Assembly (NCBI GenBank): GCA_902520835.1 | Contig: CABYPD010000009.1 | Location: 1-51,746, forward strand | Source: an uncultured Bacteroidota bacterium | Lineage (GTDB): Bacteria > Bacteroidota > Bacteroidia > Flavobacteriales > Flavobacteriaceae | Reading direction: 5' to 3' | Length of the DNA: 51,746 bases | Part shown: positions 1-51,746 of the stretch, piece by piece | Numbering within the stretch: the first letter of the stretch is position 1 | Layout of the letters: every line of letters starts with the position of its first letter | Notes under the pieces: generated by a model | Told to the model about the DNA's origin: nothing | The model's database searches: none | Seen by the model: only the letters and a program-made list of their open reading frames with translations | Program-made: the position numbers and the translations under genes

Positions 1-1
1 C

Positions 2-421
2 TCTTCATTTGATATTGAATCCTATGTTCCTTTTTTTAAGACAAAGAGAGTTTGGTCAGACAGAATTAAAAAAATAAACACTCCAGCTATGCCTGGTTAT
101 GCTTTTTTTAAACTAAACAAGCTCGACTATAATTTGATCAATCTTAATCCTTACACTAAAAGCATTGTAAGGGATACCAATGGGATGCCAGCAGTAATAA
201 CAGAAAATGAAATTTCTATTTTGAAAAGCCATATTAATGGAGAGGGGGACAATAATGGTTTTTTTAATTGTAATATTGGTGAAAAAGTACAGATTATCTC
301 TGGTCCTATGATTTACAAAAGCGGAGTTGTTGAAAAAATAAATAATAAAACAGTTACAATTACGTTAAAGTCTTTAAACATTAAGATAGTAATAAACAAG
401 GGCGATTTAATTGCTGCATAA
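2..421 (+). CDS. NusG-like transcription antiterminator (UpxY/LoaP type), 5' truncated
   Basis: The reading frame is open from the left window edge, so the N-terminus lies outside; the first ATG at 89 is internal. Residues encoded by bases 2-115 match the end of a NusG NGN domain (ESYVPFFKTKRVWSDRIKK, then MPGYAFFK). A KOW-like segment follows (GEKVQIISGPMIYKSGVVEK) near the C-terminus. NusG paralogues of this type travel with RNA polymerase and allow read-through of long polysaccharide operons in Bacteroidota. The gene ends 55 bp from a convergent Kelch-type gene and lies near a wecA-like gene, which suits a role in surface-polysaccharide expression. It could also be the general NusG, but the non-ribosomal context argues against that. 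Confidence 0.8.
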   Translation, partial: SSFDIESYVPFFKTKRVWSDRIKKINTPAMPGYAFFKLNKLDYNLINLNPYTKSIVRDTNGMPAVITENEISILKSHINGEGDNNGFFNCNIGEKVQIISGPMIYKSGVVEKINNKTVTITLKSLNIKIVINKGDLIAA

Positions 422-475
422 ACCCCAATAATTGTTCTGCTTTTTTGTAGGTAGATTAGCGAAGCTGTGTTTAGT

Positions 476-1885
476 TCACAGCTCGAAAACAAATTTTATA
501 AAACTTATTTTAGGTTTAAAGCTATTTGCATCTGTTTTATAGGCTTTGATCCTGTTATCTTCTGGGTGTTTGGTTTCAATAACTGAAGTTTTATTGCCTG
601 TTAAATCATAAAGCTTTGAGTTTATATCGCTAATAAATTCATTTCTAATTGAAGTAAGGTGTGACTTACTATAGTTTTTAGAAGATATAATTTTGTTTAT
701 TTGAGGAGCTGAAATGAAATTGTTTTCAGATAAAAGTGTAAAGAACTTTTTTTCTTTTGATGAAATCTCGACAGAGTTATTTTTAAAGTAAATTGCTTTT
801 TCGTCGAATAATAATAGAGCTTTAATATGGTCTTTATATAGAAAAAGTTTCAAAATTATCCAGAAAAAGGCAAAGCCAATTAGAGCAATTAAAATGTTTT
901 CAATTGAATTGTCTCTTTTCTCTGAAACTATGGGAAATGTTGATTTGGAATAAATTGATTGATCTAATGAGTTTAAATCTATCTGATCTAGGGTTTTTAT
1001 ACCGTTGTTTCCAGAAATATAAAATATGCTTTTATCTACAATAAAAGTTGGAAATTTATTATCAATATTGACTTTTGCATTGAAATTTTTATATGACGTA
1101 TAACTCATATCATTAAAGTCAAATTTGAGAATGGAATCGCTTTCCACCAAGAAAGAGCTCCTATCAATTGATGGCAATGTAAAAAGGGTGTGTTTTGAGC
1201 TTAATGGTTCAGAAATTTTGCCTAGATCAACAAATTCTTTTTTGATTAAATCAAAATAAAAAACATCGTCATTGTCTACGCTATACATAGCGCTTTGTGA
1301 ACTAATGGTTGTGCCTCCAAGCACAAAAAGCTTATCATCAGATGTTATTAAGCTAATTGCTTTGCCCCTTCCTTTTGGAACGTAAGCGCTATTGTTGTAA
1401 ACTATGTCCCACTGTTTAATGTTTGGATCGTAGAAAGTGATGTAGTCTTTAAAAGACCAAAAGCCGTAACCTCCGTAGATATGAATTTTGTCGTTATAAA
1501 CAAAAAAAGACCCCCATACTTGATTTCTATGAAGACTAGTGTTGTCAATTCTTATAAATTGATTGCCGTCTTTTTTAAAAACTGGGCCTGCTCCAACAGA
1601 GACCAAATAAAAATCATTGGAAGTTGAAACAGACAAATATTCTTTGTGTGAAAATTCTACTCCAATTTCTTTAATCTCTTGCTTGAATGAAGAAGAAGGA
1701 AATGCAAAATAATCCCATGAATTATTATTTAATTCAAAAATACCGTTCGTGGTTATTATAGAAAGTTTTTCCTTCTCTGATTTTGCAAACAAATAATTTG
1801 CTATGCTATCAGAAACTGGAAGCTGAATTTGACATAAAGAAAAATTAAAGAACAATAAAACAGCGTATGAAACGAATCTTTTCAC
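476..1885 (-). CDS. Kelch-like propeller membrane protein with cytoplasmic putative DNA-binding domain (paralogue A)
   Basis: The 469-residue protein begins at a GTG codon and starts with a signal peptide (residues 1-18, ending LCQ). Residues 20-320 are beta-rich with Kelch-like blades: HRNQ at 119-122, GGYGFW at 138-143 and LFVLGG at 186-191. One hydrophobic helix spans about 329-350. The basic C-terminal region (365-452) has a helical pattern like a winged-helix domain. The inferred topology is periplasmic sensor, TM helix, cytoplasmic output. It shares this architecture, the HRNQ motif and GGYGFW with the gene at 2934-4397, so the two are paralogues flanking a wecA-like gene. It is read divergently from wecA with only 17 bp between start codons. 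No function is established; a one-component sensor for surface-polysaccharide genes is my inference. Confidence 0.75.
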   Translation of the reverse strand: MKRFVSYAVLLFFNFSLCQIQLPVSDSIANYLFAKSEKEKLSIITTNGIFELNNNSWDYFAFPSSSFKQEIKEIGVEFSHKEYLSVSTSNDFYLVSVGAGPVFKKDGNQFIRIDNTSLHRNQVWGSFFVYNDKIHIYGGYGFWSFKDYITFYDPNIKQWDIVYNNSAYVPKGRGKAISLITSDDKLFVLGGTTISSQSAMYSVDNDDVFYFDLIKKEFVDLGKISEPLSSKHTLFTLPSIDRSSFLVESDSILKFDFNDMSYTSYKNFNAKVNIDNKFPTFIVDKSIFYISGNNGIKTLDQIDLNSLDQSIYSKSTFPIVSEKRDNSIENILIALIGFAFFWIILKLFLYKDHIKALLLFDEKAIYFKNNSVEISSKEKKFFTLLSENNFISAPQINKIISSKNYSKSHLTSIRNEFISDINSKLYDLTGNKTSVIETKHPEDNRIKAYKTDANSFKPKISFIKFVFEL

Positions 1886-1902
1886 GAAAACTAAGTTAAT
1901 AA

Positions 1903-2937
1903 ATGGAAATTGAATTATTAGTTTATTATTTTTTGTTTTTGTTTTTAGGAGCTGGTCTTTCAGCTTTTTTAAACGGATATCTAAACAACACCTTTAATCT
2001 GAATAAAATGTATGACCCAGTTGTAGATAGGTCTTCTCATAAAGACAAGGCAACCAGGTCTGGAGGGCTTGCTTTATTTTTAACATTTTGTATATGTTAT
2101 GGTATTGGAAAAGCGCTGGGTGTAATGAGCGTGGATCTATATGCTCTAATTGCTTTTTGTTTTGTGGCTCTAATTGGAGTTGGCGATGATTTGTTCACAA
2201 TTAAATACAGAGAAAAGTTTTTTGTTCAAGTGTTTGCTGGGGTTGTACTGTTGCAAAGCCGTGTTTATATAAATAATTTTCATGGAATTTTTGGGATTTA
2301 TGAAATTCCTTACTGGGCATCAGCAGTTATAACAATATATGTTTTTGTTGTGATAGTAAATTCATTAAACCTAATTGACGGAATCGATGGATTGGCAGCT
2401 TTGCTTTGTGTAAAGTTTTTTGTTATTGTTGGGGCTATTCTTGCTGTTTCTTCAAAAGAAATGGAACTTGTTGTTCCGTCAATAATAGGGGCTTTAATTG
2501 GTTTTTTAATTTACAATATGAACCCTCACAAGAAAGTTTTTCTAGGTGATACTGGCTCGCTTTTACTTGGGTCTGTTATGGCTTTTTATATTTTTTATAT
2601 ACTTGATGATAGAAGCTCTATTGTAACCGATTCAAACATTTCAAGGCCTTTGCTTGCTGTATTATTATTAATATATCCTCTAGCTGATACGCTAAGAGCT
2701 TTTATTATAAGGGCTTACAAAAAACAATCTCCTTTTATTGCGGATAGAGTGCATCTTCATCATCGACTGATTGATAAAAAAGGGCTTAATCATTGGCAAT
2801 CTACATTAACAATTTTATTCGTTTCTATATCCATTCTTGTTTTAGGTTTTCTTCTTTCAAGTGTTTTAAGTTTGAGTCTTGTCATTCTTTGCTTATTAAT
2901 TTATATGATTGGTATATTTTTCTTAATCTTCAAATGA
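1903..2937 (+). CDS. wecA: WecA/MraY-family undecaprenyl-phosphate sugar-1-phosphate transferase
   Basis: A 344-residue polytopic membrane enzyme of the WecA/TagO/MraY family, which moves a HexNAc-1-phosphate from UDP-sugar onto undecaprenyl phosphate to start O-antigen, capsule or related glycan assembly. The family signatures are intact: GVGDDLF (92-98), NSLNLIDGIDG (153-163), FLGDTGS (213-219) and the C-terminal DRVHLHHRL (281-289), which is typical of the WecA rather than the MraY branch. The last codons overlap the next gene as ATGA at 2934-2937, indicating translational coupling to the downstream Kelch-type paralogue. The sugar specificity cannot be read from the sequence. Confidence 0.9.
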   Translation: MEIELLVYYFLFLFLGAGLSAFLNGYLNNTFNLNKMYDPVVDRSSHKDKATRSGGLALFLTFCICYGIGKALGVMSVDLYALIAFCFVALIGVGDDLFTIKYREKFFVQVFAGVVLLQSRVYINNFHGIFGIYEIPYWASAVITIYVFVVIVNSLNLIDGIDGLAALLCVKFFVIVGAILAVSSKEMELVVPSIIGALIGFLIYNMNPHKKVFLGDTGSLLLGSVMAFYIFYILDDRSSIVTDSNISRPLLAVLLLIYPLADTLRAFIIRAYKKQSPFIADRVHLHHRLIDKKGLNHWQSTLTILFVSISILVLGFLLSSVLSLSLVILCLLIYMIGIFFLIFK

Positions 2938-4397
2938 TGAAAAAAATATTTTTCTGGCTTTTCTTAATACCCTTATGTTTTTACAACATGCATTTATTTG
3001 CTGTTGAGAAAAGTGCTTTTAATGAAGCTTCCAATGATTCTATTTTAAATACTGTGAGTGTTTCAAAGCTTCTTGAGAGCAGAGACTACTTGTTTGTAGA
3101 AAATGGTAAAAACTATTTTCATGTGCTTTTAAGAAACGGCTTTCTTACAGGCCCCTTTCAAAATAATGAGTTTGTCTATAAAGATTACTCTAGCCAAGTG
3201 CCTGAGGAAATTAATGTTGAGTTTCAAGCCCTAATACCAACAAAAATGGGTTCTGATACTTATCTTTTATATCCTGGTGGCGGGATGCTGTTTAAGTTTA
3301 ATGAAAGCGTTGGGGCAATAAAAAGAATTGACAGGTCTTTTGCTCATAGGAATCAATATTCTGGATATTTTTTCAGCCACAATAAAAACTTGTATTTATT
3401 GGGAGGTTATGGCTTTTGGGAAACAAAATCCCTTCTTACAAAATTTAATTTTAGTTCTGGGCAGTGGGACTATATACCTACTACAGGACAAGCGCCTGAG
3501 GGAATTGATCGTGGTGCTTTTTTAATTAAAGATGATAAACTTTATGCTGCAGGATTTGTGAGTAGAAACAGTAATAATCAAAAAGAAAACAGAGAAGATA
3601 ATCTTTATGTTTTATCCTTACCGACATCAACATCAATAGGTGAGACTGTAGCTTCTGACGCTTTTAATTGGGAAAAAAAAGGTGTTTTAAATCCTCTTTT
3701 ATTAAATGCTCCTATAACTGCCTTAAACAAAGATTGGATTTATAAGGATAATCTTTTAGTCAACATTGTTGATGACCCTAATCTTTACCTAATTGATCCA
3801 ATAGAAAATATTATAAAAACTATTCCGAATGATTTATTGTTGTATAAGAGCGGGGGAAAGTCTATAATGAAAAATAGTGAAATAATCAGCACTGTCAGAA
3901 ATTCTGCAACTGGATCAGTCTCTATGGCTTATTTTGATATTAATGGCATTGAAAACAATCCAAATATTTCTGAGGAGTATTTATATAGAAGCTCCGATAA
4001 TTTTTATGATTTTTTAATTTTTGGAGCAATTCTATTAGTCTCTATTATAATTTTTCTATGGGTTTTCTTTAGCTACTCAAACAAAAACTATGTTTTAATT
4101 GATAATGAAATTATTCACGCAAAAGGTAATTTAAAATTAAGTGAAATTGAAACACGTTTAATTGCTCTATTTATTAATAAGAAGTCACTTGCAAATTCTA
4201 AAATAATGTCTTTATTCACTGAAAAATCTAAAACAAAAGATTATGCGGTGAAAAGGAAAAACAGAACCTTAACAAACCTCAATAAGCGATTCTCAGAACT
4301 TTACGGAACCTCTTTATTATACAATCAAAAGTCTAAAACTGATTCAAGACAAACCAACTACCTTTTAAACGAAAAAATTAATCTCAAGAGAAATTAA
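2934..4397 (+). CDS. Kelch-like propeller membrane protein with cytoplasmic putative DNA-binding domain (paralogue B)
   Basis: The frame is open further upstream to 2793, but the credible start is the ATGATG at 2934, which gives a signal peptide (MMKKIFFWLFLIPLCFYNMH) and overlaps the wecA stop by 4 bases. The 487-residue product repeats the layout of the gene at 476-1885: a beta-propeller region with HRNQ (138-141) and GGYGFW (157-162), one TM helix (about 359-380), and a basic C-terminal domain of about 95 residues (385-478). That domain contains RKNRTLTNLNKRF, a pattern that could be a recognition helix of a winged-helix fold. It overlaps the convergent GH3 gene by 4 bases. The fold and function of the output domain are inferred. 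Confidence 0.75.
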   Translation: MMKKIFFWLFLIPLCFYNMHLFAVEKSAFNEASNDSILNTVSVSKLLESRDYLFVENGKNYFHVLLRNGFLTGPFQNNEFVYKDYSSQVPEEINVEFQALIPTKMGSDTYLLYPGGGMLFKFNESVGAIKRIDRSFAHRNQYSGYFFSHNKNLYLLGGYGFWETKSLLTKFNFSSGQWDYIPTTGQAPEGIDRGAFLIKDDKLYAAGFVSRNSNNQKENREDNLYVLSLPTSTSIGETVASDAFNWEKKGVLNPLLLNAPITALNKDWIYKDNLLVNIVDDPNLYLIDPIENIIKTIPNDLLLYKSGGKSIMKNSEIISTVRNSATGSVSMAYFDINGIENNPNISEEYLYRSSDNFYDFLIFGAILLVSIIIFLWVFFSYSNKNYVLIDNEIIHAKGNLKLSEIETRLIALFINKKSLANSKIMSLFTEKSKTKDYAVKRKNRTLTNLNKRFSELYGTSLLYNQKSKTDSRQTNYLLNEKINLKRN

Positions 4398-5884
4398 TTT
4401 GCATTCAGAACCCCCTCTATTAATTCTCTGTTATTAGAAAGTCTTGGTATTTTATTCTGTCCTCCTAGCTTTCCCTTAGACTTCATATAATTCTTGAAAG
4501 CTCCTTTTTTCACTACTACTATTTCAAGTTCTTTTAAAACTTTTCCTTCAATTAAATCTCTGTAATAAATATTTCTATTACATAATGCTGAATTAAGATG
4601 GCTTGAAAACTTCTTCATGTTGAAATTCACTGTTTCTAATTCAATACACCACTGGTGACATGGCAAATCTCCTTGGTTTTCTAATTTTGGAGCTACAGTA
4701 AATTCATTAATTACAATATTAAAAAAGGTAGCTGTTTCAGCTAAAGACTGCTCTACTTCCGACACTATAACATGTTCTCCAAAGGCCGAAATAAAATGCT
4801 TATATCTTCCGGTAACTAAGATTTTTGGAGGAATCAAAGAAGTGAAAACAACCGTATCTCCTGTATTATATGCCCAAAGGCCCGCATTAGTTGAAACAAT
4901 CATAACGTAGTTAACTCCAATCTCAACAGCAGAAAGATCGTGACGTGTCGCTTTATCGTTTTCAAATTCGCTAAGCTTAATAAACTCGTAAAAAATTCCT
5001 GAATCATACTGGAGAAGCAGAGCTTTATCGTCTTGCTCATTTTGATAAGCAAAAAAACCCTCAGATGCTGGGAAAAATTCTATTGAGTCAATTGTTTTTC
5101 CAATAAGTTTATTAAATTTTTTTTTATAAGGCTCATAATTTACTCCGCCAAAAACAAAAAGAGAAAAGTTTTGAAAAATTTCAGACAAGTTTTTTTTATT
5201 TGATTTTGTAATAAGTTTTTCCAAATACATTTGCACCCAGGACGGAATTCCACCAATAACAGTCATATTCTCATTTAATGTTTCGTCGCAAATTGTATTA
5301 ATTTTTTGTTCCCAATCATCGATACAATTTGTATCCCATGAAGGCATGTTGTTCGATCTTAAATATGAAGGAACGTAATGGGCTACTATTCCAGATAATC
5401 TTCCTGTTTTTATTCCGTTTATATTTTCTAAAATAGGAGAGCCTTGAATAAAAATTGTTTTACCGCTCAAAAAATCAGTTTTTCTTGTTTTATTTATATA
5501 AAAAAGCAGGGCATTTCTTGATGATTTTATGTGATAGGGCATTGATTCATTTGAAATTGGAATAAGTTTCGCCCCGCTTGTAGTTCCTGAAGTTTTAGCA
5601 AAATATCTTGGTTTTCCTGGCCAAAGAATATTCTCTTCTCCGCTTTTAACTTTATCGATGTAGTTCTTGATGCCTTCATAATCTCTCACAGGAACTAAAC
5701 TCTTAAAAGACTTGAAGTCGCTTATATTATCAAATTTGTGATCTAAACCGAACTGTGTTTTAGAAGCCTTTTTAATAAGCTTTATCAATGTTTGTTTTTG
5801 AATTTTAGCAGCTTTTGAATATGTACTTTCAATTTGGCTTACAACATATGATGCAAAAAGTTTTGCAATTATCTTTTTTAACAT
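4394..5884 (-). CDS. GH3 auxin-responsive promoter family protein (acyl-adenylating enzyme)
   Basis: The 496-residue protein belongs to the GH3 branch of acyl-adenylate-forming enzymes; plant members join amino acids to jasmonate or auxin. The ATP-binding motif is clear at residues 98-109 (TSGTTSGAKLIP). Further family-like segments are FFPASEGFFAYQ, and AYNTGDTVVF followed by VTGRYKHFISAFGEHV, the hinge region. The native substrate in Bacteroidota is unknown. Its ATG lies just after the stop of the M23 peptidase gene, so the two are probably co-transcribed. The same neighbourhood with tatA recurs, from memory, in Flavobacteriia. Confidence 0.88.
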   Translation of the reverse strand: MLKKIIAKLFASYVVSQIESTYSKAAKIQKQTLIKLIKKASKTQFGLDHKFDNISDFKSFKSLVPVRDYEGIKNYIDKVKSGEENILWPGKPRYFAKTSGTTSGAKLIPISNESMPYHIKSSRNALLFYINKTRKTDFLSGKTIFIQGSPILENINGIKTGRLSGIVAHYVPSYLRSNNMPSWDTNCIDDWEQKINTICDETLNENMTVIGGIPSWVQMYLEKLITKSNKKNLSEIFQNFSLFVFGGVNYEPYKKKFNKLIGKTIDSIEFFPASEGFFAYQNEQDDKALLLQYDSGIFYEFIKLSEFENDKATRHDLSAVEIGVNYVMIVSTNAGLWAYNTGDTVVFTSLIPPKILVTGRYKHFISAFGEHVIVSEVEQSLAETATFFNIVINEFTVAPKLENQGDLPCHQWCIELETVNFNMKKFSSHLNSALCNRNIYYRDLIEGKVLKELEIVVVKKGAFKNYMKSKGKLGGQNKIPRLSNNRELIEGVLNAN

Positions 5885-5885
5885 T

Positions 5886-6740
5886 TTAGAAGCTTATTAA
5901 ATCTTCAGGGTTAATTGGCCCTTTATCATCCCAAAGCTCGAAATGAAGATGAGGACCTGTAGTTAGTTCCCCGGTATTTCCAGAAAGAGCGATGATCTGT
6001 CCTGATTGAACAAAATCTCCTTGTGAGACTTTTGAAGACTTATTGTGTTTATAAACAGTCATTAGTTTGTTCTTATGATATACTGCCACAGTATAACCAG
6101 AGTTTATAGTCCATTCTGAGAGTATAACAATTCCATCAGCAACTGATTTAACTGGTGTTTCTTCTTTCAAAATTATATCAACTCCATAATGTTTATCTGT
6201 AATTGAAAACTTCTCGGAAATAAAACCGCTAACTGGTGATTCTAAAGAGATGTTTAAAGGGCTAAATTCAGATTCAATAACATTAAATTTATCCTCTCTT
6301 TCAACCAGTTTTCTAAGAATAGAATCTTCAATATTGATTTTGATATTCAATTCTGAGACATCTACTTTAGCCAACTCTGTATGTGTTTGGTATTTGTTTT
6401 CAAACTCTTCCCCAGACAACAAGCTTTTTAGAGACAAAATATATTGTTCATTGTTTTCTAGCTCTGCTACCAGCGTGTCTAGTTTTTGTAAATTGTCAAT
6501 TGCCTGAAACCTCATTGCTGTTGTATCATACCCAGGAACATATTCTCTAACTGGTGTGAAAAAAATTATGAATGTTGTTATTGTCATTATAAAAAGACTG
6601 ACAAGAATTGAATATGCAAGAATATTAAGTTTGGAAAGCCTTAAAGAGAATCTCTCTTCATAAGTTTCTTCGTTCAAAACTACCAACCTGTATTTGTTGG
6701 GCTCTTGCTTGTTTTTATTTACATTCTTTTTTCCTTTCAT
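5886..6740 (-). CDS. M23 family (LytM) metallopeptidase, membrane anchored
   Basis: A 284-residue cell-wall-type endopeptidase. A hydrophobic helix at about 39-62 follows a basic N-terminus, then a helical linker, then a C-terminal LytM domain. The zinc and catalytic residues are intact: HYGVD (184-188), the YKH histidine near 232, and HLHFE with histidines at 264 and 266. It likely cuts peptidoglycan stem peptides or cross-bridges in the periplasm. I start it at ATG 6740: an earlier in-frame TTG at 6749 falls inside a perfect -7 promoter element (6747-6754) and so is unlikely to be translated. It is the first gene of a pair with the GH3 gene. Confidence 0.9.
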   Translation of the reverse strand: MKGKKNVNKNKQEPNKYRLVVLNEETYEERFSLRLSKLNILAYSILVSLFIMTITTFIIFFTPVREYVPGYDTTAMRFQAIDNLQKLDTLVAELENNEQYILSLKSLLSGEEFENKYQTHTELAKVDVSELNIKINIEDSILRKLVEREDKFNVIESEFSPLNISLESPVSGFISEKFSITDKHYGVDIILKEETPVKSVADGIVILSEWTINSGYTVAVYHKNKLMTVYKHNKSSKVSQGDFVQSGQIIALSGNTGELTTGPHLHFELWDDKGPINPEDLISF

Positions 6741-6746
6741 TTGAAA

Positions 6747-6754
6747 CAAAGATA
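6747..6754 (-). promoter_or_regulatory. Bacteroidota -7 promoter element for the M23 peptidase gene
   Basis: Read on the minus strand this is TATCTTTG, a perfect TAnnTTTG match, ending 6 bases before the ATG at 6740. The transcript would start at or very near the start codon. I found no good TTTG -33 element upstream. Confidence 0.55.
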
Positions 6755-6782
6755 ATCATCAAAAAATTATTAATTTTTATGG

Positions 6783-6817
6783 TTTGAATATTAAAATGCA
6801 ATTTATTATTACTTTTG
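6783..6817 (+). promoter_or_regulatory. Promoter of tatA
   Basis: A -33 element TTTG (6783-6786), a 23-base spacer and a -7 element TACTTTTG (6810-6817) match the Bacteroidota consensus TTTG-N17-23-TAnnTTTG. The tatA ATG lies 14 bases after the -7 element. This is the best two-part promoter I found in the window. Confidence 0.65.
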
Positions 6818-6831
6818 TTTAAATTAGATTT

Positions 6832-7011
6832 ATGAATACAGCGCTAGTTTTATTTGCATTAGGACCGGGTCAAATTGTTTTAATTTTACTTGTTGTTCTT
6901 TTATTATTCGGAGGTAGAAAAATTCCTGAACTAATGAAAGGCCTAGGAACAGGTATTAAAGAGTTTAAAAACGCCTCTAAAGAAGAAGAAAAAGAAAAAG
7001 AAGACAAATAA
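6832..7011 (+). CDS. tatA: Sec-independent protein translocase subunit TatA/TatE
   Basis: A 59-residue protein with the TatA layout: a short N-terminus, one TM helix (about residues 4-25), the FGG hinge followed by RKIPEL (26-34), an amphipathic helix ([14 protein letters not shown]), and an acidic/lysine-rich tail. TatA forms the pore-like part of the twin-arginine export system for folded proteins in the inner membrane. It has its own promoter and is divergent from the M23 peptidase gene. No tatC is present in the window. Confidence 0.92.
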
Positions 7012-7014
7012 TTT

Positions 7015-7989
7015 TTATTTCTTTCTAAAAACTTTTAGTGATTTAATGATTGCTTCAAGCTCAATAATTCCATCTCTCTTTCTTTGAGAAGGTGAAAAGA
7101 TAAAGCCTTCTAAATATAAAATTCGTTTGTTTATAGTATCTTTTACAACATAATTGATAAAGGGGCCGCCCATAAAATCTCCTTTAACCTCCCATGTGCC
7201 TCTTGTCTCCTTTAAAATAAAACCGTTAGCTTCATCAATATCAAAATATGGTAAATACGCTTCTTCAGTAATCATATAGCTTCCATCAACTCGTCCTGGA
7301 ACAAACTCTTTGTTTAGTGAGTCTCTAGTTTTGATTGTTTTCAAAAGATCAATTTCATCAAAGCTTTCATATCGGATGTTTAGCTCGCTTGCTATTAAAT
7401 TTGAAGTGCCGTTTTTTAATGATTTTTGAAACCAGATAGTTTTATTTTCTTCTTTAAAAATCGAGTATGCAGACGGCATTGTTAAACTAATGGATAAAGA
7501 GTCTTTTAAGTTTGTTTTGTTTAAAGGGGATTTTAATATTCTTCTTTTGTTTTCTTCTATTTCGCCTTTTTGAAACTCATTTATCGAAAAGTTTGCTGCT
7601 TTTTTTAGGTTTTCAATTAATTGTGTTTCGTTTGTGCCTGATATTTCCAAAAACAGTTGTGGTCTAGCAAACTTGTCTCTAGCCATCTTTGGTTTGTCGT
7701 CTTTTTTCTGGTTTATAAAAACTATGTTTCTTCCGGTTCTTCCAAAACCAGTAAAAGCTTCATATGGAATATAGCTTAAATTAAAAGATTCTTCAATTTG
7801 AGGGAGCCCTTTAAATTCAGATGCAAAAATATTTCTAATTTCATTGCCAACTTTAGATTCCCATGTGACTTTGTCAGTTATTACAGAAACAGAATTAATT
7901 CTGCCAGAGGATAAAGGTTTGTAATTTTTGGTTTCTTCTTCACATGAAAGAAACAAAATCAAAATAAATATGTATGTATATTTTTTCAA
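7015..7989 (-). CDS. DUF4837 family lipoprotein
   Basis: A 324-residue predicted lipoprotein: the hydrophobic signal ends LFLSC, with the lipobox cysteine at residue 16. The mature part resembles the DUF4837 family of Bacteroidota, which has no known function; GRINSVSVI near the N-terminus and the segment around GGPFINYV near the C-terminus are the parts I recognise. The start is a TTG, 6 bases after the pgk stop, so it is probably co-transcribed with pgk. It is probably attached to the inner or outer membrane facing the periplasm. Confidence 0.75.
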   Translation of the reverse strand: MKKYTYIFILILFLSCEEETKNYKPLSSGRINSVSVITDKVTWESKVGNEIRNIFASEFKGLPQIEESFNLSYIPYEAFTGFGRTGRNIVFINQKKDDKPKMARDKFARPQLFLEISGTNETQLIENLKKAANFSINEFQKGEIEENKRRILKSPLNKTNLKDSLSISLTMPSAYSIFKEENKTIWFQKSLKNGTSNLIASELNIRYESFDEIDLLKTIKTRDSLNKEFVPGRVDGSYMITEEAYLPYFDIDEANGFILKETRGTWEVKGDFMGGPFINYVVKDTINKRILYLEGFIFSPSQRKRDGIIELEAIIKSLKVFRKK

Positions 7990-7995
7990 AATACT

Positions 7996-9177
7996 TTAGT
8001 TAGTTAAAGCGCTTATTCCAGGAAGTATTTTGCCCTCCAAGCTTTCTAGCATAGCCCCTCCGCCTGTTGACACATAGCTTACTTTATCTTGAAGCCCAAA
8101 CTTTTTTACCGCAGCAACAGAGTCTCCGCCTCCTACTAATGAGAAGGCTCCATTAGCTGTGCTTTCGGCTACTAAATTACCTAGCTCTTTTGTCCCTTTT
8201 GAAAAATTGGAAAACTCAAAAACACCAACAGGCCCATTCCATAGTATTGTCTTTGAATCTAAAACAACTTTTCTAAAAGCTTCTATTGAGTTTTTACCAG
8301 CGTCCATGCCTTCATAGTCATCTGGAATATTATGTATATCAAAGTTTTTTGTCTCTGCATCATTGCTAAACTCTTTGGCGCAAACCACATCAGATGGAAG
8401 ATGAATTTTAACATTCTTTTCTTTTGCTCCAGCTAAAATTTCAAGTGCAGTAGATATCATTTCGTCTTCACATATAGATGACCCAATCTTTCCTCCAAGC
8501 GCTTTAATAAAAGTAAACGACATGCCTCCTCCAATTATAATGTGATCAACAACATCTATAATATTATTAATGATTGGAATTTTTGAAGAAATCTTTGCTC
8601 CTCCCAAAATAGCCAAAACAGGTTTTTCTCCACTTTGCATAACTTTTTCTATTGATTTCACCTCTTTTTCTAAAAGGCTTCCAAAAAATTTATTATCAAA
8701 ATACTGCGCAATAATAGTTGTTGAAGCGTGTGCTCTGTGAGCTGTTCCAAAAGCATCATTAACATAACAGTCAGCTAGTGTTGAAAGTTTTTTTGCAAAA
8801 CCTACATCACCGTCTGTTTCCTCTTTATGAAACCTTAAATTTTCCAAAAGAAGTATTTCACCACTTAATAAATTATTTGCTTTATTTATTGCATCATCAC
8901 CAATAACATCTTTAGATAAAATCACTTTTGTGTTCAAAACTCTTTCAACTTCAGAATGAATTTTAGACATAGAAAGGTTATTGTCAAAGCCCTTAGGTCG
9001 TCCTAAGTGACTCATAAGTATACAAGATCCGCCGTCTGAAATAATTTTATCTATGGTCGTTTTTGCAGCAAGAATTCTACTATTATCTGTAACATTTTCT
9101 TTCTCAATTGGAACATTAAAGTCTACCCTAACAATTGCTTTTTTATTATTAAAATCAAATTTATTTATCGTTTTCAT
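7996..9177 (-). CDS. pgk: Phosphoglycerate kinase
   Basis: A 393-residue glycolytic kinase that transfers phosphate between 1,3-bisphosphoglycerate and ADP in the cytoplasm. Family motifs are VRVDFNVP near residue 16, SHLGRPKG, LLENLRFHKEE, GGAKISSK, LWNGPVGVFE and the C-terminal GGGDSVAAV and STGGGAMLE. The frame is open to 9264, but ATG 9177 gives the conserved start MKTINKFDFNNKKAIVRVDF and lies 8 bases after a -7 element. It is divergent from holB and upstream of the DUF4837 lipoprotein gene. Confidence 0.96.
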   Translation of the reverse strand: MKTINKFDFNNKKAIVRVDFNVPIEKENVTDNSRILAAKTTIDKIISDGGSCILMSHLGRPKGFDNNLSMSKIHSEVERVLNTKVILSKDVIGDDAINKANNLLSGEILLLENLRFHKEETDGDVGFAKKLSTLADCYVNDAFGTAHRAHASTTIIAQYFDNKFFGSLLEKEVKSIEKVMQSGEKPVLAILGGAKISSKIPIINNIIDVVDHIIIGGGMSFTFIKALGGKIGSSICEDEMISTALEILAGAKEKNVKIHLPSDVVCAKEFSNDAETKNFDIHNIPDDYEGMDAGKNSIEAFRKVVLDSKTILWNGPVGVFEFSNFSKGTKELGNLVAESTANGAFSLVGGGDSVAAVKKFGLQDKVSYVSTGGGAMLESLEGKILPGISALTN

Positions 9178-9185
9178 AATCTGTT

Positions 9186-9193
9186 CAAAGATA
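9186..9193 (-). promoter_or_regulatory. -7 promoter element for pgk
   Basis: On the minus strand this reads TATCTTTG, a perfect TAnnTTTG match, 8 bases before the pgk ATG at 9177. No clear -33 element is visible. Confidence 0.5.
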
Positions 9194-9237
9194 TGTGAAT
9201 TATAAAAATTAAGGTTTATTTTTAATAAATTTAAGAT

Positions 9238-10245
9238 TTGGAAAAAACACAGTCTGCAAGTCAAGAATTAAACAACATTGCGAAAAGCAAAAGAATTCCT
9301 AATGCCATATTGCTTTATGGAAACGGTAAAAACAAACTAAAGTCTGCTCTGGATTTTTGTAAAACAGTATTGATTCTTGATGAACAGGGTGAAAAAAAAT
9401 CAAGACTAGAAAAAATGTGCGGATCATTTACTCACCCTGACCTTCATTTTATATTTCCAATTCCTTCATCTTCAAAGCCGCAAGAAAGCGTTTGTGATTA
9501 CTATTATAATCAATGGAGAGAGGCTCTGTCTGAATTTGGAGACAACATTACAATGGGTCAGTGGAAAGAAAAACTGGAGTGTGGAAACAAACAGCTTTTT
9601 ATTGGAGTTAGTGCAGTTGAACCATTGCCCAGGAAGCTTTCAATCTCTGCGTTTGAAAAAAAACATAAACTTGTTTTGTTCTGGTCTGCTGAAAGACTAA
9701 ACTCTGAAGCAACAAATAAAATTTTGAAGCTTGTTGAAGAGCCTGGCGAAGAAACTTCATTTGTTTTTATAACAGAAAAAAAAACAGACCTTTTGCCAAC
9801 ATTGGTTTCTAGATGTCAAACTATAGGTTTTGAAGGTTTAAAAGAGCATGATAGTGTCTCTGTTGAACTAGAGTTGATGTTTAGTGAGTTGTTAAGAAAT
9901 GCTTTTCAAATCAGAAAAGATATTTCTTATGGATCAAAAATTATTGAGTGGTCAAAAAACGCTGCGAAACTTGATCGCGAAAGCCAGAAAGATTTTTTTA
10001 TATATTCTACTGAAATAATTCGACAAGCCTTCTTAAAAAACATGCAAGCTGAAAATCTTATTTCATTTAATCCAAAAACAGAATTTAATTTTTCTTCTTT
10101 TTCAAAATTTGTAACACAAAATAATGTTGAAGAACTTACTAACGAATTTGAAAAAGCTTTTTATCACACTTTGCGAAACGGAAACTCAACAATGATTATG
10201 ACTAATCTTGCTTTAAAGCTCACAAAAGCCATTCACAAACACTAA
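9238..10245 (+). CDS. holB: DNA polymerase III delta' subunit
   Basis: The 335-residue protein is a clamp-loader AAA+ subunit, which helps load the sliding clamp during replication. It shows a degenerate P-loop (LLYGNGKNKL, about residues 25-34), the delta'-like segment HPDLHFIFP, the sensor helix region SEATNKILKLVEEP, and the SRC motif (LVSRCQTI) of clamp loaders. The start is a TTG; an in-frame TAA lies only three bases upstream (9232-9234), so no longer start is possible. It is divergent from pgk. Confidence 0.87.
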   Translation: MEKTQSASQELNNIAKSKRIPNAILLYGNGKNKLKSALDFCKTVLILDEQGEKKSRLEKMCGSFTHPDLHFIFPIPSSSKPQESVCDYYYNQWREALSEFGDNITMGQWKEKLECGNKQLFIGVSAVEPLPRKLSISAFEKKHKLVLFWSAERLNSEATNKILKLVEEPGEETSFVFITEKKTDLLPTLVSRCQTIGFEGLKEHDSVSVELELMFSELLRNAFQIRKDISYGSKIIEWSKNAAKLDRESQKDFFIYSTEIIRQAFLKNMQAENLISFNPKTEFNFSSFSKFVTQNNVEELTNEFEKAFYHTLRNGNSTMIMTNLALKLTKAIHKH

Positions 10246-10263
10246 TTGTTGTAAACACAACAA
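10246..10263 (+). other. Inverted repeat directly after holB
   Basis: TTGTTGT (10246-10252), AAAC loop, ACAACAA (10257-10263) form a perfect 7-bp stem starting on the base after the holB stop codon. There is no long U tract, so it is at best a weak terminator. A second palindrome, TAATTG-A-CAATTA, lies at 10298-10310 in the same gap. Confidence 0.35.
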
Positions 10264-10363
10264 GTTTGTTATAAAAACAACAGTCATATTTAACGCGTAA
10301 TTGACAATTATTAAAATCTAGTAGTTATTCTCATCAACTCAAGCAAAAAGACCTTACAGCTTA

Positions 10364-11215
10364 TTAATTTGATTTTTGAAAGACAAAATAGTGAGAGCTT
10401 GCATTATTCGTGAACAAATAAGATATTGTTGAAAGCAAACCAATCAAAAACCCTTTAAAAAAACCTAGCGGATTTTTTTTATATTTCTCAGACAATATTG
10501 AGACATAAAAAGCATCCAGAAACATAGGAGCTGATTTTAACAATTCAAAACCAGCATTCTTTGCAGCTAAAACTATTGCTCTTTTATTAAAATGATATCT
10601 ATGTCTAGGAGTATCGTAACCTGCCCAGTATTTTTGATAATATTTGGCATCTAAAGAATCATGGTTAGGAACTGCTAAGATTAGAAACCCATCGTCACTT
10701 AGTAAGGCATAAAACTTTTTAAGTGCTTTATTGAAGTCTAACAAGTGCTCTAAAGAATGCCAACAAGATATCAAATGAAAGCCCGAGCTGATTGTATCAA
10801 AGTTTTTGAATACTTTAATTTTTTTTTTTAAACACTCATTGTAGGCACTCGAGTTGTTTTCGATGCCGCTTGAATCATATCCTTTAAATTGCATTACAGA
10901 AACTAAATCACCAACACCACAACCAAAATCTAAAAACCGTTTAGAAGAGCCCATATATTTAGCAATCAAATTGAACTTTCTTTTAAGCATAAATTTTGAA
11001 GCAGCAGAATACACTAAAGAAAAAAAAGAAGATCCTTTATTGTGTGACAAATAATCACTTGAATTATAGTAATTAAAAATATCTTTATCAGAAACTTGGG
11101 GGGTGGTTTTTAGTAACCCTTTTTTTATCTCCTTTACAACAAATTCTTCGTTTGAGACTAAATAATCTCTAGTTGAAATTTCTTTTGTTTCACGTGGAAC
11201 CTTAATATCGCTCAT
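10364..11215 (-). CDS. Class I SAM-dependent methyltransferase
   Basis: The 283-residue protein has the SAM-binding motif I FLDFGCGVGDLV (about residues 93-104), a motif-II acidic region (GIENNSSAY) and a segment SCWHSLEHLLDF typical of the Methyltransf_23 group, followed by ILAVPNHDS. A hydrophobic stretch near the C-terminus (about 250-270) may associate with the membrane. The substrate is unknown. It follows mnmG with only 2 bases between the stop of one and the start of the other region, so it is likely in the ybeY-mnmG operon. Codons 5-10 of the gene encode a parS-like site (11186-11201). Confidence 0.82.
   Translation of the reverse strand: MSDIKVPRETKEISTRDYLVSNEEFVVKEIKKGLLKTTPQVSDKDIFNYYNSSDYLSHNKGSSFFSLVYSAASKFMLKRKFNLIAKYMGSSKRFLDFGCGVGDLVSVMQFKGYDSSGIENNSSAYNECLKKKIKVFKNFDTISSGFHLISCWHSLEHLLDFNKALKKFYALLSDDGFLILAVPNHDSLDAKYYQKYWAGYDTPRHRYHFNKRAIVLAAKNAGFELLKSAPMFLDAFYVSILSEKYKKNPLGFFKGFLIGLLSTISYLFTNNASSHYFVFQKSN
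11186..11201. promoter_or_regulatory. parS-like ParB-binding site (15 of 16 match)
   Basis: The plus strand reads TGTTTCACGTGGAACC. Its reverse complement differs from the widely conserved chromosomal parS sequence TGTTCCACGTGAAACA only at the first base. It sits inside the 5' end of the methyltransferase gene, where it encodes VPRET. A second, exact site lies 1.9 kb away at 13096. Confidence 0.75.
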
Positions 11216-11217
11216 AA

Positions 11218-13089
11218 TTATCTACCCATAAAAACAAGCATTGCACTAATATCAGCTGGTGAAACACCGCTTATCCTGGAGGCTTGAGACAAAGTTCTGG
11301 GTTTGATATCTTCAAGCTTAGACTTGGCTTCAGTAGATAAAGATTTGAGCTTGCTATAATCAAAAGCCAAAGGTATTTTAACGGATTCTAAATTATTAAG
11401 TTTTTCTGCATGAGATTTTTCTTTATCAATATAACCAGAATACTTAATTTGTATTTCAGACTGCTCAATAATTTCCTCATCAATGGAATTCTCAATTATA
11501 AAGTCATTTAACGCTTTAATTTTTAAAACATCCTTTGAAACAATATTTGGTCTACAATACAATTTCTTTAATTTCATTGATTGTGAAATTGGCTTAGAGT
11601 TTTTGTTTTCTAATATTGGGTTCATTTCAGTTGGAAGAACGCTAAGCTTTGTAATAAAATCTATGAGTTTTTTTGTTTTAGAAAGTTTAGATTTGACAAA
11701 GTTATAACGGTCATTTGAGGCCAATCCAATGGAGTGAGATAATTCAGTTAGCCGTATATCTGCGTTGTCTTGTCTTAAAAGCATCCTAAACTCTGCTCTA
11801 GACGTAAACATTCTATACGGTTCTTCTGTTCCTTTAGTAATTAAATCGTCTATTAAAACACCAATATAAGCCTCGTTTCTTTTTAAAACAAACTCTGGTT
11901 TATTATTAATTTTTAGATGGGCATTTATTCCCGCCATTAAACCTTGTGCTGCGGCTTCTTCATAGCCAGTTGTTCCATTTATTTGTCCTGCAAAAAATAA
12001 ATTTTCAATAGGTTTTGTTTCAAGTGAGTGTTTTAATTGAGTGGGGGGAAAATAATCATATTCAATAGCATATCCAGGCCTAAAAAACTTAACGTCTTCA
12101 AATCCTGGTACAGATTTTAGAGCATTAAATTGTATGTCTTCAGGAAGCGAAGTTGAAAAACCATTAACATAAACTTCAACGGTACTCCAACCTTCAGGTT
12201 CAACAAAGACTTGGTGTCTTTCTTTGTCGGCAAACCTATTAATCTTATCTTCAACAGACGGGCAATACCTAGGTCCGACAGACTTAATTCGTCCATTAAA
12301 CATTGGAGACCTGTCAAAACCTTCTCTTAACAAATCATGAGTAACTGAATTAGTATAAGTTACAAAACAGCTTCTTTGTTTAGTTAATTTTGGTGAGGAA
12401 GGTAAATAGGAGAAGCGGCCAGGATTAATATCTCCAGGTTGCTCTTCCATTTTATTATAATTTAAAGTTCTGCCATCGACCCTTGGCGGAGTTCCAGTTT
12501 TCATTCTTCCTGACTTAAAGCCTAAGCTAACTAATTCTTCAGTAATACCTAAAGAGGGTTTTTCTCCTGCCCTGCCACCACCAAACTGTTTTTCTCCTAC
12601 GTGAATTAGACCATTCAAAAAAGTTCCATTAGTTAATATAACTGTCTTAGTATATATTTTAATTCCGAGTTGGGTAGTAACACCAACAACTGTTGTTCCA
12701 TCGACTATAAGGCCACTTACAGAATCTTGATAGAAATCTAGATTTTGAGTAGCCTCGAGCATTTCACGCCATTTGTGAGAAAACATCATTCGATCTGATT
12801 GAGCTCTAGGACTCCACATAGCTGGTCCTTTAGATTTATTAAGCATTTTAAACTGAATAGCGCTGTAATCAGTAACTAGCCCACTGTAGCCGCCTAAAGC
12901 ATCAATTTCTTTAATAATCTGCCCTTTGGCTATACCTCCCATGGCAGGATTACAAGACATTTGCGCAATATTCTGCAGGTTCATTGTTATAAGCAAAGTA
13001 GAGCTTCCCATATTTGCTGCTGCTGCTGCTGCTTCACTTCCGGCATGTCCTGCGCCAACTACTATAACATCGTATTCTTTTTGGAACAT
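11218..13089 (-). CDS. mnmG: tRNA uridine-5-carboxymethylaminomethyl modification enzyme MnmG (GidA)
   Basis: A 623-residue FAD protein that, with MnmE, modifies the wobble uridine of some tRNAs. It has the N-terminal dinucleotide-binding motif GAGHAG (12-17), the CNPAMGGIAKG segment with conserved cysteine, the GidA signature region around GTPPRVDGRT, and GYEEAAAQG near the FAD site. The C-terminal helical region ends in ASRISGVSPADISAML, which contacts MnmE and tRNA in known structures. It starts 2 bases after ybeY, so both lie in one operon. mnmG is often near the replication origin, which fits the flanking parS-like sites. Confidence 0.97.
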   Translation of the reverse strand: MFQKEYDVIVVGAGHAGSEAAAAAANMGSSTLLITMNLQNIAQMSCNPAMGGIAKGQIIKEIDALGGYSGLVTDYSAIQFKMLNKSKGPAMWSPRAQSDRMMFSHKWREMLEATQNLDFYQDSVSGLIVDGTTVVGVTTQLGIKIYTKTVILTNGTFLNGLIHVGEKQFGGGRAGEKPSLGITEELVSLGFKSGRMKTGTPPRVDGRTLNYNKMEEQPGDINPGRFSYLPSSPKLTKQRSCFVTYTNSVTHDLLREGFDRSPMFNGRIKSVGPRYCPSVEDKINRFADKERHQVFVEPEGWSTVEVYVNGFSTSLPEDIQFNALKSVPGFEDVKFFRPGYAIEYDYFPPTQLKHSLETKPIENLFFAGQINGTTGYEEAAAQGLMAGINAHLKINNKPEFVLKRNEAYIGVLIDDLITKGTEEPYRMFTSRAEFRMLLRQDNADIRLTELSHSIGLASNDRYNFVKSKLSKTKKLIDFITKLSVLPTEMNPILENKNSKPISQSMKLKKLYCRPNIVSKDVLKIKALNDFIIENSIDEEIIEQSEIQIKYSGYIDKEKSHAEKLNNLESVKIPLAFDYSKLKSLSTEAKSKLEDIKPRTLSQASRISGVSPADISAMLVFMGR

Positions 13090-13091
13090 AT

Positions 13092-13514
13092 TTATTGTTT
13101 CACGTGGAACAAACGTAACATTTTCTCTTCTTTATCCCTAATAGCTTTTATTTCATCATCATTGGAATCGTTGTAGCCCATAAAGTGAAGGAGGCCATGA
13201 ACCATAACTCTTCTCAATTCATCATCAAATTTAGTAGAAAACTTTTTAGAGTTTTCCCTTACCCTGTCAATAGATACCGCAATATTACCAGCGAGATTAT
13301 AACCATCAGAATCATCGAATGACAATACATCTGTACAATAATTGTGATTTAAAAACTTGACATTCAGGTTTTTAACATCTGCATCATTAAAAAAAGCATA
13401 AACAATATTGTTTAGCGAATAGCCTTCAGAAAGAGCAACTTTCGCTAACCAATTACAATATAATTGTTCGTTATCTAGCTTATAATCAGTGTTGTAAACA
13501 AATTCGACAGTCAT
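13092..13514 (-). CDS. ybeY: Endoribonuclease YbeY (rRNA maturation factor)
   Basis: A 140-residue YbeY-family metalloprotein, involved in 16S rRNA 3' maturation and ribosome quality control. The metal-binding motif is present as HGLLHFMGYND: two histidines are visible, but the third His of the usual HxxxHxxGxDH pattern is not in its usual place, as I recall for Bacteroidota members. I place the start at ATG 13514 (MTVEFVYN); an in-frame TTG at 13526 lies inside the -7 promoter element. The last codons (LFHVKQ) encode an exact parS-like site. Confidence 0.9.
   Translation of the reverse strand: MTVEFVYNTDYKLDNEQLYCNWLAKVALSEGYSLNNIVYAFFNDADVKNLNVKFLNHNYCTDVLSFDDSDGYNLAGNIAVSIDRVRENSKKFSTKFDDELRRVMVHGLLHFMGYNDSNDDEIKAIRDKEEKMLRLFHVKQ
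13096..13111. promoter_or_regulatory. parS-like ParB-binding site (exact 16-bp match)
   Basis: TGTTTCACGTGGAACA is the exact reverse complement of TGTTCCACGTGAAACA, the chromosomal parS consensus known from Bacillus and many phyla. It overlaps the last codons of ybeY and lies just upstream of mnmG. ParB bound at such sites recruits SMC and ParA for origin segregation. Confidence 0.85.
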
Positions 13515-13523
13515 AAAACTTGG

Positions 13524-13531
13524 CAAATATA
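13524..13531 (-). promoter_or_regulatory. -7 promoter element for ybeY-mnmG-methyltransferase
   Basis: On the minus strand this reads TATATTTG, a perfect TAnnTTTG match, ending 9 bases before ATG 13514. It rules out the upstream TTG as a start. Confidence 0.55.
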
Positions 13532-13566
13532 ATATTACAAGATTAAAGATAAAAAGAGAAAAATTA

Positions 13567-13574
13567 TATATTTG
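13567..13574 (+). promoter_or_regulatory. -7 promoter element for the alkB-like gene
   Basis: TATATTTG, a perfect TAnnTTTG match, ends only 4 bases before the ATG at 13579, which implies a leaderless or nearly leaderless transcript. Confidence 0.5.
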
Positions 13575-13578
13575 AAAA

Positions 13579-14622
13579 ATGAAGGATTTAAAGTATTTAT
13601 TTGCTTACACAATTCCTGTTTCTGCTTACCTTTCATTTACATCATATGGTATTGGAACATATACTGCAGTAATTTATGCTTTTATAATAATTCCATTTTT
13701 AGACTCGCTATTTGGACAAAGCAAAGAAAATCTTCAAGAAAACGAGGTTAAAGCAAAGAAAATTAATAAGGTTTTTGATATTATGTTATACGTTAACCTA
13801 CCTATTGTCTTTGGATTACTTTGGGTTGTTTTTAATAAGGTTCAAAGCATAGATTATTCAACTAGCGAAATGATAGGGCTTTCTCTGTCAACAGGAATTC
13901 TTTTATCCACAAACGGGATTAATGTGGCTCATGAACTTTGTCATAGAAATAAGTATTATGAAAAATTTATTGGGAAGGCATTATACATGCCATGTTTGTA
14001 TATGCATTTTTATATCGAGCACAACTTTGGACACCACATTAATGTAGCGACACCTGATGACGGTGCAACTGCTAAATATCGACAATCTGTATACTCGTTT
14101 TGGATAACATCAGTTACAAAACAATATGTTGATGCTTGGAAAAAACAAATTGAATTGTTGAAAATTAAGAAAACTAAATTCTTTTCAATTAAGAATGACA
14201 TGCTGTGGTATCATATCATACAGCCATTATATTTATTTTTTGTTTTATTATTGTTCTCTACAAAAGTTTTATTATTTGCTATAGCTGTTGGAATTATAGC
14301 TTTTTTGTTCTTAGAATGCATAAACTACATTGAACATTATGGTTTAAGAAGATTTAAAAATGAATCTGGGAGATATGAAAGAGTTCAAACATATCATTCG
14401 TGGAATTCGAACCATAATATTGGTAGAATAGTTTTATATGAACTTACTAGACACAGCGACCATCACTTTAAATCATCAAAAAAATATCAGCTTCTGAACT
14501 ACTATGAAGAAAGCCCGCAACTTCCATACGGATACCCTGCATCAATTCTATTAAGTCTTGTTCCGCCTTTATGGTTTTATATGATGGACCCTTTAGTTCC
14601 AGAAAAAATGAAAAAGGTTTAA
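13579..14622 (+). CDS. alkB: Alkane 1-monooxygenase (AlkB family)
   Basis: A 347-residue integral membrane di-iron hydroxylase. All four histidine-box regions of AlkB are present: HELCH (118-122), EHNFGHHINVATPDD (147-161), NYIEHYG (249-255) and RHSDHH (291-296). Several hydrophobic helices lie between them. AlkB enzymes oxidise terminal carbons of medium-chain alkanes to alcohols, with electrons from rubredoxin. No rubredoxin or rubredoxin reductase gene is visible in this window, so partners must be elsewhere. The substrate could be another alkyl chain rather than free alkane. Confidence 0.88.
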   Translation: MKDLKYLFAYTIPVSAYLSFTSYGIGTYTAVIYAFIIIPFLDSLFGQSKENLQENEVKAKKINKVFDIMLYVNLPIVFGLLWVVFNKVQSIDYSTSEMIGLSLSTGILLSTNGINVAHELCHRNKYYEKFIGKALYMPCLYMHFYIEHNFGHHINVATPDDGATAKYRQSVYSFWITSVTKQYVDAWKKQIELLKIKKTKFFSIKNDMLWYHIIQPLYLFFVLLLFSTKVLLFAIAVGIIAFLFLECINYIEHYGLRRFKNESGRYERVQTYHSWNSNHNIGRIVLYELTRHSDHHFKSSKKYQLLNYYEESPQLPYGYPASILLSLVPPLWFYMMDPLVPEKMKKV

Positions 14623-14650
14623 AAACATTCTCAATTTAAAATCAAGAGCT

Positions 14651-14658
14651 TACTTTTG
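14651..14658 (+). promoter_or_regulatory. -7 promoter element for gltX
   Basis: TACTTTTG, a perfect TAnnTTTG match, ends 9 bases before the gltX ATG at 14668. No clear TTTG -33 element is visible. Confidence 0.5.
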
Positions 14659-14667
14659 TAACTAGAG

Positions 14668-16155
14668 ATGCAAGAAAAAACTAGACTTCGTTTTGCTCCA
14701 AGTCCGACTGGGCCTCTTCATATTGGTGGTCTAAGAACAGCACTATTTAATTATTTAATTGCTAAAAAACTTGGTGGCAAACTAATCTTAAGAGTAGAGG
14801 ACACCGACCTTGGGCGAATAATTAAAGGAAGTCAAAAACATATTGAAGAGTCTTTGGAGTGGTCAGGAATAACATTAGATGAATCTCCTGCTAAAGGTGG
14901 AAGCTATGGTCCATACAACCAAGGTGAAAGAAAAAAAATCTATAAACAACATGTAGACAAGTTGATAGAAAAAGGTAATGCATATTATGCGTTTGACACA
15001 AAAGAAGAGTTAGATGCTCATAGAAAGAACCATGAGCTTAAAGGAAAAACATTTATATATAATTCGCACAACAGGCATAAACTTAAAAACTCTTTGACAT
15101 TGAGCGGAAAAGAACTTGAAGAAAAAATAAATGAAGGAGATTATGTAATAAGGTTTAAAACTGACGAAAACAGGGTCGTAGATTGTAAAGATTTAATAAG
15201 AGGTAAAGTTTCAATATCTACTAGAGAAATTGATGATAAAATTTTATTCAAAAGTGACGGAATGCCCACTTACCATTTAGCTAACGTTGTAGATGATCAC
15301 TTAATGAAAATTAGTCATGTAGTAAGAGGCGAAGAATGGCTCCCGTCTTTAGCTTTACATGTATTGCTATATGAAGCTTTTGAATGGGAGGCTCCTTTAT
15401 TTGCGCATCTTCCTTTAATTCTTAAACCAACTGGAAAAGGCAAGCTTTCAAAAAGGGATGGGGTAAAATTTGGCTTTCCTGTTTATCCTTTGAATTGGGA
15501 AGAAAGTGGAGTTGTTTATAAAGGGTTTAGGGAAGAAGGGTATTTGCCTGAAGCACTTAAGAATTACTTAGCTTTCTTAGGGTGGAGTAATGACAAGGAA
15601 AAAGAAGTTTATAAAATGGAAGATTTAATTAACGATTTTGATATAAAAAACATTAATAAGTCGGGGGCAAAATTTGATCCTGAAAAATTACTATGGCTAA
15701 ACTCACAACACATCCAGTTAATAAGCGATGAAGATTTAAGCAAAATCATTTCTGCTCAAATGGATGTTGATCTTAAAAAATCGATTTTTATAACTAAAAT
15801 GATTAAACCGCGTTTAGAAAAACTTTCTGGATTAAAAGACACATTCAATTTCCTTATAAACAAACCAAATTTTGATACCAAAACATTAGAAAAACTCCGA
15901 AACGGTGAAGTAAAAGAAAACCTGAATATTGCTGCTGACTTTTTTAGTGGATATACTGTCATAGATGCATCGAATTTAAAACAAAGTATGTTTAGTTTCC
16001 TGAAAGAAAAAAACATAAAACCTGGAAAAATTATGCCTGCAATCAGGATTGCGCTAGTTGGAAAACTTGAGGGTCCTGATTTGTTTGAATTGGCTTATTT
16101 TTTTGGAGCAAAAGAAGTAGTCAAAAGATTGAATAATCTGAGTAGTACCATTTAG
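14668..16155 (+). CDS. gltX: Glutamyl-tRNA synthetase
   Basis: A 495-residue class I aminoacyl-tRNA synthetase. It has the HIGH-type motif in PSPTGPLHIGG (11-21), RVEDTD (42-47) for glutamate recognition and the KMSKS-type motif KLSKRDG (259-265). The C-terminal helical anticodon-binding domain is complete, and the length is normal for the family. A separate glnS lies nearby (17381-19039), so this enzyme probably charges only tRNA-Glu. A small membrane-protein gene follows after 7 bases. Confidence 0.97.
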   Translation: MQEKTRLRFAPSPTGPLHIGGLRTALFNYLIAKKLGGKLILRVEDTDLGRIIKGSQKHIEESLEWSGITLDESPAKGGSYGPYNQGERKKIYKQHVDKLIEKGNAYYAFDTKEELDAHRKNHELKGKTFIYNSHNRHKLKNSLTLSGKELEEKINEGDYVIRFKTDENRVVDCKDLIRGKVSISTREIDDKILFKSDGMPTYHLANVVDDHLMKISHVVRGEEWLPSLALHVLLYEAFEWEAPLFAHLPLILKPTGKGKLSKRDGVKFGFPVYPLNWEESGVVYKGFREEGYLPEALKNYLAFLGWSNDKEKEVYKMEDLINDFDIKNINKSGAKFDPEKLLWLNSQHIQLISDEDLSKIISAQMDVDLKKSIFITKMIKPRLEKLSGLKDTFNFLINKPNFDTKTLEKLRNGEVKENLNIAADFFSGYTVIDASNLKQSMFSFLKEKNIKPGKIMPAIRIALVGKLEGPDLFELAYFFGAKEVVKRLNNLSSTI

Positions 16156-16162
16156 ACAGATA

Positions 16163-16333
16163 ATGAAGTTTAAGAAGGAGCATAGAGTTCCCTTATTTAT
16201 ATTGTTTATTCCATGTTATCTTGTTTGGCTTCATGAATATTTGAACAATAGAGGGGGTAATTGGTTTGATTTTGCGTACATGAACTTTTTACTTTTCATA
16301 TCGACTTGGGTCGTTTTTTTTAAGAAAGATTAA
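16163..16333 (+). CDS. Small two-helix membrane protein, function unknown
   Basis: An ATG 8 bases after the gltX stop opens a 56-residue frame ending at TAA 16331-16333. The product has a basic start (MKFKKEHR), a hydrophobic helix (about 9-22), a polar link with NNRGGNWFDF, and a second helix (about 39-53) ending in FFKKD. This helix-loop-helix pattern with flanking lysines looks like a real membrane protein. I do not recognise a family. Close spacing suggests co-transcription with gltX. Confidence 0.55.
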   Translation: MKFKKEHRVPLFILFIPCYLVWLHEYLNNRGGNWFDFAYMNFLLFISTWVVFFKKD

Positions 16334-16371
16334 TACAGGTTCCAACAACTATTAAAAACTTAATATTAGAC

Positions 16372-16383
16372 ACAATTAATTGT
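16372..16383. other. 12-bp perfect palindrome upstream of the SPFH gene
   Basis: ACAATTAATTGT lies 57 bases before the ATG at 16441. It could be a repressor site, but such AT-rich palindromes also arise by chance. No exact TAnnTTTG element is visible in this gap. Confidence 0.25.
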
Positions 16384-16440
16384 CATATTTTTTTGTTAAT
16401 TTATTAGTAATTAAAAAACTTAAAACACTTTAACTTATTT

Positions 16441-17379
16441 ATGAATTATTTTTTAGTACCTATTTTATCAATATTATTTATTTTTTTACTTTTTGGAACA
16501 TTTTTTATTGTAAAACAACAGTCCGCTGCAATAGTAGAAAGGTTTGGAAAATTTGTTAGCGTAAGACACTCTGGTCTTCAAATTAAAATTCCAATAATTG
16601 ACAATGTTGCAGGCAGGCTTAGCCTAAGAATTCAACAGCTTGATGTTGTGGTTGAAACAAAAACAAAAGATGATGTTTTTGTAAAAGTAAAGGTTTCTGT
16701 TCAGTATAAAGTCATAAAAGACAAGGTTTATGATGCTTTTTATAAACTTGACTATCCTCAAGATCAAATTACTTCTTATGTTTTTGATGTTGTTAGAGCA
16801 GAAGTTCCAAAGATGATATTAGACGATGTTTTTGAAAAGAAGGATGACATAGCTATAGCTGTCAAAACAGAGCTAAACGATGCAATGCAAAACTATGGTT
16901 TTGATATTATTAAAACCTTAGTGACAGACATAGACCCTGATGCACAAGTAAAAGAGTCTATGAATAGAATTAACGCCTCTGAAAGAGAAAAGGTTGCTGC
17001 TCAATTTGAGGGAGATGCTCAAAGAATCTTAATTGTAGAAAGAGCTAAAGCTGAGGCTGAAAGCAAAAGGCTTCAAGGTCAAGGTATCGCAGATCAAAGA
17101 AGAGAAATTGCAAGAGGCCTTGAAGATTCAGTAAAAGTATTAAATGGTGTAGACATCAATTCTCAAGAAGCATCAGCTTTAATTGTTGTTACTCAGCACT
17201 ATGACACACTACAGTCTGTTGGATCAGAAAGCAACAGCAATTTAATATTAATGCCAAATTCACCACAATCAGGATCTGACATGCTTAACAACATGGTTGC
17301 TTCTTTTACGGCGAGCAATCAAATTGGCGAACAAATGAAAAAAGCAGCTTTGAAAAAAGAGGAAGAAAAAAAGAGCTAA
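16441..17379 (+). CDS. SPFH/Band 7 (stomatin/prohibitin-like) membrane protein
   Basis: The 312-residue protein has one N-terminal TM helix (about residues 3-24) followed by the Band 7 domain: VERFGKFVSVRHSGLQIKIP, QQLDVVVETKTKDDVFV and the YDAFYKL region. A long charged helical segment follows (ASEREKVAAQFEGDAQRI, then ERAKAEAESKRLQGQGIADQ). These proteins form large rings or lipid-microdomain scaffolds at the inner membrane and often modulate proteases. It ends 1 base from the convergent glnS gene. No partner NfeD-type protein is adjacent. Confidence 0.88.
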   Translation: MNYFLVPILSILFIFLLFGTFFIVKQQSAAIVERFGKFVSVRHSGLQIKIPIIDNVAGRLSLRIQQLDVVVETKTKDDVFVKVKVSVQYKVIKDKVYDAFYKLDYPQDQITSYVFDVVRAEVPKMILDDVFEKKDDIAIAVKTELNDAMQNYGFDIIKTLVTDIDPDAQVKESMNRINASEREKVAAQFEGDAQRILIVERAKAEAESKRLQGQGIADQRREIARGLEDSVKVLNGVDINSQEASALIVVTQHYDTLQSVGSESNSNLILMPNSPQSGSDMLNNMVASFTASNQIGEQMKKAALKKEEEKKS

Positions 17380-17380
17380 C

Positions 17381-19039
17381 TTATTTTTTATAATTGTCTC
17401 TTAAGCTAACGGTCTTGTTAAAAACAAGGCCGTTTTTATTTGAATTCGTATCTGCAACATAATAACCTTTTCTTTGAAATTGAAAAGAGTCTCCAGCGTT
17501 AGACTTTTCTAATACTTTTTCCCCAAAACCATTAAATTTCTTTATGGAATTTTTATTTAGAATTTTATCAAACTCCGAGGTGTCAAAATCTGCTGGTGAA
17601 GGGTGGTTAAATAGCCTTTCATATTCTCTTATTTCTATTGGGACTGAATGGGGTTGTGAAACCCAATGTAAAGTTGCCTTAACCTTGCGCTGACTCTCTG
17701 GGCTCCCACTTCCACTTTTACTTTTAGGATCATATGTACAATGAACCTCTGTAATATTCCCTTGAGGATCTTTAATCACCTTATTAGCTTTTATAATATA
17801 TGCCCCTTTAAGCCTAACTTCATTTTCGAGAGAGAGTCTAAAAAACTTTTTTGTTGGGTTTTCCATGAAATCATCTCTTTCAATGTATAGATTTTTAGAG
17901 AACATGACATCTCTGGACCCAGCTGTACTGCTTTCAGGGTTGTTCTCAAGAATTAGTTTTTCTTCAAGCTTCTCATAGTTTGTAAGGAAAATTTTAATAG
18001 GATCTTGAACAACCATTAGACGATTGCACTTTTTATTTAAATCTTCTCTAACACAAAACTCCAGAAGAGACATCTCAATTATGTTTTCTCTTTTTGCAAC
18101 CCCCGCCGTTTCAACAAACTTTTTTAATGAATTAGGAGAGTACCCTCTTCTTCTTAATCCTGAAATGGTGGGCATACGTGGGTCATCCCAACCATCTACT
18201 ATATTGTTTTCTACAAGAAATAAAAGCTTTCTTTTTGACGTAATAGTATGGCTTAAATTTAATCTTGCAAACTCTCTTTGTTTTGGGCGTATTTTATTAG
18301 AATCTACAACTTGATCTAAAAACCAATCATAAAGCTCTCTGTGTGGTTTAAACTCTAAAGTACATAGAGAGTGTGAGATTTGCTCAATGTAATCAGATTC
18401 TCCGTGAGTCCAATCATACATTGGGTAAACTATCCACTTGTCTTTAGTTCTTGGGTGTGGTTTGTTTATAACTCTGTAGATAACCGGATCTCTCATCAGC
18501 ATGTTCGGTGAAGACATGTCTATCTTTGCTCTTAAAACATTTTCGCCCTGCTTATAATGGCCCATGGTCATTTTTTTAAACATCGCTAAGCTTTCTTCAA
18601 TTGGCCTGTCTCTGAAGGGGCTATTTAGTCCAGGTTCTGTGGGTGTTCCTTTTTGGCTGGCAATTTTTTCAGAATTCTGAGAATCGACATATGCTTTATC
18701 GTTTTCAATTAAATTAACGGCCCAATCATGAAGTGTTTGGAAGTAGTCTGAAGCATAGAGTTCATTGTCCCATTTATAGTTTAGCCATTTTATATCGCTT
18801 TTTATGGCATCAATATATTTTTGTTCTTCCTTTTCTGGATTAGTGTCATCAAAACGCAAATTAATTTTTGCAGAATACTTTTTAGCTAGTTCAAAATTTA
18901 AAACTATTGCTTTTACATGTCCGATATGAAGATAGCCGTTTGGTTCTGGCGGGAATCTAAACCGGAGCCTGCTTTTATCAAAGCCATTTCTTAAGTCTTC
19001 ATCAATGATGTGTTCAATAAAGTTTTTGGCTTTTTTCAT
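17381..19039 (-). CDS. glnS: Glutaminyl-tRNA synthetase
   Basis: A 552-residue class I synthetase charging tRNA-Gln directly. Motifs are RFPPEPNGYLHIGH (28-41, HIGH type), LRFDDTNPEKEEQKYI, and the KMSKS-type SKRKL following NLSHTIT. The C-terminal beta-barrel anticodon-binding domains are present (ending in YYVADTNSNKNGLVFNKTV). The presence of GlnRS means the organism need not depend on the GatCAB route for Gln-tRNA. It is divergent from folB with a 54-bp promoter region. Confidence 0.97.
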   Translation of the reverse strand: MKKAKNFIEHIIDEDLRNGFDKSRLRFRFPPEPNGYLHIGHVKAIVLNFELAKKYSAKINLRFDDTNPEKEEQKYIDAIKSDIKWLNYKWDNELYASDYFQTLHDWAVNLIENDKAYVDSQNSEKIASQKGTPTEPGLNSPFRDRPIEESLAMFKKMTMGHYKQGENVLRAKIDMSSPNMLMRDPVIYRVINKPHPRTKDKWIVYPMYDWTHGESDYIEQISHSLCTLEFKPHRELYDWFLDQVVDSNKIRPKQREFARLNLSHTITSKRKLLFLVENNIVDGWDDPRMPTISGLRRRGYSPNSLKKFVETAGVAKRENIIEMSLLEFCVREDLNKKCNRLMVVQDPIKIFLTNYEKLEEKLILENNPESSTAGSRDVMFSKNLYIERDDFMENPTKKFFRLSLENEVRLKGAYIIKANKVIKDPQGNITEVHCTYDPKSKSGSGSPESQRKVKATLHWVSQPHSVPIEIREYERLFNHPSPADFDTSEFDKILNKNSIKKFNGFGEKVLEKSNAGDSFQFQRKGYYVADTNSNKNGLVFNKTVSLRDNYKK

Positions 19040-19046
19040 AAAAATT

Positions 19047-19054
19047 CAAAGGTA
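19047..19054 (-). promoter_or_regulatory. -7 promoter element for glnS
   Basis: On the minus strand this reads TACCTTTG, a perfect TAnnTTTG match, 7 bases before the glnS ATG. Confidence 0.5.
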
Positions 19055-19081
19055 ATTAAATTCTCCTTTGGGTTTAAAATT

Positions 19082-19089
19082 TATATTTG
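19082..19089 (+). promoter_or_regulatory. -7 promoter element for folB
   Basis: TATATTTG, a perfect TAnnTTTG match, ends 4 bases before the folB ATG at 19094. It sets the start: an open frame extends upstream to 19010, into glnS, but that part would lie before the transcription start. Confidence 0.5.
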
Positions 19090-19093
19090 CTAT

Positions 19094-19456
19094 ATGTACA
19101 AAATTTTTGTTGAAAATATTCGCTGCCATTCATTTCACGGGTGTTTGCCTGATGAAACAATAATAGGAGGAGAGTACAGGGTTGATGTTGTTGTTTTTTT
19201 AGAGAATGAAAAACTCAGTGGAAACGACGATCTAAATGAGACTATTGACTATTGTGATGTAACTAAAATTGTTGAGGATCATATGTCTGTTCCATGCAAA
19301 TTAATTGAAACAGTTTGTGAGAAAATTTGTGATAGCGTTTTGAGAATTTCTTCAAATATTGAAAAAGTAATGGCTTCGGTGACGAAAATAAACCCGCCTA
19401 TTGATGGTGATGTTGAAAAGGTTCGTGTAGAAATTGAAAAAAAGAGATCCAATTAG
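19094..19456 (+). CDS. folB: Dihydroneopterin aldolase
   Basis: A 120-residue FolB-family enzyme of folate synthesis, converting 7,8-dihydroneopterin to 6-hydroxymethyl-dihydropterin and glycolaldehyde. It shows CHSFHGCLPDE (the FHG segment is typical), the active-site region LNETIDYCDVT, and LIETVCEKICDSVL with the conserved glutamate; the final strand is KINPPIDGDVEKVRVEIEK. The start is ATG 19094 just after a -7 element. The length is normal for the family. tRNA-Cys follows on the same strand. Confidence 0.92.
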   Translation: MYKIFVENIRCHSFHGCLPDETIIGGEYRVDVVVFLENEKLSGNDDLNETIDYCDVTKIVEDHMSVPCKLIETVCEKICDSVLRISSNIEKVMASVTKINPPIDGDVEKVRVEIEKKRSN

Positions 19457-19467
19457 TTAAAATATTT

Positions 19468-19475
19468 TACTTTTG
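19468..19475 (+). promoter_or_regulatory. -7 promoter element for tRNA-Cys
   Basis: TACTTTTG, a perfect TAnnTTTG match, ends 9 bases before the first base of tRNA-Cys, a spacing suitable for a start just before the tRNA. Confidence 0.55.
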
Positions 19476-19484
19476 CTTCCTCAA

Positions 19485-19555
19485 GGCACTGTGGCCGAGT
19501 GGCTAGGCAGAGCTCTGCAAAAGCTTGTACAGCGGTTCGAATCCGCTCGGTGCCT
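19485..19555 (+). tRNA. tRNA-Cys (GCA anticodon)
   Basis: A 71-base cloverleaf can be drawn by hand. The acceptor stem GGCACTG pairs with CGGTGCC (one T-G pair), the D stem is GCC/GGC, and the anticodon stem GAGCT/AGCTT carries the loop CTGCAAA with GCA at 19517-19519. The T arm is AGCGG-TTCGAAT-CCGCT. The discriminator is T, as expected for tRNA-Cys. CCA is not encoded. Confidence 0.96.
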
Positions 19556-19563
19556 CTAAAATC

Positions 19564-19586
19564 AACCCCGTTTTAGGGGTTTTTTT
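19564..19586 (+). terminator. Rho-independent terminator after tRNA-Cys
   Basis: AACCCC (19564-19569), loop GTTTTA, GGGGTT (19576-19581) and a T run to 19586 form a clear intrinsic terminator. It overlaps the stop codon of the convergent lysE-like gene. Confidence 0.85.
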
Positions 19587-20199
19587 ATAGTCCTTTAAAA
19601 ATTAAAACTATTCCAAAAATTAATATTAGGATGTTAAGCCCTTGCCTTATATAAAAAAGCACCCTGTCTGTGAGTTTTGATTTTAACCTGCTAGATAGAA
19701 GAAACTTTAAAAGGTTTATTGCTAAATAGGTAATAACAGACACTATGAAGAAAGTCCAAATTTTTACTGGACTCATTTCAACCTTTGGGCCAAACCAAAC
19801 AATAACACCTGCCCAAATAACAAGGTAAGAAACATTAATAATGTTTAATAAAAAACCTTTGACTGTATATTTTAAAAGTCTTGTTTCCTCAACAGCCTTT
19901 GCTTTTTTAATTTTCTTTTTTTTAGCAACATTATTTATAAAAGAAACTACAGAATAAACGGTTAGAATTACCCCTCCTAATAAAAAAAGAGCTGGCTGAT
20001 TTTCTTCAGTTGCTATTTTACTGGCACCAAAATATGCAAGAGAAAAAAAAAGTAAATCAGAAACAATTACTCCAAAATCCATAAAAATAGCTTGCTTTAT
20101 TCCTCTGGTTATACTTGTTTCAAGTAAAATAAAAAAGATAGGGCCAAAGGAAAAAGATAAGATAAACCCAAATACTACTGCATCTATGTAATCGGCCAT
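19585..20199 (-). CDS. LysE/RhtB family transporter
   Basis: A 204-residue membrane protein with about six hydrophobic helices and the N-terminal LysE pattern: FGFILSFSFGPIFFILLETS, then GIKQAIFMDFGVIVSDL. Members export amino acids or related metabolites across the inner membrane; the substrate is not predictable. A lysine-rich loop (NNVAKKKKIKKAKA) lies in the middle. It follows an alpha/beta hydrolase gene on the same strand after 44 bases. Confidence 0.85.
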   Translation of the reverse strand: MADYIDAVVFGFILSFSFGPIFFILLETSITRGIKQAIFMDFGVIVSDLLFFSLAYFGASKIATEENQPALFLLGGVILTVYSVVSFINNVAKKKKIKKAKAVEETRLLKYTVKGFLLNIINVSYLVIWAGVIVWFGPKVEMSPVKIWTFFIVSVITYLAINLLKFLLSSRLKSKLTDRVLFYIRQGLNILILIFGIVLIFKGL

Positions 20200-20243
20200 T
20201 TTTTATTATAGAATAATTAAAAGTACTCTTTTATTCTAATTAT

Positions 20244-21023
20244 TTAAAGGCTTCTTATAAAAGAAATGGCGCGATTATTAAATTCTATTGGCTGGTCAAC
20301 ATTTACAACATGTCCAGAATTTTCAACTACTGAAAGCTGAGAAAGCTTCTGAGATTTTGAAATTTGTTTTATACTGGGCAAAAACATATAGTCTTCTCTT
20401 CCCATTAAATAAAGTGTTGGTATTTTAATATCAATTTGTCTAAACAATTTTAAAAGCGGATTTAAGTCAGACGTGAGCTTATACCAACGCATAAACTCTT
20501 TTTTGTATAGTTTTTTAGCTTCTCTTACAAATATAAGTCTTGACTCTTTATGGTTTTTTTTTGGCATGATTATATATGCGAAAAGTCTATAGATCCACAG
20601 ATAAGGAACAATTGATTTGAAAAGGTTTCCAAACCTCATTAAAATTTGAGATCTAACATTTAACTTCATTATGGCGCCAGCCATTACCATACTTTTAATT
20701 CGTTTTGGATAAGTTTCTGCGATCTGTCTAATTAAGATTGTTCCTAAGGAAATACCAACAAAATGAGAAGACTTTATTTTTTCTTTGTCTAACACGTCCA
20801 CTATGTCTTGGGCAAGTGAAGTGAACGTGTATTTTTTTTTAAAAGCATTTAAAAAACTTCTTTTAGATTTTCCATGACCTCTCAAATCTACCATTAAAAC
20901 ATTAAAGTGTTTTGAAAATTCTCTTATTTGTTTAAACCATATTGAGGAACTTCCACCAGCACCATGAACAAAGGTTACCCATGGTTTTGATTTTGAATTA
21001 GTATAAGTTGAATAATGTAACAT
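20244..21023 (-). CDS. Alpha/beta fold hydrolase
   Basis: A 259-residue hydrolase with the oxyanion segment HGAGG (20-24), DLRGHGKS, a nucleophile elbow GISLG (Ser92), an acid candidate in GREDYMF and a catalytic histidine in NSGHVV near the C-terminus, so the triad looks intact. No signal peptide is present, so it is probably cytoplasmic. The substrate is unknown. It starts 1 base after the rnr stop region, so the two are co-transcribed. Confidence 0.85.
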   Translation of the reverse strand: MLHYSTYTNSKSKPWVTFVHGAGGSSSIWFKQIREFSKHFNVLMVDLRGHGKSKRSFLNAFKKKYTFTSLAQDIVDVLDKEKIKSSHFVGISLGTILIRQIAETYPKRIKSMVMAGAIMKLNVRSQILMRFGNLFKSIVPYLWIYRLFAYIIMPKKNHKESRLIFVREAKKLYKKEFMRWYKLTSDLNPLLKLFRQIDIKIPTLYLMGREDYMFLPSIKQISKSQKLSQLSVVENSGHVVNVDQPIEFNNRAISFIRSL

Positions 21024-21024
21024 G

Positions 21025-23103
21025 TTAATAATCTAAAAGCTTTAAATCAATGTGTTTTTTTTCAATGTTTGTGCTTAAAACAGAGGCTTTCACATTGTCT
21101 CCTAGCGAATACTCTGCCAAAGTGTTTTGTCCAATAATTGTATTAGATTTTCTATCAAAGTTATAAAAGTCTCCAGGAATATCTTTCATTCTTACAAAAC
21201 CTTCACATTTGTTTTTATTTAACTCAACAAAAAGACCTCTCTCATTAATGCCAGAAACAACACCATGAAAAGTTTCTCCAACTTTATTAGAAAGATATTT
21301 TACTTGCATAAGTTTTAGTGAAGCTCTTTCTGCTTTAGTTGCTTTTTCTTCCATTGAACTACAATGAAGGCATAACGACTCTAACTCCTTTATTGGTTTT
21401 TTATTGTTATTTATTATATCGTTTATTAGGCGATGAACTATTAAGTCAGGATATCTTCTGATTGGAGATGTAAAGTGTGTATAATTATCAAACATTAAAC
21501 CAAAATGACCAATGTTTTGAGAGCTATATTTAGCTTTACTCATAGCTCTAATGACCATCATATCGATTATGTTTTTTTCTGGTTTGCCTTCAATAATTTT
21601 AAGCAACTTATTTATGGCTTTGTTTGGTTCTTTTGAGTTAGATATATTAATATTATACCCAAGTCTTTTTATGAAAGATTCAATTTCTGCTATTTTCTTT
21701 TCGTCGGGTTTATCGTGAACCCTAAAAACCCCTCTTCTTTTACTTTCAATTATTTTTTCTGCCACAGTAACATTTGCAAGCAACATAAACTCTTCTATAA
21801 GAAAATTAGCTTTCTTTTGCTTTTTTACATAATATCCTGTTGGCTCTCCTTTATTATTAACTTTAAACCTAACTTCCTCTTTGTTAAAAAATATAGAGCC
21901 GTTGTTTGATCGTTTTATTTTTAATGATTCAGCAATTTTATTTAAAAGAACAATTGCATCTGCTATTTCTTTTTTTACTTTTTTTTCTTTATTTAAAATA
22001 GTTAGTTCTTTTGGTATGTTATTTTTTTCTTTATCAATTATGAATTGAGCTTCTTCATAAGAAAATCTTTCATCAGAAATAATTTTACTTTTACTAATAC
22101 TTTTATTTATTATTTTAAAATTGCTATCAAAAGTTATGTAAACAGAAAAAACATTTTTTTCTTCGTGAGGGTTTAATGAACACTTGTCGTTTGACAAAAC
22201 CTCTGGCAACATTGGTACAACTCTATCTGAAAGATAAACACTTGTTGCTCTTTTAACCGCTTCTTTATCAATAATTGAATCTTTTATAACATAGTGAGAT
22301 ACATCTGCAATATGGATTCCTATTTCATAATTTTCTTTTGATTTTTTAAAAGAGATGGCGTCGTCAAAATCTTTAGCATCAACAGGGTCAATTGTAAATG
22401 TTAACTCTTTCGTATAGTCTTTTCTTTTTTTATTTTCTTCTACTTTTAAGTTTTTTGCCTCTTTTAAAACGTTTTTAGGAAAAACATAAGGTAAACTGAA
22501 CTCTTCTAAAATAGCATGTATTTGTGTATTGTGTTCTTTTTCATCACCAAGCGATTTTAATATTTTTCCATCAGGGTTTTCATATATCCAATCTTTAATT
22601 ATTACAACAACTAATTCATTTTTATAAGATTGCTTTTCATTAACTATAATTTTAAAGTCTTTTTTTGGGACCTTAACATATGATCTTCCGTTTTCTTCAA
22701 TTACTTTACCTACATATCTAGTTTCTTCTCTGTTTTTATGACTAAAAATTCTAACATTACTCTTTCTATCAATAAAATAATATACTAATTCATTATCAAA
22801 AACACCTTTAAGTTCTCTTCTTCTAGGTTTAAATTCAACGCCTGTTTCAAGGTCTATTATATTTCTCTTTTTAATTCTTGCTATAAGTAAATTTATTTTG
22901 CTATTAAATATAAACTTATCATTACCTGCACTAATTAAATACCCTCTTTTAACGAAGTCATAGAGAATGGTCTTTAAATTTTTAATATCTATTACTGAAT
23001 TTAGATAATACCTAATTTGTTTTAGATTAAATATTTTTTTTCTATTCTCTACAAAAAGATATAAAAGTTTTTTAGTGAAAATTTCAGGAATTATTTTTCT
23101 CAT
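21025..23103 (-). CDS. rnr: Ribonuclease R
   Basis: A 692-residue 3'-5' exoribonuclease of the RNB family. The catalytic motif DPVDAKDFDDAI is at 239-250, preceded by OB-fold cold-shock segments. The RNB core continues with HIADVSHYV and ends with HFTSPIRRYPDLIVHRL. A C-terminal S1 domain follows (GVVSGINERGLFVELN). It degrades structured RNA in the cytoplasm. It is the first gene of the rnr-hydrolase-lysE run and is divergent from rpiB across a 374-bp AT-rich gap. Confidence 0.96.
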   Translation of the reverse strand: MRKIIPEIFTKKLLYLFVENRKKIFNLKQIRYYLNSVIDIKNLKTILYDFVKRGYLISAGNDKFIFNSKINLLIARIKKRNIIDLETGVEFKPRRRELKGVFDNELVYYFIDRKSNVRIFSHKNREETRYVGKVIEENGRSYVKVPKKDFKIIVNEKQSYKNELVVVIIKDWIYENPDGKILKSLGDEKEHNTQIHAILEEFSLPYVFPKNVLKEAKNLKVEENKKRKDYTKELTFTIDPVDAKDFDDAISFKKSKENYEIGIHIADVSHYVIKDSIIDKEAVKRATSVYLSDRVVPMLPEVLSNDKCSLNPHEEKNVFSVYITFDSNFKIINKSISKSKIISDERFSYEEAQFIIDKEKNNIPKELTILNKEKKVKKEIADAIVLLNKIAESLKIKRSNNGSIFFNKEEVRFKVNNKGEPTGYYVKKQKKANFLIEEFMLLANVTVAEKIIESKRRGVFRVHDKPDEKKIAEIESFIKRLGYNINISNSKEPNKAINKLLKIIEGKPEKNIIDMMVIRAMSKAKYSSQNIGHFGLMFDNYTHFTSPIRRYPDLIVHRLINDIINNNKKPIKELESLCLHCSSMEEKATKAERASLKLMQVKYLSNKVGETFHGVVSGINERGLFVELNKNKCEGFVRMKDIPGDFYNFDRKSNTIIGQNTLAEYSLGDNVKASVLSTNIEKKHIDLKLLDY

Positions 23104-23477
23104 TAAATCTTTGCTAAATTACTTTTTAAAAGGATAAAACCGTTATCAACATTTTATTATTTATAAATAACATTATAAAAAGAATATTTAAAAGTTATTA
23201 TGATTATTATATACTGTTAATATGTATGATATCTTTTGTGTTTTTTAAAAACTATTTGAGATATTAAAATATTATAAACAATAAATATTAATATTAATTA
23301 TTTGAATTTCAATTTTATAGGCAGTTATCATTTATAGTTAATAACTTATAAATAGTATAAAATTTTAAAAAAAGGATGTCAATAAATACATTAATTTTGT
23401 TAAAAATAAATGATGGTTTTTATAAAAGGTAAATATTTAAAATATAATTCAAAATTATTAACAACAACTAACAAAAT
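23104..23477. other. 374-bp AT-rich intergenic region between rnr and rpiB
   Basis: This is the longest gene-free stretch in the window and is almost entirely A and T. It must hold the divergent promoters of rnr and rpiB. It contains TTATCAACA at 23143-23151, one base from a DnaA box, plus looser variants (TTATCATTT near 23325, TTATTAACA at 23455-23463). I see no open reading frame, tRNA or clear terminator in it. An origin role is only a possibility. Confidence 0.5.
23392..23399 (+). promoter_or_regulatory. Possible -7 promoter element for rpiB
   Basis: TAATTTTG matches TAnnTTTG and would give an rpiB leader of roughly 70 bases. The surrounding sequence is so AT-rich that a chance match is quite possible. 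Confidence 0.3.
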
Positions 23478-23909
23478 ATGAACATTATTATTTCAAATGA
23501 TCACGCTGGCGTTGAATTAAAAAACAAGGTTAAAGACTATTTAGAATCCAAAGGATACAATTTAAAAGACCTTGGAAATAATGATGGTGAAAGCGTGGAC
23601 TACCCTGATATTATACATCCACTTGCAAAAGAAATATCTGAAAACAATGAATATAAAGGAATTATTATGTGCGGTACAGGAAATGGAGTAAGTATGGTTG
23701 CTAATAAATATGAAGGAGTAAGAGCTGGATTGTGTTGGAGTAAAGATATTGCAGAACTTATAAGAAAACACAATAATGCAAACATATTAAGCTTACCGGC
23801 TAGATTTTTATCCATTAAAGATGCTTTGGAAATAGTAAAAGTTTTTTTAGAAACGGATTTTGAAGAGGGTGGAAGACACGAAAGAAGAGTTAATAAAATT
23901 GATAAATGA
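23478..23909 (+). CDS. rpiB: Ribose-5-phosphate isomerase B
   Basis: A 143-residue RpiB/LacAB-family isomerase interconverting ribose-5-phosphate and ribulose-5-phosphate. It shows NDHAGVELK (7-15), the active-site cysteine loop MCGTGNGVSM, and HNNANILSLPARF; the C-terminus ends EGGRHERRVNKI, as is usual for RpiB. Its stop overlaps the next gene's start as ATGA at 23906-23909, so the two are translationally coupled. Confidence 0.95.
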   Translation: MNIIISNDHAGVELKNKVKDYLESKGYNLKDLGNNDGESVDYPDIIHPLAKEISENNEYKGIIMCGTGNGVSMVANKYEGVRAGLCWSKDIAELIRKHNNANILSLPARFLSIKDALEIVKVFLETDFEEGGRHERRVNKIDK

Positions 23910-24340
23910 CTTGGGAGATTAAAGAGTGGTCAGAATTATCTATAAAAGAAGTTGAAAACATATTTTCATTAAGATCAGAAGTTTTTGTTGTTGAACAAGA
24001 TTGTGTCTATCAAGACATAGACGGTAAAGATCAAAAAGCAAAGCATGTTTTAGGAAAAAAAGAAAACGAGATAGTTGCTTACGCTAGAATTTTTAAACCA
24101 GGAGATTATTTTAAAGAAGCTTCTTTTGGAAGAACAGTTGTTAAAAAAGCATATAGAAAAAAAAAAACAGGGCATGATCTTGTAAAAAAATGTTTGGAAA
24201 ACATGAAAGACAAAATCATTAAAATATCTGCTCAATCTTATCTAAAAAGTTTTTATTCTTCACATGGTTTTAAAGCTGAAGGAGAGGAATATCTAGAAGA
24301 CGGCATTCCCCACACAGCAATGTTTTTAAAAAGACTATAA
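23906..24340 (+). CDS. GNAT family N-acetyltransferase (ElaA type)
   Basis: A 144-residue acetyltransferase of the ElaA subgroup. The recognisable parts are LRSEVFVVEQDCVYQDIDG (27-45), HVLGKKENEIVAYARIF, an acetyl-CoA loop in FGRTVVKKAYRKKKTGHDL, and SAQSYLKSFYSSHGFKAEG near the C-terminus. The substrate is unknown. It overlaps rpiB by 4 bases. Confidence 0.88.
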   Translation: MTWEIKEWSELSIKEVENIFSLRSEVFVVEQDCVYQDIDGKDQKAKHVLGKKENEIVAYARIFKPGDYFKEASFGRTVVKKAYRKKKTGHDLVKKCLENMKDKIIKISAQSYLKSFYSSHGFKAEGEEYLEDGIPHTAMFLKRL

Positions 24341-24345
24341 AACAG

Positions 24346-24798
24346 CTATTGAACAATATTGAACTCTATAATAGAAATAGAAATTGTCCAGGGGTCATTT
24401 GAGGTGCTGGTCATATAGGTTAAAATGTTTTTTGTCCCTGAAGAAATCCATATAGGCATTCTTATTATTTGTTGATTGTTGGCCGCAGTACTAGACATTG
24501 ATTGATATATTTTAGTCTTATTTATAAATAGACCAACTGCATTCCCTACAGGGTAAAGAGGATTATCTCCTCTAGTTCTATCACCCAAAGTTATTGCGGC
24601 CGAAACAACTTTCCACACTTTATTTTCCTCCAGGGTAATGCTTTCTAATAAAGTTTCTCCTGTGTTTGAGGCAGATCCATCAGTACCATTTAAAACTTGA
24701 GAATACTCTAGATTAATAACCCTATTAAACTGTAAGTTCCCTTGTGAGTAAACTACAGTGCTTACAAATAAAAAAGAGATAAATAATAATTTTTTCAT
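24346..24798 (-). CDS. Small exported beta-rich protein, function unknown
   Basis: A 150-residue protein with a standard signal peptide (residues 1-18, ending VVYSQG). The mature part is rich in Ser, Thr and beta-strand pattern and has no cysteines, repeats or known motifs that I can name. It is the last gene of a four-gene secreted cassette, 10 bases after the collagen-like fibre gene. Its position suggests it caps or accompanies the fibre protein, which is inference only. Confidence 0.7.
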   Translation of the reverse strand: MKKLLFISFLFVSTVVYSQGNLQFNRVINLEYSQVLNGTDGSASNTGETLLESITLEENKVWKVVSAAITLGDRTRGDNPLYPVGNAVGLFINKTKIYQSMSSTAANNQQIIRMPIWISSGTKNILTYMTSTSNDPWTISISIIEFNIVQ

Positions 24799-24808
24799 AA
24801 TAAGAAAT

Positions 24809-25972
24809 TTAAAATCCTTCGGTTGTATATATTAATGTGTTTGTGTCAGAACCAGTTCCCGACGCTGTGTTTTGTGACTTTAAAGGAGCCCATGATGATC
24901 CGTCGTAATAGTAAAAACCAGCAGTACCGTCCGTTTGATAAACAAGCAGACCGTTAACTGGGCCTTGAATGGCGTTTTTTTGTTCTGCGGACATTCTTGG
25001 AACTAAAAAGCCTTTAGAGGTTGACTGAACTGTAAATGCTGATGATTCTACAACAGTGTTGGTCCCAACCATAACGCTTGAACCATCATTATATAGCTGA
25101 CTACTGTTAACCACCCATTTTTCCCCATCCCAGTATGGAGTATTGCCTTTTTCGCTTCCGTCATTAACCAGACCGTTACAAACATACTTAGTTAGTGTTG
25201 CGTCAATCTCATCATCACTTAAGGTTCCGTCTGAATTTGAATCAAGACCATATTCTATTTTCACACCACCTGTTATACAGTTTGTGCCAGCTGCTTCTAG
25301 TGAAGTTTTTACCAAGGTGTTTATAGAATCTGCGCCACCAGCCCCATCTTCACCTTTAAGGGAAGCAAGAAACTCCTCTTCAGTTCCTGTATTTCCAGCA
25401 TCTAACCAAACCTGATAAGCGCTTTTACCTTCATCCCCTTCTTCCCCAGAATCTCCTTTTAATGAGTCGAGAAATTGTTGTTTGGTTCCGACATTTCCTT
25501 CGGAAATCCAAATCTCGTAGGCGCTTTCTCCATCTCTACCTTCTTGGCCAGGCGCAAATAAAGCAAAAGGAACCGAGGTTAAGTCTTGATTGCTAATTTC
25601 AACAAACCCACTGCAACTTCCCGATGTATCAAGCCTAACTCTGAGTTTTTTTGGTTTTTCGCTCCAAACAATGTTGTTCCAACCACCTGAGCTTCCCCCA
25701 GCATAATCTCCAGTTCCAATAGTTAGATTTACCATTCCAAATTTATCAGTTGTAACTTTTTGGTATTCTGAATATTCTACAGAATTAGTTTCATTAATTA
25801 TAATAAACTCTAAACATATAGCCGTATTAACAAGCGGAGCATTTTGGTTGTTATATCCTGGAAGTTGCTCACCCTCAGGATTAATTATTAAAGCCTGATA
25901 GCTTATCCCCGTTCTCTGTGATTGAAGATTAAACGAAAATAGCACACATATAAATAGTAATAATTTTTTCAT
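24809..25972 (-). CDS. Exported collagen-like/fibre protein with repeated AYxxW modules
   Basis: A 387-residue protein with a signal peptide (1-18). After an N-terminal beta domain (about 22-140) come two short collagen-like stretches flanking two copies of a module: GESAYEIWISEGNVGTKQQF and GKSAYQVWLDAGNTGTEEEF, each ending FLxSLKGxxG. Next is a Cys-containing module (NCITGGVKIEYGLDSNSDG to KYVCNG) common in Bacteroidota secreted proteins. The last part, with GFLVPRMSAEQKNAI and GLLVYQTDGTAGFYYYDGSS, is found in many flavobacterial surface proteins. It is probably a trimeric surface fibre. Confidence 0.8.
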   Translation of the reverse strand: MKKLLLFICVLFSFNLQSQRTGISYQALIINPEGEQLPGYNNQNAPLVNTAICLEFIIINETNSVEYSEYQKVTTDKFGMVNLTIGTGDYAGGSSGGWNNIVWSEKPKKLRVRLDTSGSCSGFVEISNQDLTSVPFALFAPGQEGRDGESAYEIWISEGNVGTKQQFLDSLKGDSGEEGDEGKSAYQVWLDAGNTGTEEEFLASLKGEDGAGGADSINTLVKTSLEAAGTNCITGGVKIEYGLDSNSDGTLSDDEIDATLTKYVCNGLVNDGSEKGNTPYWDGEKWVVNSSQLYNDGSSVMVGTNTVVESSAFTVQSTSKGFLVPRMSAEQKNAIQGPVNGLLVYQTDGTAGFYYYDGSSWAPLKSQNTASGTGSDTNTLIYTTEGF

Positions 25973-25973
25973 A

Positions 25974-26606
25974 TTAATAAGCTTGAATTATGACACCAAA
26001 ACTAAAATGAGTGTTATTAAACTGAAGTTTTTCGCCAACAGACTCTCCCTTCATAGAAAGAGCTTTAGAAAAATGTATACCACCCGTCAAACCAACATCT
26101 TCTGTTACATTATATAGTACGTTAAGACCAAGTTTTGGAGCAACAAATAAACCATTAAATTCTTCGTTGTCCTTTAGGTCAAAAGTTTCACCACCAATTT
26201 TTTGTTTACCATTTAACAGTGTTTCAAAACCAAAACTTCCCTCTACAGACGCAGTTACAGAGCTGTTTGGAAATATCATGTATTCAACACCTGTTCTTAA
26301 GCCTATATATTGAGATTTCCAGTCGTAATTATCCAGGGTGTTTCCACCAGTTGCATTATAATTATTCAAAGAAAAGCTTGTTTTGAACATCATTCTAGAA
26401 TATCTTCCCCAACCTCTACTTCTTCTAGAAAAATCTAAAGGAATTCCGTAGCCAAGCTCATAAAAAGCGCCGTTTGATGACAAAACATTGTCGCTAGACC
26501 CACCCATTGAGTTTTTATAATCATAAGTGGTATTGTTGACCCCTGTATTAAAAAAGATTGTTTGTCCACATAAAAAAGGAGATGAGACCATCAGCAAAAA
26601 AAACAA
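25974..26606 (-). CDS. Outer-membrane beta-barrel protein with disrupted start
   Basis: The 210-residue frame encodes an OmpA/porin-like small barrel: alternating strands such as NGAFYELGYGIPL, YIGLRTGVEYMIF and FVAPKLGLNVLYNV, ending in FSFGVIIQAY. The only start in frame is TTG 26606, giving a short signal (MFFLLMVSSPFLCGQ). An ATG at 26619 overlaps the previous gene's stop (ATGA) and would be the natural start, but it is one base out of frame. Removing one A from the A7 run (26610-26616, read as T on the plus strand) gives the normal signal peptide MKKYLFFLLMVSSPFLCGQ. The gene is either frameshifted, rescued by slippage, or started at TTG. Confidence 0.7.
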   Translation of the reverse strand: MFFLLMVSSPFLCGQTIFFNTGVNNTTYDYKNSMGGSSDNVLSSNGAFYELGYGIPLDFSRRSRGWGRYSRMMFKTSFSLNNYNATGGNTLDNYDWKSQYIGLRTGVEYMIFPNSSVTASVEGSFGFETLLNGKQKIGGETFDLKDNEEFNGLFVAPKLGLNVLYNVTEDVGLTGGIHFSKALSMKGESVGEKLQFNNTHFSFGVIIQAY

Positions 26607-26615
26607 GTATTTTTT

Positions 26616-27092
26616 TCATTTTTTGATAATTTTAGTTGAATAGTCCAAATTACTAGCCCTCAACCTAATAATATATTCAGATGAAATTAAGTTTTTTAAA
26701 GGAAGGGTCAAAACATCATCGACCTTGTTTACATTAAAAGATTTAATAAAGCGTCCGTTTAGATCATATACATCTACTTGAAGGTTTTGGGGCTTAATAT
26801 TGTTAAACTTTATGTATAAATCTGAATTAAAAGGATTCGGGAACGTAATTATGCTTTCGTTATTAATAAGCTCTACAGTATTTTTAGTTTTTAAAAAAGG
26901 CTGATGAAACCCTTGAACAACAGCTGTATTGTTCGAAAAATAACTTCCTATTGGACTCAGCTGCCCAACTGTTTGAAGCACAGCTACACTTTTCGTCTCT
27001 TTATTAATTGAACTTGAAGAGAAAGAGGAGTGATGAAGCTGTCCATAATTGCTCTGAAAAAAAACCAACATAATAAACAGAATTCTTTTCAT
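26616..27092 (-). CDS. Small secreted protein with T9SS type A sorting domain
   Basis: A 158-residue protein with a signal peptide (1-17, ending SNYGQ), a short linker with VGQLSPIGSYFSNNTAVVQG typical of flavobacterial T9SS cargo, and a C-terminal sorting domain. That domain has FPNPFNSDLYIKF, VDVYDLNGRFIKSFNV and a final basic IIKK. Such domains direct proteins through the type IX secretion system to the cell surface. There is almost no room for a catalytic domain. It is the first gene of the four-gene cassette and its stop overlaps an ATG of the barrel gene. Confidence 0.8.
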   Translation of the reverse strand: MKRILFIMLVFFQSNYGQLHHSSFSSSSINKETKSVAVLQTVGQLSPIGSYFSNNTAVVQGFHQPFLKTKNTVELINNESIITFPNPFNSDLYIKFNNIKPQNLQVDVYDLNGRFIKSFNVNKVDDVLTLPLKNLISSEYIIRLRASNLDYSTKIIKK

Positions 27093-27187
27093 ATTTTATT
27101 TTGTTAAAGTACTAAAAAAACAAACAGATATATGCATCATAATGTGTGAAAAACCCTATTGCTTAAAGCTTCACATTCACTAATAGC

Positions 27188-29107
27188 CTATTCAAAATGC
27201 CCAAAGCCACAATCAAAACAATAAGCTACAACATATCTATCGTTTTTAGATAGGAATAACTTCTTTAATCCATTAAATTCTTTTAAAAAACTCTGCAATT
27301 CAATTGGAAGCAAGTCTTCTAGTGAGCTTAAATAATCATCAAACTCCACCTCAGTGTTGTAAGAAAAAACTTTATAGTCTTCTAGCTCAAGTTTTGACGC
27401 CATAGAATCAATTGCATCATCCAAGGAGCCCAATTTATCGACCAAACCTAATTCAAGAGCAGTATCACCCCTCCATATTCTACCACCTGCAAACTTAACA
27501 ACTTCTGCAAAGCCCATGTTTCTATTATTGGCAACTTTAGTAACAAAATTTTTATAGAAGTTTTCTGTGTTTTGTCTAAACTGTTTATTAAGCTCTTCAT
27601 TCATTCCCCTACTTAAATCATAAATATCACCAGCTTTTGTCATGCTTATACCATCATTATTAAATCCCGCCCATTTTTCTAACGGAGAAATATCTTGAAT
27701 AATGCTGTAGACACCAATTGAGCCGGTTAGAGTAGTTTCTTCAGCCCAAATTTCTTCGGAGGTGGTCGTTACCCAAACTCCACCTGATGCAGCTATGTCT
27801 CCCATTGAGGTTATTACGGGCCTTCCAGTCGACTGAAACTCTTCAAGAGCGTTTGTAATCAAAGAAGAAGCATAGACATCTCCTCCAGGACTATTGACCC
27901 TCAACACAATGCCTTTTACATTTTTATCATCTCTAGCTTTATTAATGTTTTTTACAATTCCTCCGGAACCAGCGGTATTGAAGCCTATATTGCCAGTTAC
28001 AATTGCACCTTCAACATGAATAACAGCAATTTTATTTTTCTCTTGTTCCCTCTTTTTCTTACTGCTTATATCTTCGTCTTTTAGGGTGGATAGATATTCT
28101 TTAATAGAAATTCCCTCAGGACGTTCATATTCCTTTTCCTCTAACTCATCCTCATCCTTTTTTTCTTCATTTTCTGTTTCTTTTTCTTCCTCTTCTTCTT
28201 CCTCGGCATCATCTTTCCCATACTTTTCAATCAGATAGTTTCTAATTTCCTGCTTTGACATTAGTTTGTCAACAAGACCAATCGCAAGAGCAGTTTCGTT
28301 TTCATTACCACCATTTTCAGTTACTAGCAAATGATAGTTGTCTCCGATATATTGAATTTTTCCTGCCTCGAAGCCTCTACCAGCCTCCATTTTACTTTTA
28401 TATTTTTCCCAAATGGGAGTTACAAACTCTAACCAAGCCAGCTTATCCGTTTCAGACATGTTGTTTCTTGTGTAACCCTCAGGTCCAGACTTATAATCAC
28501 CTGCCGCATAAACATTCACATTTATCTTAATGTTATCAAAAAAATCTTTTTGATATTGCCTTACTCTACTAAACCCAAATGGGCGAACAGAACGATATGA
28601 GTCTCTTTCTAAAATCACCTCATTTGCTTGTGAGGCAAGCAGATACCCTGTTGTTCCAAGGCCGCTTGTGTAAGCAATAATCTCTTTACCACCTTCTCTT
28701 GCCTGATAGAGGGCATCTGCTATTTTTAAAGCCGAAGTGTAATAAGCCCTTAAGCCATCAACATCAAGATAAATTGCCTTAAGGTTGTCGTCTTTACCAG
28801 CACTATCAATAACCTTCAAAATATTTTCTAACTCAATTTGGTTTGTTGAACCTCCAAAAATCTCAAACCCGTCAAATGGATCATCTCTAGTGATTGCTTT
28901 ATCTACAATTACTCCTTTTGGCTCCAAGTACAATATTTTATCTTTTGTTTCAATCTCATCTGATTCAAACAACGAGGCTATACTAGAAAAAACACCTATC
29001 ACTATTATCAACAAAAAGAAAGCGGTAAAGCCGTTAACAAAAAGCCTTCTAAACCTACTTAGTAATTTATCTATGAACGATAATGTGTTTTTAAATTTTT
29101 TGATCAT
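27188..29107 (-). CDS. sppA: Signal peptide peptidase SppA (67K type)
   Basis: A 639-residue double-domain SppA with an N-terminal TM helix (about 28-45). The catalytic dyad is present: lysine K206 in AGDYKSGPE and serine S441 in GDIAASGGVW. It breaks down leftover signal peptides in the inner membrane. Unusual features are an acidic, Glu-rich insert between the two domains (about 299-327) and a C-terminus with two closely spaced cysteines (AYCFDCGFGHFE). It is divergent from a mini zinc-ribbon gene. Confidence 0.93.
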   Translation of the reverse strand: MIKKFKNTLSFIDKLLSRFRRLFVNGFTAFFLLIIVIGVFSSIASLFESDEIETKDKILYLEPKGVIVDKAITRDDPFDGFEIFGGSTNQIELENILKVIDSAGKDDNLKAIYLDVDGLRAYYTSALKIADALYQAREGGKEIIAYTSGLGTTGYLLASQANEVILERDSYRSVRPFGFSRVRQYQKDFFDNIKINVNVYAAGDYKSGPEGYTRNNMSETDKLAWLEFVTPIWEKYKSKMEAGRGFEAGKIQYIGDNYHLLVTENGGNENETALAIGLVDKLMSKQEIRNYLIEKYGKDDAEEEEEEEKETENEEKKDEDELEEKEYERPEGISIKEYLSTLKDEDISSKKKREQEKNKIAVIHVEGAIVTGNIGFNTAGSGGIVKNINKARDDKNVKGIVLRVNSPGGDVYASSLITNALEEFQSTGRPVITSMGDIAASGGVWVTTTSEEIWAEETTLTGSIGVYSIIQDISPLEKWAGFNNDGISMTKAGDIYDLSRGMNEELNKQFRQNTENFYKNFVTKVANNRNMGFAEVVKFAGGRIWRGDTALELGLVDKLGSLDDAIDSMASKLELEDYKVFSYNTEVEFDDYLSSLEDLLPIELQSFLKEFNGLKKLFLSKNDRYVVAYCFDCGFGHFE

Positions 29108-29160
29108 ATTTCTTTTTATTTTTAAAGGTAAGACAAACTAGTCTTTTATTAGAAACAAAC

Positions 29161-29322
29161 ATGAGGGAAAAAAACTGTAAAGTTTGTAGGAAAACTTTTA
29201 ATACAATGTTTAGAATTCAGTATGAAGCTGATAAAAATTGGGTCTTTGTTTGCGAATCTTGTTTAATTTCTGTTAAAGAAAACAACATCTTTTACAGATA
29301 TGGAGGAACGTGGAAGAAATAA
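29161..29322 (+). CDS. Mini zinc-ribbon protein (CxxC...CxxC), 53 residues
   Basis: An ATG at 29161 opens a 53-residue frame ending at TAA 29320-29322. The product has two CxxC pairs, CKVC (6-9) and CESC (31-34), and ends YRYGGTWKK. The pairing suggests a single zinc ribbon. From memory, small proteins with this shape occur in Flavobacteriia, but I cannot name a family. The gap between divergent sppA and convergent rnpA is filled almost exactly by this gene, with its stop adjacent to that of rnpA, which supports it being real. Confidence 0.7.
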   Translation: MREKNCKVCRKTFNTMFRIQYEADKNWVFVCESCLISVKENNIFYRYGGTWKK

Positions 29323-29646
29323 CTAAATCTTCTCAATTGAATCAATAATAGTTCTCTTTAAATAATCAAAATTAGGAGTGTTTTTTCCATTGTAAATAAT
29401 AAAAAAAGAGATTCCTTTTTTAATTTTTCTAATATCAGAGCTGTTTCTAATAATTTCTCTTATCTGTCTTTTAATTCTATTTCTTAAAACAGCAGACTTG
29501 AAATTCTTTTTAGGAACACTTATGCCAAACGAAATTTCATCATCATTAAAGTCATGAAACTTAAGAAAAACTGAGCCGCTTTTTAAAACCTTTCCTTTTT
29601 CAAAAACCGTTTCAATTTTTTTTTTGCTTTTTAATGATGGGATCAT
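29323..29646 (-). CDS. rnpA: Ribonuclease P protein component
   Basis: A 107-residue basic protein that binds RNase P RNA for tRNA 5' maturation. The conserved RNR region is present (KSAVLRNRIKRQIREIIR, about 50-67) after a FGISVPKK strand. The ATG overlaps the stop of the M1 peptidase gene by 4 bases (ATGA). rpmH, its usual neighbour in many phyla, is not beside it. Confidence 0.92.
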   Translation of the reverse strand: MIPSLKSKKKIETVFEKGKVLKSGSVFLKFHDFNDDEISFGISVPKKNFKSAVLRNRIKRQIREIIRNSSDIRKIKKGISFFIIYNGKNTPNFDYLKRTIIDSIEKI

Positions 29647-31445
29647 TCTGTAATCTCTATTGAGTTATCTATTTGATTGAAATCAGCTAATCTTTTTGAA
29701 GGGTCTATTTCAACTTTTGTTATTTTTTTGTCACCTTCAACAACAAACTCATATTCAGGAGAGACCCAAGTCCAAGCATCCATATAATAAACATTTTTTG
29801 AATTAAACTTCTTGCTTCCGTGCATAAGGTCAGTGGGTATATAGTATAGTGTTTTTGATCCATCAGAAAAAGAAATTTCAATCTCAATAGGCATAGGCAT
29901 TCGAGCTTTTCTTTTGACTTTTACAAGCCTATCGGTTTCCAAAGACGAAACATCAAGACCATAATCAATTTTATGAGCTGTTCTTGTCCAATCATTTAAG
30001 TACCACTCAAGCTCTAGATCAGAAACTTTTTCAGCTACCCTTTTAAAATCATTGGGTGTAGGGTGTTTAAACTTAAATTCTTCGTAATATCTTTTTAAGG
30101 TTTTGTTAAGGTTTTCTTCTCCTATTATATATCCCAATTGAGCTAAAAAAACAGAACCTTTACTGTAGGCAGAAGCGCCATATGCAAAGTTATAATCATA
30201 TCTATCTGAATGAACAGTTTGTGATTGCTCCAATCCAGAATTTACTAAAAGGTAATATCTATCATAGCTGCTTTTTAAAGGAAATTGAGGCTTTACATTA
30301 TTTACATAATTTTCAGACAAACTGGTCATGTATTCAGTAAACCCTTCATCCATCCATGCATGTTTGGCTTCATTAGTAGCAAGAAGGTGTTGAAACCAAG
30401 CATGAACCATTTCATGAGCGGTAACACCCAAAAGACTAGGATACGGTCTTTCTCCAGTAATCATTGTACACATTGCATATTCCATTCCTCCATCACCTCC
30501 TTGAATTATTGAATATTGTTTCCATGGATATGGACCAATTTTTTCTTCTAAATATTTCATTAAAGTTACTGAGTCTTCTTGAAGTTTTTTCCAATTTTCA
30601 ATGTTTACCGTTGGTTTATAGAAAAAATGAAGCTCCACTCCTGATTCAGACATTGTAACATCGTGAATATAATCTGGGTCAGCACCCCATGCAAAATCAT
30701 GAACATTCGGGGCAAAAAATTTCCAAGTATTAGTTTCCTTATTGTTTGTTTTTGTTTTTTCAGAATAACCGTGTCCAATTTCATTAGCGTTTTGAAGATA
30801 GCCTGTTCCTCCAATAACATAGTTTTTATCAATAGTTATATTTACTGTGTAGTCTCCCCAAACACCATGAAACTCTCTTCCTATGTAGGGATTTGGATGC
30901 CAACCCTCACTGTCGAACTCAGAGAGCTTTGGAAACCATTGTGTCATCGTTAAATGAACACCTTCTTTACTCATTTTGCCTGACCTTCTTATTTGTAAAG
31001 GAACTTGGCCTTTAAAAATCATATTTAGTTTTGTTTTTTTTCCTGGAAGAAGAGGCTTGTTAAGTCTAGCCAAGAGTATAGTTTCGTTTTCTTCAAAATA
31101 AATATCTTTACCATCCTGTTTTAGAGACTTAACACTCAAGTCACCATAATCTTTTTCTTCCAAAGCAACAATTCTGCTTCCAACCCTTCTGTCAGGATCT
31201 CTTATCGTTCTTGATCTAATATCCATTTGGCTATTGGGTTTAAATGCATTAAAAAACAGGTGATAATAAACCTTGTTTATTGTATCAGGAGAATTGTTTG
31301 TATAAACTAATTCTTGCTCACCAGAAAAAGTAAAATCGGACACATCCATATAAATATCCATTTGATAATTTACATGTTGTTGCCAATAATCTTGGCTTAA
31401 GCATAAAACAGGAGCAAACAACAAAAAGAAAAATAGTTTTTTCAT
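29643..31445 (-). CDS. M1 family metallopeptidase (secreted aminopeptidase)
   Basis: A 600-residue protein with a signal peptide (1-17, ending APVLCLS). The N-terminal beta domain is followed by GGMEYAM, the M1 exopeptidase motif equivalent to GGMEN, and the zinc site HEMVH then E in MDEGFTEYM. The downstream tyrosine region (FAYGASAYSKGSVFL) fits the family. It likely trims peptides in the periplasm or outside the cell. It is coupled to rnpA. Confidence 0.92.
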   Translation of the reverse strand: MKKLFFFLLFAPVLCLSQDYWQQHVNYQMDIYMDVSDFTFSGEQELVYTNNSPDTINKVYYHLFFNAFKPNSQMDIRSRTIRDPDRRVGSRIVALEEKDYGDLSVKSLKQDGKDIYFEENETILLARLNKPLLPGKKTKLNMIFKGQVPLQIRRSGKMSKEGVHLTMTQWFPKLSEFDSEGWHPNPYIGREFHGVWGDYTVNITIDKNYVIGGTGYLQNANEIGHGYSEKTKTNNKETNTWKFFAPNVHDFAWGADPDYIHDVTMSESGVELHFFYKPTVNIENWKKLQEDSVTLMKYLEEKIGPYPWKQYSIIQGGDGGMEYAMCTMITGERPYPSLLGVTAHEMVHAWFQHLLATNEAKHAWMDEGFTEYMTSLSENYVNNVKPQFPLKSSYDRYYLLVNSGLEQSQTVHSDRYDYNFAYGASAYSKGSVFLAQLGYIIGEENLNKTLKRYYEEFKFKHPTPNDFKRVAEKVSDLELEWYLNDWTRTAHKIDYGLDVSSLETDRLVKVKRKARMPMPIEIEISFSDGSKTLYYIPTDLMHGSKKFNSKNVYYMDAWTWVSPEYEFVVEGDKKITKVEIDPSKRLADFNQIDNSIEITE

Positions 31446-31449
31446 ATTT

Positions 31450-31578
31450 CTAAAATAAAAAATAAGCTGTAGTCATTCCAAAAAACACAGAAATCATACT
31501 CCAAATAATTTTTTCTGTTGTTGAAGCATCGTCTTTCCAGCGCAATAAATAATCTTTAAATGGATTTTTAATTTTCAT
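31450..31578 (-). CDS. Small single-helix membrane protein, function unknown
   Basis: An ATG at 31578 opens a 42-residue frame with a charged N-terminus (MKIKNPFKDYLLRWKDDAST) and one hydrophobic helix (about 24-42). It sits between the M1 peptidase and the metallo-hydrolase on the same strand, filling an otherwise empty 140-bp gap. The layout looks like a genuine short membrane protein, but I know no family and short frames can arise by chance. Confidence 0.45.
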   Translation of the reverse strand: MKIKNPFKDYLLRWKDDASTTEKIIWSMISVFFGMTTAYFLF

Positions 31579-31587
31579 CTTTAATAT

Positions 31588-32442
31588 TTAAATATCATTA
31601 AAATCTAGTAAAGTTTCAAGGCGAACTCCTTTTTCAGTTTCTTTAAGTGAAGCAATTTGATTGTGAGCATAATGTTGAAAAAATAGTAAATATTTGTTTT
31701 TCACGACTTCATCTAAAAAAATAGCTTTTTCTTTCATGGTTGTTAAAGGTCTAATATCATACCCCATTATGTATGGAACAGGAATGTGTCCAACTGTTGG
31801 GATTAAATCTGCAGTAAACACAAGATCACAACCCTTATAGGTGATTTTTGGGATCATTTGTTTTTCTGTATGTCCATCTACAAACAATAGTTCAAAACCA
31901 ATTTCATTATAATAATTAAAACCTGAACCAATTTTTTCAAGAAACTTTAATTGCCCTGAGGATTCAATGGGCTCGAGATTTTCTATTAAGAAAGAAGCCT
32001 TTTCTCTAGAGTTAGGTTCTTTAGCCCAATTCCAATGTTCTCTGTTAGACCAGTATGTCGCGTTTTTAAAAACAACTTCATTTCTTCCGTCCTTTTTGTT
32101 AAAAAACGAAGCCCCTCCACAATGATCAAAATGAAGATGTGTTAAAAACACATCAGTTACTTCGTCAGTTGAGAAACCAGCAGAATTAATTGACTTTACT
32201 AAATCATTATTTCCCCACCTGTAATAATGACTAAAAAATTTTTCAGATTGTTTATCACCCATTCCCGTATCAACCAATACAAGCTTGTTTTTATCCTCAA
32301 CAAGAAGACATCTTGCAGAAATATCAATCATATTATTTGAGTCTGATGGATTTGTTTTTTGCCATATTGATTTTGGAACAACACCGAACATTGCACCTCC
32401 ATCAAGCTTAAAGTTTCCAGTCTCAATAGGGTGTAATGTCAT
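31588..32442 (-). CDS. MBL-fold metallo-hydrolase
   Basis: A 284-residue metallo-beta-lactamase-fold enzyme with the metal motif THLHFDHCGG, a further histidine in DGHTEKQM and an aspartate in FTADLIPT. The family includes lactonases and esterases; the N-terminal GAMFGVVPKSIW resembles the quorum-quenching-lactonase-like branch, though the substrate is uncertain. No signal peptide is present. It lies 21 bases after the APC permease gene. Confidence 0.87.
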   Translation of the reverse strand: MTLHPIETGNFKLDGGAMFGVVPKSIWQKTNPSDSNNMIDISARCLLVEDKNKLVLVDTGMGDKQSEKFFSHYYRWGNNDLVKSINSAGFSTDEVTDVFLTHLHFDHCGGASFFNKKDGRNEVVFKNATYWSNREHWNWAKEPNSREKASFLIENLEPIESSGQLKFLEKIGSGFNYYNEIGFELLFVDGHTEKQMIPKITYKGCDLVFTADLIPTVGHIPVPYIMGYDIRPLTTMKEKAIFLDEVVKNKYLLFFQHYAHNQIASLKETEKGVRLETLLDFNDI

Positions 32443-32463
32443 GATGTAAAGCTAATAAAAGAA

Positions 32464-34638
32464 TTATTTAATAGTTAGTCTCAAAACAGAGCACACAGAG
32501 TTTTGTACAAACTTATCTTTTCCTCCGCCAAATAAAACGTTTAACCAATTGTCTTTTTCAGGCGTTCCTAAAATAAGCAAGTCAAACTCAGCAGATTGAT
32601 CTGAAATTGTTTCAAGAGGGTCGTCGCTTTTGACAATTAGCAGATCACTTTTACAGCTAGTTCCCACAATAAGAGAATTTGAATTTTCCTCTATTTTTGA
32701 TTTTTCTTTTGCTTTAGTATTCGTAGGAATTATGTTCAGGAGAGTAAGACCAGCTCCATAAAAACTACATATATTATCCGCCACATTAATAAAATCAATA
32801 TTTTTTCTTCCAGGCCGAAGCGCTAGAACAACTTTTTCAAAACGTCTAACACCATTATCTTTATAAAGAGCAAAGCTTGAATTCACATTTCTCAGAATCC
32901 AACCAATTGGGTTTCCAACTAATATTCCTGACTGAGCTCTTCCGTCCCAACCCATTACAAGCCATTTACACTTTCTTAAACCTGTAATATTTTCAATCGA
33001 GTTAGCAACATTGTGAGTCGAAACACTTTCATATGTTACATTTATTTGGTGAGATTTTTTTAGGTTTAGTACACGTCTTTTTATAGATTCTGATTTAGCA
33101 GAGTCAACATTGACAGCTTCTAAAAAGACCTGATTTGGAGCTTCAATCAAATTAATAGCATTGATCTTACTCTTCTTCACAATTGATGAACCGATTTCGA
33201 CAAGGGCTTCAGGCGACTTTTCTTCACCTAAAAGCGGCACAACTATATCGGCATTAGTGTTTACAACTTCATCTAAAGTGTCATTTTTTTGGGTATCATC
33301 AGCTGTTTCTGTAGAGTTCCCTTTAAATAGAAAAGACAAAATCCCATAGTTAGAAATAACCCCTCTTCTGTTGCTGTTTTTACCGTAAATCAAGAAAATT
33401 ATTATACCAAGTAAAAACACACCCAATACAGAAAGTATTGGCATAATCCCCAAAAAGGCGAGTAAAACTATTCCACTTAAAATACCAAATATTTGAACAT
33501 ATGGATAAAGTGGAGATCTGAACGAAGGATTATACCACTGCGCATTTGTTTCTCTTAAAACAATAACAGAAAGCTCATTGAAAATAAACATTAAAACTTT
33601 AAATGCACTTGCTAGCTTTGCAATTTTAACAACATCCAAAAAAGTTATTGCTAAAGCAATAATTAAAGATGTCGTAATTATTGCAGGAGCTGGAGTCATA
33701 AACTTTGAATTAACAGAGGATAAAAAATTAGGCATTAATTTATCTTTTGCCATAGCAAAAGGAAATCTTGAAGAAGCTAAAACGCCGGAGTTTGCCATTG
33801 ACAAAAGAGTTATTACACCAACTACACCAGCAACATAACCTAAATAATCTCCACCCACAGTTTGAAATAATGTATATATTGGCTTAATGTCTGTTGACAA
33901 AACACTAGCTTCAACATTTCCAACCAAAACAATGGCAACTAAAACATAAACACTTGTAATTAAAAACAAAGAAATAATCATTGTTTTTGGAAGATTTTTT
34001 TCTGGATTTTTGATTTCACCTGCTACTGCAGCAATTTTGGTGACACCCGCATATGAAATGTAAAGAAAAGCTACACCAGTAATAAATCCAGAACTGCCAT
34101 CTGAAAAAACAGGTTCTGTTAATTTTGAGTCAAAAGAGTTAAACCCAAAAAAGATTATAAACAAAAGAGAAAGTAAGCTTATTGAAACAATTACTAATTG
34201 TGTTTTTTCAACTTTTTTTACACCAAAAATATTTAAAAGCAAAATAAAAAGTAAGGCAGAAAGGGCTATGAATTTTGTTAAGCTAGAATCAACTTCTATA
34301 AGAACATATAAATATGCGCTTAGCCCAACTAGCGAAAAAGCACTTTTTAAAAGCAAGGAAAGCCACAATCCAATACCTGCTATTGTGCCAAACAACGGCC
34401 CAAAGGCTCTTTCTATATATACATAAGTTCCACCTGATTTTGGCATAGCTGTAGCTAGCTCAGATTTAGATAAAACCGCAGGAAGAATGCATAAAGCAGC
34501 AACTAAAAAAGCTAACCATATTGACGATCCAGTTATTCCCACAGCAAGACCTGGAAGTACAAAAATCCCACTCAACATTCCGCCAATACTTACAGCAATG
34601 GCACCAGGCAAAGAAAGAGTTCTTTGAAGCTTTTTCAT
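32464..34638 (-). CDS. APC-family amino-acid permease fused to universal stress protein-like domains
   Basis: A 724-residue protein. Residues 1-425 are a twelve-helix-type APC permease (SIGGMLSGIFVLPGLAV and PKSGGTYVYIERAFGPLFGT are typical). The C-terminal 290 residues are soluble, with two USP-like parts: one around residue 470 (VVPLLGEEKSPEALVEIGSS) and one ending with LLILGTPEKDNWLNVLFGG. The soluble part probably senses nucleotide or stress and gates transport in the cytoplasm. The transported substrate is not known. Confidence 0.88.
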   Translation of the reverse strand: MKKLQRTLSLPGAIAVSIGGMLSGIFVLPGLAVGITGSSIWLAFLVAALCILPAVLSKSELATAMPKSGGTYVYIERAFGPLFGTIAGIGLWLSLLLKSAFSLVGLSAYLYVLIEVDSSLTKFIALSALLFILLLNIFGVKKVEKTQLVIVSISLLSLLFIIFFGFNSFDSKLTEPVFSDGSSGFITGVAFLYISYAGVTKIAAVAGEIKNPEKNLPKTMIISLFLITSVYVLVAIVLVGNVEASVLSTDIKPIYTLFQTVGGDYLGYVAGVVGVITLLSMANSGVLASSRFPFAMAKDKLMPNFLSSVNSKFMTPAPAIITTSLIIALAITFLDVVKIAKLASAFKVLMFIFNELSVIVLRETNAQWYNPSFRSPLYPYVQIFGILSGIVLLAFLGIMPILSVLGVFLLGIIIFLIYGKNSNRRGVISNYGILSFLFKGNSTETADDTQKNDTLDEVVNTNADIVVPLLGEEKSPEALVEIGSSIVKKSKINAINLIEAPNQVFLEAVNVDSAKSESIKRRVLNLKKSHQINVTYESVSTHNVANSIENITGLRKCKWLVMGWDGRAQSGILVGNPIGWILRNVNSSFALYKDNGVRRFEKVVLALRPGRKNIDFINVADNICSFYGAGLTLLNIIPTNTKAKEKSKIEENSNSLIVGTSCKSDLLIVKSDDPLETISDQSAEFDLLILGTPEKDNWLNVLFGGGKDKFVQNSVCSVLRLTIK

Positions 34639-34648
34639 TATTGTAAAA

Positions 34649-35272
34649 CTATTGATTTTTTAGCAACTTAATATCTTCAATCAAATGTTGCATCTCAAGA
34701 GACAGCGTTCCATTATAAATACCTCTGATTCTTAAAGTTTTATCAACTAACAGAAAGTGCTCAGTATGTAAAAAATCTGTACTGTCTTTCGTGAAGCCAA
34801 TATCTTTTTCAGCAAAATAAGACTTTCTAGCTAGATTATAAATTTTGTTTTTTTTACCTGTTAAAAAATACCAGTTGTTGGAATTTTGCGTGTATTCTTT
34901 TTTATAAAAATTTAAAACTTCTGGAGAATCAATCCAAGGCGTAACACTAAAAGATAATAAAGTCACATCACCATCGTTTTTAAATTCTTCTTCTATCTTT
35001 CCCATATTATTAGTCATTATTGGGCATATGTTACCACAGGATGTAAAAATAAAATTAGCTACATGAATTTTACCTTTTAACTTATTCAACTCAAATTCAT
35101 TATTGTTTTGATCAATAAAATTAAAGTCAGAAATTTTATGATTAATTTTTGACAAATCATTATCATCAATAAAAATTGGTGTAAAATCAGGTGAATTAAA
35201 ATATGGAAGATTTATCTTTTCAGATGAACACCCTACGATTGATACAATGAAAATAATTTTAAAAAATCTCAT
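34649..35272 (-). CDS. SCO1/SenC family copper-binding lipoprotein
   Basis: The 207-residue protein has a lipoprotein signal (lipobox cysteine at residue 15) and a thioredoxin-like domain. The copper ligands are visible: CGNIC (CxxxC form) and a histidine in LHTEHFLLVD. Members deliver copper to cytochrome oxidase subunit II or act in redox balance. I choose ATG 35272 over the GTG one codon upstream. It overlaps the MORN-type gene by 14 bases, so the genes are coupled. Confidence 0.88.
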   Translation of the reverse strand: MRFFKIIFIVSIVGCSSEKINLPYFNSPDFTPIFIDDNDLSKINHKISDFNFIDQNNNEFELNKLKGKIHVANFIFTSCGNICPIMTNNMGKIEEEFKNDGDVTLLSFSVTPWIDSPEVLNFYKKEYTQNSNNWYFLTGKKNKIYNLARKSYFAEKDIGFTKDSTDFLHTEHFLLVDKTLRIRGIYNGTLSLEMQHLIEDIKLLKNQ

Positions 35273-35801
35273 CACTAATATTTACACAGTTTTTTGTTCC
35301 TAGAAGACCATATCTCCTGTTGTTTTTTACTACATAATTTGATTTGATGACACCATCATTCGTCCATAATCTTTGTAAGCCCTTTTCAAAGCCCTTTTCA
35401 AAAGTTAGGTGTTGAATCAAAACACCCTTTTCAGACCACGCTTTATTTTCTCCGTGGTATTCATCATTTTTAAAACTATATTCAAATTTAATTAACCCGT
35501 TTTTATAAAAACCTCTGTAAAGTCCAGTCTTTTTTCCTTTCTTATAAAATCGAATTTCTTTTACATTACCATTCTCGTAAAAAGAAGTCCATTTATCAGA
35601 CTTATATCCATTTTTATACTTCCCTTTTAAAATAGTGTCATTGTCTTTTGAAAGCTCTATTATAGAACCTGTATATAAATTGTTTAAGTAAGTCACTTGT
35701 TTAGATCGTAAATTTAAATCCGGGTTCGACTTTTTTAAAGTAAGCTCATTTTCACTACATGAAAAAAAAAGAAATATTAATAAAAAGACTGTTTTATTCA
35801 T
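35259..35801 (-). CDS. MORN-repeat lipoprotein (YwqK-like)
   Basis: A 180-residue predicted lipoprotein (lipobox cysteine 15) with about four MORN-like repeats of the form GxYxxGxxxGxWxxFYxNG: KGKYKNGYKSDKWTSFYENG, then YKKGKKTGLYRGFYKNG, then FKNDEYHGENKAWSEKG. Such repeat proteins are common in Bacteroidota; some relatives are named YwqK antitoxins, but no toxin is present here. It lies between YHYH and SCO lipoprotein genes with overlaps on both sides. Confidence 0.8.
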   Translation of the reverse strand: MNKTVFLLIFLFFSCSENELTLKKSNPDLNLRSKQVTYLNNLYTGSIIELSKDNDTILKGKYKNGYKSDKWTSFYENGNVKEIRFYKKGKKTGLYRGFYKNGLIKFEYSFKNDEYHGENKAWSEKGVLIQHLTFEKGFEKGLQRLWTNDGVIKSNYVVKNNRRYGLLGTKNCVNISDEIF

Positions 35802-36579
35802 TTACTGTTCCAGGAACTCCATAAAAACCACTTCCATTAATGTAAGGATCGTCAGAAGTAACATGATAATGATAAATTCCATCAGGGAATTCAGAAGTTG
35901 CGTGGGTGTGACCATGGTATTCATCTAAACTAACACTATATATTAGGTTCCCGTTTTCAAAAGGACCATAAACCGGGAAACCATCTAGTAAAAACCCAAT
36001 TAAAGCATCTTTACCTTTATTTTGAGTGATCCAGAAAGGCTCCATGTGATAGTGATACCTACCGGAAACTCCATCTTCTAATCCAGGCCCAAGCGGAGCT
36101 GGATGTCCATTAAATTGGTCAAAAGAATTAATTTCCCTGGTTAGTGGTTGATCTGGACCAGCGTATTGATTATAAAAAGGCACGCCGTTCAGCGAAACAC
36201 CAATAGGTCCTAATGGTGTTGGTCCAGAAAAACTAGCTTTTTTTGGCTTGTTAGGGATTTTAAAACGTAAGCTTAAAGTAGAAATCCCGTTAGGGTTTTT
36301 ATTAAAATTAGAAACAAAAGGATTTGATCCGTCATAGGATTCATAAAGCTCGTGGTTTACAGGAAAATAGGGGCTTTTATGGTCCGGAACGCCATCTGTA
36401 TGTATATATACAAAACCATCTTGAATATATATATCAGCAGTTGTTTTATAAATTTTTTGATAAATAGATAAAGGAATTTCTATTTCTGTTTCCTCAATCT
36501 CATCTTCTTTATTTTCGTTTTTGGAGCACGACATTAATAAAAAAGAAGTCAAAAAACATAAAGTAAAAAACTTTTTCAT
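35794..36579 (-). CDS. YHYH domain lipoprotein
   Basis: A 261-residue lipoprotein (lipobox cysteine 18) with two YHYH motifs, GRYHYHMEP and GIYHYHVTS, and further histidine clusters (EYHGHTHAT), which name the family and could bind metal. Function is not established. It is the first of three lipoprotein genes (YHYH, MORN, SCO) that overlap each other and are likely co-expressed; the SCO partner hints at copper or respiration. Confidence 0.85.
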   Translation of the reverse strand: MKKFFTLCFLTSFLLMSCSKNENKEDEIEETEIEIPLSIYQKIYKTTADIYIQDGFVYIHTDGVPDHKSPYFPVNHELYESYDGSNPFVSNFNKNPNGISTLSLRFKIPNKPKKASFSGPTPLGPIGVSLNGVPFYNQYAGPDQPLTREINSFDQFNGHPAPLGPGLEDGVSGRYHYHMEPFWITQNKGKDALIGFLLDGFPVYGPFENGNLIYSVSLDEYHGHTHATSEFPDGIYHYHVTSDDPYINGSGFYGVPGTVNE

Positions 36580-36611
36580 AATAGATATTTACACTTTAAT
36601 ATAATAAAAGT

Positions 36612-38408
36612 TTAATCGTTTAGCTTTAAAACAGCCATAAATGCTTGTTGAGGAATTTCAACATTTCCGATTTGTCTCATTTTCTTTTTCCCTTTCTTTT
36701 GTTTTTCTAGAAGCTTCCTTTTTCTAGTTATATCACCTCCATAACATTTTGCAGTTACATCTTTTCTAACTGCCTTGATGGTTTCTCTAGCAATAATTTT
36801 AGAGCCAATTGAAGCTTGAACAGGAATGTCAAACTGTTGTCTAGGAATTAATTCTTTCAGTTTTTCACAGATTTTTTTCCCCATTGAATAAGCATTATCA
36901 AAATGGATTAAAGCAGATAAAGCATCAACAGAATTACTGTTTAACAAAATATCCATTTTTATAAGTCTAGACGGTTTAAATCCAATTGGAGTATAATCAA
37001 AAGAGGCATATCCTTTAGATATAGATTTTAATCTATCGTAAAAATCAAAGACAATCTCTGCTAGAGGCATATCAAAAATTAATTCAACCCTTTCTGTTGT
37101 TAAGTATGTTTGGTTTTTAATTTCACCTCTTTTTTCAATGCATAAACTCATTACAGGGCCAACAAAATCAGATTTGGTAATTATAGAGGCCTTAATGTAA
37201 GGTTCCTCTACATGGTTCAGATAAGTAGGGTCAGGAAGATCAGAGGGAGTGTTCACGACAATTCTCTTATTAGGATCTTTTTTTGTGTAGGCATGATAAG
37301 ATACGTTTGGAACGGTTGTTATTACAGCCATATTAAATTCTCTTTCAAGCCTTTCTTGAATTATTTCTAAATGTAACATTCCTAAAAACCCACATCTAAA
37401 TCCAAAACCTAATGCTGAAGAGTTTTCTGGTGTAAAAACTAATGACGCGTCATTAAGTTGAAGTTTTTCCATAGAAGCCCTTAAATCTTCGTAATCATCA
37501 GTGTCAATTGGATAAATTCCAGCAAAAACCATTGGTTTAACATCTTCAAAACCTGAAATTGCAACAGATGAAGTTGACTTTGAATCAATGATTGTATCAC
37601 CAACTTTAACTTCTTTAGCATTTTTTATACCAGTAATCAAATATCCAACATCTCCACAAGTAATTTCATTTTTTGGCTTTTGTTTTAATCCAAGCGTACC
37701 AACTTCATCAGCATTGTAAGTTTTATTAGTGGCAAAAAACTTAATTTCTTGACCTTTTCTAATTTTTCCAGAAAAAACTCTAAAATATATTTCAATTCCT
37801 CTGAAAGGGTTGTAGACTGAATCAAAAATTAAAGCCTTTAATTCATCATTTAATTTGTTGTTAGGAGATGGAATTTTTTCAATAATAGCTTCTAGGATGT
37901 TTTCAATTCCAATACCATTTTTAGCTGAAGCGTGTATAATGTCATCGTGATTACAACCAAGCAAATCAACAATGTCATCGGATACTTCTTCAGGCTTTGC
38001 AGATGGCAAATCAATTTTATTTAAAACAGGAATTATTTCAAGGTCGTTTTCAAGAGCAAGATATAAATTTGAAATTGTTTGTGCTTGTATGCTCTGTGCA
38101 GCGTCAACTATTAGTAGCGCTCCTTCACATGCAGCTATTGATCTTGAAACTTCATACGAAAAATCGACATGTCCTGGAGTATCAATTAAATTTAAAGTAT
38201 ACTTTTTCTCATTAAGAGTATAGTCCATTTGTATTGCATGAGATTTTATTGTAATTCCCCTCTCTCTTTCAAGGTCCATATCATCTAATAATTGATCTTG
38301 TTTTTCACGGTCAGTTACTGATCCTGTTTGGTCTAAAAGACGATCTGCTAGGGTGCTTTTTCCATGATCAATATGAGCAATTATACAAAAGTTTCTAATG
38401 TTCTCCAT
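36612..38408 (-). CDS. lepA: Elongation factor 4 (LepA)
   Basis: A 598-residue translational GTPase, close to the usual LepA length. The G1 motif is AHIDHGKST, followed by RGITIKSHA (switch I), DTPGHVDFS (G3) and NKIDLP (G4). The C-terminal LepA-specific domain is present with [21 protein letters not shown] choose ATG 38408 ([10 protein letters not shown]) because it matches the family start; ATG 38414 is possible. A TTG at 38420 lies inside the -7 element and is excluded. Confidence 0.96.
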
Positions 38409-38417
38409 TCGCATTAA

Positions 38418-38425
38418 CAAATATA
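38418..38425 (-). promoter_or_regulatory. -7 promoter element for lepA
   Basis: On the minus strand this reads TATATTTG, a perfect TAnnTTTG match, 3 bases before ATG 38414 and 9 before ATG 38408. Confidence 0.55.
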
Positions 38426-38463
38426 GTCCAATTAATCCCTTTAGCTCATAAAATTTATTAGTT

Positions 38464-38471
38464 TAAATTTG
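38464..38471 (+). promoter_or_regulatory. -7 promoter element for dusB
   Basis: TAAATTTG matches TAnnTTTG and lies 18 bases before the dusB ATG at 38490. Confidence 0.45.
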
Positions 38472-38489
38472 TGACTTTATAATATATAA

Positions 38490-39485
38490 ATGGTTAAGAT
38501 AGGCGATATAGAATTAGGAAACTTTCCTTTGTTGCTTGCTCCCATGGAGGACGTAAGCGATCCACCCTTTAGAGCTTTATGTAAAGAAAACGGGGCTGAT
38601 GTTGTTTATACTGAGTTTATTTCCTCTGAAGGGTTAATCAGAGATGCTGTAAAAAGCGTAATGAAACTTGATATTTATGAGAAAGAGAGGCCTGTTGGAA
38701 TACAAATATTTGGAGCAAATCTTGATTCAATGCTTAAAGCAGTTGATATTGTTGAAAAAACCAACCCAGATATTATTGATATTAATTTTGGATGTCCTGT
38801 TAAAAAAGTTGTTTGCAAAGGGGCTGGAGCAGGAATTTTAAAAGATATTGATAAAATGGAAAATCTTACTAGAGAGATGGTTAAGAGAACTAATTTACCA
38901 ATAACGGTTAAAACAAGACTAGGCTGGGATGATAATTCGATTAAAATCGTTGAAGTTGCAGAAAGAATTCAGGATGCAGGCGCAAAGGCCATTGCCATAC
39001 ACGGTAGAACAAGAGCCCAAATGTATAAAGGTCAAGCAGATTGGTCAAAAATAGCTGATGTTAAAAACAATCAGAGAATGAAAATACCTGTTTTTGGAAA
39101 TGGAGACGTAAGCTCACCCGAAAAAGCAATTGAAATGAGAGACAAATATGGTCTAGATGGAGCGATGATCGGTAGAGCATCAATAGGAAATCCTTGGTTT
39201 TTTAATGAGGTTAAGTATTTTATTAAAAACAATTCTCATAAAAAATCTCCAACTATCTATGAAAGAATCTTAATGGCAGAAAGGCATTTAAAAATGGCTA
39301 TTGATTGGAAAGGAGAGAAACTAGGTGTCTTAGAAACTAGAAGACATTATTCTAACTATTTTAAAAACATTCCAAACTTTAAAGAACATAGAATGAGGAT
39401 GGTAACTTCCGACTATTCAACAGACTTATATAAATTGTTTTCAGTCTTAAAAAACACCTATAAAGAAGCTCCTGTTTTAAACTAG
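38490..39485 (+). CDS. dusB: tRNA-dihydrouridine synthase (DusB type)
   Basis: A 331-residue FMN enzyme reducing uridines in tRNA D-loops. Typical DUS segments are LAPMEDVSDPPFRAL, DINFGCPVKKVVCKGAGAG with the catalytic cysteine, TVKTRLGWD, AIHGRTRAQMYKGQADW and MIGRASIGNPWFF. Its 3' end overlaps the convergent ABC permease gene by 9 bases. Confidence 0.95.
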   Translation: MVKIGDIELGNFPLLLAPMEDVSDPPFRALCKENGADVVYTEFISSEGLIRDAVKSVMKLDIYEKERPVGIQIFGANLDSMLKAVDIVEKTNPDIIDINFGCPVKKVVCKGAGAGILKDIDKMENLTREMVKRTNLPITVKTRLGWDDNSIKIVEVAERIQDAGAKAIAIHGRTRAQMYKGQADWSKIADVKNNQRMKIPVFGNGDVSSPEKAIEMRDKYGLDGAMIGRASIGNPWFFNEVKYFIKNNSHKKSPTIYERILMAERHLKMAIDWKGEKLGVLETRRHYSNYFKNIPNFKEHRMRMVTSDYSTDLYKLFSVLKNTYKEAPVLN

Positions 39486-40661
39486 TTTTTTAACTGCTTT
39501 CGAAGAAATATAAGATGATATTGCACCAGCTAATAATGCAGTAAATATGACTGTTATTAAATTGGAAAAGTTAAATTGAACAGGGTAAGCCAGTTCTAGA
39601 TTACCCACTTTTACAATTGAAAATTTAAGTTGAATAAAAACTATAATTATACTTAAAAACAAACCAGTAATTAATCCTATTAAATTTATAAGCATTCCGT
39701 TTTTGAAAAACACACTCTCTAAATCATTCTTAGTCATACCTAAAATTTTCAAGCTTTTAATGTCAAATTCTTTTTCAATAATTAACATAATTACAGCTCC
39801 AATAATATTAAAAACTGAAAGAATTACAATCATTATCATTATAGCGGTAACTATTAGCTTTTCACTTTTCATCATTTTATAAAGTGTTTCGTTCAGTTCA
39901 TCATGTGATTTAACCATAAGGTTTTTAAACCTTGAGTTTAATATTTTTTTTATGTCTTTTTGATTACTGGTATTTTTTAAAATAATTTCTGAAAATGTAT
40001 TTTTATCTAGTTCGAAAAGAAATTGCGTGACGTCAATACTGCAAATGATTATATTTTCATTTTCATTATTTCTAGTTGTAAAAACTCCATCAGAAAACAA
40101 TACAACACTTTTTTTGAATGGGTTTGATAGATTTGCCGGGTATGATCCGTTTATAGAGTAAACAGAAAAAGAACCTGCGCTGTTAAACAAAGTTAAATCT
40201 AGCTTTTCAGAAATAGAATAACTAGTATATGATCGCGGTTTTTTCAATGGTTCATATTTTCCAACTGAAATTATTTCGGAAAAAGAAATTATGTTATCGA
40301 AATTTTCATCTGTACCAATAATTTTTGCAAACGTAGTGGCGCCATTATATTGAACCAAGACGTTTCCGGTTACAACTTTTGAAAAAAACTTATCACCAAA
40401 TGTTTCAGACAAAAATTTTAAATCATCTTTTTCAAGTTTAAAAAACCTTTCATTTTGTGCATAAATCTTTAAATCAGGATCAAAGGATTTTGAAAAGTTT
40501 AAACTGTATTTTTCTAATCCTGAAAAGACAGATAAGATTGTAAAAAAAGAAAAATAGGCTAACGTTAAAACAGTGATAGAGAAAACAGAGATTATGGAAA
40601 CAATATTAAATTTTGTTTTTGAAAACAAGTATTTAATTGCTAAAAAACTTGAAGCCTTCAA
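39477..40661 (-). CDS. ABC transporter permease, LolC/LolE-FtsX type
   Basis: A 394-residue permease with one N-terminal TM helix (about 18-45), a large periplasmic domain, and three C-terminal helices with the FtsX-like pattern (VFNIIGAVIMLIIEKEFDIK followed by LKILGMTKNDLESVFFKNG). It may take part in lipoprotein release or other envelope traffic; no ATPase gene is adjacent. The start is a TTG just after the rbfA stop, so it is probably co-transcribed with rbfA. Confidence 0.85.
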   Translation of the reverse strand: MKASSFLAIKYLFSKTKFNIVSIISVFSITVLTLAYFSFFTILSVFSGLEKYSLNFSKSFDPDLKIYAQNERFFKLEKDDLKFLSETFGDKFFSKVVTGNVLVQYNGATTFAKIIGTDENFDNIISFSEIISVGKYEPLKKPRSYTSYSISEKLDLTLFNSAGSFSVYSINGSYPANLSNPFKKSVVLFSDGVFTTRNNENENIIICSIDVTQFLFELDKNTFSEIILKNTSNQKDIKKILNSRFKNLMVKSHDELNETLYKMMKSEKLIVTAIMIMIVILSVFNIIGAVIMLIIEKEFDIKSLKILGMTKNDLESVFFKNGMLINLIGLITGLFLSIIIVFIQLKFSIVKVGNLELAYPVQFNFSNLITVIFTALLAGAISSYISSKAVKKLV

Positions 40662-40663
40662 CT

Positions 40664-41026
40664 TTATTGTTTTAAAGGATTCTGCCCTTTACTAATTGCA
40701 GTTTCAATACCTTCAATATAGTCTAAAGAGTCATCAATAAAAAATTGTATTTCAGGGACAATTCTAAGTTGATTTTTTACAAGATGCGATAACTTTTTTT
40801 TAATATCATTTTTGTTGTTTTGTAGTAACTCAAGAGCTTTTTTAATATTTTCAGAAGGAAAAACACTAACGTAAATTTTAGCTAAGGATAAATCAACTGA
40901 AATCTTCACTTTAGTCACAGAGACCAATAAATTGATCCTTCTTTTTTCCCTAAAAAAATTTTGAACAATAATAGATAAATCTTTTAATAGAAGCGTAGAG
41001 ACTTTTTTTTGACGTTGTGTTTCCAA
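40664..41026 (-). CDS. rbfA: Ribosome-binding factor A
   Basis: A 120-residue KH-fold protein assisting 30S maturation. The TTG start gives METQRQKKVSTLLLKDL, which matches the usual METxRQKK start of the family; a VTKVKISVDLSLAKIYVSV strand-helix unit and KNQLRIVPEIQFFIDDSL follow. It lies between pyk and the ABC permease gene with 2-base gaps. Confidence 0.92.
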   Translation of the reverse strand: METQRQKKVSTLLLKDLSIIVQNFFREKRRINLLVSVTKVKISVDLSLAKIYVSVFPSENIKKALELLQNNKNDIKKKLSHLVKNQLRIVPEIQFFIDDSLDYIEGIETAISKGQNPLKQ

Positions 41027-41028
41027 AA

Positions 41029-42453
41029 TTAGATTTTTGTAATTCGTAGTGTATTTACGTGCCCTTTTTCATAAATTGGCATTGCAGCCAAATTTATTAC
41101 AAAATCACCTTTTTTAACATATTTTTCATTCAGCGCTAGTTGATTAACTTCTTCAACAGTAGAATCAGTGCTTTTAAACTTATTGTAATATATGCATTTT
41201 ACGCCCCATAAAAGGTTTAGTTGTGTAAGAACCGTTTTATTTGATGTAAAAACAATTACTAATGAGTTTGGTCTCCAAGATGAAATTTGCCAACCAGTAT
41301 AACCGCTATGGGTTAAAGTACAAATAGCTTTTGCATTAATTTCATTTGCAATAGTAGCAGCATTTTTGCAAATAGATTTTGTTATTATCCTATCCGATCT
41401 AATTCTAGGTGGCTTGTGAGAAATTGTTATTAGGTTAGAGTCTTCAACACCTAATATAATATCTTTTATTTTTTTTACAACTTCACATGGATATTTTCCA
41501 ACAGATGTCTCTCCAGAAAGCATTATTCCGTCAGCGCCATCCATTACAGAATTAGCAACATCATTAACTTCAGCTCTTGAGGGCGTTAGACTATCAATCA
41601 TTGACTCCATCATTTGAGTTGCAATAATTACAGGTATACCAGCCTTCTTACATTTTGAAACCAACATTTTTTGGTTTAATGGAACTTCCTCTGCTGGAAT
41701 TTCAATACCTAAGTCACCTCTTGCTACCATAATACCATTAGAAACACTGATAATATCATCCATTTTCTTTATAGCTTGAGGTTTTTCAATTTTTGAAATA
41801 ATAGGAATATGGTGATCGCAATGTTTAGACATTAATTCTCTTAGCTCAAGAACATCTTTTTTTGACCTAACAAACGAAAGAGCTATCCAGTCAAAAGAGT
41901 TTTTTACTGCGAAAATTACATCATTGATGTCTTTCTCGGTTAGCGCAGGTTGAGAAATTTTAGTGTATGGAAGGTTAACTCCCTTTTTTGATTTTAACAA
42001 ACCAGGTTGTATAACCTTAAGCACAACTGTTTCTTTTTTATCAGTAGAAAGAGCTTTTAAAATTATCTTTCCATCATCAATTAAAACATTCTCACCCGCT
42101 CTAATATCTTTTGCAAAAGACGGGTAATTAATTCCAATAATATCATTTTCATTAGTGATAGAAAAATTAGTTGTTAGTGAAATTTTTTCATTTTTCTGAA
42201 GATTTCTATTTTCAATTACATTTCTAATTCTGATCTTTGGACCTTGAAGATCACCTAAGAGTGTGACATGATTATTAAGTCTTTTTCTAATTTCAACAAC
42301 ATCATTTACAATTCTTTTCACATCATAATGTTCAGCATGTGAAAAATTTATTCTTAGTACATCAACACCTGACTTAACAAGTTTTTCAATCATTTTTTTT
42401 GAAGATGTGGCTGGTCCTAGTGTAGCTATTATCTTAGTTTTCTTAAATTTCAT
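41029..42453 (-). CDS. pyk: Pyruvate kinase
   Basis: A 474-residue glycolytic enzyme converting phosphoenolpyruvate and ADP to pyruvate and ATP. Signatures are KIIATLGPATSS at the N-terminus, LRINFSHAEHYD, LLGDLQGPKIRI, IISKIEKPQAI with the catalytic lysine, MVARGDLGIEIP and MDGADGIMLSGETSVGKYP. The C-terminal domain is present. Its ATG overlaps the upstream stop by one base (TAATG). Confidence 0.97.
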   Translation of the reverse strand: MKFKKTKIIATLGPATSSKKMIEKLVKSGVDVLRINFSHAEHYDVKRIVNDVVEIRKRLNNHVTLLGDLQGPKIRIRNVIENRNLQKNEKISLTTNFSITNENDIIGINYPSFAKDIRAGENVLIDDGKIILKALSTDKKETVVLKVIQPGLLKSKKGVNLPYTKISQPALTEKDINDVIFAVKNSFDWIALSFVRSKKDVLELRELMSKHCDHHIPIISKIEKPQAIKKMDDIISVSNGIMVARGDLGIEIPAEEVPLNQKMLVSKCKKAGIPVIIATQMMESMIDSLTPSRAEVNDVANSVMDGADGIMLSGETSVGKYPCEVVKKIKDIILGVEDSNLITISHKPPRIRSDRIITKSICKNAATIANEINAKAICTLTHSGYTGWQISSWRPNSLVIVFTSNKTVLTQLNLLWGVKCIYYNKFKSTDSTVEEVNQLALNEKYVKKGDFVINLAAMPIYEKGHVNTLRITKI

Positions 42454-42911
42454 TATTCAAAAATAAGGTTATATTTTGATTTATCCCTCTTAAGATTTAC
42501 TTGATAACAAGACGTTATGTTTTTACAGTTGTGTATTCTAAAAATTAGGTCTTTAATGTTAAATTCCCCTTCCTCTATCTTTAAAAAGAACTCTACTTTT
42601 GGTAATTCTAAAATAAATAGTGAAGAAGTATCCAATTCATTAAACAAAGTTGCTTCGGCATTAAGTTTATTTGAATTTTGTGATCTGTTTGAAAAAAGGA
42701 ACATTTTTGATTTGTATTTGGATGAAATATATTTATATAAGGAAAATTTATAATCAAAATTTTCAAAACATATATCATTTTCTCTTTTAAGAGAAATTTT
42801 TAGTAAATCATTTAACCAATAAGCAACTTTAAATATTTCTGCATTGCTATGAATTGCTAGTAATGTATATTCCTGATCAAAATCATGTAATTTTAACCTG
42901 TGCTTCGCCAT
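42453..42911 (-). CDS. IPExxxVDY-like family protein
   Basis: A 152-residue protein matching by position and length the IPExxxVDY family found next to pyk in Flavobacteriia. The signature is degenerate here (LELPKVEFFLKI in place of IPExxxVDY). The N-terminus MAKHRLKLHDFDQEYTLLAI fits the family. Function is unknown. It sits between fabF and pyk; rnc, which I expect between it and fabF, is missing. Confidence 0.72.
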   Translation of the reverse strand: MAKHRLKLHDFDQEYTLLAIHSNAEIFKVAYWLNDLLKISLKRENDICFENFDYKFSLYKYISSKYKSKMFLFSNRSQNSNKLNAEATLFNELDTSSLFILELPKVEFFLKIEEGEFNIKDLIFRIHNCKNITSCYQVNLKRDKSKYNLIFE

Positions 42912-42924
42912 AATTTAAAGTTGT

Positions 42925-44175
42925 TTAGTCAAACTTTTTTAAAACGACACAAGCATTGTGACCACCAAAACCAAATGTGTTGCTCATAGCATAATTTACT
43001 TCTCTTTTTTGAGATTTATTAAATGTAAAATTAAGTTTGCTATCAATCTCAGGATCATCATTAAAATGATTTATGGTAGGAGGAACAATTCCATGATTTA
43101 TTGAAAGAATGCATGAAATCGCCTCAATCGCTCCAGCCGCACCTAGTAAATGACCTGTCATTGATTTTGTGGAATTTATATTAATATTGTAAGCATGATC
43201 GCCAAAAACCTCTTTGATAGCTTTAGCTTCAGCTTTATCTCCCAGAGGGGTGGATGTTCCATGCATATTTATAGCGTCAATCTTTGACGGGTTAATATTA
43301 GCATCATTTAAACAGTTTTTCATAACTGAAATAGCGCCTTCGCCATCAGGATGTGGGGCAGTCATGTGATATGCGTCCGAAGATAATCCTGCTCCAGCAA
43401 CTTCTGCATAAATTTTAGCCCCTCTTGAAATTGCGTGCTCTAACTCTTCTAATATTAGACAACCACCTCCTTCACCTAAAACAAAACCATCTCTGTCTAA
43501 GTCAAATGGTCTTGAAGCAGTTTTAGGATCATCATTTCTTTTAGACAAGGCTTGTACTGCATTAAAACCACCGATACCTGCTATAGTAACACCTGCTTCT
43601 GATCCACCAGACACAATAATGTCAGAATAGCCTAGCCTAATATAATTTAAAGAATCTATTAATGAATTTGCTGAAGATGCACATGCAGAAACAGTCGCAA
43701 AATTAGGCCCCTTAAATCCATGTCGAATTGAAATTACACCTGGAGCAATATCAGGTATTAACTTTGGAATGAAAAATGGATTAAATCTGGGCGTTCCATC
43801 TCCTTTAGCATAATTGATCATTTCGTTTTGAATTGTTTCAAAACCACCTATACCAGAACCCCAAATTACTCCAATTCTAGATTTATCAATCTTTTCTAAA
43901 TTCAGTTTAGAATCTTTGATTGCTTCATCAGAACATACAATAGCATATTGCGAAAATCTATCTAATTTCCTTGCTTCTTTTCTATCGAAATAATTAAGTG
44001 GATCAAAATTTTTTAACTCACAAGCAAATTGAGTTTTAAACTTAGCGCTATCAAAATAGGTTATCATTTCAGCACCACTTTTTCCAGAGACTAAACCTTC
44101 CCAAAATGAAGGAATGTCATTGCCTATTGGCGTTAGAGCCCCTAACCCAGTAACAACAACACGTTTTAAACCCAT
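42925..44175 (-). CDS. fabF: 3-oxoacyl-[acyl-carrier-protein] synthase II
   Basis: A 416-residue condensing enzyme of type II fatty-acid synthesis. The Cys-His-His triad regions are present: VSACASSANSLID, NMHGTSTPLGD and MTGHLLGAAGAIE. The N-terminal VVVTGLGALTPIGND and C-terminal NTFGFGGHNACVVL are typical. It follows acpP after 9 bases in the same operon. Confidence 0.97.
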   Translation of the reverse strand: MGLKRVVVTGLGALTPIGNDIPSFWEGLVSGKSGAEMITYFDSAKFKTQFACELKNFDPLNYFDRKEARKLDRFSQYAIVCSDEAIKDSKLNLEKIDKSRIGVIWGSGIGGFETIQNEMINYAKGDGTPRFNPFFIPKLIPDIAPGVISIRHGFKGPNFATVSACASSANSLIDSLNYIRLGYSDIIVSGGSEAGVTIAGIGGFNAVQALSKRNDDPKTASRPFDLDRDGFVLGEGGGCLILEELEHAISRGAKIYAEVAGAGLSSDAYHMTAPHPDGEGAISVMKNCLNDANINPSKIDAINMHGTSTPLGDKAEAKAIKEVFGDHAYNININSTKSMTGHLLGAAGAIEAISCILSINHGIVPPTINHFNDDPEIDSKLNFTFNKSQKREVNYAMSNTFGFGGHNACVVLKKFD

Positions 44176-44184
44176 AAAAAATAA

Positions 44185-44415
44185 TTAAGCGCTTTCTATA
44201 TACTTAACTGCTTGACCAACAGTCTCAATTTTTTCAGCTTGATCATCTGGAATTTGAATATCGAATTCTCTTTCGAACTCCATGATCAGCTCAACAGTGT
44301 CTAAAGAGTCTGCGCCTAAATCGTTCGTGAAACTTGCAGTTGGAACAACTTCATTTTCATCAACGCCCAATTTGTCGACGATGATCGCTTTAACTCTTGA
44401 AGAAATATCTGACAT
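44185..44415 (-). CDS. acpP: Acyl carrier protein
   Basis: A 76-residue acidic carrier with the phosphopantetheine serine in [13 protein letters not shown]. The frame is open to 44631, but ATG 44415 ([18 protein letters not shown]) gives the normal ACP length and lies downstream of a -7 element. It is the first gene of the acpP-fabF operon and is divergent from purN. Confidence 0.97.
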
Positions 44416-44438
44416 AATACTTGATTTATTGTTGTCGA

Positions 44439-44446
44439 CAAAAATA
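44439..44446 (-). promoter_or_regulatory. -7 promoter element for acpP-fabF
   Basis: On the minus strand this reads TATTTTTG, matching TAnnTTTG, 23 bases before the acpP ATG. The palindrome TTGTCGACAA (44432-44441) overlaps its 3' end and could be an operator. Confidence 0.45.
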
Positions 44447-44515
44447 AAAAACTTTAAATTATAAACTTGTATTTTTAACTTAATTTTAATTTTACTCAGT
44501 AGAATCATAATAAAT

Positions 44516-45076
44516 ATGAAAAATATAGTATTGTTAGCTTCGGGCGGAGGGTCAAGTGTTGAAAATATATTAAGATTCTTTATTGATGATAAAAAAGTTA
44601 TAATTTCAAACGTTTTTTGTAATAATCCCAAAGCAGGGCTTCTTCAAAGACCTTTTCTAAAAAATTACAAATTGAGTATAATTTCTAAATCTCAGCTTAA
44701 TAACGGTATATTTTTAAAAGAATTATTAAAAATTGATCCTGACTTAATAGTTCTTGCTGGTTTTTTACAAAAAATTCCAAAAAAAATAGTTGAAAAATTT
44801 CCAGATAAAATAATTAATATTCATCCTTCTCTCCTTCCTAAGTATGGTGGTAAGGGGATGTATGGGTTAAATGTTCATCGAGAAGTTATAAAAAACAATG
44901 AAAAAAAATCAGGCTTTACAATTCACTATGTTAATGATCACTATGATAAAGGAAGTATAATTTTTCAAAAATCCATACCAGTTGAAACGTTTAATGCACT
45001 TGAACTCTCAAAAAAAATTTTAACTCAAGAACATAAATATTATCCTCAAATTATTAAACAACTTTTAAATGTCTAG
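44516..45076 (+). CDS. purN: Phosphoribosylglycinamide formyltransferase
   Basis: A 186-residue enzyme of purine synthesis transferring a formyl group to GAR. It has the N-terminal [11 protein letters not shown] motif, [17 protein letters not shown] (Asn, His) and [15 protein letters not shown] with the catalytic Asp; the length is normal. Its 3' end overlaps rnhA by 8 bases. Confidence 0.95.
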
Positions 45077-45533
45077 CCCTAACATCATAATATATACCGA
45101 TGGCTCATCTAGAGGAAACCCAGGCCCAGGTGGATACGGTATTGTAATGCAAGAACATGATACAGGTTATAAAAAAGAATTTTCGCAGGGCTACAGAAAA
45201 ACCACGAACAATAGAATGGAACTTTTAGCTGTGATAGTTGCTTTGGAGAAAATAAAAAAAGAAAACCAAACAGTTCACGTATATACTGATTCCAAATACG
45301 TAAGTGAATCTGTTGAAAAAAAATGGGTACTAAAGTGGGAGAAAGCAGGCTTTAAAAATAAAAAAAATCAAGACTTATGGGTTCGGTTTTTAAAGAGTTA
45401 CAGAAACCATAGTGTTCAATTTTTTTGGGTTAAAGGCCACAATAATAATACTAAAAATGAAAGATGTGATTTTTTGGCTGTTGAAGCTTCACGTAAATTA
45501 AACCTACTAATTGATTATGAATATGAAAATTAA
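45069..45533 (+). CDS. rnhA: Ribonuclease HI
   Basis: A 154-residue RNase H1 cutting RNA in RNA-DNA hybrids. The active-site residues are visible: Asp in IYTDGSSRGNPGPGG, Glu in TTNNRMELLAVIVAL, Asp in VYTDSKYV and Asp in NERCDFLA after the conserved VKGHNNN. It overlaps purN and is transcribed with it. Confidence 0.95.
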   Translation: MSSPNIIIYTDGSSRGNPGPGGYGIVMQEHDTGYKKEFSQGYRKTTNNRMELLAVIVALEKIKKENQTVHVYTDSKYVSESVEKKWVLKWEKAGFKNKKNQDLWVRFLKSYRNHSVQFFWVKGHNNNTKNERCDFLAVEASRKLNLLIDYEYEN

Positions 45534-45668
45534 ATTATTGAATGTTTTTTCTTTAAATTTTTTTAACTGAACTTAGATGTGTAAAAAATCAAAGCATTAA
45601 ATACTTAATTGTAGCTTAATAATGAATTTCTATGTAAGCAGTTTATATATTCTTATCAAATAAATTAT

Positions 45669-46673
45669 ATGAAAACAAATTTTTTTTATTTATTAGTATT
45701 TTTATTAATCTTTAGTTGTACTACTGACGAAGACGATTTTCTTAGTCCTGATCCTGACTTAATTTTTGTTGCAAACGAAGGGAAGTTTGGAACCACTACG
45801 GGCTCGGTTAGTGTTATTAATTCTCAAGGTGTTATGCAAACAATTTCTGGAATTGGAGATGTTGTTCAATCTTTAAAGGTTTTTCAAAACAAGTTATTTG
45901 TTATAAGTAATAATTCTCATAAAATCAATATTTATGAGATAACCGAAGACGGGCTGCTTTTGCCTGGAATTGAGATTGAAACAAATAACTCTTCACCAAG
46001 AGAGATGGCCATAATGAATAATAGATTATATTTTACAAATTGGAACTCTCAAGACATTAAAGTCTTAAATCTTTCAACTTATAGTATTGAAAACTCAATT
46101 CCAGTTGATGGTTTACCTGAATCCATAATTAGTGATGGACAGAACCTGTATGTAGGAATAATTATGAATAAAGATTACTCGGACGCTAGTAATGTTTTAA
46201 AAGTTTCACCTTCATCAAATCAAATTCTTGAAATATTCGATGTTGGTAAGGGCCCAACATCACTGCTCAAATATAATGGTGATATTTATGTTGCAAGAAC
46301 ATTTTATGATTCGTCATGGAATGCATACTATGGTACATCAAAAATTACTAATGACCTTATCGATGATATTACTAAAATTGATTATGGAAATGGAATAGTT
46401 TGTGGAGGGTCTGTAAATATGTTTTTTGATAGACCATACAGAAGTCATGATGGAGGAATTGCAAAATTAAACACAGACTTAAGTATAGATTTTGAATCTC
46501 AGATTGGAAACTATGCCCCTTCAAATGTATACACTGTTAAAACTTTGAGAGATAAAGTTTATATTGGAACTACGGATGGATTTTTAAAAATTATTGACTC
46601 AAATAGTAATGAGATAAAAAGTTTAAGTGTAGGAGATTTTCCTGGTGATATAGAGTTTTGGTATAAAAATTAA
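45669..46673 (+). CDS. YncE-like beta-propeller lipoprotein (DUF5074 type)
   Basis: A 334-residue predicted lipoprotein (lipobox cysteine 17, signal ending LIFSC). The body is made of repeated short strands of a beta-propeller (DLIFVANEGKFGTTTGSVSVI, NNSHKINIYEI, NWNSQDIKVLNLS and PVDGLPESIISDG). Relatives are annotated as YncE family or DUF5074 proteins, sometimes near cobalamin or TonB-dependent uptake genes; no receptor is adjacent here. Its role is unknown. Confidence 0.82.
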   Translation: MKTNFFYLLVFLLIFSCTTDEDDFLSPDPDLIFVANEGKFGTTTGSVSVINSQGVMQTISGIGDVVQSLKVFQNKLFVISNNSHKINIYEITEDGLLLPGIEIETNNSSPREMAIMNNRLYFTNWNSQDIKVLNLSTYSIENSIPVDGLPESIISDGQNLYVGIIMNKDYSDASNVLKVSPSSNQILEIFDVGKGPTSLLKYNGDIYVARTFYDSSWNAYYGTSKITNDLIDDITKIDYGNGIVCGGSVNMFFDRPYRSHDGGIAKLNTDLSIDFESQIGNYAPSNVYTVKTLRDKVYIGTTDGFLKIIDSNSNEIKSLSVGDFPGDIEFWYKN

Positions 46674-46675
46674 AT

Positions 46676-47584
46676 ATGAAAAAAATATTAATTACAGGAA
46701 CTGTTGCATTTGATGAAATTGAAACTTCAAAAGGCAGCTCTGGAAAAGTGATTGGAGGTGCAGGAACTTATATAGGTTTAGCATCAAGTTTATTTTCTAA
46801 TAGACTTGCTATAGTTTCAATTATTGGTGATGACTTCCCTAAAAACGAGATTAAATTCTTAAATGATAGAGAAATAAATACTGATATGATTCAAATTGTA
46901 GCTGGAGAAAAAACTTTTTATTGGAAAGGGAAATATCATGAAAATATGATTGGTAGAGATACATTAGTCACTGAATTAAATGTTTTAGAGAAATTTAATC
47001 CTAAAGTTAATACTGAATTTTCTGATTCAGAAATCATATTACTTGGCAACTTGCATCCTGTAGTTCAGAATTCTGTCATTAGCCAATCGACAAATCCAGA
47101 AAGGTTTATTATTCTTGACACTATGAATTTCTGGATGGATAATGCACTTGATGAACTTAAAGATGTAATTAGAAAAGTTAATTTGATAATAATTAACGAT
47201 GAAGAAGCTCAACAATTAACGAGTGAGGCTAATATTTTTATTGCTGGTGAAAAAATTTTAAAAATGGGGCCTCAAAAAGTTATAATAAAAAAAGGCGAAC
47301 ATGGTTCGGTGTATTTGGATAATTTTCAAAAATACATAATTCCAGCATATCCAGTAACTAGCCTTATTGACCCTACTGGAGCTGGAGATTCATTTGCCGG
47401 AGGAATTGCAGGATCATTATCAAATAAATCAGAAATTGGAATTAAAGAAATTAAAGAAGCTATGATTTTTGGAACACTTACGGCTTCGTTTTGCGTTGAG
47501 AACTTTGGAGTTGAAGGATTAAGAAACTTAGATTACGAAAAACTTTCAAAAAGATTAAAAATTTTCAAATCTTATTTGACATAG
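46676..47584 (+). CDS. PfkB family carbohydrate/nucleoside kinase
   Basis: A 302-residue ribokinase-like kinase. The ATP/anion-hole motif DPTGAGDSFAGGIAG with the catalytic Asp is near the C-terminus; the N-terminal GGAGTYIGLASSLF and SIIGDDFP fit substrate binding. The substrate is unknown. It starts 3 bases after the YncE-like gene and is followed by the PurF-like gene, an order I recall from other Flavobacteriia. Confidence 0.9.
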   Translation: MKKILITGTVAFDEIETSKGSSGKVIGGAGTYIGLASSLFSNRLAIVSIIGDDFPKNEIKFLNDREINTDMIQIVAGEKTFYWKGKYHENMIGRDTLVTELNVLEKFNPKVNTEFSDSEIILLGNLHPVVQNSVISQSTNPERFIILDTMNFWMDNALDELKDVIRKVNLIIINDEEAQQLTSEANIFIAGEKILKMGPQKVIIKKGEHGSVYLDNFQKYIIPAYPVTSLIDPTGAGDSFAGGIAGSLSNKSEIGIKEIKEAMIFGTLTASFCVENFGVEGLRNLDYEKLSKRLKIFKSYLT

Positions 47585-47620
47585 ATTTCGTAACAATTTC
47601 GTTATTTTGTTTTATAAACA

Positions 47621-49519
47621 ATGAGCGACCACATAAATCATGAATGCGGATTAGCACTAATTAGGCTGCTCAAACCACTTGAATTTTATAAAAAAAAGTA
47701 TGGAACTAACAGTTATGGCTTAAATAAGCTATACCTGATGCTTGAAAAACAACATAACAGAGGACAAGATGGTGCCGGTTTTGCTAGCGTCAAGTTAAAT
47801 ACTGAACCTGGTCAAAGATTTTTACACCGAGAGAGATCTGCTAATCAAAACCCCATTCAAGAAATATTTGATATCTCGAATAAAAGAATTGCTGAGGAAA
47901 TAAATAATAACCCCTCCTTAAAAGATAATCTTGAACTTCAAAAAAAGGAAATTCCACATATTTCAGAAGTTTTTTTAGGACATGTTAGATATGGAACTTT
48001 TGGTAAAAACAGTAAAGATGCTGTTCATCCTTTTTTAAGACAGAATAATTGGATGCATAGAAATTTAATTGTTGCTGGAAATTTCAACATGACCAACAAC
48101 AAGGAATTGTTTGACAACTTAGTTCTTTTAGGTCAGCATCCAAAAGAAATGTCAGATACTGTTACGGTCATGGAAAAAATAGGACATTTTTTAGATAATG
48201 AAGTTGCAAAAATATATAGGGATTTAAAAAAAGAGAATGTTTCGAAAATTGACGCATCTCCAATTATTGAAGAATCGTTAGATATTCCAAGAATTTTAAG
48301 CAAAGCATCTCAAGACTGGGATGGAGGCTTCACTATTGGTGGTATGTTGGGCCATGGTGACGCCTTTGTTATTCGTGATCCAGCTGGGATCAGACCAGCT
48401 TTTTATTATGTTAGTGAAGAAGTTGTTGTAGTTGCTTCAGAGAGACCTGTAATTCAAACAGTCTTTAATACTTCTTTTGATGAAATAAAAGAAGTTAACC
48501 CAGGAGATTGCATAGTAATTAAAAAGAATGGGAAAATTCAAACTAAAAACGTTATTAAACCTGTTGAAAAAAAATCTTGCTCATTTGAAAGAATTTATTT
48601 CTCTAGAGGAAGTGATAAAGAAATTTACAATGAAAGAAAAAAACTAGGAAGTTTATTATTCCCTCAAATATTAAAAGCAATAAACAATGATCTTCAAAAC
48701 ACGGTATTTTCATACATACCTAATACAGCTGAAGTTTCATTTTACGGCATGGTTCAACAAGCGCAGGATTTTATGAATAAACACGCTGAGAAAAAAATAC
48801 TGAATGAAGGAGACAAAATATCTGAAGAAAAACTTCGAGAGCTTTTAGCTTTAAGGCCAAGAATTGAAAAAGTTGCAATTAAAGACGCCAAGCTAAGAAC
48901 TTTTATTACTGATGATTCAAACAGAGATGAACTTGTAAGGCACGTTTATGATATCACATACGGTTCCATTAAAAAATCGGATAATCTAGTAATTATAGAT
49001 GATAGTATTGTAAGAGGAACGACACTACAAAAAAGTATTATTAAAATGCTTGACAGGCTTTGCCCAAAAAAAATAATAATTGTTTCAAGCGCTCCACAAA
49101 TCAGGTATCCTGATTGTTATGGAATAGATATGGCAAAAATGACAGATCTTATTGCTTTTAGAGCCGCAATTGAGTTAGTTAAAGAAAATGATAAAGAAGA
49201 GTTAATTCATGAAGTATATAAACAGTGTGTTTTAGAAAACAAAAAACCTGTAAACAAGATTAAAAACATAGTTAAAAAGATTTACTCCTCTTACTCTGAT
49301 GATCAGATTAGTAATAAAATTTCATCAATGTTAAAAGAAGACGATATAAATGCTGAAGTTGATGTTGTTTTTCAATCTATTGAAAATCTTCATAAAGCGT
49401 GCCCGAATAATTTGGGTGATTGGTATTTTTCTGGAGAATACCCTACACCAGGGGGCAACAAAGTTGTAAATAAAGCCTTTATTAATTATTATGAGGGATC
49501 TAGCTCAAGAGCCTATTAA
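47621..49519 (+). CDS. Amidophosphoribosyltransferase (long PurF-like)
   Basis: A 632-residue class II glutamine amidotransferase fused to a phosphoribosyltransferase. The catalytic cysteine is C9 ([10 protein letters not shown]), so an 8-residue propeptide would have to be removed. Next come [13 protein letters not shown] and HVRYGTFG. The PRPP-binding loop is [12 protein letters not shown]. It is longer than usual PurF (about 500), a form I recall from Bacteroidota. It converts PRPP and glutamine to phosphoribosylamine, or a related reaction. It overlaps the convergent SOD gene by 4 bases. Confidence 0.88.
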
Positions 49520-50127
49520 CTTAATGCATTAATAAGGTTTTCTTCAACTTTTGCCCAATCTACTACATTAAAAAAAGCTTCAATGTAATCTGGTCTCCTA
49601 TTTTGATAATTAAGGTAATATGCATGTTCCCAAACATCAATTCCTAATATTGGATATCCATCACACCCAACACCGTCCATTAGTGGATTGTCTTGATTAG
49701 CGGTTGAACATATTTCAAGCGAGCCATCTTTTTTCACACAAAGCCAAGCCCAACCAGAACCGAATCTTGTGCCTGCAGCAGTAGTAAAATTTGATTTAAA
49801 ATCTTCAAATGACCCAAAAGAATTTAAAATAGCATCGTAAATTTTTCCTGAGGGACTCCCACCGCCGTTTGGACTCATTATTTCCCAAAAAAGACAATGA
49901 TTATAGTATCCTCCGCCATTATTCCTAATTGCGTTATTATTCATATCCATTTCAGATAATATAATTTCTATATTTTTACCTTCAAGTTCAGTTCCTTCAA
50001 TTGCTGCATTTAATTTAGAGGTATATCCGGCATGGTGTTTTCCATGATGAATTTGCATAGTTTTAGTATCAATGTGTGGCTCTAACGCGTCAAAGCCATA
50101 ATTTAAGTCGGGTAATTGGAAACTCAT
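49516..50127 (-). CDS. Superoxide dismutase (Fe/Mn family)
   Basis: A 203-residue Fe/Mn superoxide dismutase. Metal-ligand regions are visible: [27 protein letters not shown], and [19 protein letters not shown] with Asp and His ligands. [13 protein letters not shown] is typical of the family. The metal (Fe or Mn) cannot be told with confidence. No signal peptide is present, so it is cytoplasmic. Confidence 0.95.
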
Positions 50128-50189
50128 AGTATTTATTATAATTTAATACATAAAATTAAACAATTACTTTTTATTATAATCTAAAAAAT

Positions 50190-51746
50190 TTGGACACTAA
50201 TTTTAAAATCATCAACGCAAGTGCGGGATCAGGTAAAACTTTTACTTTGGTTTTAAATATTTTAAAAGAGTTTTTTATAAACGGAGAAGATTTTTATAAA
50301 AAAATACTAGCATTAACGTTTACTAATAATGCCGCTAATGAAATGAAAAAAAGGATATTAGATGAATTAATTTTAATATCAGAAAATCCAAGTTCTTCTA
50401 AAATTTTTTCATTAATTAAAAATGATATCAAATTGTCTGACAACGCTGCTTCTTTAAAGGCAAAAAGAATTTCAAATAAAATATTACATAACTTTTCCTT
50501 CTTTCAAGTTGGCACTATTGATAAGTTTAACCATAGAATAATACGTGCTTTTTCACAGGAATTATCATTATCAGGTGATTTCGATTTAATTATCGACCAA
50601 GATGAATACATAGAAAAATTGATCGATGAATTTTTAGATAATCTAGATGAAAAATCTTTTTTAACAGAGGTTCTATCAATTTTTTCAATTCAAAAAATCG
50701 AAAATAATAATTCATGGGATATAAGTTATGATTTGTCAAAATTGATGAATTTGATTATGAGTGAATCAAACTTTGAATTTATTTCAGAAGCGAAAGAGCT
50801 TGATAAGAAAAGCTATTTAATATTCAAAAAATACTTGGATATTAAGATATATAATTTAAAAAATAAATACATTTCACTAGCTACTGAGTTGCTTAATTCA
50901 TGTAAAGGTGTATCTCCTGATTACAGTAACTTCACTCGACAAGCACTTCCAAAATTTTTAATGGATATTATAAAAGGAGAAATTGAAAGAAAAAAAATAG
51001 AAGGAATCATAAAAAGAGTTGATACCAATACCATTTTGAGGAAAGGCGCTGTTGAAGAAAACATAGAGTTTTTAAAAAACTCTGAGTCAATATTGTTAAA
51101 AATTACTGATTATTTAAATAAATTAATAGTTTATGAAAGTATTAAGACAAATAACACCCAAAACCATATTATTCAAGAAATAAAAAACTTTTCATTAAGT
51201 TATCAAACTAAAAATAATATTCTTTTAATTTCTGAATTTAATAATATCATCTCTGAAAATATTGCTGATCAACCAGCACCATATATTTATGAAAAATTAG
51301 GCAACAGGTTTAATAATTACTTTATTGATGAATTCCAAGACACATCTGAACTACAATGGAAAAATATAATTCCTTTGACTTCACATGCAATTGAAGGAGT
51401 TGATATTAATGACTCACCAGGAAGTCTACTTTTAGTTGGTGATCCAAAGCAATCTTTATATCAGTGGAGAGGCGCTAGTCCACAAATTTTTAAATCTTTA
51501 ATAGAAAAAGAAACCCCCTTTTTCATACAGCCTACAATTTATACTCTTGAAAAAAACTTTAGAAGCTCAAAGTTTGTAGTAGAGTTTAACAACAGTTTTT
51601 TTTCATTCTTAATGGATAAAATTAAAATCGATCAAGTCCACCAAACATTCAATTCTTTTCAACAAAAACACACGAAATCAAATACTGGTCAAGTTTCAGT
51701 TTCATTTATTGATAAAAGCACAAAAGATGAATATAGGTCATCAACT
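50190..51746 (+). CDS. UvrD/AddA-type helicase-nuclease, 3' truncated
   Basis: A TTG at 50190 opens a frame that stays open to the window end (519 codons), so the C-terminus is missing. Superfamily 1A helicase motifs are clear: Walker A NASAGSGKTFTLVL near the start, LALTFTNNAANEMKKRI (motif Ia), FIDEFQDTSELQW (motif II), LLVGDPKQSLYQWRGA (motif III) and LEKNFRSS (motif IV). It resembles the AddA/RecB beta-type exonuclease helicases of double-strand-break repair. The nuclease domain, if present, lies beyond the window. No Shine-Dalgarno sequence is seen. Confidence 0.9.
   Translation, partial: MDTNFKIINASAGSGKTFTLVLNILKEFFINGEDFYKKILALTFTNNAANEMKKRILDELILISENPSSSKIFSLIKNDIKLSDNAASLKAKRISNKILHNFSFFQVGTIDKFNHRIIRAFSQELSLSGDFDLIIDQDEYIEKLIDEFLDNLDEKSFLTEVLSIFSIQKIENNNSWDISYDLSKLMNLIMSESNFEFISEAKELDKKSYLIFKKYLDIKIYNLKNKYISLATELLNSCKGVSPDYSNFTRQALPKFLMDIIKGEIERKKIEGIIKRVDTNTILRKGAVEENIEFLKNSESILLKITDYLNKLIVYESIKTNNTQNHIIQEIKNFSLSYQTKNNILLISEFNNIISENIADQPAPYIYEKLGNRFNNYFIDEFQDTSELQWKNIIPLTSHAIEGVDINDSPGSLLLVGDPKQSLYQWRGASPQIFKSLIEKETPFFIQPTIYTLEKNFRSSKFVVEFNNSFFSFLMDKIKIDQVHQTFNSFQQKHTKSNTGQVSVSFIDKSTKDEYRSST

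Follow-up and report, generated by a model that had tools for sequence, protein, structure and literature searches.

Why should mnmG (gidA) be bracketed by two closely related 16-bp sequences, each written into the coding end of a neighbouring gene? The question arises from a window of 51,746 nucleotides, the whole stretch of DNA analysed here, from an uncultured marine member of the Flavobacteriaceae. In this window, three genes follow each other on the reverse strand: ybeY, encoding an rRNA maturation RNase (13092-13526; PF02130, TIGR00043), mnmG (11218-13089; PF01134, TIGR00136 with 832.9 bits) and a SAM-dependent methyltransferase gene (10364-11215; PF13489). Chromosomal parS of ParABS systems is a 16-bp palindrome of the TGTTNCACGTGNAACA type, and an earlier note on this DNA had described both 16-mers as parS-like and suggested that the window lies near the replication origin.

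Results

Both 16-mers were confirmed where the earlier note had put them. Site 1 (13096-13111, unstranded; TGTTTCACGTGGAACA) lies 22 bp ahead of the mnmG start in the final codons of ybeY (...LRLFHVKQ*), where it encodes the C-terminal tail FHVKQ, while site 2 (11186-11201, unstranded; TGTTTCACGTGGAACC) lies 17 bp past the mnmG end in early methyltransferase codons (VPRET in MSDIKVPRET...) and encodes part of the N-terminus. Their starts are 1910 bp apart, one on each side of mnmG. Site 1 matches TGTTNCACGTGNAACA exactly and is one base off TGTTTCACGTGAAACA, the parS consensus used for gut Bacteroidetes in the available excerpt of a Hi-C study (PMC10197239). Site 2 shares the core of site 1 and departs from the degenerate form at one terminal position and from TGTTTCACGTGAAACA at two positions; the palindrome's terminal base is absent.

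Throughout the draft genome (1,406,777 bases in 39 contigs, 84% complete), TGTTNCACGTGNAAC occurs at two places only, which are sites 1 and 2, and the reversed-pattern control yields 0; the sites are thus not scattered over the 1.41 Mb. An order-1 Markov model predicts 0.012 occurrences per genome and, for pairs no more than 2 kb apart, 2e-7, in line with the earlier claim that two such sites 1.9 kb apart are very unlikely to arise by chance. A scan allowing up to 3 mismatches to TGTTTCACGTGAAACA returned 14 places, compared with 4 for the control, and the CACGTG core is missing in the remaining 12.

The arrangement is conserved at the DNA level. The motif is present in 97 of 100 family genomes, this one included, and the reversed control in 6 of 100. 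Counting sites with up to 2 mismatches to TGTTYCACGTGRAACA within 200 bp upstream and 300 bp downstream of mnmG, we found a site on both sides in 73 of 80 related loci, upstream only in 6 and none in 1. Among congeners that match over roughly 1.9 kb or longer, both sites persist with at most 1 mismatch in 13 of 13, although methyltransferase identity is as low as 38-79%; together with the YbeY codons described below, this indicates that the sites are not lost at synonymous positions, as the earlier note had asked for related mnmG regions. In the cross-family comparison, mnmG is flanked by sites on both sides in three Flavobacteriales; sites are upstream only in 5 of the 7 further families from that class and downstream only in nine more distant ones. 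Our literature survey, which covered titles and abstract openings and few subscription journals, found no parS flanking mnmG in Bacteroidota.

The genome also encodes a parAB operon, with the ParB gene on contig C2, away from the parS pair. ParB scores above cut-off with TIGR00180 (4e-44) and has solved ParB/Spo0J relatives; directly upstream, a ParA-like protein with the sequence KGGVGKT is encoded, for which no listed NCBIfam model is over cut-off. ParB contains a GERRxRA motif, which we take to be the CTPase motif, and the parS-type residues R173 and G201; both residues, located by motif spacing, are found in 35 of 35 ParBs with a readable motif (38 extracted). The Noc model TIGR04285 gives a higher score (209.7, not reaching its cut-off of 315) than parB_part (149.0), and Noc binding sites (NBS) are likewise 16-bp sites for a ParB paralogue. 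In the available part of PMC7383237, however, R173 and G201 are absolutely conserved in ParB orthologues, whereas Noc has Q173 and R201, and we thus rejected a Noc/NBS identity. No protein of 13 Flavobacteriales, the present draft included, exceeded the SMC_prok_B (TIGR02168) cut-off, whereas 4 of 5 comparison genomes had one that did, the fifth having two large pieces below it. Canonical SMC loaded by ParB is therefore unlikely in Flavobacteriales.

Altogether, sequence, rarity, the parAB operon, ParB residues and conservation agree, and both 16-mers are, as judged from sequence, almost certainly parS and predicted ParB loading sites of the chromosomal ParABS system.

Since the present genome is a 39-contig draft, the position of the origin was judged from relatives. 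GC skew inside the window itself is noisy. In Polaribacter sp. BM10 (locus L057, genome G100) the cumulative GC-skew minimum is located ~13 kb from mnmG. In relative G014 the skew turns 42 kb from mnmG; here, the turn was taken as the point between 0.87 and 1.07 Mb where the skew passes from minus to plus, as the record begins mid-replichore and the running sum from position 1 is therefore lowest at the record end. In relative G078 the skew is weak and reaches its sampled minimum 0.26 Mb away from mnmG; in G023 it is noisy, and the sampled minimum is at a distance of 0.36 Mb. The earlier claim of a near-origin window thus stands in part: two of the four sampled relatives have their skew turn close to or at mnmG, and the other two give weak or noisy signals; we regard proximity of the parS pair to the origin as supported, not proven. 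In a comparison of 13 Flavobacteriales, the distance between dnaA and the parS sites amounts to 21-49% of the chromosome in every one. As far as the available text of the reports goes, Ori-Finder 2022 together with GC skew put oriC at mnmG in two Flavobacteriaceae, Mariniflexile litorale and Algorimicrobium (PMC11278836, PMC12843772), and dnaA of Mariniflexile is described there as out of line with the skew. According to the accessible portion of PMC10225481, Ori-Finder relies on lineage-specific indicator genes, so that it may not have arrived at mnmG independently. These accounts resemble ours in assigning the origin at mnmG; they differ in that parS is absent from the parts available, and in that we favour another segment as oriC.

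This candidate oriC is the AT-rich intergenic region (23104-23477, unstranded) between the divergent genes rnr (RNase R-like; 21025-23103, reverse strand; PF00773) and rpiB (23478-23909, forward strand; PF02502), and it contains four TTATNNACA boxes at 23143, 23272, 23377 (reverse strand) and 23455. In all 16 genomes with both listed on one contig, this one included, some 9-65 kb separate rpiB from the parS pair. Upstream of rpiB, TTATNNACA occurs 66 times in 21 loci, 4 of which have no copy, where 10.4 would be expected; upstream of dnaA the count is 8 in 15 loci against 4.9 expected. TTATTAACA is present upstream of rpiB in 15 of 21 loci and does not by itself single out the candidate origin: the best stretch in G014 is at 2,236,700, and the highest among the matches listed for G100 is at ~2,416,000. 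Only the broader TTATNNACA singles it out in these two genomes. The classical DnaA box TTATCCACA forms no cluster near parS in the window, where it is found at 16 places (up to 1 mismatch) with at most 2 within 500 bp downstream of any of them. The rnr-rpiB intergenic region is a candidate that we favour over mnmG itself.

Discussion

The locus is very probably best explained by a chromosomal parS pair serving ParB loading and sliding and ParA-driven origin separation. By analogy with the known ParABS mechanism, ParB would recognise both 16-mers, load there as a CTP clamp and slide across mnmG and adjacent genes; ParA would pull newly copied origin regions apart via the ParB complex. Sequence, palindromy, clustering and parS-type ParB residues resemble known chromosomal systems, as does the partly supported origin proximity. 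What sets the present pair apart is its placement around mnmG and within coding ends, and a parB that is separated from it by 21-36% of the chromosome in the comparison of 13 Flavobacteriales. The parS sites themselves are thus of a known kind; the interest lies in their attachment to mnmG, in the imprint on YbeY and in finding no SMC in any of the 13 Flavobacteriales scanned for it.

More broadly, we tentatively suggest, at a little under even confidence, that Flavobacteriales use an SMC-less ParABS with the mnmG-bracketing parS pair as centromere, that the ancestral origin retained parS next to mnmG, dnaA and parAB lying elsewhere, that oriC is the rnr-rpiB intergenic region with its TTATNNACA boxes rather than dnaA, and that the centromere is written into the YbeY C-terminus. 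If so, the pair would flag the flavobacterial origin region even in drafts, caution against assemblies set to start at dnaA, and provide a defined centromere for studying ParABS in an order in which SMC_prok_B was not found. How ParABS works in that setting is a question left open by the gut Bacteroidetes study, the available excerpt of which reports no condensin homologue found in Bacteroides caecimuris and Muribaculum intestinale, an origin not systematically coincident with dnaA, and parS clusters identified by the same consensus with two mismatches (PMC10197239). Unlike here, that excerpt mentions neither mnmG bracketing nor coding overlap.

Alternatively, ParB-bound sites could be kept mainly for control of the ybeY-mnmG-methyltransferase operon, border-loaded ParB repressing or insulating mnmG transcription. 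The sites do hug gene borders in most loci (-22 and +17 in the window), and the accessible part of PMC5521831 reports that promoters adjacent to parS3 and parS4 are repressed in Pseudomonas aeruginosa. However, the sites stay with mnmG while their side and number vary among families, reaching 12 within 1.2 kb upstream of mnmG in Flavobacterium L056; a centromere therefore fits better than an operator, and we consider this explanation improbable.

Still less credible is that the sites are inherited relics, conserved for the residues they encode in the YbeY tail and at the methyltransferase N-terminus and not for ParB. An FHVE/KQ tail does recur in many YbeY proteins, and an FH[VM] tail coincides with the site in 39 of 80, yet it is missing from the other 41. 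Moreover, codons in these tails are fixed at degenerate positions: His is CAC in 39/39 (against 34% for the mnmG genes at these loci), Val is GTG in 37/37 (17%; two tails have Met instead), Glu is GAA in 34/34 (73%) and Lys is AAA in 5/5 (70%), these counts being drawn from related sequences and hence not independent events. The DNA site lies within ybeY in 39 of 81 loci, with two frames used (three loci read it in another frame), and only past the ybeY stop in 40. Protein constraint is therefore no explanation, and we rejected it. A chance match in AT-rich DNA is of negligible probability, being rejected by the genome scan, the Markov expectation and conservation across the family. With the sites read as parS, the YbeY tail offers a clear case of a DNA-binding site shaping a protein terminus.

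Two probable parS sites at the borders of mnmG

Both 16-mers that the earlier note had proposed as parS-like sites flanking mnmG were found, at 13096–13111 (site 1) and 11186–11201 (site 2), and in the genome-wide scan that it had suggested, TGTTNCACGTGNAAC occurs at these two places only, against none for the reversed-pattern control, in the organism's own draft genome (1,406,777 bases in 39 contigs, 84% complete). An order-1 Markov model built from the window gives a chance expectation of 0.012 occurrences per genome and of 2e-7 pairs within 2 kb, which bears out the view that such a pair is unlikely by chance. When as many as three mismatches to TGTTTCACGTGAAACA are allowed, 14 places are retrieved versus four for the control, and only sites 1 and 2 among them carry the CACGTG core. 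Both sites had also been placed within coding sequence, and rightly so: mnmG (11218–13089, minus strand) lies between site 1, which encodes the C-terminal residues of YbeY (...LRLFHVKQ*), and site 2, which encodes early residues of a methyltransferase (MSDIKVPRET...). We conclude that the two sites are real, that they are very probably chromosomal parS, a known kind, and that the interpretation given to them holds, in part as regards nearness to the origin. As a separate observation, a 25-bp stretch at 13565–13589 recurs at 96% identity on contig C1 of the genome and in two congeners.

The closest mnmG relatives bear names such as Tenacibaculum, Salinimicrobium and Winogradskyella, which we take to be Flavobacteriaceae of the order Flavobacteriales; by these names the host is a flavobacterium. 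Family and order membership of the compared genomes follows their same-family and same-order labels. The motif is present in 97 of 100 sampled genomes of the family, own genome included (reversed control, 6 of 100). Among 80 mnmG loci collected by protein similarity, sites with at most two mismatches stand on both sides of the gene in 73, upstream only in six and on neither side in one (L111). Conservation in relatives, likewise named as a check, is seen in all 13 congeners with an alignment to the region of at least about 1.9 kb, where both sites are kept at ≤1 mismatch; the other nine of the 22 searched are uninformative drafts (55–77% complete, one with a 25-bp match only). Across the phylum, 66 of 70 genomes (of 148; 30 for the top scores of their mnmG loci and 40 picked to cover families) carry sites on one or both sides of mnmG at a distance of up to 600 bp. 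In this sample the three Flavobacteriales have sites on both sides; among seven further families of the class, sites are upstream only in five, on both sides in one and absent in one; and of the more distant families nine have downstream sites only, the others being mixed. Four Flavobacterium loci (L052, L056, L062 and L065) carry parS-like arrays upstream of mnmG, that of L056 comprising 12 sites at ≤2 mismatches in 1.2 kb.

Imprint on YbeY

In 81 loci (the 80 and the window), the upstream site lies inside ybeY in 39, 36 of them in one frame and three in another, and only past its stop codon in 40, two being assigned to neither class; in 13 loci the downstream site falls within the methyltransferase reading frame. 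By protein-motif search, FH[VM] occurs in the last 14 YbeY residues of 39 of 80 tails, window included. Codon choice in these tails speaks for selection on the DNA itself and departs from that in mnmG of the same loci: His is CAC in 39/39 (34% in mnmG), Val GTG in 37/37 (17%), Glu GAA in 34/34 (73%), Lys AAA in 5/5 (70%) and Phe TTC in 31/39 (23%), although these counts are not independent events since the loci share ancestry. The third position of the Phe codon is the variable pyrimidine of parS.

Location of the replication origin

In all 13 near-complete Flavobacteriales, dnaA lies 21–49% and parB 21–36% of the chromosome away from mnmG (chromosome lengths for six are rounded listing values). 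Among 18 further genomes from the phylum, the dnaA distance is ≤3.1% in 11, 5–15% in four and 27–35% in three; for G246, with two dnaA hits above cut-off, the nearer was used. parB is adjacent to mnmG in none of the 31 genomes (7.7–49%). Nearness to the origin, as suggested in the earlier note, is borne out in part. GC skew sampled in four relatives (20 stretches of 20 kb each) switches sign at mnmG in two of them, Polaribacter sp. BM10 (G100) and G014. Their fine-scale minima lie at 2,462,837 (about 13 kb from the gene) and 889,868 (42 kb from it), respectively. The skew is weak in G078 (minimum 0.26 Mb away) and noisy in G023 (0.36 Mb). In Flavobacteriaceae, oriC has been put at mnmG with Ori-Finder and GC skew (PMC12843772, PMC11278836), the latter naming positions in a figure legend otherwise than in its text; Ori-Finder, as described in PMC10225481, relies on indicator genes. 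For 12 gut bacteria including two Bacteroidetes, PMC10197239 describes origins that do not systematically coincide with dnaA.

A candidate oriC is the AT-rich intergenic region at 23104–23477, with four TTATNNACA boxes, between the divergent rnr (21025–23103, minus strand) and rpiB (23478–23909, plus strand), 10 kb from site 1. In 20 genomes compared, rpiB and the parS pair are about 9–65 kb apart in all 16 with both listed on one contig; two have them on different contigs and two have no parS among the matches listed. The skew minimum falls inside rnr–rpiB in G100 and about 21 kb from rpiB in G014. The TTATNNACA-richest 800-bp stretch of the window covers this region (four boxes; runner-up, three), and the peaks in G100 (six per 800 bp; 560 kb sampled) and G014 (five; 580 kb sampled) are likewise at rnr–rpiB, stretches with at least four being confined to it in G100 and four also occurring at one other place in G014. 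Upstream of rpiB, 66 boxes are observed versus 10.4 expected (21 loci, four with none); upstream of dnaA, eight versus 4.9 (15 loci). We infer that the boxes between rnr and rpiB are putative DnaA-binding sites. The sole exact TTATCCACA of the window is at 13903–13911, 0.8 kb from site 1; the sampled part of G100 has one, at 2,457,157, likewise between mnmG and rpiB, and that of G014 three, all elsewhere. Upstream of dnaA, a common element around TTTGTTCACATATTTGT (L319–L333; 9-mers in 9–11 of 15 loci, <0.4 expected) is perhaps a regulatory site.

ParA, ParB and SMC

parA–parB is located on another contig of the own genome. ParA has KGGVGKT; ParB scores above the TIGR00180 cut-off, has solved ParB/Spo0J structures among its relatives and carries GERRLRA as well as R173 and G201 (numbered as in Caulobacter). 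PMC7383237 describes these two residues as invariant among ParB orthologues, Noc having Q and R in their place. Both residues are present in 35/35 motif-matched ParBs among 38 sequences extracted from 39 loci (L349 yielded none); L335, L343 and L344, unmatched by the motif (SK for GK), likewise have R in the visible sequence. Against the reading as a parS-type ParB from R173 and G201 counts that the NCBIfam Noc model, at 209.7 (cut-off 315, not reached), outscores parB_part (149.0).

Very probably, ParB would load at both sites and spread across mnmG, and ParA would move the complex once the nearby origin has replicated. Tolerance of a fixed peptide at gene borders, and descent from an ancestral dnaA–mnmG–parS origin, may account for the presence of two sites and for their place at mnmG; both ideas fit the side pattern across the phylum, the coding overlap and the dnaA and parB distances. 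Loading of canonical SMC by ParB at these sites is improbable here: TIGR02168 (SMC_prok_B) reaches its cut-off in 0/13 Flavobacteriales (12 of the same family, own draft included, and one from another family of the order), though parB is present, versus four of the five genomes searched from elsewhere in the phylum; in the remaining one (G130), two large pieces score below cut-off. PMC10197239 likewise reports no condensin homologue for its two Bacteroidetes. What deserves the attention of specialists is that the sites stay with mnmG throughout the phylum sample, that they have left an imprint on YbeY, that dnaA and parB are far from them, and that SMC_prok_B is missing from the Flavobacteriales searched.

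Diverged sites, with cores such as CACATG or CACAAG alongside or replacing CACGTG, occur in L035, L036, L038, L087 and L101 (three Tenacibaculum, a Kordia and one other) and may reflect an altered ParB preference.
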